In this document: positions 1-60,052 of the stretch, one piece after another
How positions within the stretch are numbered: the first letter of the stretch is position 1
Layout of the letters: each line of letters starts with the position of its first letter
Origin: Nesterenkonia massiliensis
GTDB lineage: Bacteria > Actinomycetota > Actinomycetes > Actinomycetales > Micrococcaceae
Direction: 5' to 3'
Length of the DNA stretch: 60,052 nucleotides
Assembly (NCBI RefSeq): GCF_000455245.1
Contig: NZ_HG005165.1
Coordinates: 567,723 to 627,774 of the forward strand
The notes under the pieces: generated by a model
The model's input: only the letters and a program-made list of their open reading frames with translations
The model's database searches: none
Told to the model about the DNA's origin: nothing
Translations under genes and position numbers: made by a program

Positions 1-1431
1 TTCGGAATAGTCCAGACCCAGGGCCGCGCAGATGCGCTCGCGGATCTCCAGGACGCTGCCGGGCAAGTTGTTGCGCCGCTTCTGCAGGCTGGCCAGTTCC
101 TCGCGCACCGCCTGAGCCTCGTCCTCGGCGCGTCCGCGGGCGGCCTCCAGCCTGGATCGTTGGTCCTCGAGAGCTGCAGTCTGCGCCGCCAGCTCCTCGC
201 GCAGTTCAGCGGCCTGAGTCTGACGCTGGCGGAACTGGGCGTCGTCGTCGGCTGTCTCCAGCTGGGCACGCTCGAGGAGCTGGTTGTAGCGTTCACGTTC
301 ACGACGACGGCGCTGAGCTTCGGCGCGGGCCTGTTCGGCCTCGTTCTCCAGAACGGTGACGCGATCACCGCCAGCCTGTGCCTGAGCGGTCACCAGTTCA
401 TCGTGTTCTGCCTCAAGCTCCTCACGCTGGGCGGTTGCAGCAACCGCCTCGCGGCTGAGTTCCTCGTGTTCGGTCTCAGCTTGGGCGGTCTCCGCTTTGC
501 GCAGCTGCAGCCGCAGCTCAGCGAAGTACAGTGCAGCGGCTTCCTGCTGGGCCTGCAGCTGCTGACGCTGTTCCAGGGACCGGTCGTAGATGCTGACGGT
601 TTCACTCAGCGGAGCCAGCGTTTCCAGCTGACGCTGGGCGTTCTGCACCGCCTCATGGGCCCGGCTGAGGTTGTCGAAATGGCTGACAATCTTGCGGACA
701 CGCTCTTCAGACTCTGCTGGTTCCAGCATGTGAGTACGGACAAACTCGTTGAGATCGCCCACGGCCTTCATCGAGACGGTCTGGTGGAAGAGCTCCATGG
801 CTTGTTCGGACCGGATACCCAGCAGCCGGCGCACCGCCCTGCCATAGGGAGGGAAGTCCTTCTCCACCTGGGCTCCGCTCTCACGGAGTCGGCGCAGCAG
901 TTCACCGAGATCGCTGCCGAAGTTCGCGAAGTCCTCCTCCACGCTGAGCCTGCCGGCTGCGGTGATGAACCGCCGCCAGGGCTGGCCGGAGGCCTCCCGC
1001 TGCTGGAAGACCTGTGCGAGGGTGACGGTCTCCTCATAGCCTTCGTTGGTGAAGACTCCCAGAATCACCGAATATGACCTCGAGCTGCGCAGGGCAGCCG
1101 GGCGGGTAATGCCGGTGGCCTCATCCCGGGTGGTCTTGTAGTGGCCTTCCACATAGCTGCGCAGGGTGCGCTCTTTGCGTTCAGCACCGGCAGCCTTGTT
1201 GTAGTCGATCCGCTGCGAGGGCAGCAGCAGGGTGCTCACTGCATCCACCAGCGTGGATTTCCCGGAGCCGATGTCTCCGGTGAGCAGAGTGGTGTCGCCG
1301 TCGGGCTTGAGCGTCCAGACCTGTTTGTCGAAGGTTCCCCAGTTATAGACCTCCAGGGAGGCCAGTCGGAAGCCGGGGCGTCCTTTGATGCCGAGGTCTA
1401 CCGCGGAGAAGAGGGCGTCGGTGTCATGCAT
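1..1431 (-). CDS. jetC: Wadjet SMC-like ATPase JetC (partial, C-terminal part outside window)
   Basis: This frame starts with ATG at 1431 and stays open for 477 codons to the window edge, so the C-terminal ATPase half is missing. A Walker A motif (GDIGSGKST, residues 52-60) follows a beta strand typical of SMC/SbcC-like ATPases, with the preceding VYNWGTFD segment usual in the COG4913/JetC family. Residues from about 240 are rich in Glu, Gln, Arg and Ala in heptad-like order, as in a long coiled coil. In Wadjet systems JetC is the SMC motor (MksB-like) that extrudes loops on small circular DNA together with JetA and JetB, and JetD cuts it. The start overlaps the end of jetB by 8 bases, so the two are translationally coupled. 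Family assignment rests on the neighbours as well as the motif. jetD should lie just left of position 1. Confidence 0.9.
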   Translation of the reverse strand, partial: MHDTDALFSAVDLGIKGRPGFRLASLEVYNWGTFDKQVWTLKPDGDTTLLTGDIGSGKSTLVDAVSTLLLPSQRIDYNKAAGAERKERTLRSYVEGHYKTTRDEATGITRPAALRSSRSYSVILGVFTNEGYEETVTLAQVFQQREASGQPWRRFITAAGRLSVEEDFANFGSDLGELLRRLRESGAQVEKDFPPYGRAVRRLLGIRSEQAMELFHQTVSMKAVGDLNEFVRTHMLEPAESEERVRKIVSHFDNLSRAHEAVQNAQRQLETLAPLSETVSIYDRSLEQRQQLQAQQEAAALYFAELRLQLRKAETAQAETEHEELSREAVAATAQREELEAEHDELVTAQAQAGGDRVTVLENEAEQARAEAQRRRRERERYNQLLERAQLETADDDAQFRQRQTQAAELREELAAQTAALEDQRSRLEAARGRAEDEAQAVREELASLQKRRNNLPGSVLEIRERICAALGLDYSE

Positions 1432-2014
1432 GGTCAAACCTCCCCGCCGTGGCGGCGTACTCGGCCAGTTTGGCCTCGAAATCAGCGAGCGTCTGGGCGT
1501 CCACATAGGCCTTCAGGATCCGCATCACTTCCCAGGTGTTCTCCTCACCGCGCAGCGGGCGCAGGAAACCCATCTCGGTGACGCGGCGGATGATGGTGTC
1601 GATCCGGTCCACGGCACGGGCTTCATCCTGGGTGTCGGCAAGAAAAATCTGCAGCATGCTGATCAGTTCCTCACGGGTGACCACCAGTTTGGTCTCCCCG
1701 CCGGTGGTTTCGAATTCCACCAGGCGCTTGCGCAGCAGCACCAGCAACAAGCTGTCGTGAAAGGGCAGTGCCCGCCGGGCCACCAGGCGAGGAAGCGGAC
1801 GTTCGGTCTCGGACTCGGGCTGGGCGCGCAGATAGGCATAGCCCTCGGCGTCGTCGATCACCACCTCTACCCCGATGCTGGCGAAATGATCCTTTACTGC
1901 CGCGGTATGACGGTGCAGGGCCTGCCATGCATCCTCATCCAGTTCCTGGTAGACCACCCCGTTCATCAACCGGATGATGGCCAAGGCAGTCTGCTGTTCC
2001 TGCAGTGTCCTCAC
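1424..2014 (-). CDS. jetB: Wadjet subunit JetB (DUF4194, MksE-like)
   Basis: A 196-residue protein of the DUF4194 family, the KITE-type subunit (MksE-like) that in Wadjet complexes binds the kleisin JetA and helps load the SMC motor. It is mostly alpha-helical with a winged-helix feel (segments MNGVVYQELDEDAW and ELISMLQIFLADT), no signal peptide and no membrane segment, so cytoplasmic. Its ATG overlaps the jetA stop by four bases (ATGA) and its own stop overlaps the jetC start, giving a tightly coupled three-gene unit. Size matches the family. The identification depends on the combination of DUF3375-like, this, and an SMC-like gene in the canonical jetA-jetB-jetC order. Confidence 0.88.
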   Translation of the reverse strand: MRTLQEQQTALAIIRLMNGVVYQELDEDAWQALHRHTAAVKDHFASIGVEVVIDDAEGYAYLRAQPESETERPLPRLVARRALPFHDSLLLVLLRKRLVEFETTGGETKLVVTREELISMLQIFLADTQDEARAVDRIDTIIRRVTEMGFLRPLRGEENTWEVMRILKAYVDAQTLADFEAKLAEYAATAGRFDHA

Positions 2015-3453
2015 CGGCGCTTCACCACCACACGGGATAGGCGGGCACGACGAGGCTCTCCTGCCTCCTGATACTCGATGACAGTGTCTCCTTCGTCTTC
2101 AATAACGACGTCGATGTCTTCGTCCTTCAATGACAGGTAGCCAAGAATCTCAGCTGCCCCCTGCTGAACCGGATACATCTGAATCACGTCTTCCAGCAGG
2201 ACCGAGGCCCCCGGCGGCACCACCGCGCGCAGCTGCTGGGCGAGTTTGCCCTGATCAACAAAGGTCTGCGAGACCAGCGCCGCAGTACTGATGTCCTGGG
2301 CGTGGGCTACCTCCACGGCACTGTCCACGTCTGCTTCTGGCTGCAGCTGATACAGCGGGCGTTCCATGATCATGTCGATCCCGATGCCCTGATCATCGAC
2401 TTCCAGTCCCATATTCGGTTCCAGGACCCCGGCGTTCTGCCGGATGCTCAGTGCAGCAGTTTCAATGGATCGCACCAGTTCCAGCACCCGGCGGTTCTCC
2501 ACCCAGATCTGGTCATCCAGGAATCGCCGCAGCTGTTCTGAGATCTGCCGGACCGTCTGCTGGGTGCGCTCAGCCGCGTCGGCCCAGTCGTGGTGAATAG
2601 TGCGCAGCCGCTGATCGGGCTCAACCTCATCGAGCTCATACACCCGAGCCAGCAGTTCGGAGAGCTCGTTCTGCCGCGTCTGGGACAGCAGTAGGTCATA
2701 GAAGGCCTGGAAGCTGCGGCCCTGATCGGTTGTCGTGATGTTGGAGCGCGTTCGCACTAGCTCCTCCAGAAGCTCACCTTTGCTGCCGCCCCAGGTGGCG
2801 ATCTTCTCTCGAGCAGTGCGGTCCAGACGCCGGAAGTTCTCCTCGACTTCCCGGAAGTCACTGAGCAGCTCACGTGCGGTGGAGGCGAACTGCTGGTACC
2901 GATCTCGCACACTGGTGGGGTCCAGCAGCCCGGACTGCGGATCCTTCTCGATCTGCTGGATCTCCCGGTCGATCTCCTCACGACGACGGCGCAGCTCAGC
3001 TAAACGCACCTGCGGATCGTCCTCGGTGCCCAAGGTGATCTGACGCAGCAGGTCCACGGCGGTCTGCAGCCGGGATTCGGTGGCTATGAAGGGTCTTACC
3101 TGGAGGCTGGAGATCCAGGAGTGTGCTTTCTCCAGGGCGGGGGCGGCGTCGTAGTGCAGCTCATCTGAACCCGCAGGATAGAAGCGCCGCAGCCAGCCGG
3201 ACTCCGCCGAGGCCCAGTCTTCGAGGTATTCCTCTGCGGTCCGCGGAAAGGGCGGGGCTTCGGGGTAGGGCGCGTTGAGGGTGTAGAGATGGTCTTCCAG
3301 AGCACCGGCTACTTCATGTGCCGGCTGAGCACCCCGACCGCCCTCGAGGTAGTAGCTGCCCAGGAAGGACAGGATCAGCGGGGCGTGGTCACGGCGCAGC
3401 AGCCGCCAGGCAGGATGACGCTCACGCAAGGAGCTGACCTGCTCAAAGTCCAT
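2011..3453 (-). CDS. jetA: Wadjet kleisin-like subunit JetA (DUF3375)
   Basis: A 480-residue protein of the DUF3375 family, the MksF/kleisin-like component of Wadjet. The N-terminus (SLRERHPAWRLLRRDHAPL) is the hallmark of the family: a winged-helix segment that bridges the SMC heads. The middle (residues about 165-330) is charged and helical, consistent with the coiled segment of a kleisin. The chosen start is the ATG at 3453, preceded by AAGGG about nine bases upstream; an earlier in-frame start at 3504 has no such site. It is the first gene of the operon and faces the acyltransferase gene across a 166-base divergent promoter region. The known role of the complex is protection against plasmid transformation. 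Confidence 0.9.
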   Translation of the reverse strand: MDFEQVSSLRERHPAWRLLRRDHAPLILSFLGSYYLEGGRGAQPAHEVAGALEDHLYTLNAPYPEAPPFPRTAEEYLEDWASAESGWLRRFYPAGSDELHYDAAPALEKAHSWISSLQVRPFIATESRLQTAVDLLRQITLGTEDDPQVRLAELRRRREEIDREIQQIEKDPQSGLLDPTSVRDRYQQFASTARELLSDFREVEENFRRLDRTAREKIATWGGSKGELLEELVRTRSNITTTDQGRSFQAFYDLLLSQTRQNELSELLARVYELDEVEPDQRLRTIHHDWADAAERTQQTVRQISEQLRRFLDDQIWVENRRVLELVRSIETAALSIRQNAGVLEPNMGLEVDDQGIGIDMIMERPLYQLQPEADVDSAVEVAHAQDISTAALVSQTFVDQGKLAQQLRAVVPPGASVLLEDVIQMYPVQQGAAEILGYLSLKDEDIDVVIEDEGDTVIEYQEAGEPRRARLSRVVVKRR

Positions 3454-3619
3454 GGTGTTGCCCTTCTGTGCTGCTGCGATTCGACGGTGCTGTCCCCGGT
3501 CCATCCGGCTAATTGGCAGCCTCCACCCTAACGGCGGTCACGGACTTCTTTGGTCCCGAGCAGTCTGCGCTTCCGGCAGGAGCAGCGGTATTCTGCGGTT
3601 CTTCGGTAAAGTGGGAGGA

Positions 3620-4669
3620 ATGCTTGCCGCCACCACTCCTTCTTCAGCGCCGGTCAGCACCCCTGCTGCGCGCATGGGGTGGATGGACATGCTGCGCGGA
3701 GTGGCGGTCCTGCTGGTGGTGGTCATGCACGCAGCGGACATCCCCATGACCAATGGCAAGGGTGTGGATGAGTGGTCCCGCCTGCACCTGTATCTGGAAC
3801 CGTTCCGGATGCCGATGCTGATGTTCCTCTCCGGCCTGCTGCTGCCCCGAGCCCTAGGGAAGACACTGCCGCAGTATGCCTGGGGGAAGTTCGCGGCCAT
3901 CGTCTGGCCTGCGCTGGTGTGGATGCTTCTCTTCGGTTTCCTGATCTACCACGGCGGGCCCACAGATCCTGTGTACTGGCGAACCGGTGACTATCTGTGG
4001 TTCCTGCTAGCGCTGTGCGCCTGCTACGGCATGGCCATGCTGCTGAAGCCGGTAGCGTCGCGTCCGGTGGTGATGAGCCTCCTGTGCACCGGGCTCTTCG
4101 TGGCGATGATTCTGCTGCGCTACCACAGCGAGATCAGCCAATCCCTGATCAACCGCACCCTCTACTACGGGGCGTTCTTCTTCCTCGGCGCCGCATGCGC
4201 CAAGCTCGTGGTGAAGTGGGTGAACGCCCCGGTGAGCATTGTGGTGGGACTGGGGACAGTCGCCGTCGTACTGGCAAATCTGGGACTTGATGACCGCAGC
4301 TTCCGGCTGGGTACTCCTTTTTCAGCTGCGACGGCGATACTCGGGATCGCTGTACTGCTGTGGGTTGCTCCGCGGGTGCCGCGCGGGAATTTCACCCAAA
4401 TCCTGGAATGGGCTGGGCGCAATTCGATTGTCATCTATGTCACGCATTTTCCGCTGGTGATCCTGATTCACCGGCTGATGCGGCACCTGGATGCGGATCC
4501 GGCACTGTATGTCTCCATGTGCACGGTCTTCGGTATGGCGCTGACGCTGCTCATGGTGCGGCTGCGCCCATGGACCGCATGGCTCTATGTCTTCCCGCAC
4601 CATCAACGGGTCGCTGCGCGGCTGCACAACCGGGCTGCACTGGGCGGCTCGCAACAGGCCCAGCACTAA
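3620..4669 (+). CDS. Acyltransferase 3 family membrane protein
   Basis: A 349-residue polytopic membrane protein of the acyltransferase-3 family (OafA/WecH/NodX type), which transfers acetyl or other acyl groups to exported sugars or polymers. The opening RMGWMDMLRGVAVLLVVVMH contains the family's conserved Arg and His in the first membrane helix, and about ten hydrophobic segments follow; ARNSIVIYVTHFP (spelled GRNSIVIYVTHFP here) near residue 270 is the usual late motif. ATG at 3620 has GGGAGGA directly upstream, so I prefer it to the in-frame upstream start at 3452, which would overlap jetA. It is divergent from the Wadjet operon and followed by dnaX. The acceptor substrate cannot be told. 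Confidence 0.85.
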   Translation: MLAATTPSSAPVSTPAARMGWMDMLRGVAVLLVVVMHAADIPMTNGKGVDEWSRLHLYLEPFRMPMLMFLSGLLLPRALGKTLPQYAWGKFAAIVWPALVWMLLFGFLIYHGGPTDPVYWRTGDYLWFLLALCACYGMAMLLKPVASRPVVMSLLCTGLFVAMILLRYHSEISQSLINRTLYYGAFFFLGAACAKLVVKWVNAPVSIVVGLGTVAVVLANLGLDDRSFRLGTPFSAATAILGIAVLLWVAPRVPRGNFTQILEWAGRNSIVIYVTHFPLVILIHRLMRHLDADPALYVSMCTVFGMALTLLMVRLRPWTAWLYVFPHHQRVAARLHNRAALGGSQQAQH

Positions 4670-4731
4670 TCTTCAGCCAGAGGATCAGCCGCGAAGGACA
4701 GTTGTCTGATGCCCACGGTAAGGTCTACTGC

Positions 4732-7572
4732 GTGAGTACCGCCCTTTATCGCCGCTACCGCCCGGATACGTTCGCTGACGTCATTGGGCAGGAGCATGTC
4801 ACCGGACCGCTGGTGACCGCGCTGGGCAAGGATGCGGTCTCCCACGCTTATCTCTTCTCCGGTCCGCGCGGCTGCGGCAAGACCACCTCAGCCCGTATTC
4901 TGGCGCGCTGCCTGAACTGCGCGCAGGGCCCCACCGGGTCTCCTTGCGGTCAGTGTGAGTCCTGCCGCGAGCTGGCCACCGGCGGGCCGGGCTCCCTGGA
5001 TGTCATTGAAATCGACGCCGCCAGCCACGGCGGTGTCGACGACGCCCGTGACCTGCGCGAGCGGGCCACCTTCGCCCCGGTGCGGGACCGCTACAAGATC
5101 TTCATCATCGATGAGGCTCATATGGTCACCGCGGCTGGCTTCAACGCGCTGCTGAAGATCGTTGAGGAACCGCCGGAACACATCAAGTTCATCTTCGCCA
5201 CCACGGAACCGGATAAGGTCATCGGCACTATCCGTTCCCGCACCCACCACTATCCTTTTCGGCTGGTTCCCCCGGAGCCGCTGCTGGATTATCTGGAAAG
5301 GCTCTGCGCTGCGGAGAACGTTCCTGTGGCCCCGGGTGTGCTGCAGCTGGTGCTGCGCGCCGGTGGCGGCTCCGTCCGAGACACTCTCTCGGTGCTGGAC
5401 CAGCTGATTGCCGGCTCCGGCACCGGCGGCATCGACTATGACCGTGCTGTGGCGCTGCTGGGCTTCACGCATAGCGCGCTGCTCGATGATGTGGTGGAGG
5501 CGGTGGCAGCCCTCGACGGCGCCCGGGCCTTCTCCGTAGTGGACCGTGTGGTGCAGTCGGGGCAGGATCCGCGGCGATTTGTAGAGGATCTGCTGGAACG
5601 GCTGCGTGATCTCATCATCGTCAGTTCAGTGCCGGAGAATCCTGCGGCTATTCTGCGTGGAGTCCCTGAAGACCAGATCCGCACTATGCAGGCTCAGGCC
5701 CAGACGCTCAGCCCTGCTGAACTCTCCAGGGCTGCAGACATTACCGCTACAGCGCTGACGGAAATGGTCGGTGCCACCTCCCCGCGGCTGCATCTGGAAC
5801 TGCTGATGGCCCGACTGCTGCTGCCTCATGCTGAGCAGGGCCACTCGAGCCTGGCCGCCCGGCTGGAGCGCCTGGAGCGCCGCATGGACTTCACCTCCGG
5901 CGCCGGCGTCACCCCGGCTGCGGAAGCACCGTCCGAGCTGGCCCAAGCGCCTGAACCGACCCAAATACCCACACCGGCCCAAACACCTAGACCGGCTCAG
6001 CCACCCAAACCGGCCCAGGCACCCAAGCCGGTCCAGGAACCCAAGCCGACCCAGGAACCGGCCCCCTCCCCCGCGGACGCTCCCGCAGCTGGGGCATCTG
6101 CGGAGACACCAGCCGAGACTGCTCCGCCTCGTAGCGACGACGGCTGGGCAACCCCCGGCGTCAGCTGGGGTGACCCAGTGCCGGTGGATTCAGCGCCCTC
6201 GCAGCGCATCGCAGAGACAACCTCAGATTCTTACGCTGAACCCACCGCTCATGCGCCAGCACGCCCTGAGCGGGACTCTGCACCGGCGGCACATGCAGCC
6301 CCACCGCAGGCTCCTGGAGCACCGACTTCTGGAACACAGGCTCCCGCAGCCCAGCGCTCGCCGAGCCAGCATGCTCCCCGCCAGGGCTCTCCCGCCCAGA
6401 ACTCTCCAACCCAGGACGCTCCAAGCCAGAACTTTCCAACCCAGGACGCTCCCGCTCAGGCACCTGCCGGACACACCCGGGCGCTGTCGTCGTCAAGTGC
6501 TCCCAGCGGCGGCTCTGCGGAGATGATGAAGCGGGCGTGGCCGGACATCGTCGAAGCCATGAAGTCTCGCTCCCGCATGCTGTGGATGCTGGTCAAAGGC
6601 AATGTCTCGGTGGCCGGATTTGACGGCAAGACCGTGACCCTGGGATTCAGCAACGACGGCGCCCGAGCCACCTTCTCTAACCGGGCCGGGGACCAAGCAC
6701 TCAACGAAGCCATCCAGGAAATCCTGGGCATGCAGGTCAGCTTCGAGCTGGTCACCGGAGGCGCTCCACCCTCAGGCGGTGGGGAACCCCCAAAAGCTGA
6801 AGGCCGGCCTGAGCCCATCACCTCAGCGCTGGCCACAGACACCGGTCAGCTGAGCGCTCCACAGGCTGCCGCCGCTGAGCCCGAATCAGCCCGTCCTGAT
6901 TCAACCGAGCCCGAGTCAGCCCGGCCTGATGCAGCTCAACCCGACTCCGCTCAGCCCGACTCCGCTCCGGTGGCGCATTCGCCTGTCGTGTCACCGGCCT
7001 CCCCACCAGCGCCCGCGCTGGATCACCCACCCTCCGCGACGACTCCGCCAACAGTTGATCACCGGGGTCCAGCCGTCGCAGCTGAACAGCCTCACGCTAC
7101 GTCGACAGCTACTGACCGGGATGCCGCGCAAAAACCGCCTAAGCCTCCTATCCCGGCATTTGCGCGCCGGAACGGCACCACAGCTGCTGCCAGCGCAGCC
7201 CCGGCCGTTGCCCCGGCGCAACCAAGGCCTTCGGCTCCGGCTGGTGGCGCCGCCGGCTCGGGTTCAGCGGCAAGCTCGGCGGGTCAGCCCGGCAGCCGCG
7301 CACAGGAGATCAGGCAGCGGTTGGCCTCCAAGCGGCCCGCCGCAACGGAGCCTCCCGCGGACCCCTACGGCTACGAGCCGCCTGACCCGATGTACGACAA
7401 TTCACCGCCTCCGGACTGGGCTGAAGCCGCGCCACCGACGGCCGAAGAGGATATCCCCAGTGAGGACGATGTCCAGCTGGAGCATTCCGGTGTCTTCGGA
7501 CGCCGCGCCATCGAGCGAATCCTCGGCGGTGTGCTGCTGGAAGAACGCAGTCTCCACGAGGACAGCTCCTAA
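4732..7572 (+). CDS. dnaX: DNA polymerase III subunits gamma/tau
   Basis: The clamp-loader ATPase of the replisome. Start is GTG at 4732, giving 946 residues that open with the conserved STALYRRYRPDTF. Visible are Walker A GPRGCGKT (44-51), four zinc-binding cysteines (C63, C72, C75, C78), the Walker B box FIIDEAHM and the sensor/arginine-finger segment RSRTHHYPF. From about residue 400 to 580 the protein is a long Pro/Gln/Ala linker with repeated short units, then a folded domain (AWPDIVEAMKSRSRMLW onward) typical of actinobacterial tau, then a second Pro/Ala/Asp-rich linker and a conserved tail (FGRRAIERILGGVLLEE). It is longer than most DnaX because of the linkers. No frameshift signal for a short gamma form was recognised. 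recR follows 119 bases downstream, without the ybaB gene often found between them. Confidence 0.97.
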   Translation: MSTALYRRYRPDTFADVIGQEHVTGPLVTALGKDAVSHAYLFSGPRGCGKTTSARILARCLNCAQGPTGSPCGQCESCRELATGGPGSLDVIEIDAASHGGVDDARDLRERATFAPVRDRYKIFIIDEAHMVTAAGFNALLKIVEEPPEHIKFIFATTEPDKVIGTIRSRTHHYPFRLVPPEPLLDYLERLCAAENVPVAPGVLQLVLRAGGGSVRDTLSVLDQLIAGSGTGGIDYDRAVALLGFTHSALLDDVVEAVAALDGARAFSVVDRVVQSGQDPRRFVEDLLERLRDLIIVSSVPENPAAILRGVPEDQIRTMQAQAQTLSPAELSRAADITATALTEMVGATSPRLHLELLMARLLLPHAEQGHSSLAARLERLERRMDFTSGAGVTPAAEAPSELAQAPEPTQIPTPAQTPRPAQPPKPAQAPKPVQEPKPTQEPAPSPADAPAAGASAETPAETAPPRSDDGWATPGVSWGDPVPVDSAPSQRIAETTSDSYAEPTAHAPARPERDSAPAAHAAPPQAPGAPTSGTQAPAAQRSPSQHAPRQGSPAQNSPTQDAPSQNFPTQDAPAQAPAGHTRALSSSSAPSGGSAEMMKRAWPDIVEAMKSRSRMLWMLVKGNVSVAGFDGKTVTLGFSNDGARATFSNRAGDQALNEAIQEILGMQVSFELVTGGAPPSGGGEPPKAEGRPEPITSALATDTGQLSAPQAAAAEPESARPDSTEPESARPDAAQPDSAQPDSAPVAHSPVVSPASPPAPALDHPPSATTPPTVDHRGPAVAAEQPHATSTATDRDAAQKPPKPPIPAFARRNGTTAAASAAPAVAPAQPRPSAPAGGAAGSGSAASSAGQPGSRAQEIRQRLASKRPAATEPPADPYGYEPPDPMYDNSPPPDWAEAAPPTAEEDIPSEDDVQLEHSGVFGRRAIERILGGVLLEERSLHEDSS

Positions 7573-7691
7573 AGGTCACGCGTGGCAGCCGCTGTCAGCA
7601 CCCGCCAGTAGACTGTTCCTCGCTGTCCTGAAGCGGCTGCGGCGGGGACTCCCCTGCGGCCTCACCCCACCTGAAAGGCACCCGACCCGCT

Positions 7692-8288
7692 GTGTACGAG
7701 GGCGCTGTACAAGACCTGATCGATGAACTCGGCCGACTGCCGGGCATCGGGCCAAAATCCGCTCAGCGTGTGGCTTTCCACATCCTGGAGGCCGACGCTG
7801 AAGATATGAAGCGGCTGGCTGAGGCGATCCGCACCGTCAAGGAAAAGGTGAAGTTCTGCGAGATCTGCTTCAACGTCTCCGAAGAGACCACCTGCCGGAT
7901 CTGTCAGGACACCCGGCGCGATGCCACCGTGATCTGCGTGGTGGAGGAGTCCAAGGATGTCATGGCCATCGAGCGCACGCGCTCCTTCCGCGGCCGGTAC
8001 CACGTCCTCGGTGGCGCAATTAATCCCATTGCCGGCATCGGTCCGGACCAGCTGCATATTCGCGAACTGCTGAATCGTCTCTCCGATGAGACCATCCAGG
8101 AGGTCATCATCGCCACCGATCCCAACCTGGAGGGCGAGGCAACCGCCACGTACTTGGTGCGCATGCTGGGGTCGTTAGGCATGAACATCACCCAACTGGC
8201 CTCAGGCCTGCCCGTAGGCGGAGATTTGGAATACGCAGACGATGTCACCCTCGGCCGGGCTTTTGAGGGTCGGCGCAGCGTCAGCTGA
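7692..8288 (+). CDS. recR: Recombination protein RecR
   Basis: A 198-residue RecR, which with RecF and RecO loads RecA at single-strand gaps. The sequence shows the N-terminal helix-hairpin-helix ([14 protein letters not shown]), a four-cysteine zinc finger (C56, C59, C68, C71) and a Toprim domain ([14 protein letters not shown], then [17 protein letters not shown]). Length is the family norm. Start is GTG at 7692, with GAAAGG about 15 bases upstream; no closer start gives the conserved MYEG opening. It is probably transcribed with dnaX. Confidence 0.96.
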
Positions 8289-8630
8289 CCTGCAAACCGG
8301 ACACTCAGAGCCAGAATAGCCGCGCTTTCTAAAAGGTTACGCAACTGTAATAAGAATAAGTGCACGCCGTTTTTCCAAGGAATTGATTGCCGGCGCGCAG
8401 CCGTGACATCACAGCGATGCATAAGTACCCAGGAGTTTTTCAGCTGCATTTCCGGACCTCCTCCATCCCCGCCCGAATTCCGCTTCAGACCACATCCGCA
8501 CTTTGTAGACGGTGGATATCTCATTAGCGTGTAGGCAGATGCAGGTTGTTTTCAGGCGGTACACACCCGCCGAAAAGGTGAACCTGCCTCCCACTCGTCC
8601 ATACGTAGAGAAGCTGAGGTACTCCAGAAG
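8289..8630 (+). promoter_or_regulatory. ehu upstream region with large imperfect dyad (8541-8587)
   Basis: This 342-base gene-free stretch separates recR from ehuB and is AT-richer than its surroundings, as expected for a promoter region. Between 8541 and 8587 there is a nested inverted repeat: outer arms GCAGGTT and AACCTGC, inner arms TTTTC-a-GGCGG (8549-8559) and CCGCC-GAAAA (8567-8576) around a 7-base loop. It ends 43 bases before the ehuB start, so it may be an operator or a leader-RNA hairpin. No regulator gene lies beside the operon. The rest of the stretch shows nothing I recognise. Confidence 0.5.
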
Positions 8631-9539
8631 ATGAATACCAATACTCCCGCCGCGCTGCGCCTGGGCGCACTCGGGGCAGCAGCCCTGCTTGCCCTGACTG
8701 CCTGCGGAAACGACGCCGGTGATGACACCACTGCGGAATCCAACGGTGCTGCCGAGAACGGCGCCGCCGCGGACGGCGCAGAAGCCGTCACCATCGCCAT
8801 AGCTGGCGAAGATCCATACTCCTACCTCGACGAAAACGGCGAACCCACGGGGGCCACAGTAGCCGTGGCGCAGGAGATCTTCGGTGAGCGCATGGGATAC
8901 GCAGTGGATATCACCGAAGAACCAACCTGGGGCAACCTGATCCCGGGCCTGGGTGCAGGACATTGGAATGTGGTGTCCGCAGGTATGTCCATCACCCCCG
9001 ATCGCTGCGCCGAAGCTGCCTTCGGAGAGCCTGAGCTGGTCTACACCACCGCGTTCCTGGTAGAGGACGGCAATCCCCACAACGTCCACAACTTCGATGA
9101 TCTGTCCGAGGCGAACATCAATGTTGTTGCCATGTCCGGCGCTGTGGAGGCCGGTTGGATGGATGACCTCGGCATTGAATACAGCACAGTGGACACACCG
9201 GACGACGGCATCGATTTCGTCGAGGGCGGCCGTGCTGATGTCTTTGCGCTGACCGCCATTTCGCTGCAGTCTATGGCCGGCGACATGGACGGGGTTGAGG
9301 TCACTGACTCCTTCGCCCACGAAATCTCCGTCGGCGCACACGCATTCCGCCTCGAAGACGAAGACCTGGTGGCAGAGTTCAACGAGCACCTCGCTGAACT
9401 TCAGGACTCCGGTGAGTACCTCGATCTCGTGAGCGAGTTCGGCTTCACCGAGGACGAAATGCCCCCTAGCGGCCTGACCGCTCAGGAGCTTTGCGAAGAG
9501 GATCCCGCCGAGCTCACAGAACAGTACCTCGAGGACTGA
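8631..9539 (+). CDS. ehuB: Ectoine/hydroxyectoine ABC transporter substrate-binding lipoprotein EhuB
   Basis: A 302-residue extracytoplasmic binding protein of family 3. A lipoprotein signal peptide ends in the lipobox LTAC (Cys25), followed by an acidic, Asn/Ala/Glu-rich spacer. The mature domain begins IAIAGEDPYSYLDENGEP and contains the family segment WGNLIPGLGAGHWNVVSAGM. The tail FGFTEDEMPPSGLTAQELC is what I associate with EhuB specifically. The protein is strongly acidic, in line with a salt-exposed surface. It would deliver ectoine or hydroxyectoine to EhuCD. ATG at 8631 is the only sensible start. First gene of ehuBCDA; no ectoine-degradation (eut/doe) genes are in the window, so the solute may serve as an osmoprotectant, not as food. 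Confidence 0.85.
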   Translation: MNTNTPAALRLGALGAAALLALTACGNDAGDDTTAESNGAAENGAAADGAEAVTIAIAGEDPYSYLDENGEPTGATVAVAQEIFGERMGYAVDITEEPTWGNLIPGLGAGHWNVVSAGMSITPDRCAEAAFGEPELVYTTAFLVEDGNPHNVHNFDDLSEANINVVAMSGAVEAGWMDDLGIEYSTVDTPDDGIDFVEGGRADVFALTAISLQSMAGDMDGVEVTDSFAHEISVGAHAFRLEDEDLVAEFNEHLAELQDSGEYLDLVSEFGFTEDEMPPSGLTAQELCEEDPAELTEQYLED

Positions 9540-9549
9540 TCCTCGCCTC

Positions 9550-9592
9550 TGACTCTGCGGCCAGCTCCCAAGGGGCTGGCCGCAGAGTCAGG
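9550..9592 (+). terminator. Strong hairpin between ehuB and ehuC
   Basis: A perfect 17-bp inverted repeat (CTGACTCTGCGGCCAGC at 9550-9566 and its complement at 9576-9592) with a 9-base loop lies 10 bases after the ehuB stop and 26 bases before ehuC. There is no U-run behind it, so it is probably a partial terminator or a 3'-end stabiliser that keeps the binding-protein message more abundant than the permease and ATPase messages. Confidence 0.75.
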
Positions 9593-9617
9593 TCCGCACT
9601 GATCTGAGAGGACTTCG

Positions 9618-10403
9618 ATGGACTTCTTCGAGGACTGGTCTGACTATTTCGAAGTAGTCATCAACTGGTCTGACCGTCTGCTGGACGGACTGTTAACCAC
9701 AATCCAACTAACGCTCTACGGCGGTGCACTAGCTTTTGTCATCGCCATCGTTCTGGGCCTTATGGCTGGTAGCCCGAGCTTGTGGCTACGCGTACCGGCC
9801 CGCATCATCATCGAGTTCTTCCGCGGAATTTCGTTGGTGGTGCTGCTTTTCCTGCTTCTCTACGTCCTACCCCAGATTTGGATGCGAAACCCCGGGCTGC
9901 CCTTTGAGGGACTAGTCCGCAACACCTTCCTGGTGGGTGTGCTGGCGTTGGGCATCAACTATGGCGCCTACGGTGCCGAAGCCGTGCGCGCGTCGCTGAC
10001 CACCGTGGCAAAGGGCCAGTGGGAGGCCACCACGGCACTGTCCATGTCATGGCCGCACAAGATGCGGCGAGTGATCTTCCCGCAGGCATGGGCCCTGATG
10101 ATTCCTTCCCTGTCGAATCTCTGGGTGCATCTGCTCAAAGGCAGCGCCATCGCGTACATCATTCCGTTCGTCAGCGATTTCACTGCGGAGCTGAACAATC
10201 TGCGCCGGCCTACCGACATTTGGTTCTCCCACGCATTTATCGGCCTCATTGTCTACTTCCTTCTGGCACTCAGCATCACTCTGCTGATGCAGTTGCTGGA
10301 GACCCGGGCGAAACGACGACTGGGACGCGGCGCGCCCGTCCGTCAGTCCACCTCCGCGGACCAGCCCAGCTCCACTGCCACGACCTCAGGAGGTTCGCGA
10401 TGA
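9618..10403 (+). CDS. ehuC: Ectoine/hydroxyectoine ABC transporter permease EhuC
   Basis: A 261-residue inner-membrane permease of the polar amino acid (HisM/GlnP) family. Membrane helices begin near residue 20; the permease loop that docks on the ATPase is visible as EAVRASLTTVAKGQWEATTA (about residues 123-142). The C-terminal tail is Arg/Ser-rich and cytoplasmic. GAGAGGA precedes ATG 9618. The stop overlaps the ehuD start (ATGA). Assignment as EhuC rests on family resemblance and on the gene order ehuB-C-D-A. Confidence 0.83.
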   Translation: MDFFEDWSDYFEVVINWSDRLLDGLLTTIQLTLYGGALAFVIAIVLGLMAGSPSLWLRVPARIIIEFFRGISLVVLLFLLLYVLPQIWMRNPGLPFEGLVRNTFLVGVLALGINYGAYGAEAVRASLTTVAKGQWEATTALSMSWPHKMRRVIFPQAWALMIPSLSNLWVHLLKGSAIAYIIPFVSDFTAELNNLRRPTDIWFSHAFIGLIVYFLLALSITLLMQLLETRAKRRLGRGAPVRQSTSADQPSSTATTSGGSR

Positions 10404-11122
10404 CCCGTGTCACTATCAGCGCGGCAGAGATCGAGGACCCCACACTGGTGGATGAGGACCAGGTCCGCCAGAGCCCTTTCTGGGACTGGGAATTCGCCCT
10501 CGATGCGTTGCCAGATATGCTCTTGGCCTTCCTGCAGGTCACGCTGGTCGTCACCGTGGTGGGAACCCTGATCGCCGCCGTCCTGGGGCTGGTCATCGCT
10601 GTACTCCTGCGCGTCCTGCCCGCTCCCTTGGCTTGGGTCCTCAAATGGGCCGCCAACTTCATCCGGATGACCCCGATCGTGGTCCAGCTGATCTTCGTCT
10701 TCTGGACCTTTATGTGGCTAGACAGTTTGACCATCGGCATCGTGGTCTTTGGAGTGCACTACGCAACCTATATGTCTGAGGTCTACCGGGCCGGAATAGA
10801 GTCCGTACCCAAAGGCCAATGGGAAGCTGCCACCGCACTGTCTATGCCGCCCGTGCGAGTTTGGCGCAAAGTTGTCATCCCGCAGGCGCTGCGCTCCACG
10901 GTGCCTTCACTGGGTAACTACGCGATCTCGATGTTCAAGGACACGCCTTTCCTCATCGTCATCTCGGTGGCGGAGATGGTGACCGTAGCCGGACAGATCG
11001 GTGCGCCCACCTTCCGATACACCGAGGTCTACGTCATCGCGGGTCTCATTTTCCTTGCGGCCAGCTACCCCACCGCTGTGCTCATCAATCGATTGGAGAA
11101 GCGTCTTGCCTACGCACACTGA
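10400..11122 (+). CDS. ehuD: Ectoine/hydroxyectoine ABC transporter permease EhuD
   Basis: The second permease of the importer, 240 residues, paralogous to EhuC. After a 30-residue acidic cytoplasmic lead come five hydrophobic segments; the ATPase-docking loop is EVYRAGIESVPKGQWEAATA. ATG 10400 overlaps the ehuC stop by four bases and has CAGGAGG eight bases upstream, so longer in-frame openings into ehuC are rejected. The product should form a heterodimer with EhuC. Confidence 0.83.
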   Translation: MTRVTISAAEIEDPTLVDEDQVRQSPFWDWEFALDALPDMLLAFLQVTLVVTVVGTLIAAVLGLVIAVLLRVLPAPLAWVLKWAANFIRMTPIVVQLIFVFWTFMWLDSLTIGIVVFGVHYATYMSEVYRAGIESVPKGQWEAATALSMPPVRVWRKVVIPQALRSTVPSLGNYAISMFKDTPFLIVISVAEMVTVAGQIGAPTFRYTEVYVIAGLIFLAASYPTAVLINRLEKRLAYAH

Positions 11123-11939
11123 CTCAGCCGGCGCTCACCCGGACCACTCATCACCGTCTTCAGCCGCGACTCCGGTCATCGAGTTCGTCGACGTGGAAAA
11201 GCGCTTCGGCAGCAACACCGTCCTGAAAGACCTCAATTTCAGCGTTGCCCGCGGAGAGCGGGTCACACTCATTGGGCCCTCCGGCTCGGGCAAGACCACC
11301 ATCCTGCGATTAGTCATGACTCTTGAGGAGCTCACCGGCGGCTACATCTACGTCGACGGCCAGCCACTGACCTACGAGGACCGTGCAGGGCGTCGAGTTC
11401 CCGTGCCCAAGAAGCAGCAGAAGGCCCTACGCACACGGATCGGCATGGTCTTCCAGCAGTTCAATCTCTTCCCCAATATGACCGTGCTGGAGAACATCAT
11501 CGAAGCCCCGATCCACGTGCTCGGCCAGTCCAAGAAGGACGCTATGAGCAAAGCGTATTCCCTCCTGGAGCAGGTAGGGCTGCCGGATAAAGCCGATGCT
11601 CATCCGCTGAGCCTCTCCGGCGGTCAGCAGCAGCGCGTTGCCATCGCACGCGCGCTGGCGATGGATCCGGAGATCCTGCTGCTTGACGAAGTGACTTCCG
11701 CCCTGGATCCCGAAGTGGTGGGAGATGTGCTGAATATCCTGCGCGACGTCGCAGATTCCACAAACGTCACCATGCTGATCGTCACCCATGAGATGGGCTT
11801 TGCCCGCGATGTCTCGCACAAAGTGATGATGTTCGACGGCGGGCGCGTAGTGGAAGAGGGTCATCCGGATCAGATCTTCACTTCACCGACCCACGCCCGC
11901 ACCCAGCAATTCCTCTCCGCCGTGCTCGGGGAGAGCTGA
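11106..11939 (+). CDS. ehuA: Ectoine/hydroxyectoine ABC transporter ATP-binding protein EhuA
   Basis: The ATPase that powers the importer, about 277 residues. Walker A GPSGSGKTT, Q-loop VFQQFNLF, signature LSGGQQQR, Walker B EILLLDEVTSALDP and the switch His in IVTHEMG are all intact. The insert between Walker A and the Q-loop and the phrase EAPIHVLGQ fit EhuA. The start is uncertain: TTG at 11106, overlapping the ehuD end by 17 bases and preceded by GGAG, is preferred because no ATG or GTG lies between it and the conserved IEFVDVEKRFG. Confidence 0.85.
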   Translation: MPTHTDSAGAHPDHSSPSSAATPVIEFVDVEKRFGSNTVLKDLNFSVARGERVTLIGPSGSGKTTILRLVMTLEELTGGYIYVDGQPLTYEDRAGRRVPVPKKQQKALRTRIGMVFQQFNLFPNMTVLENIIEAPIHVLGQSKKDAMSKAYSLLEQVGLPDKADAHPLSLSGGQQQRVAIARALAMDPEILLLDEVTSALDPEVVGDVLNILRDVADSTNVTMLIVTHEMGFARDVSHKVMMFDGGRVVEEGHPDQIFTSPTHARTQQFLSAVLGES

Positions 11940-12074
11940 CCGAAGCGTCGCCCTGCCCAACTCTGGGGACCGCTGACCGAGACGCTGGCTTCAGCGCTGG
12001 GACTTGCTGGCGCCCGACCATAGACTGTGACCGAGAAACCCTGACAAGACTCACCGGGAGTGAGAACCACACGT

Positions 12075-13358
12075 ATGAGCCTGATTGTCCAGAAGTACGG
12101 CGGATCCTCTGTGCAGGATGCGCAGAGCATCAAGCGCGTAGCCAGACGCATTGTCGAGACCAAGAAAGCCGGCCATCAGGTCGTAGTAGTGGTCTCGGCC
12201 ATGGGAGACACCACCGATGATCTCCTCGACTTAGCCGCCGCTATCTCCAGCCATCCTCCCCTGCGCGAAATGGATATTCTGCTCTCCTCGGGAGAACGCA
12301 TGTCCATGGCGCTGCTGGCTATGGCCATCCACGAGCTCGGAGAGTCCGCCCAGTCCTTTACGGGTTCCCAGGCCGGCATGATCACTGATGCCATCCACGG
12401 CAAGGCCCGCATCATCGAGGTCTCCCCGCAGCGCGTGCAGGAAGCGGTCGATGCCGGGCATGTGAGCATTGTCGCCGGATTCCAGGGGATGAGCCGGGAA
12501 TCCAAGGACATCACCACTATGGGCCGTGGCGGTTCTGACACCACGGCAGTGGCTCTGGCTGCTGCGCTGAAGGCCGATGTCTGTGAGATCTACACCGATG
12601 TTGACGGGGTCTTCACCGCCGATCCGCGGGTGGTCAAGACTGCGCGGAAAATCGATGTGATCTCCAGCGAGGACATGCTGGAAATGGCCGCTGCCGGATC
12701 AAAGGTCCTGCACCTGCGCAGTGTGGAATATGCCCGCCGCTTTGGAGTGAAGCTCCATGTGCGCTCCAGCTTCAGCCAGAAGGAAGGCACCTGGGTTATC
12801 CCAGATGAAAAAGACAAAGTCACCCTCCAGGAAGGTGAACCCTTGGAACAGCCCATCATCTCCGGCGTCGCTCACGATGCCTCCGAAGGAAAACTGACCA
12901 TCACCGGTGTCCCCGATGTTCCCGGCAAGGCGGCAGAGATCTTCAACCTGATCGCTGAGGCCGGTATCAACATCGACATGATCGTCCAGGACGTGTCCAT
13001 GGAGACCAAGACCACCAACATCTCTTTCACTCTCCCGGGGGCCGATGGGCCCAAGGCTCAGGACATTCTGACCCAGCACCGGGAGAGCATTGGATTCAAG
13101 GACTTTGACTTCGTTCCGCGCGTGGGCAAGGTCTCCCTGGTCGGAGGTGGAATGCGCAATCATCCAGGCGTCTCCGCGCGCTTCTTCAGCGCCCTGCGGG
13201 ATGCCGGAATCAACATCGGATTGATCTCCACCTCGGAGATCCGCGTCTCGGTCATTACTGATGTGGAGCTTCTGGATAAGGCAGTACAGGCCATCCACAC
13301 AGCCTTTGGACTCGACGCCGAAGAAGAGGCCACCGTCTACGCAGGCACCGGACGCTGA
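12075..13358 (+). CDS. lysC: Aspartate kinase
   Basis: Aspartokinase (427 residues) phosphorylates aspartate at the entry to lysine, threonine and methionine synthesis. It opens with the substrate/ATP motif KYGGSSV (7-13), has the kinase-domain signature [15 protein letters not shown], and ends with two ACT domains (from about residues 265 and 345; [12 protein letters not shown] and [13 protein letters not shown]) that bind the feedback amino acids. ATG 12075 is preferred to an in-frame GTG at 12060. It stands alone: asd, its usual partner, is not next to it. A perfect-stem terminator follows. An internal start within it is listed separately. Confidence 0.96.
12829..12845 (+). promoter_or_regulatory. 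Candidate internal ribosome binding site and TTG start for aspartokinase beta subunit
   Basis: AGGAAGGTG (12829-12837) stands about six bases before an in-frame TTG (12843, codon 257) that begins [12 protein letters not shown]. In Corynebacterium and Bacillus the lysC gene makes a second, shorter beta subunit from an internal start at just this place, consisting of the ACT regulatory part. The site is seen; its use is inferred. Translation from it would give 171 residues. Confidence 0.6.
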
Positions 13359-13383
13359 ACCGCTCGGCCTGAAGCTAGAAAAC

Positions 13384-13421
13384 CTTAGGGCGCAGGTTCC
13401 GTGAGAATCCTGCGCCCTAAG
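13384..13421 (+). terminator. lysC terminator
   Basis: A perfect 13-bp stem (CTTAGGGCGCAGG at 13384-13396, complement at 13409-13421) with a 12-base loop, 26 bases after the lysC stop. No clear T-run follows. Confidence 0.8.
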
Positions 13422-13543
13422 TGTCTGGTGCGAGTTGCCCATCAGTGTAGCGAACTTTCAGCCAGCAGTCAGCAGTTCTGCGGCTAGGAACTGCTGCCTG
13501 AGTATTGCCTCGTGATACGGCTCTGTATCCTTAGAAGCTGCCT

Positions 13544-14452
13544 ATGGCCACACAGACAATGTCCTTCACTGAGCTCTCCAGGGAACAGCACCGCGCGCGT
13601 GCGATCGACCACCAGCGCACCGTCGCTCGCTTTGCTGAGGGCTTCCTTCAGCGCAGGCAGGCTGGCAAGAAACACCCGGTGGAAGATTTTCTGTTCACCT
13701 ATTACTCACATACCCCGGGCCAACTCTCTCGCTGGCATCCTGGCGCAGGCGTGGTGCTTGCAGAAGCCGGCAGCTCTGAGCAGGCAACCTGGAAGTTCTA
13801 CACCACCGTTGATGACGGAACGCCAGCCGGTGGGGCTACGGTCGACGTCGCCCGTTTTCGCGAAGAACGGGCGGAGATGATTGATTTTGCGCGGCGGCTG
13901 CTCGGCACCACTGCCGCGAAGCCAGCCCAGTTAGGCTGTTTCGGACTGCATGAGTGGGCCATGGTCTATCAATCCCAGAAGCACGGTCAGCGCCACGATG
14001 AGGTACCGCTGCGATTAGGTGCAGCCGGCACCGACGATCTCGTGGAATCTCTGAGCATTAAGTGCACGCATTTTGACGCATTCCGGTTCTACACCCCGTC
14101 AGCCAAGCCCCTGAACGCCCAGCAGCCCACCCGCGAGACCCAGGTCCAGATGGAACAGCCGGGCTGCCTTCACGCGAATATGGACCTGTACAAATGGGCG
14201 TACAAGCTCACCCCAGCCATCAGCAGTGATCTGCTGATGGAGTGTTTCGACCTAGCCTGGCGCATCCGAGAACTGGATATGCGGGCCTCACCTTATGATC
14301 TGCGGGCCTGGGGCTATGAGCCGGTCCGTATTGAGGAGCCCTCAGGGCGAGCAGAGTATGCCCGGACCCAAAAGTCCTTCAGTGAAGAAGCGCAGGTGCT
14401 GCGCGGCAAGATTCTCTCAGCCCTGGACCACCTCGAGGCACTGCCGGCATAG
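13544..14452 (+). CDS. Conserved actinobacterial protein, often labelled 3-methyladenine DNA glycosylase
   Basis: A 302-residue cytoplasmic protein with the conserved block HPVEDFLFTYYSHTPGQLSRW near residue 43 and a second conserved run FGLHEWAMVYQ near residue 128. Close homologues in actinobacteria carry the name 3-methyladenine DNA glycosylase, but I see no helix-hairpin-helix glycosylase motif, so that function is unproven. The middle contains KCTHFDAFRFYTPSAKPLN, which looks like a ligand-binding loop with His and Cys. ATG 13544 is taken; a second Met five codons on is possible. It sits after the lysC terminator with its own promoter region, converging on the gene at 14464. Confidence 0.7.
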   Translation: MATQTMSFTELSREQHRARAIDHQRTVARFAEGFLQRRQAGKKHPVEDFLFTYYSHTPGQLSRWHPGAGVVLAEAGSSEQATWKFYTTVDDGTPAGGATVDVARFREERAEMIDFARRLLGTTAAKPAQLGCFGLHEWAMVYQSQKHGQRHDEVPLRLGAAGTDDLVESLSIKCTHFDAFRFYTPSAKPLNAQQPTRETQVQMEQPGCLHANMDLYKWAYKLTPAISSDLLMECFDLAWRIRELDMRASPYDLRAWGYEPVRIEEPSGRAEYARTQKSFSEEAQVLRGKILSALDHLEALPA

Positions 14453-14463
14453 ACCCCTGAGGA

Positions 14464-15123
14464 TCAGGCGCTGGCGCCGGTGAGTACCTGCTGGCACTGG
14501 TCCAGCAGCGCGCGCATCTGCTCCGCGGTATGCCGGCCGTTGAAGATCTCTGTGCCGTTCTCAAACGTCCTCCCTGCACTGAGCGGACCTGCGTCCACGC
14601 CGTCGTAGCCCAGGGAGTCAACGAACTCAGCCACAAGCTGCTTGGCGGCCTCGTCATCAGAGGCCACAGCTAAGGCGCGGCGCTTGGTGTCACCGGCGGG
14701 GTAGGAATCAACCTCGAGGTCCCCGTAGCCGATGTGGTTCAGTGTCTTGACCAGGCGTACATCGCCGAGGAAGTCAGCAATGACTTCACTGGTGGAGCGG
14801 CCGGTCTCGAACTCCTCCATGATCCCATCTACCGGCGCCCAGTAGTTCATGGTGTCGATGACCACGTGACCCTGGAGCACGCTGTTATCAATGGAGCGGT
14901 ATTTGTGCAGCGGCACTGCCAGGACGATGATGTCGGATCCGCGCAGCTCGTCCCGGTTGACGGCGGTGGCACCGGGGACGATCACCTCGGTCAGCAGCTT
15001 GATCTCCTCAGCAGGCCGACTCGTCGCGATCTTCACGGTGTGCCCGGCGCGCACGGCCTGCCGGCCCACGGCAGTGCCTACACGACCGGCGCCGAGAATC
15101 CCTATAGTCAGTGGCTGCGGCAT
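14464..15123 (-). CDS. NADPH-dependent F420 reductase-like oxidoreductase
   Basis: A 219-residue Rossmann-fold protein. The dinucleotide-binding motif GILGAGRVGTAVG is at residues 8-20, followed by ATSRP, the segment that reads the 2'-phosphate of NADP in this family, and by DIIVLAVPLHKY. It belongs to the F420-dependent NADP reductase group (pfam03807 type), which in many actinobacteria without F420 may act on other substrates. It lacks any membrane segment. Convergent with the preceding gene (11 bases apart) and divergent from purS. Confidence 0.8.
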   Translation of the reverse strand: MPQPLTIGILGAGRVGTAVGRQAVRAGHTVKIATSRPAEEIKLLTEVIVPGATAVNRDELRGSDIIVLAVPLHKYRSIDNSVLQGHVVIDTMNYWAPVDGIMEEFETGRSTSEVIADFLGDVRLVKTLNHIGYGDLEVDSYPAGDTKRRALAVASDDEAAKQLVAEFVDSLGYDGVDAGPLSAGRTFENGTEIFNGRHTAEQMRALLDQCQQVLTGASA

Positions 15124-15351
15124 GAGCGTGTCCCCTCATCTGGATCGGTATGGCTGGAGGTCAAGGTCTTTCCAATTTGAAAGAACACGACGACGACGCC
15201 AACTGTTCCCGACGTGGCGGAGGTCACCGGCCCTGCGGGCCAGCGCATCACGGGTAGACTTGATGGGCAAGCTCGCGGAGCGCTCGGACTCGAGCGTGAG
15301 ACGGCACTCCAGCGGGCAGATCACCGCATCTACTTAAACGCAGGAGAATCG

Positions 15352-15615
15352 ATGCCGCGCATTATTGTCGAGGTCATGCCCAAACCTGAGATCCTCGACC
15401 CGCAGGGCAAAGCAATCGTCAACGCACTCCCCCACCTGGGATTCACCGAATTCTCCGGCGTCCGCCAGGGTAAGCGGTTTGAGCTGACAGTCGACGGCGA
15501 GGTCACCGAGGAGATCCTCCAGCAGGCCCGCAAGGCCGCCGCGGAGATGCTCTCCAACCCGGTGATTGAAGACGTGGTGGCTGTGCGAGTTGATGACGAG
15601 GGTGACGCCGCGTGA
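15352..15615 (+). CDS. purS: Phosphoribosylformylglycinamidine synthase subunit PurS
   Basis: An 87-residue PurS, the small bridging subunit of the three-part FGAM synthase that makes the fourth step of purine synthesis. Visible are the opening [20 protein letters not shown] and the family end [20 protein letters not shown] stands seven bases before ATG 15352; the reading frame is open further upstream but without support. The stop overlaps the purQ GTG start. Confidence 0.95.
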
Positions 15616-16397
15616 GCGTGGAGACCCCTCTGATTGGCGATTTCACCGCCGCACCTGCTCAATCCCGGCTGGCTGGTGCGCGTATCGGCGTGGTGACTTT
15701 CCCCGGAACACTCGATGACCGCGACGCCGCCCGCGCGGTTCGCCTCGGCGGCGGCACCCCCGTTGCACTGTGGCACGCAGACCAGTCCCTCCACGGAGTG
15801 GACGCTGTGGTGCTGCCCGGCGGATTCTCCTACGGAGATTATCTGCGCGCTGGCGCCATTGCCCGCTTCGCCCCGGTGATGGACACCATCGTCAAAGAAG
15901 CTCAGGCCAAGGACACCTCTGCGGCTGCTCTGCCCGTCCTCGGTATCTGCAATGGGTTCCAGATCCTCACCGAAGCGCATCTGCTGCCCGGTTCGATGAT
16001 CAAGAACAACCACCTGAAGTTCATCTGCCGCGACCAGGCACTGCGCGTGGAGAATAATCAGACCGCCTGGACCAGCCAGTTCACCGATGATGAGATCATC
16101 GCGATCCCGCTGAAGAACCAGGACGGCCAGTATGTGGCCGACGACGCCACCCTCGCCCAACTCGAGGACGAGGGCCGCGTGGTGTTCCGCTATGTAGGCG
16201 GCAACCCCAACGGTTCCCGCAATGACATTGCCGGGATCACCAATGAGGCCGGCAATGTGGTGGGCCTGATGCCGCATCCGGAGCATGCCGTAGAAGCTGG
16301 CTACGGACCGGACGACACCACCGGGATGCGCAACGGCACCGACGGACTGACCCTGTTCACCTCCGTCATCTCGTCCCTGGCAGGAGCAACTAAATGA
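15612..16397 (+). CDS. purQ: Phosphoribosylformylglycinamidine synthase subunit PurQ (glutamine amidotransferase)
   Basis: The glutaminase subunit, 261 residues, which supplies ammonia to PurL. The class-I amidotransferase triad is visible: Cys113 in GICNGFQ and the His/Glu of MPHPEHA near residue 225. [16 protein letters not shown] is the other family signature. It carries a 24-residue N-terminal lead before IGVVTFPGT and is a little longer than most PurQ. Its GTG overlaps the purS stop and its stop overlaps the purL ATG, so the three subunits are coupled. Confidence 0.96.
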
Positions 16398-18793
16398 CCG
16401 AAAATGCGTCCGAGCAGCCCACCGCCGCAGAGGTGCCGGTGCACCAGACCCAGTTCAACATCGACACCGTGGCCAACGCTGCGGCCACTCCGGAGACCGA
16501 ACTCCCCTGGGCTGAGCTCGGCCTGAAAGAGGATGAGTTCCACCGGATCGTGGACATCCTGGGCCGCCGCCCTACCGCCGCGGAACTGGCGATGTACTCG
16601 GTGATGTGGTCCGAGCACTGCAGTTACAAGTCCTCCAAGGTCCATCTGCGCCAGTTCGGCGAGAAGGTCACCGAGGAGATGAAGAAGGACCTGATGGTGG
16701 GCATCGGCGAGAACGCCGGTGTCACCAACCTCGGCGATGGCTGGGCCGTGACCTTCAAGATCGAGTCCCACAACCACCCCTCCTACGTGGAGCCTTACCA
16801 GGGTGCGGCCACCGGCATCGGCGGCATTGTTCGCGACATCATCTCCATGGGCGCCCGTCCGGTGGGTGTGATGGATCCACTGCGCTTCGGCGATATCGAT
16901 CACCCAGACACTAAGCGCGTGCTGCCCGGAGTGGTCTCCGGAATCGGCGGCTACGGCAACTCCCTGGGGCTGCCCAACGTCGGCGGTGAAGTGGTCTTCG
17001 ACTCCGTCTACCAGGACAACCCGCTGGTCAACGCACTGGCTGTAGGGGTGATGCGCCACGAGGACATCCGCCTGGCCAACGCTTCCGGTGTGGGCAACAA
17101 GGTGGTGCTCTTCGGTGCACGCACCGGTGGCGACGGCATCGGTGGTGCCTCTGTGTTGGCTTCGGAGTCCTTCGATGATTCCAAGCCATCCAAGCGTCCT
17201 GCCGTGCAGGTGGGCGACCCCTTCGCAGAGAAGGTGCTCATCGAGTGCTGCCTGGAGCTGTTCAAGAATGAGCTCGTCGAGGGCATTCAGGACCTCGGCG
17301 CCGCCGGTATTTCCTGCGCGACCTCAGAACTGGCCTCCAATGGTGAGGGCGGCATGCACGTAGAGCTGACTAATGTGCTGCTGCGCGATCCCACTCTGAC
17401 TCCGGGGGAGATCCTGATGTCGGAATCCCAGGAACGCATGATGGCCGTGGTGACTCCACAGAACGTCGAGGCCTTCGAGGCCGTGATGGGCAAATGGGGC
17501 GTGGAGTACTCCTGGCTGGGCGAGGTGACTGACACCGGCCGGCTGATCATCGAGTGGAACGGTGAGACCATCGTCGACGTCGACCCGCGCACCGTGGCTC
17601 ATGACGGACCGGTCTATGAGCGCCCGTATCACCGTCCCTCCTGGCAGGACGAACTGCAGGCCGATACTTTCCGCGCCTCCCCCGCCGCACAGAATCTTCC
17701 CGCCACCGCAGAAGAGCTGGGCAGCGCCGTCGTCGAATTGATGGCTCAGCCGAATATGGCTAATGCCTCCTGGATCACCGACCAGTATGACCGCTTTGTA
17801 GGCGGTAATACCGCGCTGTCTGTACCCGACGACGCCGGGGTGATCCGCGTGGACGAGGAGACCGGCCTGGGCGTGGCGCTGTCCACCGACTGCAACGGCC
17901 GCTACGCCTACCTGGATCCCTACACCGGTGCGCAGCTGGCACTGGCAGAGTCCTACCGCAATGTGGCAACTTCTGGGGCCATTCCGATGGCGGTCTCCGA
18001 CTGCCTGAACTTCGGCTCGCCGGAGGACCCTGAGATCATGTGGCAGTTCGCTGAGTCCGTGCGCGGGCTCGCCGATGCTTGCATGGAACTGGGAGTCCCG
18101 GTGACCGGCGGTAACGTCTCGCTGTACAACCAGACCGCCGGCCGGGCTATTCACCCGACTCCGGTGGTGGGCGTGCTGGGCAAATTCGACGACGTCGGAC
18201 GCCGCACCCCCTCCGGTTTCCAGCGCTGGGCTGATGGCCAGGCCATCTACCTGCTGGGTGTGACCCGTGATGAACTCGATGGCTCAGAGTTCGCGCGGAT
18301 GCGCGGCCACCTGGGCGGTCTGCCCCCAAAGGTGGACCTCGCCGCGGAGAAGACCCTGGGTGAGATCCTCATCAATGCTTCACGTGACGGCATGATCGAC
18401 TCCGCCCATGATCTCTCCGAGGGCGGTCTGGCGGCGGCTCTGGCCGAGATGTCGCTGCGCTTCGGGGTCGGGGCGCGAGTGGCTGTTGACGGGATCTGCG
18501 AACGCGATGGTGTGGACGCTTTCACCGCGCTGTTCAGCGAATCCCAGGCCCGGGCTCTGGTGGCACTGCCGCGTTCAGAGGAGCTGCGTTTCACCGATAT
18601 GACCAGCGCCCGTGGTTTTGCTGCCTTACGGATCGGTGTGGTCGATGCCGAGTCCGGCGGCCTGGAGGTCACCGGCCCCTTCGAGGGAGGCAGCTTCGGC
18701 ATCGGACTGGATGAGCTCAAGGAAGCCTGGAGCAGCGTACTGCCCAGCCGCTTCGATACCGCCATTGAGGCCACGGAAGCACTGATGAAGTAG
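16394..18793 (+). CDS. purL: Phosphoribosylformylglycinamidine synthase subunit PurL
   Basis: The ATP-dependent synthetase subunit of FGAM synthase, 799 residues, the normal size for the PurSQL type. Conserved segments include [12 protein letters not shown] (about 72-83), ESHNHPS, the glycine-rich [25 protein letters not shown] and the C-terminal [14 protein letters not shown] 30-residue N-terminal lead precedes the catalytic fold. ATG 16394 overlaps the purQ stop (ATGA). A strong hairpin terminator follows 14 bases after the stop. Confidence 0.97.
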
Positions 18794-18807
18794 TCGTCTT
18801 GCTTCCC

Positions 18808-18861
18808 GCACAAGGGCCCGGCGATCTTGTTCCGCGAGGAATGAGCGCCGGCCCCTTGTGC
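18808..18861 (+). terminator. purL terminator, probably bidirectional
   Basis: A 16-bp stem with one mismatch (arms 18808-18823 and 18846-18861, beginning GCACAAGGG) and a 22-base loop lies between purL and the convergent P-loop gene, ending three bases before the latter's stop codon. It can serve both. Confidence 0.7.
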
Positions 18862-18863
18862 GT

Positions 18864-19427
18864 CTACTGCTGCATGCCGTCGCTGAGCCCCTGCAACCAG
18901 CGCTTGGTCTCCCGTGGGCTGCGCAGTCGCACCACAGTCAGACCCTCGAATCGCTCTTCCAGGGTGGGGATTACGGGTTTGAGTTTGTTGCGCGTCCTCC
19001 AGCCCCATCGGATGATGTGGTCTCTGTCGGTAAAGATCCTGGACAACGGCTGTTCGATATTACCGTTCCACAGTTCGGTGCCCCGGATTCGCCGGCTCAG
19101 AGTGCGCCGGATGAGCCGCTGCATCTTCAGCGGGGTCGCATAGTCCAGCCACAACACGGTGTCCGCGCGTGAAGCAATCAGCGGCCGGACCGCGCGGTAC
19201 TGCAGTTCAATGATCCAGCGCGGCTGCGCGGTGAAACATTCGACGTCGTCGTCGAAAGTCCCTCTGGGCGTCCAGTCCGGCCCCCAGTAGAGGCCGTCAA
19301 GCTCTTCACGCGGAAAGCCGGTGATCTTCTCCAGCTCCGTGCACAGTGTGGTTTTGCCAGCCCCGCTGGTTCCTGCCACCGCAATACGCTGGCGTTTCCA
19401 CGTGATCGTCTCATCGGCACGGCGCAT
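18864..19427 (-). CDS. P-loop NTPase, adenylate kinase/FlaR-like
   Basis: A 187-residue cytoplasmic P-loop protein: Walker A GTSGAGKTT near residue 16, DGLYWGPDW (the family's lid-side substrate segment), DTVLWLDYATP, a Walker B-like strand, and two arginine-rich stretches (RLIRRTLSRRIRG). It resembles the AAA/adenylate-kinase-like group annotated as topology modulation protein FlaR. Substrate unknown. Start at ATG 19427 is preferred because homologous sequence begins shortly before the P-loop; an in-frame start at 19463 would run into the marR operator. Divergent from marR. Confidence 0.7.
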   Translation of the reverse strand: MRRADETITWKRQRIAVAGTSGAGKTTLCTELEKITGFPREELDGLYWGPDWTPRGTFDDDVECFTAQPRWIIELQYRAVRPLIASRADTVLWLDYATPLKMQRLIRRTLSRRIRGTELWNGNIEQPLSRIFTDRDHIIRWGWRTRNKLKPVIPTLEERFEGLTVVRLRSPRETKRWLQGLSDGMQQ

Positions 19428-19465
19428 GATCTTGAGTCTATGCAGAACGAGCCCTCGCCTCACCC

Positions 19466-19490
19466 AGATAGCTAAATAATCTAGCTATCT
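19466..19490. promoter_or_regulatory. Palindromic operator upstream of marR
   Basis: AGATAGCTA, seven bases, TAGCTATCT: two perfect 9-bp arms, AT-rich, 14 bases before the marR start and between divergent genes. The size and place are what a MarR dimer binds, so autoregulation of marR and the MMPL gene is likely. Confidence 0.8.
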
Positions 19491-19504
19491 GTACTATCGT
19501 AAAC

Positions 19505-19972
19505 ATGTCCGATCCTTCTGCGGTGATGCGCACTCTGCGAGCTATCCAACTGCTCAATGACGCCCTGGATCGCATGCACAGTGACCTCACCGGACTGATG
19601 AAGATGAACGCCTCGGACCTCAAAGCCCTGCGCATGTTGGCCATCCGTGAGCAGCAGCAGCGGGAGGTGAGTCCGCATGAGCTGGCCGAACACCTCGGTA
19701 TCTCCACTGCTGCAGTCACCACACTCATCGACAGACTCGCGGCACAGGGCTTCGCCGAGCGACATCCGCATCCCCGCGACGGTCGCTCACGGATCCTCGT
19801 CCTGACACCAAAAGCCCGCGAGCACTTCTTTCAGCACTTCGGCGGTCATCTGAGCACGATGCGTGAATTGATGGAGCCAATGGACAGCACAGATCTGCAC
19901 ACCATCGCCGGGTTCCTCGAGACTCTGGCCACCCGACTCTCCTCTGAGCAGCAAGAAAGTGACCTCTCGTGA
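19505..19972 (+). CDS. MarR family transcriptional regulator
   Basis: A 155-residue winged-helix regulator. The recognition region is SPHELAEHLGISTAAVTTLIDRL, followed by the wing HPHPRDGRSRILVLTPKA, both typical of MarR. Helical dimerisation segments flank it. Its GTGA junction with the next gene (stop at 19970-19972, GTG at 19969) couples it to the MMPL transporter, whose expression it presumably controls in answer to an exported compound. The upstream palindrome is its likely site. Confidence 0.9.
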   Translation: MSDPSAVMRTLRAIQLLNDALDRMHSDLTGLMKMNASDLKALRMLAIREQQQREVSPHELAEHLGISTAAVTTLIDRLAAQGFAERHPHPRDGRSRILVLTPKAREHFFQHFGGHLSTMRELMEPMDSTDLHTIAGFLETLATRLSSEQQESDLS

Positions 19973-22122
19973 ACTCTATGGAAACCCAGCACAACGAAGC
20001 ACCTGAGACACGGCGAGAGCGGCGCAGGGCCAGGAGTGCGCCGTCACAGTCGCGGGGTCTGCGTCTGTGGATCCCCGCAGTGCTGGCGATTATCTGGCTG
20101 GCATGGACTGCCTGGGGCGGCCAGACCTTCGGCAACCTCTCTCAAGTCACCACCAACGACCAGGCCACCTTCCTTCCCGCTGAGGCTGAGTCCACTCGGG
20201 CTCTGGAGCTGCAGGAGCGCTTCAGCGATCAGGACGCCGTGCCTGCCACTGTGGTGGCCGTCTCCGAGGGCGAGGAGCTGACCTCTGAGGAGTTCAGCAC
20301 CGCCGAGACTATGGTGGCTGAGGCGGCAGAACTATCCGGTGTTCTCCAGGTCATCCCTCCACAGCCTTCCGAGGACGGCCAGGCCTTGCAGGTGCTGGTG
20401 CTCCTTGAGGAAGATGCCACCGAGGACCAGGCACTCCAGGCGTTGCGCGAACTGGTCAGCGAATCATTTGATGAGGCCGAATGGACCGCCTATGTCACCG
20501 GCCCAGCGGCACTGTCAGCTGACCTCTCCGATGCGTTCGCGGGTATCGACGGGATCTTGCTGCTTGTCGCCGTCGTCGCCGTCTTCATCATTCTGATCGT
20601 GGTCTACCGTTCGGCGCTGCTGCCTATTCTGGTGCTGCTCTCCTCGATAGGCGCGCTCTGCGCCGCCATTACGGTGGTCTTCTTCATGGCTCAGCAGGGC
20701 TGGATCCAGCTCAACGGGCAGGTTCAGGGGATCCTGTCCATTCTGGTGATCGGTGCGGCTACCGACTACTCCCTGCTGCTAGTGGCCCGCTACCGCGAGG
20801 AGCTCGCGCGCGCTGAGGACAGGTTCGCTGCGCTGCGCACGGCGGTGCGCCGTTCAGCGCCTCCGATCCTGGCTTCGGGCGGAACGGTGGCGGTTGCCCT
20901 GCTCTGTCTGCTCTTCTCCGACCTCAACTCGAACCGAGCCCTGGGGCCGGTGGCCAGCACCGGCATTGTCTTCGCCATGGCTGCCACCCTCACGTTCCTG
21001 CCAGCCATGCTCGCGTTGACCGGTCGCCCCGCTTTCTGGCCGAAAGTGCCCCATGTGGAGACCGACACATCAGCCTCGCAGTACCGTTTCTGGCGCCGCA
21101 CTGCAGGAGTCGTACGGCGTCGGCCGCGTACCGTATGGCTCGTGGTGACGCTTCTGCTGCTGGTCAGCGCCGCAGGAGTCACCCAACTGAAGGCCAACGG
21201 CGTTCCACAGTCGGATCTGGTCCTGGGAGAAACGGACACTCGCGCCGGCCAGGAGCTGTTGGAGGAACATTTCGACGCCGGAACCGGTGCGCCCAGCACC
21301 ATCTTCGTTCCAACGGATGAGGCCGAACAGGCCCTGGAAGTTGTCTCCGAGGTTGAGGGTGTCGCAACCGCTTACTTGGTCGGGGAGAACAACTCGCCGG
21401 CTGAAACTCCGGGTCAGGCCCGGGACGTCGACGGCGTCGTGCAGATCTCTGCGACCCTGACCGCCGCGGGTGACTCGCTTGAGGCGGAGGAGACGGTTCG
21501 GCAGCTTCGTGAGGATCTCAATGAGCTCAGCGGCCAAGCCCTTGTAGGCGGCACTACGGCCACCCAGCTGGATACGAATGACACCGCTCAGCGCGATCTC
21601 TTGGTCATCATCCCGCTGGTGCTGATAGCTATTACCGCCATCCTGATTCTGTTGTTGCGCTCTCTGATCACCCCGCTGATCCTCATCAGCACCACTGTGC
21701 TGTCCTACCTCGCCGCGCTAGGGATCTCCGCGCTGGTGTTCAATCATGTCTTCGATTTCCCTGGTGCTGACGCCAGTGTGCCGCTCTTCGGCTTCATGTT
21801 CCTGGTGGCTCTTGGGGTGGACTACAACATCTTCCTTATGACTCGCGCCCGGGAGGAAACCGCTGAACATGGGGCGAAAGAGGGAGTGCTGCGTTCCCTA
21901 GTCGTCACCGGAGGGGTGATCACCAGCGCGGGCATTGTGCTGGCGGTGACCTTCATGGCCCTTGCCGTCCTGCCACTGATGTTTATGGTGCAGCTGGCGT
22001 TCCTGGTGGCGGTCGGGGTCTTTATCGACACCTTCATTGTGCGCACCCTGCAGGTCCCCGCCCTGTGCGTGGAACTGGACCGGCGCATCTGGTGGCCATC
22101 TCGGCTAAGTAAGCAGGCCTGA
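19969..22122 (+). CDS. MMPL family (RND-type) transporter
   Basis: A 717-residue integral membrane exporter of the MMPL/RND class. After a basic cytoplasmic lead there is one helix (LWIPAVLAIIWLAWTAWGG), an extracytoplasmic domain of about 150 residues, a bundle of helices (with GAATDYSLLLVARYREELA, the family proton-relay motif), then the same arrangement repeated from about residue 385 (second motif GVDYNIFLMTRAREET). Each half has six helices as expected. Such pumps export lipids or drugs; here the coupled MarR gene favours a xenobiotic. Start GTG 19969 overlaps the marR stop; ATG at 19978 is possible. Confidence 0.9.
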   Translation: MNSMETQHNEAPETRRERRRARSAPSQSRGLRLWIPAVLAIIWLAWTAWGGQTFGNLSQVTTNDQATFLPAEAESTRALELQERFSDQDAVPATVVAVSEGEELTSEEFSTAETMVAEAAELSGVLQVIPPQPSEDGQALQVLVLLEEDATEDQALQALRELVSESFDEAEWTAYVTGPAALSADLSDAFAGIDGILLLVAVVAVFIILIVVYRSALLPILVLLSSIGALCAAITVVFFMAQQGWIQLNGQVQGILSILVIGAATDYSLLLVARYREELARAEDRFAALRTAVRRSAPPILASGGTVAVALLCLLFSDLNSNRALGPVASTGIVFAMAATLTFLPAMLALTGRPAFWPKVPHVETDTSASQYRFWRRTAGVVRRRPRTVWLVVTLLLLVSAAGVTQLKANGVPQSDLVLGETDTRAGQELLEEHFDAGTGAPSTIFVPTDEAEQALEVVSEVEGVATAYLVGENNSPAETPGQARDVDGVVQISATLTAAGDSLEAEETVRQLREDLNELSGQALVGGTTATQLDTNDTAQRDLLVIIPLVLIAITAILILLLRSLITPLILISTTVLSYLAALGISALVFNHVFDFPGADASVPLFGFMFLVALGVDYNIFLMTRAREETAEHGAKEGVLRSLVVTGGVITSAGIVLAVTFMALAVLPLMFMVQLAFLVAVGVFIDTFIVRTLQVPALCVELDRRIWWPSRLSKQA

Positions 22123-22131
22123 ACCGCTGGC

Positions 22132-22896
22132 TCAGAAGGGGTTCAGCAGCCGGTGCACGAACCGGCGGGTGCGCTCCTCGCGAGGCGCGCGCAGCACTTC
22201 ACTGGCCGGACCTTGCTCCACCACCACGCCGCCGTCCATGAAGACCACCTGATCGGCGACTTCTCGGGCGAAGGTCAGCTCGTGGGTGACCAGGACCATG
22301 GTCCAACCCTCTTCGGCGAGTTCTTTGATGACCGTCAGCACGTCTGCGACCAGCTCCGGGTCCAGCGCTGAAGTCGGTTCATCAAAGAGCAGCAGTGAAG
22401 GCCGCAGAGCTAGCGCCCGCACAATGCCTACACGCTGCTGCTGACCGCCGGAGAGCTCATGCGGGTACTGGTCCCGCTTCTCAGCCAGACCGACCCGGGC
22501 CAGCAGCTGCTCGGCTTCGGCGATAACCTCCGCCTTCGGGCGGCGCTGGACCTGCACGGGACCTTCGATGACGTTCTGCAGCACGGTCATATGCGGAAAC
22601 AGGTTGTAGCCCTGGAAGACCATCGCGCTGCGCGTGCGCAGGCTCTCCCGCTGCTGGCGTGAGGTGCGCGAGTCGAAGTTCACCTGCGGGCCGCCGTCGA
22701 AGGCCACCGTCCCTGCGTCGGGCTGCTCAAGCCCGTTGAGGCAGCGCAGCACGGTGGTTTTGCCCGAGCCGGAGGGACCGATCAGCGCGGTGACCTGCCC
22801 GGGATTGACTCTCAGGTCGATGGAGGAGAGCACTGTGTTCTCTCCAAAGGACTTTTGCAGACCAGTGACGTCCAGCAGCGGTTTACTTGGCGACAT
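22132..22896 (-). CDS. Amino acid (probably L-cystine) ABC transporter ATP-binding protein
   Basis: A 254-residue ATPase of the polar amino acid group. Walker A GPSGSGKTT, Q-loop VFQGYNLFPHM, signature ELSGGQQQR, Walker B SLLLFDEPTSALDP and VTHELTF are intact. Its start overlaps the permease gene by 14 bases. With the cystine-type binding protein upstream it is TcyC-like. It ends ten bases from the convergent MMPL gene. Confidence 0.87.
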   Translation of the reverse strand: MSPSKPLLDVTGLQKSFGENTVLSSIDLRVNPGQVTALIGPSGSGKTTVLRCLNGLEQPDAGTVAFDGGPQVNFDSRTSRQQRESLRTRSAMVFQGYNLFPHMTVLQNVIEGPVQVQRRPKAEVIAEAEQLLARVGLAEKRDQYPHELSGGQQQRVGIVRALALRPSLLLFDEPTSALDPELVADVLTVIKELAEEGWTMVLVTHELTFAREVADQVVFMDGGVVVEQGPASEVLRAPREERTRRFVHRLLNPF

Positions 22897-23548
22897 AGCG
22901 GTCCAGTCTCCTTTCCAACCTGACCTGCACCATGGACAGCAGCAGACAGATCACCCAGTACATAGCTGCTGCCTGAAGATACAGGGCCATGAACTCAAAG
23001 GACGACGCCGCGATCTGCTGCGCAACACGGAACATTTCGGTGACCAGAATCAGCGAAGCCAGTGAGGTGTCCTTCACCAAAGAGATGAAGGTGTTGGACA
23101 GCGGAGGCACAGAAACTCTGGCGGCCTGCGGCAGGATAATCCGACGCAGCGTCTGGGTCTGCGACATGCCGATGGTGTATCCGGCCTCCCACTGGCCTTT
23201 CGGCACGGAGAGAATCGCAGCACGAATGACCTCAGCGGCATAGCCGCCCACATTGAGGCTGAAGGCGATGATCGCGCTGGGCCACGGGTCAATGTTGACC
23301 CCAATGGATGGCAGCCCGAAGAAGATCACAAACAGCTGCACCAGCAGCGGGGTGCCGCGGATCACCGAGACATAGGCCCGTGCCACACCGGCGAGCACAC
23401 GGTTTCTGCTGATGCGCATCAGCGCCACCACCAGGGCGATCGCCAGGCCGATCGAGAAGCTTGCCAGGGTCAGCGGAATGGTGCCTTTGATGGCCCCTTC
23501 GAGCATCGGCCAGAAGGAACTGGCCGCCAGTTCCCAGTCGATGGTCAC
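22883..23548 (-). CDS. Amino acid (probably L-cystine) ABC transporter permease
   Basis: A 221-residue permease of the HisMQ family with about five membrane helices. The ATPase-docking loop is AAEVIRAAILSVPKGQWEAG (about 105-124), and RGTPLLVQLFVIFFGLPS precedes it, both family hallmarks. Placed between the binding-protein and ATPase genes of one operon. It probably works as a homodimer since there is only one permease gene. Confidence 0.87.
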   Translation of the reverse strand: MTIDWELAASSFWPMLEGAIKGTIPLTLASFSIGLAIALVVALMRISRNRVLAGVARAYVSVIRGTPLLVQLFVIFFGLPSIGVNIDPWPSAIIAFSLNVGGYAAEVIRAAILSVPKGQWEAGYTIGMSQTQTLRRIILPQAARVSVPPLSNTFISLVKDTSLASLILVTEMFRVAQQIAASSFEFMALYLQAAAMYWVICLLLSMVQVRLERRLDRYVAK

Positions 23549-23602
23549 GTCCAGGTTGCCTTTCCTCGAGTCGGGCGCGGATCTTGGTGCCGCACTGCGG
23601 GA

Positions 23603-24427
23603 CTACTGAGAGACGTCAGCGCCGAAGTACTTTTCGCTGATCTCAGTCAGCGTACCCTCCTCGGCCAGCTCGGCCAGAGCCTCATCGAAGGCCTCGACCA
23701 ACGTCTCACTGCCCTGCCGGAAGATGAAACCAGCATAGGAGTGGTCATCGGTTTCAGCCGCGATCTTGATGTTCTCGTTGTCCTCGGTGGTCTGGTAATC
23801 GAGGAAGGTGAGCTTGTCATTGATGGTCGCATCAACCCGGCCCTGCTCCAGCAGCGCCACAGCCTGAGCCCAGCCTTCGACACCTTCAACATTGGCACCG
23901 GACTCGGTTGCCAGCTCGTACCAGTTAGAGGTCAGGGACTGAGCGGTGGTCTTATCGTCGAGGTCATCGAAGCTGCTGATCTCATCATTATCGGCAAGGG
24001 TGACGATCACACCGTTGGAGACGGTGTAGGGCTCGGAGAAGAGGTAGTTCTGCTGACGCTCCTCGGTGATTGACACCTGGTTGGCGATGACGTCAAAGCG
24101 GCCGGCGTCCAGGCCGGCGAACATCGCGTCCCACTGGGTTTCCTGGAACTGGATATCGATGTCCAGCTTCTCACCCACGGCTTCGATGATCTCTACGTCA
24201 TAGCCGGTCAGGTCACCGGAACCGCCCTCGTGGAAGGTGAAGGGACGGTAGGTTCCTTCGGTGCCCACCGTCAGACCGGATTCCTGGACCTGCTCCAGGC
24301 TCACGCCGCCGGAGGTCTCCTCTGCGGTGGGCTCGGCAGCCGGCTCCGCGGAGTCGTTACCGCAGGCAGCTAGAGCAAGTGCGGCGATACCAGTGACGGC
24401 GAGTACAGAATGACGGCGGAAGCTCAT
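23603..24427 (-). CDS. Amino acid (probably L-cystine) substrate-binding lipoprotein
   Basis: A 274-residue family-3 binding protein. The signal peptide ends in lipobox ALAAC, then an Ala/Glu/Pro spacer. The mature part begins LTVGTEGTYRPFTFHE; VEGVEGWAQAVALLEQGRVD and ATINDKLTFLDY are characteristic of the TcyA/FliY cystine-binding group, so L-cystine is the likeliest ligand. ATG 24427 (SFRRHS, Arg-rich n-region) is chosen over two upstream Met codons. First gene of the three-gene importer. Confidence 0.85.
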   Translation of the reverse strand: MSFRRHSVLAVTGIAALALAACGNDSAEPAAEPTAEETSGGVSLEQVQESGLTVGTEGTYRPFTFHEGGSGDLTGYDVEIIEAVGEKLDIDIQFQETQWDAMFAGLDAGRFDVIANQVSITEERQQNYLFSEPYTVSNGVIVTLADNDEISSFDDLDDKTTAQSLTSNWYELATESGANVEGVEGWAQAVALLEQGRVDATINDKLTFLDYQTTEDNENIKIAAETDDHSYAGFIFRQGSETLVEAFDEALAELAEEGTLTEISEKYFGADVSQ

Positions 24428-24469
24428 GGGTTTAGTGCTCTTTCTCAAGGACATGGAAGCGTGCAACGA

Positions 24470-24487
24470 GGGTGTACGCTAACACCC
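24470..24487. promoter_or_regulatory. Palindrome upstream of the cystine-type importer
   Basis: GGGTGT, six bases, ACACCC: a perfect 6-bp dyad 43 bases before the chosen start of the binding-protein gene. A possible operator for a sulphur-responsive regulator; no regulator gene is adjacent. Confidence 0.35.
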
Positions 24488-24595
24488 CGCAAGCTTCAGC
24501 GCGCACTTTTCGTTACGCCATAAGTCAAACCACCGAACGCCGCTATTAAATCCCCATCTCAGGAGGATTATCCGCTGGCGCCGGGACCTGTCGGC

Positions 24596-25072
24596 TTAGC
24601 TGATGCCGTAGGCGATCAGCGAGTTGGCCCAGTCCTCCACAGCCGGCCAGTCGCGGTAGTCAGCGTTATTGGGCTGCCGCGCTGCACGCAGTTGCAGCTT
24701 CTCCAGGAAGCTGAGCTTCTCAGCATCCAGGGCCCCGCGGAAGTAGGCGATCTCCCGATGCGGGAACTGCTTCAGCCGCTCGGTCAGTTCTGGGGCGAGC
24801 ACCGGTCCTCCGCCAACGGCGAAGAGGAAAAGCGGCTTGCCCATCAGCTCTGTGCGGTGGGCCTCCAGGAACAGGGTTCCAGCGCCTAGCAGCTTCTGCC
24901 GGTAGACAGGCATGCCGACGACGACGTTATCGGTCTCGTAGAGCCACTTGCCCGCTTCCCCGACGTCCTTGACGTGTGCCTTGACGCCGCGGGCACTGAG
25001 CGTGGAGGCGATGCGCTCGCCGATCTCCGCCGTGGAACCGTGTTTGCTCGCGACTACGACCATGGTGGTCAT
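24596..25072 (-). CDS. Flavodoxin-domain protein
   Basis: A 158-residue cytoplasmic protein with an FMN-binding flavodoxin fold: the phosphate loop SKHGSTAEIGERI is at residues 9-21, and VVVGMPVYRQKLL and FLFAVGGGP supply the isoalloxazine-side loops. It resembles the flavodoxin-like group that includes protoporphyrinogen oxidase HemG, though that activity cannot be assigned here. Start ATG 25072, with AAGGTG eight or nine bases upstream. Lies between the cystine importer and the decayed symporter, on the same strand as both. Confidence 0.8.
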   Translation of the reverse strand: MTTMVVVASKHGSTAEIGERIASTLSARGVKAHVKDVGEAGKWLYETDNVVVGMPVYRQKLLGAGTLFLEAHRTELMGKPLFLFAVGGGPVLAPELTERLKQFPHREIAYFRGALDAEKLSFLEKLQLRAARQPNNADYRDWPAVEDWANSLIAYGIS

Positions 25073-25127
25073 GGATCTTTCACCTTTCGCCAGGGACTTC
25101 GGTGCTGGCCTCAGCTTATCGCGGATA

Positions 25128-25623
25128 TCAGGTCTGAGGTGGTGAGTCTGCGCCGTCGGACCTTGCTGTGTCAGCGGCAGCCTCGGGTTCGGCCAGCATG
25201 CCGGGCTCGGTTTTTGCCACGACCCGGGTGCAGGTCAGATCGCCGGTGACGATCTGGGTCAGGCTCAAGTCCGTGCCGGTGACATTGGCAACGAAGACCG
25301 TGGCAGCGCCGACGTAGATAGCGGTGCCGTCTATGTTCACGTTCGAACCCAGTGGCAGGGTGAAGGAGTAGACACCCTTACGCACCCCTAGACGCTCGGC
25401 GGCCTGGATACCCACCGGCAGGGTGCCCCCGGAAGAACGGGTGACAAAGGCGGTCAGCATCGGTTCCGGTCTCGCCCACCACTACCGCGATCACGGCAAT
25501 ATCAGGGCCGAAGATCCAGCTTGGCCACCACGCCTAGCACCAGGGCTACGGCCAGTTTCAGATCAGTGAGATCCCTAGGTAACGGCGCCACAGTGAGGGC
25601 TTCTGGCTGCTGGCCTCAGTCAT
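25128..25623 (-). pseudogene. Remnant of a dicarboxylate/amino acid:cation symporter gene
   Basis: Translation from ATG 25623 gives a normal family N-terminus (PSLWRRYLGISLI) and then a stop at once; a one-base shift restores KLAVALVLGVVA, and a further shift restores GPDIAVIAVVV. The sequence then jumps to a late part of the family (AFVTRSSGGTLPV, then FTLPLGSNVNIDGTAIY) and, after a second loss, to the C-terminal tail (VTGDLTCTRVVAKTE). So about 500 bases remain of a gene normally near 1.3 kb, with at least two frameshifts and two deletions. Its ATG overlaps the ctlX stop (ATGA), which shows it was once the third gene of the ocd-ctlX operon. The tail alone stays open for 110 codons, but lacks most transport elements. 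Confidence 0.85.
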
Positions 25624-26801
25624 GAGAGACGAGGGTACCGGCGGGATGTTTCAGCTGAGTTTCCGTAACCCCACGTCTTCCTGGGAGCCTGCGGCGAAAG
25701 GTAGTTCTGCGCAAGCATGCAGCGCACTGATCCCCCGGCTCGTTCAATAGTGGGGACCTCCGCAGCAATAATCTGCGCCTTGGCTTCCAACTGCTGGAGC
25801 TGTGTGGCGGTAAAGCTGGCACGCGCCGTCGTCGACATCACCAGAACCGGTCCGTGGCGGCCCTGCAGCTGAAGCACATTGGCGGCGAAGCTTCGGATCT
25901 GCGTCTCGTTCAGTTCCACTACGGTGCGTCCCGAGCTGCGCAGTCGGTCCAGGACTGCGTCGCGCTCGTACCGGCTGTGGATCATCGAGCTGCCGATCAC
26001 CGCTAGACCATGCTCAAGGTTGGCGCTGCCCACGCTGAGCATGACATTAGTGTGATAGACCGGTGTGCCGGTCTTGTCAGCGGCATGGAACAGTACGGGC
26101 TCGTACATGAACTCATTGCACCAGCGGAAGAACAGAGTCGCGGTAATACGCTGGGAATAGCACGCATAGGCGGTCCGGCTGGCGTGGTCCAGCACCATCG
26201 CTCCGGTACCTTCTAGATATGCGCCGTGCTCTTCGGCGCCGGAGAGGTCCAGCACCTCTGTGACGCGGTAGCGATCCTTCAGGTGCTCCACGATCTCCCT
26301 CCGGCGTTCGCCGCGCCGATTCGGGGCGAACATCGGATAGAGCACCAGCCGGCCATCGGCGTGCGTGCTGAACCAGTTATTGGGAAACACGCTGTCGGGC
26401 GTGACAGTTCCGGTGTCTTCGAAAAGTTCCACGCCGACGCCGGCCCGCTGAAGCTGCTCGGCGAGCCTGGAGACTTCCCCGTGGGCACGCTTGCCCACCA
26501 GCACCGGATCCTCGGTGATTTCCGCTCCAAAGGCGTTGTCCTGGGCGGTCACCGGGTTCGGCCTGAAGTGATGCGGCCGGACCATCACTACTCGGGCTGC
26601 CAGCTGCGGGTCTCCAGCTGCCTCGTACCCCTTCATGAGGGCCCTGGCAGAGGAGCCGCCGTCGTCGTTGGTCTGCTCGTATGCAACAACGCTGTGCCCA
26701 GCTCGCCCCATTCGGTGGTCCACAGCGGCCGACGGCGCGACCGGTGATGCCGCTGTCACAGTCACCGGCGGATGCGAGGTCAATGCCGGGGGCTCTGACA
26801 T
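25620..26801 (-). CDS. ctlX: CtlX-type citrulline/arginine-processing hydrolase (amidinotransferase superfamily)
   Basis: A 393-residue member of the guanidine-modifying superfamily (arginine deiminase, DDAH). The family N-terminus VVMVRPHHFRPNPVTAQDNA starts at residue 71; PDSVFPNNW (135-143), YLEGTG (195-200), the catalytic His250 in VYHTNVMLSVG and the nucleophile Cys361 in GSVRCMLAQN are all in place. Homologues named CtlX are thought to hydrolyse citrulline (or arginine) to ornithine. The first 70 residues are an extra, low-complexity lead. It begins three bases after the ocd stop, so the two are co-translated, and ornithine made here would feed the cyclodeaminase. The exact substrate is inference. 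Confidence 0.78.
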   Translation of the reverse strand: MSEPPALTSHPPVTVTAASPVAPSAAVDHRMGRAGHSVVAYEQTNDDGGSSARALMKGYEAAGDPQLAARVVMVRPHHFRPNPVTAQDNAFGAEITEDPVLVGKRAHGEVSRLAEQLQRAGVGVELFEDTGTVTPDSVFPNNWFSTHADGRLVLYPMFAPNRRGERRREIVEHLKDRYRVTEVLDLSGAEEHGAYLEGTGAMVLDHASRTAYACYSQRITATLFFRWCNEFMYEPVLFHAADKTGTPVYHTNVMLSVGSANLEHGLAVIGSSMIHSRYERDAVLDRLRSSGRTVVELNETQIRSFAANVLQLQGRHGPVLVMSTTARASFTATQLQQLEAKAQIIAAEVPTIERAGGSVRCMLAQNYLSPQAPRKTWGYGNSAETSRRYPRLS

Positions 26802-26804
26802 AGC

Positions 26805-27833
26805 TCAGCCCACCGGCTTCAGCGAGGTCACCAGGGAGAAGAGATCTTTGGGGTCCTCCGGGTCTGCAATGAGGTCGATACTGGTCTGCAGTGATGAACC
26901 AACGGTGTCATCACGCAGATAGCGCAGTGCCGAGAAGTCGGCGATGGCGAATCCGACGGAGTCGAAGAGAGTGATGTCTTCATCGTTGCGACGGCCCTGT
27001 TCGGCTCCGGTGAGCACCCGCCAGAACTCAATGACCGGGAAGTCCGCGGGCTTCTGCTGGATTTCGCCTTCGATGCGGGTCTGTTCCGGATACTCCACAA
27101 AGACCCGGGCCCGGTCCAGGATGCGGGAGTCTAGCTCGGTCTTGCCGGGACAATCGCCTCCTACGGCATTGATGTGGACGCCGGGGCGGACCTGGCGGTC
27201 TGCCAGGATGGTGTTGACAGCTTTGTCTGCAGTGCAGGTGGTGATGATGTCAGCACCGGTCACCGCATCATCAGCGTCGGTGGCAGTGGTGATCCGGAAT
27301 CCGAGTGGTTCGAGATTGCGGCGCAGCTTGTAGATGGCATGCGGGTCGATGTCGAAGACGCGGAGTTCCTCGATGCCCAGGACGGCTCTGAAGGCCAGTG
27401 CCTGGAATTCTGCCTGGGATCCTGCGCCGATCATGGCCATCACCCTGGAATCCGCCCGCGCAAGGCGCTTGGCGGTCATGGCCGAGGTAGCAGCGGTGCG
27501 CAGTGCGGTCAGCAGAGTCATTTCGGCCAGAAAAGTCGGGTAGCCATTGTCCACGTCCGCTAGCACGCCGAATGCCGTGACAGTCTGGAACCCCCGCGCA
27601 GGGTTGGACGGGTGCCCGTTGACGTATTTGAAGCCGTAGGTCTCGTGATCTGAGGTGGGCATCAACTCGATCACCCCGAAGGGGGTGTGGCTGGCGATGC
27701 GCGGGATCTTGTCGAAGCTCTCCCAGCGGCTGAAGTCAGACTCGAGGTACTCGACCATGCCAGTCATGATGGGCTCTACGCCCCGGTTCTGGATCCACTG
27801 GACCATATGGGCGACGTCGACGAACTGAGTCAT
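26805..27833 (-). CDS. ocd: Ornithine cyclodeaminase
   Basis: A 342-residue NAD-dependent enzyme of the ornithine cyclodeaminase/mu-crystallin family, converting ornithine to proline and ammonia. Seen: the N-terminal substrate region (GVIELMPTSDHETYGFKYV), the Rossmann motif MIGAGSQAEFQALAF near residue 140, and GGDCPGKTELD near residue 225 carrying the catalytic Asp. Start ATG 27833 has GGAGG seven bases upstream; the ATG-less extension to 27878 is discarded. First gene of the operon ocd-ctlX-(symporter remnant). The pairing with ctlX and, across the HNH gene, with arginine deiminase points to ornithine rather than other imino acids as substrate. Confidence 0.88.
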   Translation of the reverse strand: MTQFVDVAHMVQWIQNRGVEPIMTGMVEYLESDFSRWESFDKIPRIASHTPFGVIELMPTSDHETYGFKYVNGHPSNPARGFQTVTAFGVLADVDNGYPTFLAEMTLLTALRTAATSAMTAKRLARADSRVMAMIGAGSQAEFQALAFRAVLGIEELRVFDIDPHAIYKLRRNLEPLGFRITTATDADDAVTGADIITTCTADKAVNTILADRQVRPGVHINAVGGDCPGKTELDSRILDRARVFVEYPEQTRIEGEIQQKPADFPVIEFWRVLTGAEQGRRNDEDITLFDSVGFAIADFSALRYLRDDTVGSSLQTSIDLIADPEDPKDLFSLVTSLKPVG

Positions 27834-28346
27834 GGTTTCCTCCATCTTGAGACGGGCTGGGGCTGATGGAACCAACACTAGGAATATCGATGTGCGTGCA
27901 ACAGAGCAGAAATGTCTGACTTTTGCCTAGTTCTTGAGCAGACCGATCAGCCGGTGGTGACAGATTGCCACGCGCCGGGATGCGGCGGAGCGGCCATGAG
28001 TGACGAACGACGATGACGGACGGGCGAGAGCATGGTGGCGCGGTCTTTCGGCTGCGGAGACGCGTCTGGTGCCTCAACGGAGGCGCGCTCGCTCGGCATG
28101 ATCACCCAGAAACACCAAAGAGCGAAAAAACTCATCAAAACCCCTCGACCATCACGCTGAAGCATGGAATAATAGAACATAGATTCTATGTGGCGACAGT
28201 GCCGCAGGGCGAAACCCAAGTAAACAGCCAGGACGACAGCCACACAGGCGAGCGCGAAGCCAACCACGCAGACAGGTGCACGCAGGCATGTGCGCATAGG
28301 TATAAGGCCAGGCCGCAAGGCCGGCACAGGGACAGGGGTGATTACC
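27834..28346. promoter_or_regulatory. Gene-free divergent region with a perfect palindrome at 28177-28191
   Basis: This 513-base stretch separates ocd (left) from the DUF222/HNH gene (right). ACATAGA-T-TCTATGT at 28177-28191 is a perfect 15-base inverted repeat; GAATAAT just before it could be a -10 box for the right-hand gene. Near 27900-27925, GCAGAAAT and ACTTTTGC form an imperfect dyad before ocd that could be an Lrp/AsnC site. No credible ORF was found in the rest. Confidence 0.45.
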
Positions 28347-29876
28347 ATGGCAGCTTCTTCCACCAGCAGCGCCAGCAGTGCCCCTCCTATGCCTGAGCAC
28401 CTGAGAGCCCTCGCCGGGGAACCAGAACTGTCTGCAGCCTGGGAGCAGCAGGTCGCTGCACGGCGAGCTGAAGCAGCCACCATCACCGCACTTCTTGACT
28501 ACCGGCAACGGACTGCCACGCATTATGCCCAGGAACCCCTGGTCACCCGGTCTGAGGCAGACCGTGCCGCTGTTCGTGATGCCGCCCGGATCCTCGGGAC
28601 CAGTGACCGCACCGCGACCACTGTCCTGAACACCACACAGGACGCTAAGCGCCTTCTCCCCCGCACGTGGGGAGCATTCTGTGAGGGTCTTATTAACCTG
28701 CCCCGGGTGCGGAAAACCGTCGACGCCGCCACCACCAGTAGCCTGCCTGATCACGTGCTGCGACAACTGGACCAGGCCGCGGCAGAACAAGCCCAACGCC
28801 GTAGTCTCTCAGAGTTTCATCACTGGCTCACCCGCTACATCGCCTCACTCGACCCAGAGGCCTACGCCAGGGCTTGTGAGAAAGAAACCCAGTCCCGGTT
28901 CGTGAGGTTTCAGCACCAGTCCCACGGGATGAGCTACCTCCAGGCCTACATCCCCACCTTGGAAGCTGCCGCTATTGAGAAGCGACTCAAAGCTGCGGCC
29001 CGCGGACTCGACCAGCACACCTCGAGCGGGGACACCGCGACTGAACACCGCCAGGCAGACCCTGGGGCCGCGGAACCAGGCATCGCACACGGCAACCCAG
29101 GACAGGGCAGCCCGACCGCAGCTCCAAAGGACGCCAGTGGCGCCCACTCCAGTACCACTGACGGCCCTACCTCCGATCCTCAAACTTCGGACCCCCGCAC
29201 CACAGACCCCCGCACCACGGACCCACGCACCGGTGACCCTCGCACCCTTGCTCAGCGGGAAGCAGACCTCCTCACCGCATGGCTTCGCGATGGACGCGTC
29301 TATGACGCCGCGGTTGATGCCAAGATCATGATCATGATCCCCGAGGCCACCCTCACCGGTGACAGTGATGAGCCGGCGATGGCAGCAGATCGGTCATGGA
29401 TGATCCCCGCCCACCAGGCCAGGAACCTCGCCGCAGACCCCGAAGCCAACCACCACTGGTACCAAGGCCATACCCGCAAGGATTCTAGGAACGCCGAGTA
29501 TGACCTGCTCAGTGCTCGGTATATCGGCCGGTACCCACCAGAGCACCTACGCGACGCGCTGATCTTCCGGGACGGGACCTGCCAAGCCGATGGGTGCACC
29601 ATCAGCGCTGAGCGCTGCGACATCGACCACCAAACCCCCTGGGAACACGGCGGAGAAACCACCGCCGACAACCTCTGGGCGTTATGCCGGCGTCATCACC
29701 GGATGAAATCCCACGGCTTCCTCCACCCACCGGATAAACAACAGCCCCACAACGCCGGGCCCAAGACCGAGCCCGAGCCCGAACCCGAACCACCGGGCCC
29801 AGCTCCGGGGCACCCGGCAAGACCAGACTTCATCTGGTCCGCGCCCATGCCCGTGCGCTATGACCTTGCTGCGTAA
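28347..29876 (+). CDS. DUF222 / HNH endonuclease-domain protein (13E12 repeat family)
   Basis: A 509-residue protein with an N-terminal DUF222 domain (about residues 40-230) and a C-terminal HNH nuclease domain: CDIDHQTPWEHGGETTADNL then CRRHHRMKSHG, with paired cysteines for zinc. Members of this family occur in many variable copies in actinobacteria (13E12 repeats of mycobacteria) and several are induced by DNA damage; their role is unknown. A variable linker between the domains holds a 15-base tandem repeat. ATG 28347 has AGGGGTG before it. It splits the arginine/ornithine locus in two, which suggests it inserted there. No transposase or flanking repeats were seen. Confidence 0.85.
   Translation: MAASSTSSASSAPPMPEHLRALAGEPELSAAWEQQVAARRAEAATITALLDYRQRTATHYAQEPLVTRSEADRAAVRDAARILGTSDRTATTVLNTTQDAKRLLPRTWGAFCEGLINLPRVRKTVDAATTSSLPDHVLRQLDQAAAEQAQRRSLSEFHHWLTRYIASLDPEAYARACEKETQSRFVRFQHQSHGMSYLQAYIPTLEAAAIEKRLKAAARGLDQHTSSGDTATEHRQADPGAAEPGIAHGNPGQGSPTAAPKDASGAHSSTTDGPTSDPQTSDPRTTDPRTTDPRTGDPRTLAQREADLLTAWLRDGRVYDAAVDAKIMIMIPEATLTGDSDEPAMAADRSWMIPAHQARNLAADPEANHHWYQGHTRKDSRNAEYDLLSARYIGRYPPEHLRDALIFRDGTCQADGCTISAERCDIDHQTPWEHGGETTADNLWALCRRHHRMKSHGFLHPPDKQQPHNAGPKTEPEPEPEPPGPAPGHPARPDFIWSAPMPVRYDLAA
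29175..29249 (+). repeat. 15-base tandem repeat inside the DUF222/HNH gene
   Basis: Five 15-base units encode DPQTS, DPRTT, DPRTT, DPRTG and DPRTL. Units two and three differ by one base. As the unit is a multiple of three, copy-number change would alter linker length without breaking the frame. Confidence 0.85.
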
Positions 29877-29901
29877 TCGTGCGCGCCGGGCAGCAGTCCT
29901 G

Positions 29902-30333
29902 CTACGTCACCACTGAACTGAGCAGCAACGAGGTCTCACTGTTGAGAACTCCCTTCACGCCCCGCATGAGGCGAAGCACCCTGTCCAGATCGCGCAGATC
30001 CGTACAGCTGATTTCCGCCACCAGATCCCAGGCGCCGTTGGTGGTGTGCAAGGCGATGATCTCCGGCAAACCACGCAGTTCATCGATCGCCCGATCAGTA
30101 TTGGTGCCTGCTACTTCGATAAACGAAATCGCTCGCACCCTGGAGAGATCCGCATCCTCCCGCACGCGCACGCTGAATCCCACGATCACCCCAGATGCAG
30201 TGAGCTTCTCGATACGGGAGGTGACAGTGGCACGGGAAACGCCCAACTGCTGGGCCAGCGATGAGATAGGCGCACGCCCATCCTTACGCAAGGCTGCTAT
30301 CAGGCGACGGTCCAGGTCCGTGAGTCTCTCCAT
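29902..30333 (-). CDS. Lrp/AsnC family transcriptional regulator
   Basis: A 143-residue regulator. The N-terminal helix-turn-helix is LTDLDRRLIAALRKDGR then LAQQLGVSRATVTSRIEKL; the C-terminal RAM (ligand-binding) domain follows (SFIEVAGTNTDRAIDELRGL, TTNGAWDLVAEIS). Divergent from arginine deiminase with 102 bases between them that contain a candidate operator. Likely it senses arginine, ornithine or another amino acid and controls arcA, perhaps also ocd-ctlX. Start ATG 30333. Confidence 0.9.
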   Translation of the reverse strand: MERLTDLDRRLIAALRKDGRAPISSLAQQLGVSRATVTSRIEKLTASGVIVGFSVRVREDADLSRVRAISFIEVAGTNTDRAIDELRGLPEIIALHTTNGAWDLVAEISCTDLRDLDRVLRLMRGVKGVLNSETSLLLSSVVT

Positions 30334-30373
30334 GAACAGAATGCTAACTCTCAGCGTTCAAAGCGACAGCTGA

Positions 30374-30390
30374 TTGCACAAAAATATGCA
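30374..30390. promoter_or_regulatory. Candidate Lrp/AsnC operator before arginine deiminase
   Basis: TTGCACAAAAATATGCA: two TGCA boxes around an A/T-rich centre, between the divergent Lrp and arcA genes, 46 bases before arcA. AT-rich-centred imperfect dyads are usual for Lrp-family proteins. Confidence 0.5.
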
Positions 30391-30435
30391 CCACGCACCT
30401 GTCCGCCGTACATCCATCCCTCTACTGTGGAGCCC

Positions 30436-31746
30436 ATGGTTGAAACAGTCACCGACAGTGAGCAGACCGCCGAGAAGGCTGTTCCCGGCAGCCCGCTAGC
30501 CCAACGACCGCATCAGAGTGGACCGTTCGTAGGTTCTGAAGTTGGACGACTGCGCCAGGTGATCGTTCACCGTCCGGGAGTAGAGCTGCTGCGACTGACC
30601 CCCGAGACCAAGCACGATCTGCTTTTCGACGATTTGTTGTGGGTCCGACGCGCTCAGGAAGAACACGATCAGTTCTGCCACGTGCTTCGTGAAGCAGGGG
30701 CAGACGTCCTCTACCTCGATACGCTCCTGACTGAGACTCTTTCGGTGCCGCAGGCCCGCCAGTTTGTCCTCGACCACACCTTCGATGAGCGCCTCTTCGG
30801 CCCGGCCGCCGCCCCGCTGCTTCGGGAGCTGGCCGATTCAATGCCGCACGCCGACCTCGCAGAGTTAGTCATCAGCGGGCTCACCAAGCGGGAACTTCTG
30901 GAACTCACCGCTGAACCCCGGTCCGTGGTCATCCATGCCCTCGCGATGGATGACCTTGTGGTGGCTCCACTGCCGAACCACCTCTTCACCCGCGATGCCT
31001 CATGCTGGGTCTACGACGGTGTGGCTGTGAACTCCATGCAGAAGCCGGCCCGCACTCGGGAAGCCATCACCTATGAAGCAATCTATCGATGGCATCCCCG
31101 CTTCGCTTCTACGAGCTGGCAGCGCTGGTCTGACGGCCTCACAGACGGTCAGGCCACTGTAGAAGGTGGGGATGTGCTGGTTCTGGGCGACGGCGCAGTT
31201 CTGGTCGGGATGAGCGAACGCACCACCCCGCAGGGCGTGGAACGCCTGGCGAAGCGGCTCTTCGCCGAGGGTTCGGCTGACCGCGTGGTGGCACTGAGTA
31301 TGCCCAAGTCACGCGAGTTCATGCACTTAGACACGGTGATGACCATGGTGGATGAACGGTCCTTCATCGAATACGCAGGACTTGGGACACTGCCGTCCTA
31401 CACCATCACTCCACGCGAGAATGGCGTAGACCCAGAGCTGAAAATCCAGGACCACCCGCCAGAACGCATGCACGCCGCAATTGCCGATGCGCTGGGACTC
31501 GATCACCTGCGCATCCTCACTCCGGAGCAGGACCTGCACTCCGCGGCCCGGGAACAGTGGGATGACGGCTGTAACGCCCTGGCACTTGAACCCGGTGTGG
31601 TCATCACCTATGACCGGACACCCACCTCCAACGCCTTTCTGCGCGATTCAGGGATTGAAGTCCATGAAGTTCCAGGCGCAGAACTCGGTCGAGGTCGAGG
31701 TGGCCCCCGCTGCATGAGTTGTCCCACCCAACGCGACCCGGTGTAA
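30436..31746 (+). CDS. arcA: Arginine deiminase
   Basis: A 436-residue arginine deiminase, hydrolysing arginine to citrulline and ammonia. Seen: SEVGRLRQVIVHRPGVEL near residue 35, the substrate-binding FTRDASCWVYDG, VEGGDVLVLG, the His of FMHLDTVMTMVDE, and the catalytic Cys426 in GPRCMSCP near the C-terminus. The 30-residue lead before the fold is longer than usual. Start is ATG 30436 with GGAG close upstream; GTG 30427 is an alternative. No ornithine carbamoyltransferase, carbamate kinase or arginine/ornithine antiporter accompanies it, so it is not the usual ATP-yielding arc operon. Citrulline could pass to CtlX and ornithine cyclodeaminase nearby. Confidence 0.93.
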   Translation: MVETVTDSEQTAEKAVPGSPLAQRPHQSGPFVGSEVGRLRQVIVHRPGVELLRLTPETKHDLLFDDLLWVRRAQEEHDQFCHVLREAGADVLYLDTLLTETLSVPQARQFVLDHTFDERLFGPAAAPLLRELADSMPHADLAELVISGLTKRELLELTAEPRSVVIHALAMDDLVVAPLPNHLFTRDASCWVYDGVAVNSMQKPARTREAITYEAIYRWHPRFASTSWQRWSDGLTDGQATVEGGDVLVLGDGAVLVGMSERTTPQGVERLAKRLFAEGSADRVVALSMPKSREFMHLDTVMTMVDERSFIEYAGLGTLPSYTITPRENGVDPELKIQDHPPERMHAAIADALGLDHLRILTPEQDLHSAAREQWDDGCNALALEPGVVITYDRTPTSNAFLRDSGIEVHEVPGAELGRGRGGPRCMSCPTQRDPV

Positions 31747-31790
31747 CCCGACTCACCGGCTGCTGCTAACCCCGCGATGGGCTACCGGGC

Positions 31791-32046
31791 TCATCCCCTG
31801 TGTTCCTGCTCACCCTCTGTGTCCTGCTCGCCCTCGCTGCCCGGGATCTCTTCCTGCGATGCGACATACCGCAGCACCATAAAGGCAGCGAGTCCAGCCA
31901 GCATGAGGTAGATCAACAAACGTGCCAGCACATCACCCTCGTTGCGCCAGAGGTCAGCGAGGAACGCCAGCGTGACAGCCGAGTGAATTCCCGTCCAGAA
32001 CCGCGGAAGACGGGGGGCGCTGCCGCCCCTGCCCTTCGACTGACAT
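31791..32046 (-). pseudogene. Small single-pass membrane protein gene, frameshifted in a run of six Cs
   Basis: From ATG 32046 (GAGG nine bases upstream, six bases after the stop of the NHL gene) the frame reads MSVEGQGRQRP and soon stops. If one base is dropped from the run of six Gs on the plus strand (32012-32017), the frame continues as RLPRFWTGIHSAVTLAF, one hydrophobic helix (LLIYLMLAGLAAFMVL) and an acidic tail, 84 residues in all, ending at 31791. So this is either a sequencing slip, a recent mutation, or a slippage-controlled gene. Convergent with arcA. Function unknown; last gene of the copper/cytochrome-type operon. Confidence 0.55.
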
Positions 32047-32052
32047 GGACGT

Positions 32053-34008
32053 CTACCTCACACCGCGGAGGTCCAGGTGAAGCTCGGAGTCTCCCCCCTC
32101 TTCCAGCGTGACCGGGATGCCCCAGTCCTGCTGGTACAGGTGGCAGGCAGCGTGCATGGGGATCTCCTCACCCGGTGCACCGTCGCATGCCGCAGCTCGG
32201 GCAGTGATATGCAGAACCCCTGCAGAAATCTCAGAGTTCAGCTGCAAAGTGCGCTGCAGCCCCACAGAGGTGCCCGATCCCTCCATCAACAGTTCAGCTG
32301 GAGTCGATGAAACCTGCAGCTGGGTGGGATCTCCCCACCGGTCATCGAGCTTCTGGCCGGTAGGTGCTGAGAAGCCCACGCTGAGCTGCACCTGGCCCGG
32401 AGCAACTGCTGTGGCCGGACGCTGCGTCTGCGCAGCACCCTCATCCACAGACAGGTACTCCTCCGGCACCGCGATGCGTACCAGTTGGTGGGCGTTGGTC
32501 TCCACTACTAAGAGGGTTGTACCGTCCGCGTCCAGCAGCACATCTGATGGTTCTTTCAGCCCGCGTGCCACGGTGGACACCTGCGCCGGCACAGTGCTGC
32601 CATCAGCAGCCAGGTGCTCCGCCTGGTACCTGCGGATGGCGCCGTTATAGGTATCAGCTACCAGGACTGATCCGTCCGGAAGTGCGGTGACACCCAGTGG
32701 GTGCTGCAGTCGGGCCTGAGCAGGATCCCCGTCACGGAAACCGAAGTCAAAGAGTCCTTCACCGACCACAGTCTCCACTGCCGGTGCCTCTGGAGACTGG
32801 CTCACTCGCAGCACCCGAAGGCTCGAAGTCTCAGAATCAGCAATCCATATATCACCGGCGGCGTCCTCGGTCAGCCCGGAGGTCTGCGCGAACCAGGACT
32901 CCCCCGCCTCGCCGTCGACAAGACCTTCAAGGCCAGTGCCTGCGTACACCGCCAGCTCACCAGTCAACGGATCAAAGCTGAAGATCTGGTGAGTACCGGC
33001 CATGGCCACAATGACCCGGCCGGTGGTATCGCTCCAGAGCACATCCCAGGGGGAGGACAGCGAGACGTTCAACGGATCGGTTCCCAAGGAACCGACGACG
33101 ACGTCGCTGCGGGTCCGCTCAGCATCCAACAGTCGCTGCACACCGTTTCCAGCCAGCGTGGTGACGTCACCGGTAGTCACGTTGATTCCGCGAAGCCGGT
33201 GGTTGACCGTATCGGCCACCACAATGTCATAGCCGACTTCGGCAGCCAGCTTCTCCGGCAGCAGCGCCAGGCCCTGGGGCTCATTGAACTGCGCGGACTC
33301 GGGCCCGCCGTCACCGTAGCCTTTCTCACCAGTTCCCCAGGAACGGGTGACCGTCTCCAGATCACCGGCCAGCTCCACAATACGGTGATGTCCGGTGTCG
33401 GCTACCAGGAATCGGCCAGGGGCGTCGTCGTCGGCACCCAGAGTCCGGTTCACCGGCACAGCTTTGCTGGGGAAGCGCAGGGTCCGAGAGACCGGCTCGG
33501 GTGCGACATAGGGTCCGTCACCGCGATGCAGTGTGCCCTTCGCCTCATGTTCAGCCGCGAGCTCCTCCACCAGTGAGGTCAGACCCGCCACATGGCCCTC
33601 ACCGGAGAGAGAAGCGGCAATGTAGCCCTCGGGGTCGATGACCACCAATGTGGGCCAGGCCCGGGCGGAGTAATTCTGCCAGGTGACCAGCTCAGGGTCA
33701 TCCAGGACAGGGTGTTCGATCTCGTAGCGCTCCACCGCAGCGGCCAGCGCATCGGGGTCAGCCTCATGCTCAAACTTCGGCGAGTGCACGCCCACGGTGA
33801 CCAGCACATCGTGGAAACGCTCCTCCAGCGGACGCAGTTCGTCCAGCACATGGAGGCAGTTGATGCAGCAGAAGGTCCAGAAATCGAGAATGACGATTTT
33901 GCCGCGCAGGTCCTCGAGGGTGACCTGCTTACCTCCGGTGTTCAGCCAGCCTCGGCCGATCAGCTCCGAAGCCCGCACACGTGCGCTGCGCTGGATAGTC
34001 TCAGTCAT
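32053..34008 (-). CDS. Thioredoxin-like / NHL-repeat protein (NHLRC2-like)
   Basis: A 651-residue protein. Residues about 15-150 form a thioredoxin fold with FWTFCCINCLHVL holding the CxxC-type active site (CCINC); from about 170 to 500 come NHL beta-propeller repeats (PQGLALLPEKL, SVLVADTYNGAIRRY and similar); the end is a beta-rich domain. No signal peptide is seen, which is odd for a redox protein beside membrane proteins, though the family is generally predicted cytoplasmic. ATG 34008 has GGGGGAAA before it and is preferred to 34020. It follows the CopD-CtaG gene by 16 bases and is likely in its operon. Confidence 0.85.
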   Translation of the reverse strand: MTETIQRSARVRASELIGRGWLNTGGKQVTLEDLRGKIVILDFWTFCCINCLHVLDELRPLEERFHDVLVTVGVHSPKFEHEADPDALAAAVERYEIEHPVLDDPELVTWQNYSARAWPTLVVIDPEGYIAASLSGEGHVAGLTSLVEELAAEHEAKGTLHRGDGPYVAPEPVSRTLRFPSKAVPVNRTLGADDDAPGRFLVADTGHHRIVELAGDLETVTRSWGTGEKGYGDGGPESAQFNEPQGLALLPEKLAAEVGYDIVVADTVNHRLRGINVTTGDVTTLAGNGVQRLLDAERTRSDVVVGSLGTDPLNVSLSSPWDVLWSDTTGRVIVAMAGTHQIFSFDPLTGELAVYAGTGLEGLVDGEAGESWFAQTSGLTEDAAGDIWIADSETSSLRVLRVSQSPEAPAVETVVGEGLFDFGFRDGDPAQARLQHPLGVTALPDGSVLVADTYNGAIRRYQAEHLAADGSTVPAQVSTVARGLKEPSDVLLDADGTTLLVVETNAHQLVRIAVPEEYLSVDEGAAQTQRPATAVAPGQVQLSVGFSAPTGQKLDDRWGDPTQLQVSSTPAELLMEGSGTSVGLQRTLQLNSEISAGVLHITARAAACDGAPGEEIPMHAACHLYQQDWGIPVTLEEGGDSELHLDLRGVR

Positions 34009-34024
34009 ACTTTCCCCCAACGTG

Positions 34025-36157
34025 TCATCGTCCTAGGTTGTTCCGCTGGTTCATCGCAGCAAACATCTGGTTGTAGTCTTCCAGCTCGGCGTCCCCACTG
34101 CGGTCAGCCTCACGGTCCAGGCGCTTGCTCTCTCGGGTGTCGTCTTTGGACCACTGCACCGCAGCGATGACGCCCATCAGCACCGCCGGAATCTCGCCGA
34201 GTCCCCACATCAGTTCACCGCCGCGTCGCTGGTCCATCAGCGCTGGGAACCAGCCATGGCCCATATTGCCGAACCAGGCGGCCTGAATCAGCTCCTCAGA
34301 ACCGGAGATCACTACCGCCAGGAACGCATGGAAGACCATAGTTGCCAGCAGGATGATGACTCTGAGGAAATGCGGCGGGCGGCTGGGCAGCGGGTCTCTG
34401 CCGATCAATACCAGTGCGAAGATGTAGCCGGTGAGTAAGAAATGCACCGTCATGAAGACGTGCCCCAGGTGATATTCCAGCGACCATCCGAAGACCGGCG
34501 TGTAGTAGAACAACACGATCGAGCCGCCGAAGTTCACTGCTGCCACCACCGGGTGAGTCACCAGCTTGGACCATTTCGAATGCACCAGCCACAGGATCCA
34601 CTCGCGGGCACCGCGAGTGCCGTCTGAGCGAGGTGTCAGGGCGCGCATGGCCAGCGTGACCGGAGAGCCGAGCACCAGGAATATCGGCACCACCATGGTC
34701 AACGTCATGTGCTGGACCATGTGGCCAGAGAACAGCACCATCCCATAGACGGCGGGTCCACCGGAGGTGACCCAGAAGAGGATCAGCAGCCCGAAGAGCC
34801 AAGCGGCTGCACGCGGCAGCGGCCAGCGGATACCGCGGCGTCGCACCTGGACAGTAGCCCGGACGTACCAGACGGCGAGGAAGATGATGACCGCCAGCCA
34901 CAGCCAATCAATGCGCCACTGGGTGAAGTAGTTCGCCAGTTCAGGAGAGGGAGGCAGCGGGTAGCCGGTGAGAATACGCGCCGGCGTGGCATCTGGTGGC
35001 AGGTCCTCGGAAACCGGCGGTGGGGTCCGGCCCAGCACCGCGCTGATGCCGATCACCGCAGTCATGATGGCGGCCTCCACCAAGATCAGCTGCCATAGCA
35101 GCCGTGATGTTGTGTAGCTGGTAGAGACCTCGGAGCCCTCACCGCGCGGAGCGCCAGCTCCAGTATGCGGTCCGGCCAGTCGTGGGATGATCCAGGCTCG
35201 GTGCATCCAGCCGATGGCCGCCAGCATCACAGTGGCCGCTGCCTTCAGCACTAGCAGCAGACCATATGGGGTATTCACCAGCTGCTGCAGGTTCTCAATG
35301 CGTAAGTCCGCATTGACCACTCCCGAGGCCGCCACCGTGACCAGCGCCAGCCCCGCCAGCACCGAGTACCGACGAAGCAGAGTACCCAGGATCTGGGGAC
35401 CGCCCTGATCGCGGGCGGTCAGCTCCTGCGCAGTGCGCGCAATCTGCGGGGCAAGCAGGGCAAGCACCAGCAGGCCCCCCACCCAGACCACCACGCCCAG
35501 CAGGTGCAGTCCCAGAGAGTTCACAGCTGCAGTGTGATCATCTCCAGAGGCCGAATGCCCCACCATGGCCATGGGAACAATGGCGCCCAACCCTAGTACC
35601 GCGGTGAAGCCAAGCCCGGCCGGGTTGCGCACTGCCGCCACCAGTGTGGAGAACAGTGCTGCGATCAGCACGATGCTCAGCCAAGCCTGGCCGGTCGCGA
35701 TGTTGACCGCGTAGTCGAAGAAACCGGCAGAGAAGCCCTCGCCAGCTGAAACCGGCAGGCCGGCCAAGGCCGAGAAAGAGAGCACCAGCACCGCTAGTGC
35801 CGCCATCGTCCAAACGACCGAGGCAGACTGGGCGATCAGCACGGCCCGAGAGAACAACGGGTGCTCCTGGCCCGCCCAGCGTTTCTGTCGCTGTCTAGGA
35901 CCTGTGCGGGCCGGAATCGCGACGGCGGCAAGGATCGCCGCGCTGACCGCCACCGCCATGGAGATGTGGTGGACATAACGCGCCACCGGCAGCCCCCACT
36001 GAGTCAGCAGGCCGGGATTGGAAATCACCCCGGAACGGCCCATACCAGTAAGCACCGCAGCCAGGATCAACGCCGCCAAACCAGTAGCGAGCGTCAGCGC
36101 GGTCAGCGGAAGCGGCGCCGCCCAGAGGGCCCGCCGCGAAGAAGTCTGAGTTGTCAC
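34025..36157 (-). CDS. CopD / CtaG fusion membrane protein (copper handling, cytochrome oxidase assembly)
   Basis: A 710-residue polytopic membrane protein joining two families. The first 390 residues have about nine helices and match CopD copper-import proteins, with His/Met-containing segments (VARYVHHISMAVAV, VGHSASGDDHT). The second half (from about 400) matches the caa3-type oxidase assembly factor CtaG: FSGHMVQHMTLTMVVPIFLVL and LGHVFMTVHFLLTGY carry the conserved His and Met. Such fusions are common in actinobacteria and are thought to move copper for oxidase assembly. Its start overlaps the preceding small gene by four bases. Confidence 0.9.
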   Translation of the reverse strand: MTTQTSSRRALWAAPLPLTALTLATGLAALILAAVLTGMGRSGVISNPGLLTQWGLPVARYVHHISMAVAVSAAILAAVAIPARTGPRQRQKRWAGQEHPLFSRAVLIAQSASVVWTMAALAVLVLSFSALAGLPVSAGEGFSAGFFDYAVNIATGQAWLSIVLIAALFSTLVAAVRNPAGLGFTAVLGLGAIVPMAMVGHSASGDDHTAAVNSLGLHLLGVVVWVGGLLVLALLAPQIARTAQELTARDQGGPQILGTLLRRYSVLAGLALVTVAASGVVNADLRIENLQQLVNTPYGLLLVLKAAATVMLAAIGWMHRAWIIPRLAGPHTGAGAPRGEGSEVSTSYTTSRLLWQLILVEAAIMTAVIGISAVLGRTPPPVSEDLPPDATPARILTGYPLPPSPELANYFTQWRIDWLWLAVIIFLAVWYVRATVQVRRRGIRWPLPRAAAWLFGLLILFWVTSGGPAVYGMVLFSGHMVQHMTLTMVVPIFLVLGSPVTLAMRALTPRSDGTRGAREWILWLVHSKWSKLVTHPVVAAVNFGGSIVLFYYTPVFGWSLEYHLGHVFMTVHFLLTGYIFALVLIGRDPLPSRPPHFLRVIILLATMVFHAFLAVVISGSEELIQAAWFGNMGHGWFPALMDQRRGGELMWGLGEIPAVLMGVIAAVQWSKDDTRESKRLDREADRSGDAELEDYNQMFAAMNQRNNLGR

Positions 36158-36423
36158 CGGGCTTCGTCTCCCGGCCGGTGGTCCTCAGCGTCGTCCTCAG
36201 CATCGGACTGCCCGGGGCCCAGATTCTCGGAACCCGGCCCCTCGTGGTCCTTGTGCCAGGATTCTGACTGCTTGAGCTTCTGGCGCATCAGAATCAGGAC
36301 AAGGACGACCACCGCGAAGGCTCCGGCGGCGAAAACGATCGGTGCCCAGGTCGGCGCGTCCGCGGCCATCGCCCCCACTTGGGAGACTGCGGTGAGCGGG
36401 AGAGGGAGGGGGCCAGATGCCAT
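36154..36423 (-). CDS. Small single-pass membrane protein of the copD operon
   Basis: An 89-residue protein with one hydrophobic helix (IVFAAGAFAVVVLVLILM, about residues 28-46) followed by a Lys/Glu/Asp-rich cytoplasmic tail. Not assigned to a family. Its stop overlaps the CopD-CtaG start (ATGA), so it is translated with it. Start at ATG 36423 is uncertain: an internal ATG 18 codons later has a better purine-rich site (GTGGGGGCG). Confidence 0.65.
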   Translation of the reverse strand: MASGPLPLPLTAVSQVGAMAADAPTWAPIVFAAGAFAVVVLVLILMRQKLKQSESWHKDHEGPGSENLGPGQSDAEDDAEDHRPGDEAR

Positions 36424-36430
36424 ACCAGAA

Positions 36431-36447
36431 TTCTACGCCCGGTAGAA
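36431..36447. promoter_or_regulatory. Palindrome before the copD operon
   Basis: TTCTAC, GCCCG, GTAGAA: 6-bp perfect arms, 8 bases before the first start codon of the operon. Possible operator, for example for a copper-sensing repressor; no such gene is adjacent. Confidence 0.4.
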
Positions 36448-36473
36448 CTGGGGCGCACCCCACGTGACACCAG

Positions 36474-36518
36474 ACGACGACGGCTCCTGACCCATTACAG
36501 GTCAGGAGCCGTCGTCGT
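36474..36518 (-). terminator. hup terminator
   Basis: A perfect 18-bp stem (arms 36474-36491 and 36501-36518, ACGACGACGGCTCCTGAC and its complement) with a 9-base loop, about 40 bases after the HU stop codon. Confidence 0.85.
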
Positions 36519-36555
36519 ATTCGGGGCTAGCGTGATGCTAGCCGAGCGTGAAAGC

Positions 36556-36840
36556 TCACTTGCCGGAAGCGGCAGCCTTCAGCTTGGAGCCTGCGGAAAG
36601 CTTCACGGAGTAACCAGCGGGGATCTGGATGGTCTCGCCGGTCTGGGGGTTGCGGCCGGTACGAGCGGCACGCTCGGTGCGCTCCACGGACAGCCAACCG
36701 GGGATGGAGACCTTCTCGCCCTTGGAGACCTGCTCGGTGAAGACCTCGAAGACGGCATCCAGCACGCCGTTGACGGCGGCCTGGGAGTTGCCGGACTTCT
36801 CGGCGACGGCTGCGACGAGCTCGCTGCGGTTCAGTGCCAT
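36556..36840 (-). CDS. hup: HU family nucleoid-associated DNA-binding protein
   Basis: A 94-residue HU protein. The helical base (NRSELVAAVAEKSGNSQAAV), the hinge (VSIPGWLSVERTERAARTG) and the DNA-binding arm (RNPQTGETIQIPAG with its Pro at the tip) are intact. Unlike the long mycobacterial type there is no Lys/Ala-rich tail. ATG 36840 has AGGAGG ten bases upstream. It binds DNA without strict sequence and compacts the nucleoid. A tandem palindromic repeat lies in its leader. Confidence 0.96.
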   Translation of the reverse strand: MALNRSELVAAVAEKSGNSQAAVNGVLDAVFEVFTEQVSKGEKVSIPGWLSVERTERAARTGRNPQTGETIQIPAGYSVKLSAGSKLKAAASGK

Positions 36841-37145
36841 AACTGTGTCCTCCTGGACTGTTCTATGAGTTCCCATTGGTCCGGAAAATCCGCGGATTTC
36901 CGCGGATCGGGAGGCCCTTTGGGCTTTCAGAAAGGCAACTTACCACGCAGCGGGGGTCAAACCCGCATGAAATCGGGCGTGTACAGCGTGTTGGGGCCGT
37001 CATTCCGCTGCCAGCGGACCGTTGAGGCGCTCTTCGCCTGTTCCTGCAGCCCTCTGTGTTTCCGGCGGGGCCCGTGCGCGCAAACAAAAAGCGGGGCCTC
37101 CCGAAGGAGACCCCGCTTATGCTGCTTCAGCGGCTTAGGCCAGCA
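36841..37145. promoter_or_regulatory. Region upstream of hup with a tandem palindromic repeat (36887-36907)
   Basis: TCCGCGGAT occurs twice (36889-36897 and 36899-36907) with a 10-base period, and AATCCGCGGATT (36887-36898) is a perfect palindrome. The pair sits 47-67 bases before the HU start, one helical turn apart, so could be an operator for two dimers. The rest of this 305-base stretch holds the rpsN terminator (listed separately) and no gene. Confidence 0.5.
37089..37118 (-). terminator. rpsN operon terminator
   Basis: A 13-bp stem with one mismatch around a TTCG-type tetraloop, followed on the minus strand by TTTTTGTTTG: a classical intrinsic terminator 28 bases after the rpsN stop. 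Confidence 0.92.
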
Positions 37146-37451
37146 TCACCAAGAGGACTTAGTAATGCCCGGCAGCTCACCCTTGTGAGCCATCTCGCGG
37201 AAACGGATACGCGAAATACCGAACTTCTGGAAGGTACCGCGGGGGCGACCATCGATGCTGTCGCGGTTGCGGACGCGGACCGGGGAAGCGTCGCGGGGCA
37301 GCTTCTGCAGGCCCACGCGAGCTGCCTCGCGCTCTTCGTCAGATGCGTTGGGATCAACGAGGGTCTTCTTCAGCTGGGCGCGCTTCTCGGCGTAACGCTC
37401 AACGATGACCTTGCGCTGCTCGTTCTTTGCGATCTTGGACTTCTTAGCCAT
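37146..37451 (-). CDS. rpsN: 30S ribosomal protein S14 (cysteine-free, long form)
   Basis: A 101-residue S14 with the conserved end [20 protein letters not shown] then [11 protein letters not shown]. It has no cysteine at all, so it is the zinc-independent long form. It follows rpmG by two bases. In many actinobacteria this form, with cysteine-free L28 and L33, is the zinc-starvation set controlled by Zur; no Zur box was recognised here, so it may be the ordinary copy. Confidence 0.95.
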
Positions 37452-37453
37452 GA

Positions 37454-37621
37454 TCAGCGCTCCTCTCGGAAGTCGACGTGCTTGCGGACCACGGGGTCGT
37501 ACTTCTTGAGCACGATGCGGTCGGGGTTATTGCGACGGTTCTTACGGGTCACGTAGGTGAACCCGGTGCCGGCGGTCGACTTCAGCTTGATGATGGGACG
37601 TACGTCCTTATCTTTTGCCAT
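37454..37621 (-). CDS. rpmG: 50S ribosomal protein L33
   Basis: A 55-residue L33 ([18 protein letters not shown] at the start, then [20 protein letters not shown]). No cysteine: the non-zinc form. Its ATG overlaps the rpmB stop by one base (TAATG). Too short for ordinary ORF cut-offs but unmistakable. Confidence 0.95.
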
Positions 37622-37857
37622 TAGATCTTCTCACCACGCTTCAGAAGGTCGGCGACGACGGCGTCGATACCGCGCACGTCGATGGTCTTGATGCCCTTAA
37701 CGGACAGGTTCAGGGTCACTTTACGACCCAGCGAAGGCACCCAGTAGGTCTTCTTCTGGATGTTCGGGTCGAACCGGCGCTTGGTGCGGCGGTGCGAGTG
37801 GGAGATCTGGTTGCCGAACTGCGGCGTCACTCCCGTCACCTGGCAACGTGCTGCCAT
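37621..37857 (-). CDS. rpmB: 50S ribosomal protein L28
   Basis: A 78-residue L28: [20 protein letters not shown] and [14 protein letters not shown] are family signatures. Only one cysteine, so no zinc ribbon. ATG 37857 is chosen (AGAGGAG six bases or so upstream). First gene of rpmB-rpmG-rpsN. Confidence 0.95.
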
Positions 37858-38201
37858 GATCACTCCTCTTAACTATCAGTACGTAGATGTAACGGGCGGT
37901 ACCCGCGAACACGCTCTTCTGCACAGCAGACTGTGAAGGACGCAATCGTTGAGCCGAGTCCCGCCACCTTTGAATCACCGTGACGTACGAGGACGACCAG
38001 GCTGGGTGAGATCCAACCGAAGTGCCTTGACGGTGTTGTCTGTGGTGCGCTGGAATCCAGGCTTCACAGGGCTGGACTGTTTTCCGGAGCCGAACCCGTT
38101 TCCGGGCACAGCACAGTTCAGCTTGCGACTGTCAATGGTATCCCGGCTGATCGCATTCGGCAAAGCCGGTGCTGCGACGATTCTCCTGAGATGATCATGC
38201 A
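37858..38201. other. 344-base intergenic region between rpmB and the DMT transporter
   Basis: Must hold the promoter of rpmB-rpmG-rpsN and that of the divergent transporter. A short GC-rich dyad around GGTACC lies near 37893-37906. Open frames of 80-100 codons exist here on both strands, but none has a family resemblance or a ribosome binding site that I trust. Confidence 0.4.
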
Positions 38202-39158
38202 GTGACCGTTGCCCCTGCCTCCGCCGCTGCTGAGGACAAACCAGCTGCGCCCCTGCTCCCTGTGGCCGCGATTGTGACAACTGTGCTGATGTGGGCCTCC
38301 ACCTTCGTCATTATGCGTGCGGCGGCAGTGGACATCTCCCCTGGTCCGTTGGCTCTGATCAGGCTCTTCGCGGGATCCCTCACCCTGTCAGCCCTGGTGC
38401 TGATTTCCCGGCGGGGCCGCCCGAAGATGCCAGGTCCGCGCGGGCTGCTGCTGACAGCGGCTTTCGGCGTGATCTGGTTCGCGGTGTACACCTTGGCCTT
38501 TAACTGGGCAGGTCATTTCCTGGATGCCGGGACTGTGGCGATGGTGGTCAACCTGGCACCGCTGATGGTGGGTGTGGCCGCCGTCGTCGTTTTTAAGGAG
38601 GCCTTCCCGCGCCGGCTCTTCCTGGGAATGCTGGTTTCGCTCTCCGGTATCGGGTTCATCACCGCAGCTGGCAGCACCGGCCAGCTCGCCGTCGCCGGGC
38701 TGCTCATCGGCTTCGCTGCAGCTGTGCTGTATGCCGCTGGCATGATGGTGCAGAAGCTGGCACTGCAGCACACCGACCCACTCACCGCCACCTGGCTGGG
38801 TTGCACTTCCGGCCTGCTGGCACTTCTACCCTTCCTTCCGCAGACCTTCTCCGAGCTGGGCTGGACCGGCAGCGGCGATGGCATCAGCACCGCAACCCTG
38901 CTGGGCGCGGTGTATATGGGCATTGGCCCCACTGCGCTGGGCTTCTGGTTCTGGGGCTACGCCATGACCCGGTTCCCCACCGGTCGTGTTGCCTCAGCCA
39001 CCCTCACGGTCCCCGCCGTCGTCGTCGTGATGTCCTGGCTGACCCTGGGCGAAGTCCCGCCGCCGCTGGCTATTACCGGCGGCGCGATCTGCCTCACCGG
39101 CGTGGCACTGGCCCAGTGGAGACCGCGACGCAGGAATCAGCTCCGAGCCGGCGCTTAA
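38202..39158 (+). CDS. EamA/DMT family transporter
   Basis: A 318-residue membrane protein with ten hydrophobic segments in two EamA halves (residues about 25-160 and 170-305). LIRLFAGSLTLSALVLISRRG closes the first two helices, and TGRVASATLTVPAVVVVMSW is the usual C-terminal family block. These carriers export amino acids or other metabolites; the substrate is not evident. GTG start at 38202, with GAGATGA upstream. Its end overlaps the end of the convergent channel gene by four bases. Confidence 0.87.
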   Translation: MTVAPASAAAEDKPAAPLLPVAAIVTTVLMWASTFVIMRAAAVDISPGPLALIRLFAGSLTLSALVLISRRGRPKMPGPRGLLLTAAFGVIWFAVYTLAFNWAGHFLDAGTVAMVVNLAPLMVGVAAVVVFKEAFPRRLFLGMLVSLSGIGFITAAGSTGQLAVAGLLIGFAAAVLYAAGMMVQKLALQHTDPLTATWLGCTSGLLALLPFLPQTFSELGWTGSGDGISTATLLGAVYMGIGPTALGFWFWGYAMTRFPTGRVASATLTVPAVVVVMSWLTLGEVPPPLAITGGAICLTGVALAQWRPRRRNQLRAGA

Positions 39159-39853
39159 CCCTCAGCCTGGCTGGTGGCCTGCTCGTGGACCACCGCTGAC
39201 TCATGTTCCTGGGCAGCTTCGCGGACCTTTTCCACAAACCAGCTCGCCAGTGTTGCGGTGATCGAACCGATGAGGCCGAGGCCTGCAATCATCAGGCCCA
39301 CTGCGATCCATCGTCCAAGATCAGTCACCGGATAGTGATCGCCATACCCGACCGTGGTGATAGTGACCACAGCCCACCAGGTGGCGTCGCCGAAGCTGGT
39401 GATGTTGGCCTCCGGGTGGTTCTGTTCGGCATCAAGGATGGCCAGCGCCGCGATGAGCACCAGCAGACCGGAGGTAAACCCCACGTACAGGGTGATCTTC
39501 CCGCGGAGGACCGCCCCGGCGGAGCGCTGCAGCACCGAAAGCAGCGTGACCAGGCGCAGCAGTCGCAGTGGACGCAGAAAGGGCAGCACCACAATGGCCA
39601 GCTCATGCAGATGGGTCAGGAACCAGCGCCCGGTATGCGGAACCAGAATGAGCGAGATGACGTAATGCAGGGCAAAGAGCACCCAGATCGCATTCATCAG
39701 CACCTCGGGCCAGTCAGTATCCGAAGGCCGCAGGTTACCGATCACCACATAGGCATAGACCCCTAGGAAAACTAGGGAGATGATCGCCATGGGCCACTCG
39801 GTACCGCGGTTCCAGCGGTCAAAACCAACTTGATTGTTGAAGATCTTCCCCAT
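39155..39853 (-). CDS. Voltage-gated-type potassium channel
   Basis: A 232-residue membrane protein with six helices. The selectivity filter TTVGYGD is at residues 166-172, and an S4-like arginine run (RPLRLLRLVTLL) is at 94-105, so it is a small Kv-type channel without cytoplasmic RCK domain. The C-terminus is a short charged helix. Potassium flux is part of the osmotic response in halotolerant bacteria, but nothing here ties it to that. Confidence 0.9.
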   Translation of the reverse strand: MGKIFNNQVGFDRWNRGTEWPMAIISLVFLGVYAYVVIGNLRPSDTDWPEVLMNAIWVLFALHYVISLILVPHTGRWFLTHLHELAIVVLPFLRPLRLLRLVTLLSVLQRSAGAVLRGKITLYVGFTSGLLVLIAALAILDAEQNHPEANITSFGDATWWAVVTITTVGYGDHYPVTDLGRWIAVGLMIAGLGLIGSITATLASWFVEKVREAAQEHESAVVHEQATSQAEG

Positions 39854-39890
39854 GCCCTCGAGCCTAGCCCGCGCCTGACGAGCTTAGGCC

Positions 39891-41291
39891 TCAGGCCGGA
39901 ACCGGGCGGGTAAAGCGCTCTCCTGACGCGATTTCGAAAGCCCGGGCCGCTCGCAGCACCAGACGGTCCTGGGTGCGGGCCCCGACGATCTGCAGCCCCA
40001 CCGGCAAGCCGCTGGAGGTCAGTCCACAGGGCACCGAGACCGCCGGCTGCTGAGTCATATTGAACGGATAGGTATACGGCGTCCATGAGGTCCACAGGTC
40101 AGCTTTCCACCCTGAAGGGGCCTGTCGAGCACAGTCGAAGGCCGGAATCGGCATGGTCGGTGTCACCAATAGGTCATATTCCTCATGGAATGCTCCCATC
40201 AGCACCCCCATTGACATCCGCACGGCGGTAGCGTCGAGATAATCGCTGGCTGTGGCGCCGCGGTATTGTTCGATTCTGGCACGCAGCCCCGGGTCAATCT
40301 CACCCAGCGCATCGGGACCGTATACCTCAAGCACCTTCGCCGCACCGGTGAACCACAGCACGTGGAAAGCCTCTACAGGGTCCTCAAAACCGGGGTCCAC
40401 CTGATCAACGACGGCGCCAGCCTCCTCGAACAGTCCCACCGCCTCTGTCACCACCTGCTCCACCTCCGGGTGGTTCTCCCCGAAGCCCAGTGCGGGCGAA
40501 TAGGCGATGCGCAGTCCCGCCACCCCATCCCCGAGCCCGTCGGTGAAAGATGACCGTGGGGTGGGCAGCGCCGACCAGTCCCGGGAGTCAAAGCCGGCGA
40601 TGATATCCAGCAGCAGGGCTGCGTCGGTGACAGTCCGCGTCATGGGTCCGGCGTGAGCCAGGGTTCCAAACGGTGAGGAGGGGAACATCGGCACAGTGCC
40701 ATAAGTGGGTTTGATGGCTACTGTCCCGGTGAAGGAGGCCGGAATCCTGACTGAGCCGCCGCCGTCGGTACCCACTGACCAGGGGCCCATTCCCGCGCTC
40801 ACCGCTGCAGCGGATCCGCCAGATGACCCGCCGGCGTGGAGAGTGGGGTTCCAGGGATTCGAGGTGGCGCCGTTGCGCGGACAGTCCGTCACTCCCTTCC
40901 ACGCGAATTCCGGTGTGGCTGTTTTGCCCAGCAGTACCGCACCAGTCTCCCGCAGTCTGGCAACGCACGGGGCGTCGAACTCCCAGGGGCCTGCCTCGTC
41001 GATCAGTTTGCTTCCACGCAGGGTTGGCCACCCGGTGGTGGGGAAGATGTCTTTGATCGAGGTCGGGACGCCGTCGCCTGGTCCCAGGGTCTCCCCACTG
41101 CGCCAACGGGCCGCGGACGCCTCCGCAGCCGTGAGAGCAGTTTGTTCGTCTACCAGGACGAAGGCGTTGAGGTCACCGTCGCGTTGGGCGATACGGTCAA
41201 GGGCAGCCTGGGTGGCGTCCACCGGAGTGAATTCTCCGTGCGCATAGCCGCTGAGCAACTCTGCTGCGCTGAGCTCCGCAAGGTCCGTCAT
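39891..41291 (-). CDS. Amidase (amidase signature family)
   Basis: A 466-residue amidase. The Ser-Ser-Lys catalytic set is visible: Lys80 in GVPTSIKD, the cis-Ser in GGSSGGS (154-160) and the nucleophile Ser180 in TDGGGSVRIPAS. Length fits the family. It hydrolyses a carboxylic amide, substrate unknown. It follows the 2-hydroxyacid dehydrogenase gene by 39 bases and probably shares its promoter, facing the GntR gene. Confidence 0.9.
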   Translation of the reverse strand: MTDLAELSAAELLSGYAHGEFTPVDATQAALDRIAQRDGDLNAFVLVDEQTALTAAEASAARWRSGETLGPGDGVPTSIKDIFPTTGWPTLRGSKLIDEAGPWEFDAPCVARLRETGAVLLGKTATPEFAWKGVTDCPRNGATSNPWNPTLHAGGSSGGSAAAVSAGMGPWSVGTDGGGSVRIPASFTGTVAIKPTYGTVPMFPSSPFGTLAHAGPMTRTVTDAALLLDIIAGFDSRDWSALPTPRSSFTDGLGDGVAGLRIAYSPALGFGENHPEVEQVVTEAVGLFEEAGAVVDQVDPGFEDPVEAFHVLWFTGAAKVLEVYGPDALGEIDPGLRARIEQYRGATASDYLDATAVRMSMGVLMGAFHEEYDLLVTPTMPIPAFDCARQAPSGWKADLWTSWTPYTYPFNMTQQPAVSVPCGLTSSGLPVGLQIVGARTQDRLVLRAARAFEIASGERFTRPVPA

Positions 41292-41330
41292 GGGCTTCCC
41301 TCCCCTTTCGCCGCCGGGAACCGACAGTCG

Positions 41331-42320
41331 CTAGTGACGCGGCACGTAGCCCTTGGTCTTATCCACCACATTGAACAACTGATCCCCCGCCAGCCACCTG
41401 CGGGCATTGGCCAGGAACTGATCCGCCAGTGCTTCTTTCCAACCGAGCACGTCACCTGACATGTGGGAGCTGATCATCACGTTCTCCAGCTCCCATAGGG
41501 GCGAGTCCTGCGGCAGCGGTTCTTCGGCAAAGACGTCCAGCGAAGCGAAACCGAGTGGCCCCCCGCGCAGCGCCTTGGCGAGTTCCTCCTCATTGACCGA
41601 CGCGCCGCGGCCGATATTGATCAAATGCGCTCCGGGCTTGGCCGCCGCCAGGGTCACCGGACCGATCAGCCCTTCCGTGGCGGGAGTGAGCGGGGCGGCA
41701 TTGACGATGATGTCGGCTTCACCCACATGGTCCTCCAAGGAGCCAGAAGGCACGACGACGCCGAAATCCTCATCACTGTCCCGGCCAGTGCGGCCGGCGC
41801 CGATGACCTCGATCCCCACTGCGCTGAACAACCTGGCAATCTCCCGGGCGATGGCACCGGTGCCGATGATGACCGCTTGTGCGCCCTCAGCACGCTTGGT
41901 CTCCCGATGATCCCAGCGCTTCTGCGTCTTGTTCCGATAATTTCCAGTAAAGTCCTTGGCTTCAGCCAGCACCGCCCCGAGCACCCACTCTGCGATGGGC
42001 CGATCAAAGATGCCCTGGGCGTTGGTCACAGTGACCGAAGAGTCGGCGAGCTCATCAAAAAGCAGGGTGTCCACCCCGGCGGCAGCGACGTGGATCCACT
42101 GAAGCGAATCGGCATGCGGCCAGGCTTGCTGCACTGCCTCGGAGAAGAAGTCCCAGAGGAATAGCACGTGGCTGCCGCTGATGTCCTCAGCCAGATGCTC
42201 CGGGTCGGTGATGCGGATCTGGGCCTGCTCGCGCAGTGAGTCCAGCCCCGGAGGGGTACGCAGCTCGACGTCGGGATCAGTAGGGCAAAGCACGGTGATC
42301 ACCGGATGGGGCTCTGACAT
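41331..42320 (-). CDS. D-2-hydroxyacid dehydrogenase
   Basis: A 329-residue NAD(P)-dependent dehydrogenase. The Rossmann motif is VIIGTGAIAREIARLFSAVG; LINIGRGASVNEEEL and the active-site His of ISSHMSGDVLGW are present, as is the acidic residue in DVFAEEPLPQ. It oxidises or reduces a 2-hydroxy/2-keto acid. Its start is 91 bases from the divergent GntR gene with a palindromic operator between them, so it is the likely main target of that regulator. Confidence 0.88.
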   Translation of the reverse strand: MSEPHPVITVLCPTDPDVELRTPPGLDSLREQAQIRITDPEHLAEDISGSHVLFLWDFFSEAVQQAWPHADSLQWIHVAAAGVDTLLFDELADSSVTVTNAQGIFDRPIAEWVLGAVLAEAKDFTGNYRNKTQKRWDHRETKRAEGAQAVIIGTGAIAREIARLFSAVGIEVIGAGRTGRDSDEDFGVVVPSGSLEDHVGEADIIVNAAPLTPATEGLIGPVTLAAAKPGAHLINIGRGASVNEEELAKALRGGPLGFASLDVFAEEPLPQDSPLWELENVMISSHMSGDVLGWKEALADQFLANARRWLAGDQLFNVVDKTKGYVPRH

Positions 42321-42347
42321 GTTGCTACACTAGGGAAGCCCTGCGAA

Positions 42348-42361
42348 GATTGTCAACAATC
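42348..42361. promoter_or_regulatory. GntR-type operator
   Basis: GATTGT-CA-ACAATC, perfect, and extendable to 20 bases (42345-42364) with a matching GA/TC outside. TTGTCAACAA-like sites are typical of FadR/FCD GntR regulators. It lies in the 91 bases between the divergent dehydrogenase and GntR genes. Confidence 0.8.
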
Positions 42362-42411
42362 CTCACAGTGCTACCGCGCTATCGACCACCCTTGTTGCCT
42401 ACGGAGTTTTC

Positions 42412-43092
42412 ATGTCTGCCACCTCGTTCCAGCGGGTCCACCGGGAATCCACTGCCGGACTGATTACCCGCCAACTGCGCGAGGGAATTATGTACGGCAG
42501 CCTGGCTCCGGGGACCCAGCTCTCGGAAGTGACCCTTGCCGCACAATTCGGCGTCAGTCGCGGCCCACTCAGAGAGGCGATGCAGCGGCTGGTGCAAGAA
42601 GGACTAGTGCGCAGTGAGCCCAACAGAGGTCTTTTTGTCAAAGAACTGGACGAGGATGAGATTCGTGATCTCTACACTGCCCGCACTGCCATCGAAACCT
42701 CCTGCGGGCGACTGATCATTCGCGCCGGGCTCGATAATCCAGAGCGCACTGAAGCAGCAGCGAATGACCTGCGAGAGGCCTGCACCGCCATGCAGACAGA
42801 GGCTGAGGCAGGCGACCTGGAGAAACTCTCCGATGCCGATCTGCATTTCCACGAGACACTTGTCGCGTCCTCCGGCAGCCCCCGCCTGCAACGGATGCAT
42901 GAAACCCTCATGGTCGAAACTCGCATGTGTCTCACCGCACTGGAGGGCACCTATCGCGACCCGGAGGATCAGGTTCACGAACACCGACTGATCGCCGAGG
43001 CAATCACAGAGAACAATGACGCAGCACTGGTCGAAGCAGTGGAGTCGCATATGAAAGAAGCGCTCGACCGCCTCATCCGCCCGCTGGCCTAG
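42412..43092 (+). CDS. GntR family regulator, FCD domain
   Basis: A 226-residue regulator: winged helix at residues about 14-75 (VTLAAQFGVSRGPLREAMQR is the recognition region) and a helical FCD ligand domain from about 80, with metal-binding-type residues (DADLHFHETL and late His). GGAG precedes ATG 42412. Divergent from the dehydrogenase-amidase pair, which it probably represses until a carboxylate effector is present. Confidence 0.92.
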   Translation: MSATSFQRVHRESTAGLITRQLREGIMYGSLAPGTQLSEVTLAAQFGVSRGPLREAMQRLVQEGLVRSEPNRGLFVKELDEDEIRDLYTARTAIETSCGRLIIRAGLDNPERTEAAANDLREACTAMQTEAEAGDLEKLSDADLHFHETLVASSGSPRLQRMHETLMVETRMCLTALEGTYRDPEDQVHEHRLIAEAITENNDAALVEAVESHMKEALDRLIRPLA

Positions 43093-43125
43093 GTTCGGGA
43101 GCGGTGCGCCCCACGCGAGATGGTG

Positions 43126-43683
43126 TCAGAATCCGGTGTGCGGGGCGGGCCGGCGCGCGGCCGGCAGCGCGGACTCCCGTCGCCAGCGCTGGAGCTCTTC
43201 GCTGACTTCGAAGTCAGCCGGCGCCGGATGCCCAATCTCTTGAGCCATCTGCAGGATGTCCTCGTTACTGACTGGCCCTGCCTCCCCGATGAACCGACCG
43301 GCCACGAAGGCCCGAACATAGATTTCCCCGTCCACCACCACGCGGTGCTCGATGTAGAAGCAGCGATCATCTATTCCGATGATCTTGCTGAAGATCTGGA
43401 ACTTGGTCCAGAAGTTCACTGATTTTCTGAATGTGACCTGCTCGGCCTGCACCACGGGGTGCCAGCCGCGCTGCCGGGTTGCCTTCCACAGTCCCGATCT
43501 GGCCATCAGGTCATAGCGCCCCAGATCAAAGAGCGAAAAGTACTGACCGTTGTTGATATGCATCAGCATATCGACATCCGTGGGCAGCGCTCTGAGGGTG
43601 ATCTCTGTGGACTCCCAGGGAGAGACGCGGGGGCGTCGTCGGGCTTTGAGCAGGATCAGCAGAGTTCGGAAGATCACATTCAT
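43126..43683 (-). CDS. Acyl-CoA thioesterase-like protein (hot-dog fold)
   Basis: A 185-residue hot-dog protein of the 4HBT/THEM6-like group. TDVDMLMHINNGQYFSLFD is the usual active-site region (D..HxNN), and VVVDGEIYVRAFVAGRFI forms the central strands. Expected to hydrolyse an acyl-CoA or related thioester. An in-frame GTG at 43689 would add two residues. Antiparallel to the flanking genes. Confidence 0.8.
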   Translation of the reverse strand: MNVIFRTLLILLKARRRPRVSPWESTEITLRALPTDVDMLMHINNGQYFSLFDLGRYDLMARSGLWKATRQRGWHPVVQAEQVTFRKSVNFWTKFQIFSKIIGIDDRCFYIEHRVVVDGEIYVRAFVAGRFIGEAGPVSNEDILQMAQEIGHPAPADFEVSEELQRWRRESALPAARRPAPHTGF

Positions 43684-43845
43684 AGCCACATGCTATGTGA
43701 CTGACCGGTAACATGAAAGGCGGCAATCTGACCAGAGGCCCGCGCCCCGGTGAAAGCCTCTGCCACAGACCCAGGCACCGCCTGAGCTGCAAGTGAAGTC
43801 CTTGACTCTATGGCGGGGACACTGACATGGAGTTAGGCTGACCGC

Positions 43846-44850
43846 ATGGAGTTCAGGTATCTCGGCAACAGCGGTCTCAAGATCTCAGAAATCACCTACG
43901 GCAACTGGCTGACCCACGGCGCGCAAGTCGAGCAGGATGTCGCCACGCAGTGCGTCCATGCCGCGCTCGAGGCAGGCATCACCACCTTCGACACTGCTGA
44001 TGTCTATGCCAACACCGTGGCCGAGCAGGTCCTCGGCGACGCCCTGAAGGGCCAGCGCCGCGAGTCCCTGGAGATCTTCACCAAGGTCTACTTCCCCACT
44101 GGCCCCAAGGGCCACAATGACACCGGCCTGAGCCGCAAGCACATCATGGAGTCCATCAACGGATCCCTGCAGCGCTTGGGCACCGATTATGTGGACCTCT
44201 ACCAAGCTCACCGCTATGACTTCGAGACTCCGCTGGAAGAGACCATGCAGGCCTTCGCCGATGTTGTCCGGCAGGGCAAGGCGCTCTACATCGGCGTCTC
44301 CGAGTGGAACGCCGAACAGCTGCGCGCCGGTCACGCGCTGGCCAAGGAACTGGGCATTCGGCTGATTTCCAACCAGCCGCAGTACAACATGCTCTGGCGA
44401 GTCATCGAGCCCGAGGTCATCCCTGCCTCTGAGGAGCTGGGCATCAGCCAGATCGTGTGGTCCCCCATCGCTCAGGGCGTGCTCACCGGCAAATACCTGC
44501 CGGGCCAGCCCTGGCCAGAGGGCTCCCGTGCTGCAGATAAGGACGGCGGTGCGCAGTTCATTGAGAAGTACCTCACCGAGGAGATCCTGACTGCGGTACA
44601 GAAGCTGAAGCCCATTGCCGAGGACCATGGCCTCACCTTGGCCCAGCTGGCCATCGCCTGGGTGCTGCAGAACCCGAATGTTGCGTCCGCCCTAGTCGGG
44701 GCTTCACGTCCCGAGCAGATTGCTTCGAATGTTGCCGCAGCAGGTGTCGAGCTGGATGGTTCCACCATGGAGGCCATTGATGCGGTGGTCGGTCATCTGG
44801 CCCAGGACGACCCCGCTCTGACCAAGTCTCCGCCGGCGCGACTGGCCTAG
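43846..44850 (+). CDS. Aldo/keto reductase
   Basis: A 334-residue NADPH-dependent reductase with the catalytic tetrad Asp49, Tyr54, Lys80 and His122. NQPQYNMLWR and ALVGASRPEQIASN form the cofactor site. It is closest to the AKR subgroup that includes potassium-channel beta subunits (RYLGNSGLKISEITYG opening). Substrate unknown. Single gene. Confidence 0.92.
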   Translation: MEFRYLGNSGLKISEITYGNWLTHGAQVEQDVATQCVHAALEAGITTFDTADVYANTVAEQVLGDALKGQRRESLEIFTKVYFPTGPKGHNDTGLSRKHIMESINGSLQRLGTDYVDLYQAHRYDFETPLEETMQAFADVVRQGKALYIGVSEWNAEQLRAGHALAKELGIRLISNQPQYNMLWRVIEPEVIPASEELGISQIVWSPIAQGVLTGKYLPGQPWPEGSRAADKDGGAQFIEKYLTEEILTAVQKLKPIAEDHGLTLAQLAIAWVLQNPNVASALVGASRPEQIASNVAAAGVELDGSTMEAIDAVVGHLAQDDPALTKSPPARLA

Positions 44851-44887
44851 GCACTTTGCACTGCTGCCCTGACGTAAACTTGTCACC

Positions 44888-45940
44888 GTGGCTGCCCCTA
44901 TCCAACGCACTGCCGCCTGCTGCGCGCTGATCAGCGCGCTGGTCCTAGGCGCCCCTGCTGCGGCTCTTGCTGCCCCGGAAGATACTTCTTCCGCGGCCGC
45001 TCTGACTGCTGATCCCTCGCCCACCGCTGAGGAGGAAGAAGGCGAGGACACTCAGGAGTCGACTGAGCCGACACCGGATCCAGGTACGACGGACGAGCCG
45101 ACCACATCGCCGCTTCCTGAGGAGGACGAGGACGACGACGCCACTGAGCCACCGGAAGAGCCGTCTCCTGAACCGCCGCCGCTGAATATCCAATGCTCCA
45201 ACTCAAGCGTGCCTCCCGGCGCGTCGGTCTCCGTCTTCATCAGTGCGCCTCCGGGAACCTCCTTGGCATTGGGCTCTACTAGTTCGCAGCTGGGTGGCAG
45301 TGTCAGCCTCAGCGGCAATGAAGTGACCTACACCGCGCCGTCGAGCTATGTGGGCACCGGACAGGACTTCTTCACTGTTGAAGGCACCAACTCGCAGGAC
45401 CAGCGAGATACGTGCCAGATTCTCTTCACCGTCTACGGAGAGACACCGAGCCCTACTCCCCCCGGATCTCCTGACCCGGATGAGGGTGCCACCAGCCCGC
45501 CGCAGTCCCCCGAGCTGACTCCTACACCAAGTACCACTCCGCCTGCTACCGAGCAGCCTGCCACCGAACAGCCCGGAACCGCGGCTCCGCCAGAGCCGCC
45601 GAGTGTCGATGGCCAGCCCACCGCTGTACCGACGAGTGTGCCGGGCGCCCCGTCACCTAGCCAAGGGCCAGAGAGGCCCAGCATTCTCCTCCCTGTTCCA
45701 GGTATCCCGATGCTGCCCTGGCTGCCGGGAGCTGGCGTTGAGCCCACAGCTTCTGCCACACCTGGAGAGACGCCAGAGAGCGAGCTCCCAGAGTCTGATA
45801 CTGACTCTGAAGATGAGGGTGATGATCTGGCACTGACAGGTATGGACGCTCAGGCGGCAGCCGCGTTAACGATTGTGGCGCTGCTGATCATCGGGCTCGG
45901 TGTCGGTTCGCTGACCCTCTCCCGGCGTCTGCACGGATGA
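44888..45940 (+). CDS. Pro/Glu-rich surface protein with an LALTG sorting signal
   Basis: A 350-residue secreted protein. A signal peptide (to about residue 28, ending ALAAPED) is followed by an acidic Glu/Asp/Pro-rich spacer (30-100), one Ig-like beta domain (about 100-185, with two Cys that could pair: IQCSN and RDTCQI), a long Pro/Thr/Ser-rich stretch, and at the C-terminus LALTG (314-318), a hydrophobic helix and SRRLHG. LAxTG is the motif of class E sortases in actinobacteria, so the protein is probably fixed to the peptidoglycan. No sortase gene is in the window. Function unknown. Confidence 0.8.
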   Translation: MAAPIQRTAACCALISALVLGAPAAALAAPEDTSSAAALTADPSPTAEEEEGEDTQESTEPTPDPGTTDEPTTSPLPEEDEDDDATEPPEEPSPEPPPLNIQCSNSSVPPGASVSVFISAPPGTSLALGSTSSQLGGSVSLSGNEVTYTAPSSYVGTGQDFFTVEGTNSQDQRDTCQILFTVYGETPSPTPPGSPDPDEGATSPPQSPELTPTPSTTPPATEQPATEQPGTAAPPEPPSVDGQPTAVPTSVPGAPSPSQGPERPSILLPVPGIPMLPWLPGAGVEPTASATPGETPESELPESDTDSEDEGDDLALTGMDAQAAAALTIVALLIIGLGVGSLTLSRRLHG

Positions 45941-45974
45941 GCCGACGCCGATTCGGCAGGTGCGTCAGACCCTT

Positions 45975-46733
45975 TTAGCCTGCTGATCCGGTGGGATCCT
46001 CCTGGACCACAGCAGGCCGAAGCACATACCCGGCGCCGCGGACGGTATGAATCATGCGCGGCATATCGGCCTCGATCTTCTTGCGCACATAGCTGATGTA
46101 GAGCTCGACAATATTGGCCTGACCCGCGAAGTCGTACTCCCAGACTTGCTGGAGAATCTCCGCCTTGGGCAGGACTGTGCGTGCATGCCGCATCAAGAGT
46201 CGAAGCAGCCGGAACTCAGTATCCGAGAGATCAATATCCCGGCCTGCCCGGGTCACCGTGCGGGTCGTGGTATCCAGTTCGAGGTCCCCTACCACCAGAC
46301 GTTCTCCCTCGCGCCGCTCCGGGAGCCTCCCGCTGAGCAGATGCAGCCGACGTAGGGCTTCAGCTACGCCCACCGTGCCGGTCATATGGTCATCAGCGCT
46401 GGTACACAGTTGCAGAACCTCGGCATCCTCGGCCTCCGCATCGAACCAGAACAGCGCAACCAAGTCCGGTCGCGCACTCCGGATTCCGGATAGAGCCTCC
46501 TGCAGGTCACTGACGCGACGTGAGGTTCGGCCATCAGCCACCAGGAGGTTCACTCCCTCCTCCTCCGCTATGCCTAATCCGGCAGATCCACTGGGGGCGC
46601 TGAGGACTTTGACGTCCAGGGCACGCAGCCTCCGGGCCAGTTCATTGGAAGCCGGCGAAGGTCCAGCCAGGATCAGCACGGGTGAGGAGATGCGCAGCAG
46701 CGGCTGCGCTGCCGATGCTTCGGCACTCTCCAT
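45975..46733 (-). CDS. Orphan OmpR/PhoB-type response regulator with degenerate receiver
   Basis: A 252-residue protein. The C-terminal winged helix is of the OmpR/PhoB kind (DTEFRLLRLLMRHARTVL, then YVRKKIEADMPRMIHTVRG). The N-terminal domain has the receiver outline (NLLVADGR holds a possible acceptor Asp), but the acidic pair of the first strand is replaced by LILAGPSP and the conserved Lys after strand five is missing (ADDHMTG). It therefore probably does not take phosphate in the normal way. No histidine kinase lies near. ATG 46733 with GGGAGGAC is preferred to a start at 46763. Confidence 0.85.
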   Translation of the reverse strand: MESAEASAAQPLLRISSPVLILAGPSPASNELARRLRALDVKVLSAPSGSAGLGIAEEEGVNLLVADGRTSRRVSDLQEALSGIRSARPDLVALFWFDAEAEDAEVLQLCTSADDHMTGTVGVAEALRRLHLLSGRLPERREGERLVVGDLELDTTTRTVTRAGRDIDLSDTEFRLLRLLMRHARTVLPKAEILQQVWEYDFAGQANIVELYISYVRKKIEADMPRMIHTVRGAGYVLRPAVVQEDPTGSAG

Positions 46734-46818
46734 ACGTCCTCCCACCCCGCGAAACCCTGTCAACAGATCATATACAGCTCAGGCTCAGTTAGCCCCGCCG
46801 GAGAGGAAAATGCGGATC

Positions 46819-47331
46819 TCAGAACAGGAAATGTATCACCGCTGCCAAGACAAAAACGGATACCGCAGTCCCCGCCAGAGCAAACTCCACGAGGATGCCC
46901 AGTCCCATAGCGCGCAGTGCCTTAAGGCTCGCAGCGCCTGCGGCTCGGAAGTCATAGTCCCGGCGTACCGCCTCAGCGCCAAAGAGCCCTGCAGCAAATC
47001 CGATAAAGAGCCCCAAAGGTGGCAGCAGGATCATCCCGACCAATGCGACCACTACCGCGATGAGGATAGGGCCGCGCGGTATCCCTTCGCGATGCAGAGC
47101 ACGACCTGTCAGCACCGTTGAAGCGCTCCAACCACAGATCGCCAGCACCACACCGATCACTGCAGCAGTCCATACCAAGGGGCCTCCCACCAGCACACCC
47201 CAGGTCAGCAGCCCCAGGATGATGATCAGGCTTCCTGGCAGTACCGGAAGGATCACGCCGACGACGCCGAGCACCAGCGCCAGGCCTATCAGTGCTGTGG
47301 CGAGTCCTTCGGCCGCGGCTGATTCCAGCAT
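46819..47331 (-). CDS. DUF456 family membrane protein
   Basis: A 170-residue protein with four or five hydrophobic segments, matching DUF456: GVVGVILPVLPGSLIIILGL at the start and LPPLGLFIGFAAGLFGAEAV later, with the glycine-rich turns usual in the family. Function unknown. It follows the DUF1648 gene by 27 bases and is likely co-transcribed with it. Confidence 0.85.
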   Translation of the reverse strand: MLESAAAEGLATALIGLALVLGVVGVILPVLPGSLIIILGLLTWGVLVGGPLVWTAAVIGVVLAICGWSASTVLTGRALHREGIPRGPILIAVVVALVGMILLPPLGLFIGFAAGLFGAEAVRRDYDFRAAGAASLKALRAMGLGILVEFALAGTAVSVFVLAAVIHFLF

Positions 47332-47358
47332 ATTTCGTCCTTCTCCTGGGGAGTTGCG

Positions 47359-47958
47359 TCAACACAGGCGGTACATCCGGATGATTCCCAGTACCAGGGA
47401 CCCGAACATGGTGGCCATAGCCGCAGACATGAGCGGAAGCAGGATATTGAAGCCTTGGAAGTCCAGAAGCATCGCTAGTAGAACCAGCGCCATCGACACC
47501 TGTATCCAGATCATCATCTGCACTGCGTTCTTGTACTGGCGCTGCACATTATGCTCGTTGAGTTCAAAGGGGAAGTTGTAGATCCGAGGGTAGCGCGTCA
47601 GCACAGCGATGCCGTAGAGCGAACCAGCCAGCAGGATCAGCGGTATCAGCGCCTCCAGCGGCGAACCATAGCGAGTGGGCTGACCATCGATCCCATAATG
47701 CAGGGGCACTTCTTCGGCAAGTGAACCGCTGATGAGCCGCAGTATGAACCACACAATAAGAACCGTGGGGGCGATGACCGACCCCCAGAACAGCACCCGG
47801 TGGAACGGATCGAGCGTGAAGTGTGGACGCGGACGGTTATTAAAGTGCGTATAGATGAGTGTGCCGTCATCCCCGCGCAGAGGTTTACCGGTGCGCACCG
47901 ATTCTTGATAGCTGGTGACGAATTCGGGCTCGCTCTGCGCGCTATGTGTTTCCCCCAT
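47359..47958 (-). CDS. DUF1648 family membrane protein
   Basis: A 199-residue membrane protein with four helices. VPLHYGIDGQPTRYGSP is the DUF1648 hallmark, found also at the start of SdpI-type immunity proteins. A 45-residue cytoplasmic lead precedes the first helix. ATG 47958 has AGAGGGG before it. Function unknown; an envelope role is likely. Confidence 0.8.
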   Translation of the reverse strand: MGETHSAQSEPEFVTSYQESVRTGKPLRGDDGTLIYTHFNNRPRPHFTLDPFHRVLFWGSVIAPTVLIVWFILRLISGSLAEEVPLHYGIDGQPTRYGSPLEALIPLILLAGSLYGIAVLTRYPRIYNFPFELNEHNVQRQYKNAVQMMIWIQVSMALVLLAMLLDFQGFNILLPLMSAAMATMFGSLVLGIIRMYRLC

Positions 47959-48070
47959 CAGCACCCCTCTATGCCCAGCATGACTCCCCCGGAGGCGCAT
48001 GACTCCCCGTAGGCCTCCATACTTTCAGGATGACTACGGCCTCCGCCGAGTGTGACGGGCACGCACGGGC

Positions 48071-49183
48071 TCACTCCAGACTTAAGAGTTTGCCCGGCAC
48101 CGGGGTGAAGTAGTGGGCAACGAGGTCCTCATCCACAGTCTCGAGCTGTCCGGGGCTCCACCGCGGGGTGCGGTCCTTGTCGATCACTTGTGCCCGGATT
48201 CCCTCCCGGAAGTCATGGGATCGCAAGGCGTGTATCGCAATGGTGTACTCCTGGGCGAGGGCTCCAGAGAGGCTGAGCTGAGCACCCCGGCGGATGGCCT
48301 CCAGCGCTACCTTAAGCATCGTCGGACTCTTAGCGCGTAAAGCTGCCGCGGCCTGCTGGGCACCTGGGTAGCTGGAACTGTGCTCTTCCAGCTCCTCGAG
48401 AATCTCCTCAACGGTCCCTGCGGAATAGGCGGCATCTATCCATTCGGCGTCCTGTTCCACTGCAGAGTCTCCAGGATGCGTGGTATAGCGCGGAAGTATC
48501 TGATCCACGGGGTGCTCGGTGAGCTGCTGGGTCAGTTCCTCTAGAGCTTCGGAGGGCACAAAGGTATCCGCGAGACCGGTGAAGATGGCATCGGCGGCAG
48601 TGAGGTGAATACCGGTAAGCCCGAGGTGAAGTCCTGTGTTGCCGGGGGAACGGGGCAGCAAGTACGTACCGCCCACATCCGGGGAGAACCCGATGGTGGT
48701 CTCCGGCATGCCAACCCGGCTGCGCTCAGTGACCACCCGGTGACTGCCGTGGGCGGAGACTCCCACGCCGCCGCCGAGCACCACACCGTCCATCAGCGCG
48801 ATGTAGGGCTTGGGATATTCAGCGATGGTCAGGTTCATCCGGTACTCCACCGCGAAGAACTCTTCAGCCGGCATCGCCGCAGCGTAGCTCGGGGTGGATT
48901 CGGGCAGCAGCCCCCCGCCGTCCCGCGGCTGGTGCTCCTGCATGTCCCGGTAGACGCTGGAGATATCTCCGCCTGAGCAAAGACCACGGTCTCCAGCACC
49001 GCGGATGAGCACTTGGGCGACAGTCGGGTCCTCGGCCCAGTCCTGCAGCTGGATGAGGATGGACTCGCACATCAGCTGGGTCAGCGCGTTGAGCGCCTTG
49101 GGCCGATTGAGCGTGATCATCCCCAGGTGGCCGCGGACTTCAAAAGCGACGTCGCCCGTATAGGTCTCCCTGCCCAACACCAA
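48071..49183 (-). CDS. 3-hydroxyisobutyryl-CoA hydrolase (enoyl-CoA hydratase family)
   Basis: A 370-residue member of the crotonase superfamily of the HIBYL-CoA hydrolase type: LNRPKALNALTQLM, the oxyanion-hole segment GLCSGGDISS, YIALMDGVVLGGGVG, ETTIGFSPDVGGTYLLPR. The length and the Glu/Asp placement favour the hydrolase of valine breakdown over simple enoyl-CoA hydratase. The branched-chain oxoacid dehydrogenase operon close by supports this. Confidence 0.88.
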   Translation of the reverse strand: MVLGRETYTGDVAFEVRGHLGMITLNRPKALNALTQLMCESILIQLQDWAEDPTVAQVLIRGAGDRGLCSGGDISSVYRDMQEHQPRDGGGLLPESTPSYAAAMPAEEFFAVEYRMNLTIAEYPKPYIALMDGVVLGGGVGVSAHGSHRVVTERSRVGMPETTIGFSPDVGGTYLLPRSPGNTGLHLGLTGIHLTAADAIFTGLADTFVPSEALEELTQQLTEHPVDQILPRYTTHPGDSAVEQDAEWIDAAYSAGTVEEILEELEEHSSSYPGAQQAAAALRAKSPTMLKVALEAIRRGAQLSLSGALAQEYTIAIHALRSHDFREGIRAQVIDKDRTPRWSPGQLETVDEDLVAHYFTPVPGKLLSLE

Positions 49184-49252
49184 CCTCCTGATCGCTCCAC
49201 CAGTGATGTGACTGAGGTTACATGCTGCAGCTGGAGCCTTCCACCAGGGGGT

Positions 49253-50098
49253 TTAAGCGTTCCAGAGACCGTAGGAATCGGCGAGGCTGGCGATCTTCTG
49301 CGCACGCGCCAGTCGCGGCAGGTAGGAACCGTCGCCAATGGAGGCGCCCTTTTCGTGGGCTTCGATCAGCTCGCGTGCCCAGTTCAGCTCATCTTCGGAG
49401 GGGCTAAGGCCTTTATTGACCAGTTCCACCTGGGCGCGGTTGAGCGAGAGCTTCCCTGTCATGCCCATAGATGCGGTCACTTGGCAGGCTTCGGCGATGG
49501 CGGCCTCATCGGCGGTGGCTTCGGCGGGCCCGTCGATAGCCCCCGGCAATCCGCCCACGCGAGAGGCGATGACCAGGCGCGAGCGCGCATAGGCCAGAGC
49601 CATCGGATCGCTGGAGACACCAGTGTCTTTACGGAAATCGTTGGTGCCGAACGCGAGCCGGAATGTGCCCGGTGCTGAGGCGATCTGCGTGGCGTTCTCC
49701 ACGCCCAGTGCTGATTCCACCAGGGCGATCACCGGCGTGCCGGCGCGCAGCCGCATAGCGGTGTAGGTGACCTGATCCGGGCGCTCGGTTTCAGCGAGCA
49801 TGACACCGCGCAGCCCCCCGGCCTCGGCCAGTGCTGCGACGTCGTCCTCCCAGTGCCGGGACGTGGTGGGGCTGATCCGCACCCAGGCGGTCATTCCACC
49901 GTTGAGAGCCCTCAGCACTGAGGCACGGGCAGCGTCCTTCTTCTCATCCGGTACCGAGGCCTCGAGATCGAAGATGACCGAGTCCGCCTCGCTGGCTAGA
50001 CCCGGCGCGTAATCTTCCTCTTTGCCTGCGTTGATCAGCAGCCAGGAGCGGGAGAGTTTGGCGGGCAGAGCAGCGGCTCGACGGTTCCGGATTGGCAT
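49253..50098 (-). CDS. HpcH/HpaI-type CoA-ester lyase (citrate lyase beta-like)
   Basis: A 281-residue TIM-barrel lyase of the citrate lyase beta/malyl-CoA lyase group. SWLLINAGKEEDY, VIFDLEASVPDEKKDAAR, WVRISPTTSRHWEDD, PVIALVESALGVENA and RLAFGTNDFRKDTGV carry the CoA- and metal-binding Arg, Glu and Asp residues. Likely cleaves malyl-, methylmalyl- or citramalyl-CoA. Ends 69 bases after the start region of the hydrolase gene on the same strand. Confidence 0.85.
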   Translation of the reverse strand: MPIRNRRAAALPAKLSRSWLLINAGKEEDYAPGLASEADSVIFDLEASVPDEKKDAARASVLRALNGGMTAWVRISPTTSRHWEDDVAALAEAGGLRGVMLAETERPDQVTYTAMRLRAGTPVIALVESALGVENATQIASAPGTFRLAFGTNDFRKDTGVSSDPMALAYARSRLVIASRVGGLPGAIDGPAEATADEAAIAEACQVTASMGMTGKLSLNRAQVELVNKGLSPSEDELNWARELIEAHEKGASIGDGSYLPRLARAQKIASLADSYGLWNA

Positions 50099-50232
50099 GG
50101 TCTCAGCCTACCCGAGAGCCGGCTTCAGCCTGGCCCGCTTGCCGGATAATGAAGGTCGATCCTGGTCTTCTGCAATGGCCGTCACAGTGCTGCCGAACAG
50201 AGTCATCGTGCGCTTTCCTTTATCCTGATTCA

Positions 50233-50880
50233 ATGATCTCCACGGTGACGCGCGGCAGGCTTGTGGCCGCCGGAATCAGTCTCGCTCTGATCGCCACAGC
50301 ATGTGGCTCCCCTACACCTCAGGACGAAGATCCGGATCAGAACCAGGGGGCGGAGACCCAGCAAGGCGCGGAGAACCCTTTGCGGCAGCCGGAGTTCGAA
50401 TCCGATGACCTCATCAGGATGCCGGTGGCCCTGGTTGCCTCGGCCCCGCCGGAGGACGGAACTGCGGTATCTGATGCAGAAATCGCACGCACTGAACCCT
50501 TCGGCTGCGGCAGTGTGCTCTCCATTGTGGAGACGGTTCCGCTGCGCACCGATGATCCGGCCGTTTCCGCCCTGGAGTACCTGCTCTCACTGCAGAGCAG
50601 CACTCACGTTCGGGCCGGCTATTCCAATCCGCTGGCCGGGTCGGCTGACCTCAGCGTGGAGTCAGTAGAGCTGCATGGTTCTCAGGTCGCTGTTGCCCTC
50701 GGCGGGGTGCCGGTCTCCCCCGGCTACTGCGAGTCCTGGCAGATTCTGAAGCAGATTGAAACCACCGCCCGCGCCGCCACCGGCGCCGCCTCGGCCGAGG
50801 TCCTGGTAGGTGACGTGCCACTGGCCCAGACCTGGGGGCTGGAAGACAGCGCCCCGCTGACCATCACTGAGATCAACTAG
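50233..50880 (+). CDS. GerMN-domain lipoprotein
   Basis: A 215-residue lipoprotein: signal peptide ending in the lipobox IATAC near residue 23, an acidic Gln/Glu spacer, then a GerMN-type beta domain (residues about 90-210; DDPAVSALEYLL and SVELHGSQVAVALGG). ATG 50233 gives a proper signal peptide; the frame is open upstream to 50092 but without sense. Role in non-sporulating actinobacteria is unclear, probably cell-surface. Confidence 0.75.
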   Translation: MISTVTRGRLVAAGISLALIATACGSPTPQDEDPDQNQGAETQQGAENPLRQPEFESDDLIRMPVALVASAPPEDGTAVSDAEIARTEPFGCGSVLSIVETVPLRTDDPAVSALEYLLSLQSSTHVRAGYSNPLAGSADLSVESVELHGSQVAVALGGVPVSPGYCESWQILKQIETTARAATGAASAEVLVGDVPLAQTWGLEDSAPLTITEIN

Positions 50881-50900
50881 AGACTCCGTGAACTAAAGGC

Positions 50901-52319
50901 TCAGTCGATGAGCAGTCCTGGCTGCTCCATCACTGCAGCCACATCAGCAATGAAGGCACCGGCTAGGTCGCCGTCGATGAGCCGGTGATCAAAGGATCCA
51001 CCGATGACCATGACATCGCGGGGAACGATCTGACCGTCGACCACCCAGGGCTTCTTACGCACTGCGCCAAGTGCCACGATAGAGGCCTGCCCCGGAGGAA
51101 GAATCGGGGTCCCTGAGTCCAGTCCCAGGGTGCCAATATTGGTGATGGAGATGGTTCCGCCCTGCATCTCTGCCGGAGTGGTCTTGCCTTCACGAGCGTC
51201 AACGGTCAGCTGGGTAATCGCTGCAGCCAGACCCTGAGTGTTGTAAGTGTGGGCTTCGTGAATCACCGGGACCACCAGTCCGCGCGGCGTCGCTGCAGCG
51301 ATGCCGAGGTTCACATAGTTGCGCAGCGTGTAGTGGGTGTCATGCCAGGTGGCATTGATCTGCGGGTTCTTCCGCGCCGCCCAGATAATGGCCTTGGCTG
51401 CGAAGAGCATCGGGGAAACGCTGAGACCCTTATAGGAAGGCTCGTTCTTCAGCGCCTGCCGCAGCTCCATAGTGCGGGTGACATCCACTTCTTTGAACAC
51501 TGAGACGTGCGGCACGGTGGAAGCCGATGCGGTCACGTTCAGTGCTGTGGCTTTGCGCACTCCGCGCACTTGGATCTTGTCCTCGCGGGGTCCGTCGTAG
51601 AGCAGGCCCACATCGGAGGGAAGACGACGCCCCTGCGGTACCGGCGCACCGGCGGCAGGTGTTTTGCCGGATTCGCGCTGAGCCTTCTTCTGACGGGCCT
51701 GACGTTCGACGTCGTCACGGGTGATCTGGCCGTTGCGCCCGGATCCCACCAGCTCCCAGACCGCAACGCCAAGCCGCTTAGCCAGTGCACGCACCGGCGG
51801 GCTGGCTTTGGCCACGATGTCTGCGATATCTCCGGTATTAAAGCCGTGCTGAGGAGCCGGCACGTCGTCGTCGAACTCGGACGCATCGATCAGATCCGGA
51901 GCTGTGGCACGGACTCGGGGGCGGGCTTTGGCTACGTCAGCCTTCGGACCAGAGCCCACCAGCGCCTGATTCTCCCCGGCTGAGTCACGGCTCTGCGTCT
52001 GGGGGGTGGGGCTCGTCGACTCAGCCTCCGAAGGGGCGGAATCCACCGGGGAAGAAGCCGGTGAAGCACCTTCGGGATCTGCACCTGCGCTGATCCGAAT
52101 CAGCGGCTGCCCCACCTCAATGGTGTCGCCTTCGGCGGCCACCAGCTCCTGGACTTCTCCGGCGAATGGCACCGGCAGCTCCACCAGGGATTTAGCCGTT
52201 TCGATCTCACAGATCACGTCATTGATGGCGACGGTGTCACCCACCTGGACCTTCCAGGAGACGATTTCGGCCTCGGTCAGGCCTTCGCCGACATCGGGCA
52301 GGTTGAAGGTCTGCGTCAT
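50901..52319 (-). CDS. bkdC: Branched-chain 2-oxoacid dehydrogenase E2 (dihydrolipoamide acyltransferase)
   Basis: The E2 core of the complex, 472 residues. One lipoyl domain with the modified Lys43 in EIETAKS, an Ala/Pro/Ser-rich hinge, the E1/E3-binding domain (PPVRALAKRLGVAVWELVG), and the catalytic acyltransferase domain ending SFDHRLIDGD with active His and Asp. ATG 52319 lies just after the E1 beta stop; an earlier in-frame start would overlap that gene. E3 is not encoded here. Confidence 0.92.
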   Translation of the reverse strand: MTQTFNLPDVGEGLTEAEIVSWKVQVGDTVAINDVICEIETAKSLVELPVPFAGEVQELVAAEGDTIEVGQPLIRISAGADPEGASPASSPVDSAPSEAESTSPTPQTQSRDSAGENQALVGSGPKADVAKARPRVRATAPDLIDASEFDDDVPAPQHGFNTGDIADIVAKASPPVRALAKRLGVAVWELVGSGRNGQITRDDVERQARQKKAQRESGKTPAAGAPVPQGRRLPSDVGLLYDGPREDKIQVRGVRKATALNVTASASTVPHVSVFKEVDVTRTMELRQALKNEPSYKGLSVSPMLFAAKAIIWAARKNPQINATWHDTHYTLRNYVNLGIAAATPRGLVVPVIHEAHTYNTQGLAAAITQLTVDAREGKTTPAEMQGGTISITNIGTLGLDSGTPILPPGQASIVALGAVRKKPWVVDGQIVPRDVMVIGGSFDHRLIDGDLAGAFIADVAAVMEQPGLLID

Positions 52320-52320
52320 T

Positions 52321-53352
52321 TCAGCGAGTCCTTCCATAGGCGAAGCTGCGTTCAATGGCTTCGAGCATACGGTCAATATCGGGTAGATACCGGTCTTCCT
52401 GCCCTGAAGGCGGATACGGCATGTAGAAGCCGCCTACCCGCAGCACCGGGGCAGTTAGACGATCGTAGGCGCGTTCGGTGACCCGTGCAGCGATCTCCGC
52501 GCCGAATCCGCCGAAGGTGGGCGCTTCATGGGCGACGACGAGTCGGCGGGTCTTGGCGGCGGAACGAGCGATGGTCTCATCGTCGAGAGGACTGATGGAG
52601 CGCACGTCGATGACCTCTACGCTGCGCCCCTCACGCTGGGCCACTTCCGCGGTGGCCAGGGCTACTGGGACCAACGGACCGTAGGTGGCGATGGTGATGT
52701 CACTGCCTTCACGCAGCACCTGAGCTCGGAAGGCGTCCGGCGCCGGATTGGCGGTATCCACTTCACCCTTGAGCCAGTAGCGGCGCTTGGGCTCCATGAT
52801 GATGACCGGGTCCTCGCTGACAATCGCCTGACGGGTCATCCAATACGCATCATGGGCATTGGAGGGCGTGATCACACGCAGCCCGGCGGTGTGGGCGAAG
52901 AGCGCCTCCGGGGATTCGGAGTGGTGCTCAATGGAGCCGATATGCCCGCCATAGGGCAGTCGAATGGTGACCGGGACGGTCAGGGCGCCGTCGGTGCGGT
53001 TGTGGATCTTCGCCAGCTGAGTAGTGATCTGGTTGAACGCTGGGAAAACAAAGCCGTCGAACTGGATCTCCGCCACTGGCCGGTAGCCGCGCATGGCCAT
53101 TCCGATGCTGGTGCCGATGATGCCGGATTCAGCCAGCGGAGAGTCGATGACCCGATGCTCACCGAACTGGGCCTGCAGCCCGTCAGTGACCCGGAAGACG
53201 CCGCCGAGTTTGCCGATGTCTTCGCCGATCAGCAAGGTCTTCTCATCAGCTGCCAGCTCATCGCGAAGGGCTGCGGTGATGGCCTTTGCCAGCGGCATGG
53301 TCTGCACGGAGGACTCGGTGCCGGTGTCCTGTTCACGCGTCACGCGGCTCAT
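52321..53352 (-). CDS. bkdB: Branched-chain 2-oxoacid dehydrogenase E1 beta
   Basis: A 343-residue transketolase-like beta subunit: IGEDIGKLGGVFRVTDGL, DSPLAESGIIGTSIGMAMRG, VTIRLPYGGHIGSIEHHSES and the C-terminal ISPLDDETI and EAPTFGGFGAEI. It forms the E1 heterotetramer with the preceding gene's product and decarboxylates branched 2-oxoacids. ATG 53352 overlaps the E1 alpha stop (ATGA). Confidence 0.93.
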   Translation of the reverse strand: MSRVTREQDTGTESSVQTMPLAKAITAALRDELAADEKTLLIGEDIGKLGGVFRVTDGLQAQFGEHRVIDSPLAESGIIGTSIGMAMRGYRPVAEIQFDGFVFPAFNQITTQLAKIHNRTDGALTVPVTIRLPYGGHIGSIEHHSESPEALFAHTAGLRVITPSNAHDAYWMTRQAIVSEDPVIIMEPKRRYWLKGEVDTANPAPDAFRAQVLREGSDITIATYGPLVPVALATAEVAQREGRSVEVIDVRSISPLDDETIARSAAKTRRLVVAHEAPTFGGFGAEIAARVTERAYDRLTAPVLRVGGFYMPYPPSGQEDRYLPDIDRMLEAIERSFAYGRTR

Positions 53353-54467
53353 TTATCTCCCCCAGCTTCTGCGAAGCCTGCCTCGTAGTCCTTCAGCCAG
53401 GCCTTTTCCACCTCGACCTGACGGTGCGGTTCGGCGTAGACAGTGTCAAAGACGCGCTCGATGTCGATGGATTCCATGGCCAGCACGGCTCGGCGCAGTT
53501 CGGTGGCCAGCTCTTCGGCTTCTTCCTGCACCTGGGTGAAGTAGGCCTGGTCTGCACGGTCACCGGATTCCAGCCAGCTGCGGAACCTGGTGACCGGGTC
53601 CTTGGCCGCCCATGCCTGGACCTCGTCGTCGCTGCGGTACTTGGTCGGGTCATCGGCGGTGGTGTGGGCGCCAATCCGGTAGGTCACCGATTCGATGAGC
53701 TTCGGCCCTGATCCGTTGCGGATCTGGACGGCCATTTCCGCTGCCACGGCGTAGCTTGCCAACACATCGTTGCCGTCCACCCGCACGCCTTCGAACCCAT
53801 AGCCGTCTGCCCGGTGCACCAGGGGGTGCCTGGACTGAGTGGCCGTGGGGACCGAGATAGCCCAGTGGTTGTTCTGAATGAAGTAGAGCAGGGGCAGCTC
53901 GTAGGAACTGGCGAAGACCATGGATTCGTGCACATCGCCCTGACTGGAGGCGCCATCTCCCAGACAGGCCAGCACGATCTCATCGGCGGCCTTGTCCCGT
54001 GCCCGCAGGCCGAGTCGCTCATCCTGTTTCACCGCCATGGACCAACCGGCAGCGTGGAGAGTCTGCGCGGCGAGCACAATGCTGTAGCCGTGGAAGTTGT
54101 AGGCGTGGGGGTCCCAGCCAGCGTGTTTGGTGGCGCGGAAAGTGGCCATCAGCTCTTCTGCACTGATGCCGCGGTAGAGCGCCATGGCATGCTCGCGGTA
54201 GGTGGGAAACACCCGATCAGTGGGCTTCAGCGCTGCGATAGTTCCTACCTGCGCGGCTTCTTGGCCGAGTGCAGGTACCCAGAGGGCAAGCTGGCCTTGA
54301 CGCTGCAGGGAGGTGGCCTCCTGATCGAAGCGGCGCTCCAGCGCCATATGGCGATAGAGATCGCGCAGACCGGCGTCATCAAGCGCTTCGAGGAACGGGC
54401 TGTAGCGCTCGTCCTCGCGCAGCGTGCCATCAGGGGAGAGCAGCTGGACAGGTTCCATGGGCCTCAT
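53349..54467 (-). CDS. bkdA: Branched-chain 2-oxoacid dehydrogenase E1 alpha
   Basis: A 372-residue thiamin-diphosphate subunit. The ThDP motif runs from GDG (170-172) to NN (199-200), with SQGDVHESMVFA inside; the end YRIGAHTTADDPTKYR is the phosphorylation-loop region. RQGQLALWVPALGQEA supports the branched-chain rather than pyruvate type. Start ATG 54467 lies five bases after the aminotransferase stop; ATG 54458 is a possible alternative. Confidence 0.92.
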   Translation of the reverse strand: MRPMEPVQLLSPDGTLREDERYSPFLEALDDAGLRDLYRHMALERRFDQEATSLQRQGQLALWVPALGQEAAQVGTIAALKPTDRVFPTYREHAMALYRGISAEELMATFRATKHAGWDPHAYNFHGYSIVLAAQTLHAAGWSMAVKQDERLGLRARDKAADEIVLACLGDGASSQGDVHESMVFASSYELPLLYFIQNNHWAISVPTATQSRHPLVHRADGYGFEGVRVDGNDVLASYAVAAEMAVQIRNGSGPKLIESVTYRIGAHTTADDPTKYRSDDEVQAWAAKDPVTRFRSWLESGDRADQAYFTQVQEEAEELATELRRAVLAMESIDIERVFDTVYAEPHRQVEVEKAWLKDYEAGFAEAGGDK

Positions 54468-54471
54468 TGTG

Positions 54472-55647
54472 TCAGCCGGCTGCACCGGTGCCGCTGTAGG
54501 TTCTGCACAACGCGATAAATCGGTCATTGGCTTCTGGCTCACCGATGGTGACCCGCACTCCTTCACCGGCGAAGGCCCGCACGGCCAGCGCCTGGGCCCC
54601 CGCGGCTGCGGCAAAGTCCGCAGCCGCCTCGCCGAGCGGCAGCCAGACAAAGTTGCCTTGGGTCTCTGGTATCTGCCATCCGGCATCTGCCAGTGCGGTG
54701 GTCACTCTTTGTCGCTCCTCCACAATCTGCTGCACGCGCTCCTGAACCTGCTCAAGGTTTTGAAGCGAGGCGATGGCGGCAGTTTCAGCCAGCGCGTTGA
54801 CCCCGAAGGGCACTGCCGTCTTACGCAGATGCTGGGTGATCGGTTGCCCGGCGATCGAATAGCCCACGCGAAGCGCTGCCAGACCGTGCGCCTTGGAGAA
54901 CGTCCGCAGGACCACCACATTGGGATAGCGGCGGTAGAGGTCCAGCGCGTCCACCGGGTCGGAGCTGCGCACAAATTCCTGGTAGGCCTCGTCAATGACA
55001 ACGACGACGTTGCCGGGCACCTGCTGCAGGAATTCCTCAGTTTCGGTGTGGCTCAGCGCCGGCCCGGTGGGGTTGTTCGGGGTGCACAGCAGGATGACCT
55101 TGGTGCGTTCAGTGATCGCAGCCAGCATCTCGGGCAGATCGTGTCGACCATCTCCAGTGACGGCGACAGTGACGTCCTTCGCCCCGGCCGTGCGCACCAC
55201 GATCGGATAGGCCTCGAAGGAGCGCCACGCATAGATGACTTCGTCCTGGTGCCCGCTCGGGTCGGTGCCTGCGAAGGTATTGATGATCTGAGTCAGTGCG
55301 CCCAGGCTGCCAGTGCCGGTCACGATGTCCTCGAAAGGGACTTGAAGGTGTTCGGCAAGGACTGCGCGAAGGTTCTCAGCTCCCGGGTTGGGGTAGCGGT
55401 GCAGAGCCTGGCCAGTTGCAATTGCCTCAGCAGCTGCGGGCACTGGACCCAGCGGGTTCTCATTGGATGAGAGTTTGAACGGAGTCAGTCCCTCCGCCGG
55501 GACCGGTGGTTTGCCGGCGGCATATACGGGCAGGGCTGCTACGGAAGGTCGGGGCAGAATGCCCGATACTGGGTTGCTGCCTGATGTCTGGGTGCTGCCG
55601 TGTGTCGGGCCGCTACTGGGCGTCTGGGTGCTGCCGGTCTGGGTCAT
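54472..55647 (-). CDS. hisC: Histidinol-phosphate/aromatic aminotransferase
   Basis: A 391-residue class-I/II PLP aminotransferase of the HisC group: KLSSNENPLGP at 58-68, PNNPTGP at 190-196, the PLP lysine at 252 in TFSKAHGLA, and LRVGY. A 30-residue Thr/Gln/Ser/Gly-rich N-terminal lead is unusual. In this setting it may serve aromatic amino acid metabolism rather than histidine synthesis, since no his genes are near. It is followed directly by the bkd genes, perhaps in one transcript. Confidence 0.82.
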   Translation of the reverse strand: MTQTGSTQTPSSGPTHGSTQTSGSNPVSGILPRPSVAALPVYAAGKPPVPAEGLTPFKLSSNENPLGPVPAAAEAIATGQALHRYPNPGAENLRAVLAEHLQVPFEDIVTGTGSLGALTQIINTFAGTDPSGHQDEVIYAWRSFEAYPIVVRTAGAKDVTVAVTGDGRHDLPEMLAAITERTKVILLCTPNNPTGPALSHTETEEFLQQVPGNVVVVIDEAYQEFVRSSDPVDALDLYRRYPNVVVLRTFSKAHGLAALRVGYSIAGQPITQHLRKTAVPFGVNALAETAAIASLQNLEQVQERVQQIVEERQRVTTALADAGWQIPETQGNFVWLPLGEAAADFAAAAGAQALAVRAFAGEGVRVTIGEPEANDRFIALCRTYSGTGAAG

Positions 55648-55674
55648 GGCGTGCTGCTACCCCCTCATGAGAAG

Positions 55675-56073
55675 ATGATGCTTGTGAGAATCTTACTGGC
55701 CATCATTCTCAACGCTCTTGCGCTGGGGGCAGCATCCTGGCTTGTCCCGGGGATCAGCGGCAGCGGAGCAGGTGACAGCACCGGGGACATCATCTTGTCG
55801 TATCTGTTCTTCGGCGCGATCTTCGGTTTGGTGAATGTGACCATCAAACCGATCGTGTCGCTATTGTCCCTGCCGATCACCTGCCTGACCCTGGGCTTGT
55901 TCGCCATCGTCATCAATGCGCTGATGCTGCTGCTGACCGGCTGGCTGACCAGCGTTCTGCCATGGTCCTCCTTCGAGGTGGACGGCTTCTGGGCCGCTGT
56001 CCTGGGCGGAATCGTGGTGGCCATTGTCTCGGCCCTGCTGAACAGGTTCCTGGTACGCCCCAGTATCCGGTGA
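55675..56073 (+). CDS. Phage holin family 4-type membrane protein (pfam04020-like)
   Basis: A 132-residue membrane protein with four hydrophobic helices, matching the family named after phage holins but usual on bacterial chromosomes (FGAIFGLVNVTIKPIVSLLS, ITCLTLGLFAIVINALMLLL, GFWAAVLGGIVVAIVSALLN). ATG 55675 is chosen; ATG 55678 is next. No lysin or phage gene is near, so it is a housekeeping member. Its last 213 bases are overlapped antisense by the hydrolase gene. Confidence 0.82.
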   Translation: MMLVRILLAIILNALALGAASWLVPGISGSGAGDSTGDIILSYLFFGAIFGLVNVTIKPIVSLLSLPITCLTLGLFAIVINALMLLLTGWLTSVLPWSSFEVDGFWAAVLGGIVVAIVSALLNRFLVRPSIR

Positions 56074-57576
56074 GGGCACCGGACCCGCTGAGGGAGTTGA
56101 CGGGTCCAGCGCCTGTTCCAGACTCTCCTGCAGGTGACGTTCTAGACCGTCACGAATCTCTGTAAACGCTGAACGGTCCTGACCCGGAACCGCTGCCCAC
56201 TGTGTGGAGTAGACCTCAGCGTGTGCTGATCCGTGCAGATACTGGCGCAATTCCTGCACAAGCTCCTGTTCCTGCTGGCTGAGCGTCTCGCGTTCGACCT
56301 CTGGCTGCTCCAGGCGATGGACCGCCTCAACGTTGAGCTCCCAGTTGTGGCCGCTGCCGGCGACGGTGCCGGAGATGTCCTGGTTGGTGTGGTTGGTCTG
56401 AACCGTCATTCGATTGGCGGCTCCCTGATGCACCTGCCCCAGAATATGCGGGACGGGGTCGTGGGCGTTTTGCAGGTGGATGATCGGGAATTCGGCAGGC
56501 ATGGGTGTATTGCGCCCGGGCGAGCCCACGGTGAGAACACCCTTGATGGAGTACTTGCCGCTCAGGCTGTCTTTTGAGCTGAGGTTCAGGGCATGAAGGC
56601 CTCCTAGACTGAATCCGGTCAGCAGCAGCGGAGTTCCCTCCGGCACGCCAGATCGTTCCAGGGCGTCTTCAACCAGTGGAGCGAGATGCTCGGAGTTGTT
56701 CCCTAAGGCATCTGTCACGCCTAAGGTGCTGCGGCCGCCGTCGTCGGCATGGATGTCGAAACCAGGCAGATGCACCAGGGCAACCTCCTGCCCTTCAGCC
56801 TGAAGGCGGCTGACGGCGATATCGCCGTGCTCGCTGACCTGCCCCATCTGTTCCATATAACTGCCCAGAGACCCGTCTGCCATGTAGTCAAAATGGTGGG
56901 CGGGATCAGGTGTGAGATTCAGTTCCACACTGGACATGGCGTAGCTGACCAGTTCTGCCTCTGAGCTGATCAGCTGCGCTACCCCGACCATTGCTGCTGC
57001 CGCCGGGAAACGCCTCTTAATAACGTCAACGGCACCGCCGGCGCCAAGGGTTCCTAGCGTCACCGACCAGTCGTAGGCGTAGGTTTTGTCCCCATCGGGG
57101 TGCAGGAGATTTGCCAGGACGATTTCGTGGTCAGCCGCCAGAGTGAGCGCGTGAAGCCACCTCAGGACAGTGTCCTCGGTATTGCGGTAGGCCTGGTGGG
57201 CGGCGTGAGCACCCGCTGAGAGCCCGTTGACCAGGTACCCGGTGGCAAATCCGGCGCCGATCAGTGCCACCAACCGTCCATGCAGGGCCGGAATCTTCCC
57301 GGATAACGGCAAGAGCGCTACACCGTTCTGGGTCAGCACTGATTGGGCGTTGCACGCCATCTGATGCTGAGCCTCCAGTGCTGCTCGGGCGCTGTCCAAG
57401 TGATCGGCTGACTCCATGAGGCTGGCCCAGCGCAGGTTGATATCGGTGGGTCCTCCGGCGGTGGTCACCCGGAACGGTGGTGGCAGCACGGGTGCACGCA
57501 GAATCTCTGAGATCGGAAGTAGCGGCTGGGAGGGCCCGGATGTCACAGCACCGGGAAGGCTGGTCAGTGTCATCAT
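55861..57576 (-). CDS. Serine hydrolase (alpha/beta fold) with WXG100-like partner
   Basis: A 571-residue protein. Its first 240 residues are mostly helical without known fold. Then an alpha/beta hydrolase domain: nucleophile elbow GFSLGG with Ser323, Asp373 in QNAHDPVP and His410 in GSGHNWELN complete the triad. The last 70 residues are Gln/Asp/His-rich and are read antisense to the holin-type gene, so a natural end may once have been earlier. No signal peptide. It lies 22 bases after a WXG100-like gene; this pair is reminiscent of type VII-secreted esterases with their small helper, but no secretion genes are present. Confidence 0.7.
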   Translation of the reverse strand: MMTLTSLPGAVTSGPSQPLLPISEILRAPVLPPPFRVTTAGGPTDINLRWASLMESADHLDSARAALEAQHQMACNAQSVLTQNGVALLPLSGKIPALHGRLVALIGAGFATGYLVNGLSAGAHAAHQAYRNTEDTVLRWLHALTLAADHEIVLANLLHPDGDKTYAYDWSVTLGTLGAGGAVDVIKRRFPAAAAMVGVAQLISSEAELVSYAMSSVELNLTPDPAHHFDYMADGSLGSYMEQMGQVSEHGDIAVSRLQAEGQEVALVHLPGFDIHADDGGRSTLGVTDALGNNSEHLAPLVEDALERSGVPEGTPLLLTGFSLGGLHALNLSSKDSLSGKYSIKGVLTVGSPGRNTPMPAEFPIIHLQNAHDPVPHILGQVHQGAANRMTVQTNHTNQDISGTVAGSGHNWELNVEAVHRLEQPEVERETLSQQEQELVQELRQYLHGSAHAEVYSTQWAAVPGQDRSAFTEIRDGLERHLQESLEQALDPSTPSAGPVPSPDTGAYQEPVQQGRDNGHHDSAQDSGPEAVHLEGGPWQNAGQPAGQQQHQRIDDDGEQAQGQAGDRQGQ

Positions 57577-57598
57577 GCTCCTAGTTAGCGGGTGAAGG

Positions 57599-58087
57599 TC
57601 ATATCCGCGCGGCGGCCTCGCGAAGCACCCAGGGAATGCCTCCGCTGTCTCTGAGGAATTCGGCCATCTCGTGGGCGGAGTTCAAAGCACCAGCAGCCCG
57701 ATGCCAGAACCACTCCAGGTGGTCGGCGGCAAGTATGCCGGCGAAGGTTGCGCGCAGCTCCGGGTTGGCCAGCATGTGAACGATCTGCTGCACCTGCCGC
57801 GCTAACTCAGCGAGATCTCTCAATTCAGCGGCAACAGCACGACACTGCTCGGCTATTGCTGAGGACTCAGCGCCGAGGTGTTCACCTGGCAGATGCAGTG
57901 CTTCAGCTGCAGTCCGGAAGGCACGGCCCGCTGGAGACTCCCACTCAACGCCAAGGGCCCGGCCCAGGTGCTGCTGGAAGGGCAGTTTCTGGCCAGCAGC
58001 ACCTTCTAAGGTGACCGCGGCCGTGTCATAGGCCTCCGCGGCCTGAGCAAGCTGCCATGGCGCAGTAGCCAGCTGTGTGGTGAACAT
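57599..58087 (-). CDS. WXG100-like helical protein
   Basis: A 162-residue all-helical protein. GVEWESPAGRAFRTAAEAL near residue 48 has the W-x-S/G turn and following helix of the ESX/WXG100-type small proteins of actinobacteria, and LRDLAELARQVQQIV forms the second long helix. It is longer than the 100-residue norm. It directly precedes the serine-hydrolase gene on the same strand. Divergent from purB. Role as secretion partner is inferred. Confidence 0.65.
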   Translation of the reverse strand: MFTTQLATAPWQLAQAAEAYDTAAVTLEGAAGQKLPFQQHLGRALGVEWESPAGRAFRTAAEALHLPGEHLGAESSAIAEQCRAVAAELRDLAELARQVQQIVHMLANPELRATFAGILAADHLEWFWHRAAGALNSAHEMAEFLRDSGGIPWVLREAAARI

Positions 58088-58266
58088 GCTTAAGCCTCCA
58101 ATCTCGCGTCACCTGGAGGCTATAAAACGCCACGACACCAGCGCCGCAGCGCTGCGAGCTCATCGGGAATACCCGGTGTGTCGCAGGAGCCCCACACTGC
58201 CTGGGGAAAACCCAGCGACCCGGCCGTGGACGCACAGTGCCCGTCGCGCGTGGAAGAATTGCCCTC

Positions 58267-59700
58267 ATGACTCGCACTGCCGCTGACTCCGCTGCCCAGG
58301 ACCGTGTCTCTCTCGCTGCCGCGCAGCCGCTTATTGCGCTTGGCGCGCTGGATGGGCGCTACCGCACCGCCGTCGCCCCCTTGGTGGATCACCTCTCTGA
58401 GGCTGCATTGAACCGCAACCGCATCCACGTTGAGGTGGAGTGGTTCATCCACCTGTGCCAGCAGCAGGTACTGCCAGGACTGCCGCAGCTGAGCCCGGAG
58501 CAGATCAGCGGCCTGCGCGAGATTGTCACCAGCTTCGGCCCCGAGGAGATCGCAGAACTTGGCGCGATTGAAGCCGAGACCGTCCATGATGTGAAGGCGG
58601 TGGAGTACTTCATCGCTCGCCGCCTGGAGCCGCTGGGACTCGGTGATCTGACACCGCTGGTGCATTTCGCCTGCACCAGTGAAGACATCAACAACCTCTC
58701 CTATGCGGTGGGTATTCGCGACGCCGTCGAGCAGGTCTGGCTTCCTGCGGCACGCACTGCACTTGCCGGACTCTCCGAGCTGGCGCAGCAGGCTGCTGAG
58801 GTGCCGATGCTCTCGCGCACCCACGGCCAGCCTGCTACCCCGTCGACTCTGGGCAAGGAGATCGCGGTGTTCGTGCACCGGCTGAACCGTCAGGTGCGCC
58901 GTATTGAAGCCCAGGAGTATCTGGGCAAGATCAATGGAGCCACCGGCACCTACGCCGCGCATCTGGCTGCAGCGCCTGAGGCAGATTGGCCCGGTATTGC
59001 GCAGTCCTTCGTGGAGAAGCTGGGACTGACCTTCAACCCGCTGACCACCCAGATCGAATCCCATGACTTCCAGGCCGAGCTCTATGCGGATATCGCCCGT
59101 TTCAACCGGATTCTGCACGGTCTGTGCGTGGATGTCTGGAGTTACATCAGCATCGGGTTCTTCCGCCAGATCCCGGTGGCCGGTGCGACCGGGTCCTCCA
59201 CCATGCCGCATAAGGTCAACCCGATCCGCTTCGAGAACGCCGAGGCGAACCTGGAGATCTCCAATGCGCTGCTGGACGCTCTGGGGGCAACCCTGGTGGA
59301 GTCCCGCTGGCAGCGCGATCTCACCGACTCCTCCGGACAGCGCAATATCGGCACCGCCCTGGGGCATTCGGTGCTGGCGCTGAGCAATGTCACCAAGGGG
59401 TTGAAGCAGCTGGCCGTGGCCGAGGACGTGATTGCGGCTGATCTGGATGCCAACTGGGAGGTCCTCGGTGAGGCGATCCAGACGGTGATGCGCGCTGAGG
59501 CGATCGCCGGTGTTGAGGGCATGGAGAACCCGTATGAGCGACTGAAGGAGCTGACCCGCGGTCGCCGTGTGGACGCCGAGAAGCTCAAAGAGTTCGTCGG
59601 CGGACTCGGCCTGTCCGAGGAGGCGGAGGCTCGCCTGAAGCAGCTGACCCCGGCGCAGTACACCGGTCTGGCCGCGCAGTTGGCCACGCAGTTCAGCTGA
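58267..59700 (+). CDS. purB: Adenylosuccinate lyase
   Basis: A 477-residue fumarase/aspartase-superfamily enzyme acting twice in purine synthesis (SAICAR and adenylosuccinate cleavage). Signatures: SEDINNLSYA, SRTHGQPATPSTLGKE with the general-acid His, and GSSTMPHKVNP (fumarate lyase signature). ATG 58267 is chosen over 58237, whose extra codons are not conserved-looking. It stands alone, 39 kb from purSQL. Confidence 0.95.
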   Translation: MTRTAADSAAQDRVSLAAAQPLIALGALDGRYRTAVAPLVDHLSEAALNRNRIHVEVEWFIHLCQQQVLPGLPQLSPEQISGLREIVTSFGPEEIAELGAIEAETVHDVKAVEYFIARRLEPLGLGDLTPLVHFACTSEDINNLSYAVGIRDAVEQVWLPAARTALAGLSELAQQAAEVPMLSRTHGQPATPSTLGKEIAVFVHRLNRQVRRIEAQEYLGKINGATGTYAAHLAAAPEADWPGIAQSFVEKLGLTFNPLTTQIESHDFQAELYADIARFNRILHGLCVDVWSYISIGFFRQIPVAGATGSSTMPHKVNPIRFENAEANLEISNALLDALGATLVESRWQRDLTDSSGQRNIGTALGHSVLALSNVTKGLKQLAVAEDVIAADLDANWEVLGEAIQTVMRAEAIAGVEGMENPYERLKELTRGRRVDAEKLKEFVGGLGLSEEAEARLKQLTPAQYTGLAAQLATQFS

Positions 59701-59719
59701 GCAGCGCTACTCCAGGGCT

Positions 59720-59881
59720 TTATAGCCCCGTGTAGGGGAAATGGGCGTGAGGAACGAACTCGTCCCTGGCAACGGTCATGTGGGCCACGCCAGCCCCAAC
59801 GAGTGCGACACCCATCAATACGCGGGTAGCCGCCCTGGGTAGAGACTGGTCTCCATTTATCTTGGTTAGTGAGACGGACAT
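59720..59881 (-). pseudogene. Truncated DoxX-like membrane protein ORF
   Basis: A 53-codon frame from ATG 59881 reads RVLMGVALVGAGVAHMTVAR in its middle, which looks like the first helix of the DoxX family, and stops a few codons later. A full DoxX protein has four helices, so this would be a fragment. The assignment is tentative as only about 25 residues are informative. The stop overlaps a short GC-rich dyad that could end purB. Confidence 0.4.
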
Positions 59882-60008
59882 GGATCGACTCTATGACACT
59901 GAGCTATAAAGGTGGAGGAACATCAAAGCCAGTCATCGCGTTGGGATCGGTACATAGAGTTCGACCTCGGGATGACGCTCGAAACTACAAACGAAGGAGG
60001 GCCAATCA

Positions 60009-60052
60009 TGACAACACCCGAGATGACCCAAGGCATGAGTCGAGTCGACTAT
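60009..60052 (+). CDS. Start of an unidentified gene (partial, cut by window end)
   Basis: ATG 60009 is preceded by GAAGGAGGG, an excellent ribosome binding site, and the frame is open to the window end (MTTPEMTQGMSRVDY). Too short to identify. Confidence 0.5.

Follow-up and report, generated by a model that had tools for sequence, protein, structure and literature searches.

In the 60,052-nucleotide stretch of Nesterenkonia massiliensis DNA analysed here (the window), a 6.1-kb cluster carries ctlX (minus strand), ocd (minus), a DUF222-HNH gene (plus), lrp (minus) and arcA (plus), in that order, and we read it, with a probability of roughly 70%, as a locus for arginine catabolism that would lead through citrulline and ornithine to proline without carbamoyl phosphate. 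In the proposed scheme, arginine deiminase (ArcA) would convert arginine to citrulline and ammonia, the putative citrulline hydrolase CtlX would split citrulline into ornithine and carbamate, which would fall apart to ammonia and CO2, and ornithine cyclodeaminase (OCD) would turn ornithine into proline and ammonia; a proline dehydrogenase of PutA length, encoded elsewhere in the genome, could carry proline onward in the direction of glutamate. Regulation of ocd-ctlX, and perhaps of arcA, probably falls to the Lrp-type protein, in response to one of these amino acids. The ctlX-ocd half of the scheme has been proposed before (PMC9007349). What is new is the joining of arcA to ocd-ctlX, in two lineages; the enzymes are ordinary and their arrangement is new, and no description of an arcA-ctlX-ocd cluster was found among the papers listed for CtlX with citrulline or for ornithine cyclodeaminase with arginine deiminase, nor in section 8 of PMC9007349. 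We lean towards the broader view that arcA genes from different clades were added, on at least two occasions, to an old lrp-ocd-ctlX unit, thereby completing an arginine pathway that bypasses carbamoyl phosphate, and that this repeated assembly is natural evidence for citrulline as the substrate of CtlX.

An earlier note on this DNA had placed arcA, a CtlX-type hydrolase, ocd and an Lrp-type gene together at this spot, and open reading frames with NCBIfam and Pfam matches confirm it. The product of arcA (30427-31746, plus strand), the sole ArcA match of its genome, passes the PRK01388 model (487.4 bits, cut-off 414) and stays below the cut-off of the TIGR01078 equivalog (449.7 against 489.1 bits), a cut-off that 12 of the 396 genomes sampled from the order reach, with an ArcA match of any strength in 162. 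Its residues 35-439 align to the arginine deiminase 1rxx (E 1.6e-92); FTRD, EGGD and MHLD are kept, CMSCP stands against CMTCP, and the active-site residues D190, E246, H300, D302 and C429 are matched to 1rxx. The deiminase mutants D166A, H278A, D280A and C406A appear in the titles of structure entries. The conserved part begins at about residue 34, and the true start of ArcA may lie downstream of 30427.

The ocd gene (26805-27833, minus strand; the open reading frame opens at 27878 and the ATG at 27833 is the likely start) encodes a protein that passes PRK07589 (540.2 bits, cut-off 350). Its best solved relative is ornithine cyclodeaminase (1u7h/1x7d, E 5.8e-118), with an alignment from residue 16 and homology beginning at the likely ATG. 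Upstream of ocd-ctlX lies a promoter- or operator-like site (27873-27903, minus strand), conserved in most Nesterenkonia lrp-ocd gaps and with the consensus TTACATGTGCACATCGAGATCCCTAGGCTGA approximately 35-70 bp upstream of ocd in the 16 relatives from which we built a matrix. With this matrix, in which one relative (G015) was entered with the wrong place though its gap visibly contains the site, the window site scores 14.2 bits, the highest of any position in the window, 39 bp upstream of the likely OCD ATG; a pattern search for the site came up empty for G001 and G098. Beyond this site lies the DUF222-HNH gene (28290-29876, plus strand; Pfam DUF222 and HNH), which separates ocd from lrp. The ocd-ctlX pair is therefore not split and should still be transcribed, contrary to the earlier description of the locus as split. 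The DUF222-HNH gene is a bystander: its protein has no match in the 31 loci searched, and the gene was not seen at the corresponding position of the other 18 loci.

The lrp gene (29902-30333, minus strand) encodes an Lrp/AsnC-type regulator with Pfam AsnC helix-turn-helix and ligand domains over their cut-offs, and its matches to the Lrp/AsnC models fall below theirs, as do those of the Lrp from the second arcA-containing operon described below. In the gap between lrp and arcA (30334-30426), the lrp-side half is like the lrp-ocd gaps of relatives. The whole gap resembles those gaps better than any of 1000 shuffles, with 3 of 2000 random window pieces equally good; the arcA-side half, in its likeness to the ocd promoter region, is not above shuffles (608 of 1000 score as high). 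A degraded ocd-type site before arcA (30400-30430) is weak, scoring 4.5 bits and ranking fourth in the window. We accordingly rejected a promoter shared by arcA and ocd, and because the arcA-side half fails against shuffles and the site is weak, control of arcA by the Lrp of the cluster is only a guess.

The remainder of the cluster is a conserved unit. In a set of 118 relatives' genomes, 30 belong to the genus, and 18 of these carry CtlX, compared with one of the other 88. At all 18 CtlX loci other than that of the window, ocd adjoins ctlX and a homolog of the window Lrp, 62-76% identical, adjoins ocd; lrp is divergent from ocd at 17 of them and runs in the same direction as ocd, as it does in the window, at the one in G001. 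In one genome (G022) ctlX is split over two frames. This grouping of lrp, ocd and ctlX is far beyond chance. Several fetched stretches, L086 and L092 among them, did not enter the analysis. A wider scan extends the grouping to many rhizobia and other bacteria: near CtlX at the best 80 of 591 confirmed loci, 4 of which are from Nesterenkonia and overlap the genus set, there is OCD at 60, an Lrp-type gene at 68, both at 58 and ArcA at none. From these counts in relatives and in the wider scan, it follows that ocd-ctlX is an old, widespread unit, with lrp as part of it. Section 8 of PMC9007349, which likewise deals with these two enzymes, does not mention the Lrp gene that we find in the conserved core. 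In a phylum-wide sample CtlX occurs in 2 of 396 genomes, and this sample therefore adds no further linkage data.

To this old core, arcA is the odd member and the newcomer. ArcA is beside ctlX at none of the 18 relatives' loci and in none of the eight other members of the genus that carry both genes, in stretches of 13.8-17 kb. Instead, in nine of nine Nesterenkonia relatives, this type of ArcA sits near homologs of comEC and a transglycosylase (domains of these stretches were named for two of the nine); carbamate kinase was not found in eight of the nine, and one genome (G014) alone has an extra arcA-arcB-arcC set, on a short contig. The genome of the window keeps the flanking genes of the comEC site, where arcA is missing. 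In the ArcA tree, the window protein falls inside the genus (support 100/99), where it branches as the sister of the nine others. The window genome joins G006 and G023 in the comEC-region tree (bootstrap 100), and trees of ocd, ctlX and lrp each place it with G001 (bootstrap 95, 85 and 96, respectively). With the comEC-region tree at odds with those of ocd, ctlX and lrp, and the window ArcA sister to all the others, we rejected a simple relocation. It would seem that arcA either moved from the comEC site or gave way to a related copy, two courses that cannot be told apart because these trees disagree.

The separation of arcA from ctlX in the eight other genus members and in the best 80 of 591 loci, together with the lack of a clear share for arcA in the ocd promoter, is what would be expected if the position of arcA were accidental, with the citrulline made by ArcA either turned back into arginine by ArgGH or leaving the cell, and with ocd-ctlX reserved for imported citrulline. 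We consider this unlikely in light of two observations. The first is that, among the 30 genomes of the genus, nine of the 10 that have ArcA also carry CtlX, compared with 9 of the 20 ArcA-free genomes (Fisher p 0.024); the exception, G006, is a 79% complete genome, and half of the CtlX genomes of the genus (9 of 18) are without ArcA. Across the 396 genomes of the order sample the co-occurrence is weak: CtlX is found in 36 genomes, 20 of them with a strong ArcA (Fisher p 0.031, uncorrected for kinship and with the 10 of 162 ArcA genomes whose matches have E above 1e-10 excluded from the counts). The second is a compact operon in another genome of the order, G223, where lrp is divergent from ocd, ctlX and arcA, which follow one another on the same strand, 3 and 34 bp apart, and pass NF005762, NF046062 and PRK01388, respectively. 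This is the kind of unbroken arrangement that the earlier note had proposed to look for in relatives. Among the matches listed, the window genome and G223 are the two genomes of the order with arcA within 10 kb of ctlX. The operon ArcA of G223 belongs to a distant clade of the ArcA tree, which indicates at least two separate joinings of arcA to ocd-ctlX, and a second ArcA is encoded elsewhere in that genome. We propose that arcA joined the old core once in the window lineage, whether moved from the comEC site or replacing the copy there, and separately in G223, whose operon is suited to direct testing of CtlX function.

The genomic background is in keeping with this proposal. The earlier note had remarked that arcA stands here without arcB and arcC. 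No carbamate kinase is detected in the genome of the window (amino-acid-kinase matches reach at most 34 bits, none at E<=1e-20), and a single ornithine transcarbamylase above the cut-off lies on another contig. A further transcarbamylase match, of 91 bits, is taken for PyrB, and no second, catabolic ornithine transcarbamylase over the cut-off was found in the genome. Citrulline from ArcA is therefore left without an outlet of the arginine deiminase type. Carbamate kinase was likewise not found in G223 or, overall, in 26 of the 28 ArcA-carrying genomes tested, at the same threshold of E<=1e-20. Separate joinings of arcA in genomes without detectable carbamate kinase point to citrulline as the CtlX substrate. 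The proposed route shares its first enzyme, ArcA, with the arcABC(D) pathway, and would be a variant of the arginine deiminase pathway in which no ATP forms and the unfavourable reverse transcarbamylase step is avoided.

Citrulline hydrolysis is the activity that we infer for CtlX itself (25620-26801, minus strand; GME/pentein fold), which passes the NCBIfam citrull_CtlX model (NF046062; 363.8 bits, cut-off 334). Price 2022 describes CtlX as a putative citrullinase family, proposes the conversion of citrulline to ornithine and notes the adjacency of ocd (PMC9007349). Fitness data there show the importance of ctlX, and of ocd (or aruFG), when citrulline is the growth substrate; ctlX mattered on ornithine too and argG/argH on citrulline, and polar effects on ocd are possible. 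The function of the family rests on such fitness data, and the authors state that biochemistry is needed (PMC9007349). The family has FPNN and HTN in place of FTRD and HLD (PMC9007349), and both motifs are present in the window protein, where E197, H250 and C361 are the catalytic residues and N142 and N252 replace the two guanidinium-binding Asp. The window thus has the same two enzymes, adjacency and motifs as the published citrulline utilisation genes, whereas the presence of arcA here would provide for entry of arginine and not of citrulline alone. The catalytic Glu, His and Cys and both Asn columns are invariant in 79 of 79 aligned CtlX sequences, the window included; this alignment was drawn from the 80 loci of the wider scan, without L109 (broken frame) and L164. 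When the four motifs were sought as plain-text patterns, 62 of the 79 sequences matched every one; 16 of the misses concerned the pattern at the Cys and one that at the Glu, two columns that are invariant in the alignment.

These Asn residues bear on whether CtlX could instead be an arginine dihydrolase like ArgZ/AgrE, converting arginine directly to ornithine and leaving arcA redundant or in use for something else. ArgZ/AgrE have the fold closest to that of CtlX, and the hydrolase domain of AgrE/ArgZ has the fold of CtlX, but identity to ArgZ is about 20%, and two CtlX profiles (one of them from 15 of 19 CtlX genes, with L059, L061, L064 and L073 omitted) fail to reach the ArgZ/AgrE chains with anything above chance-level matches. 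Asn at both guanidinium-binding positions, in all 79 sequences, also argues against this activity, and Price 2022 interprets these residues as suiting an amide (PMC9007349). Furthermore, arcA genes of different clades adjoin ocd-ctlX in two genomes, which would be pointless if CtlX took arginine. We regard a dihydrolase as quite improbable. The predicted three-enzyme route would achieve the same conversion as cyanobacterial AgrE and PutA, which take arginine through proline to glutamate with release of one CO2 and three ammonium (PMC8262935), with the same balance and no carbamoyl phosphate, yet with three separate enzymes and a free citrulline intermediate in place of one bifunctional protein.

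Given that the three steps from arginine to proline put forward in the earlier note fit the domain and residue tests and the missing carbamate kinase, what would the proline be for? Nesterenkonia includes salt-tolerant species, and a route that ends in proline could supply an osmolyte under salt, as the earlier note had supposed. No feature in favour of this purpose turned up in the analysis, and it receives little credence from us. The genome has ProC, and OCD is therefore dispensable for proline synthesis; it also has a proline dehydrogenase match within a frame of 1221 aa, as long as PutA, and OCD-made proline can therefore be burned, so burning is at least as likely as osmolyte use. In addition, the lrp-ocd-ctlX core is shared with the rhizobia and other bacteria mentioned above, no osmotic gene was found in it (flanking genes were annotated for some loci), and the data on ctlX-ocd in PMC9007349 are catabolic. 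That CtlX is a DDAH-like enzyme with a different substrate, for instance a methylated arginine, is more doubtful still: Pfam assigns it to PF19420, named DDAH_eukar, and DDAH is also among its closest folds, but the NCBIfam dimethylargininase models give no match at E 0.001 where the citrull_CtlX equivalog matches, and both guanidinium-binding Asp are Asn.

Other arginine enzymes are found near ctlX elsewhere. On plasmid pAMI5 of Paracoccus aminophilus, lrp, ocd and ctlX stand in the usual order beside a possible arginine-consuming neighbour, as in the window, with the difference that the neighbour there is an arginase-family protein and not ArcA. Arginase-like genes lie near ctlX at 5 of the best 80 loci, 3 of them strong matches, so different arginine-consuming enzymes may have been plugged into the same unit. 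In a plasmid collection, comparison by eye of 60 of 133 CtlX records with 60 of 412 and 20 of 411 ArcA records gave no shared accession, and none of six annotated plasmid regions has both arcA and ctlX. Around the window cluster, an ABC transporter (22132-24466) is not claimed as an arginine importer, its best NCBIfam matches being cystine-type and below cut-off. The open reading frame at 25128-25460, with which the stretch singled out in the earlier note begins, is what remains of a sodium:dicarboxylate symporter, 110 aa long, and lies outside the system.

Between lrp and ocd, the window carries a DUF222-HNH gene (28290-29876) that is absent from this position in the 18 other loci compared, and this gene is likely an insertion. 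The gap between lrp and ocd in Nesterenkonia (L058-L073) also holds a strongly conserved 31-bp site 5' of ocd that resembles a promoter or operator and is a candidate Lrp site. In the Paracoccus aminophilus plasmid pAMI5 (L186), lrp-ocd-ctlX is directly flanked by an arginase-family gene and amino-acid ABC transporter genes.

At the ctlX end, the gene adjoins what is left of a sodium:dicarboxylate symporter gene (SDF; window 25128-25460, minus strand; 110 aa), and short pieces resembling this remnant lie close to the corresponding place in the Nesterenkonia genome G001 (L057). In a second relative, G022 (L073), the ctlX that adjoins ocd and lrp is split over two frames, so that either the gene has been lost there or the sequence contains an error. 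A third Nesterenkonia, G014, has the lone arcA and ctlX, and in addition a 5.5-kb contig (C93; L083) on which part of an arcA stands together with arcB and arcC.

Elsewhere in the window's own genome (contig C1, L091 9345-11679 and 13588-15811), comEC and lepA each align to relatives as two pieces in different frames, lepA with approximately 250 extra bases, and are either broken genes or assembly errors.
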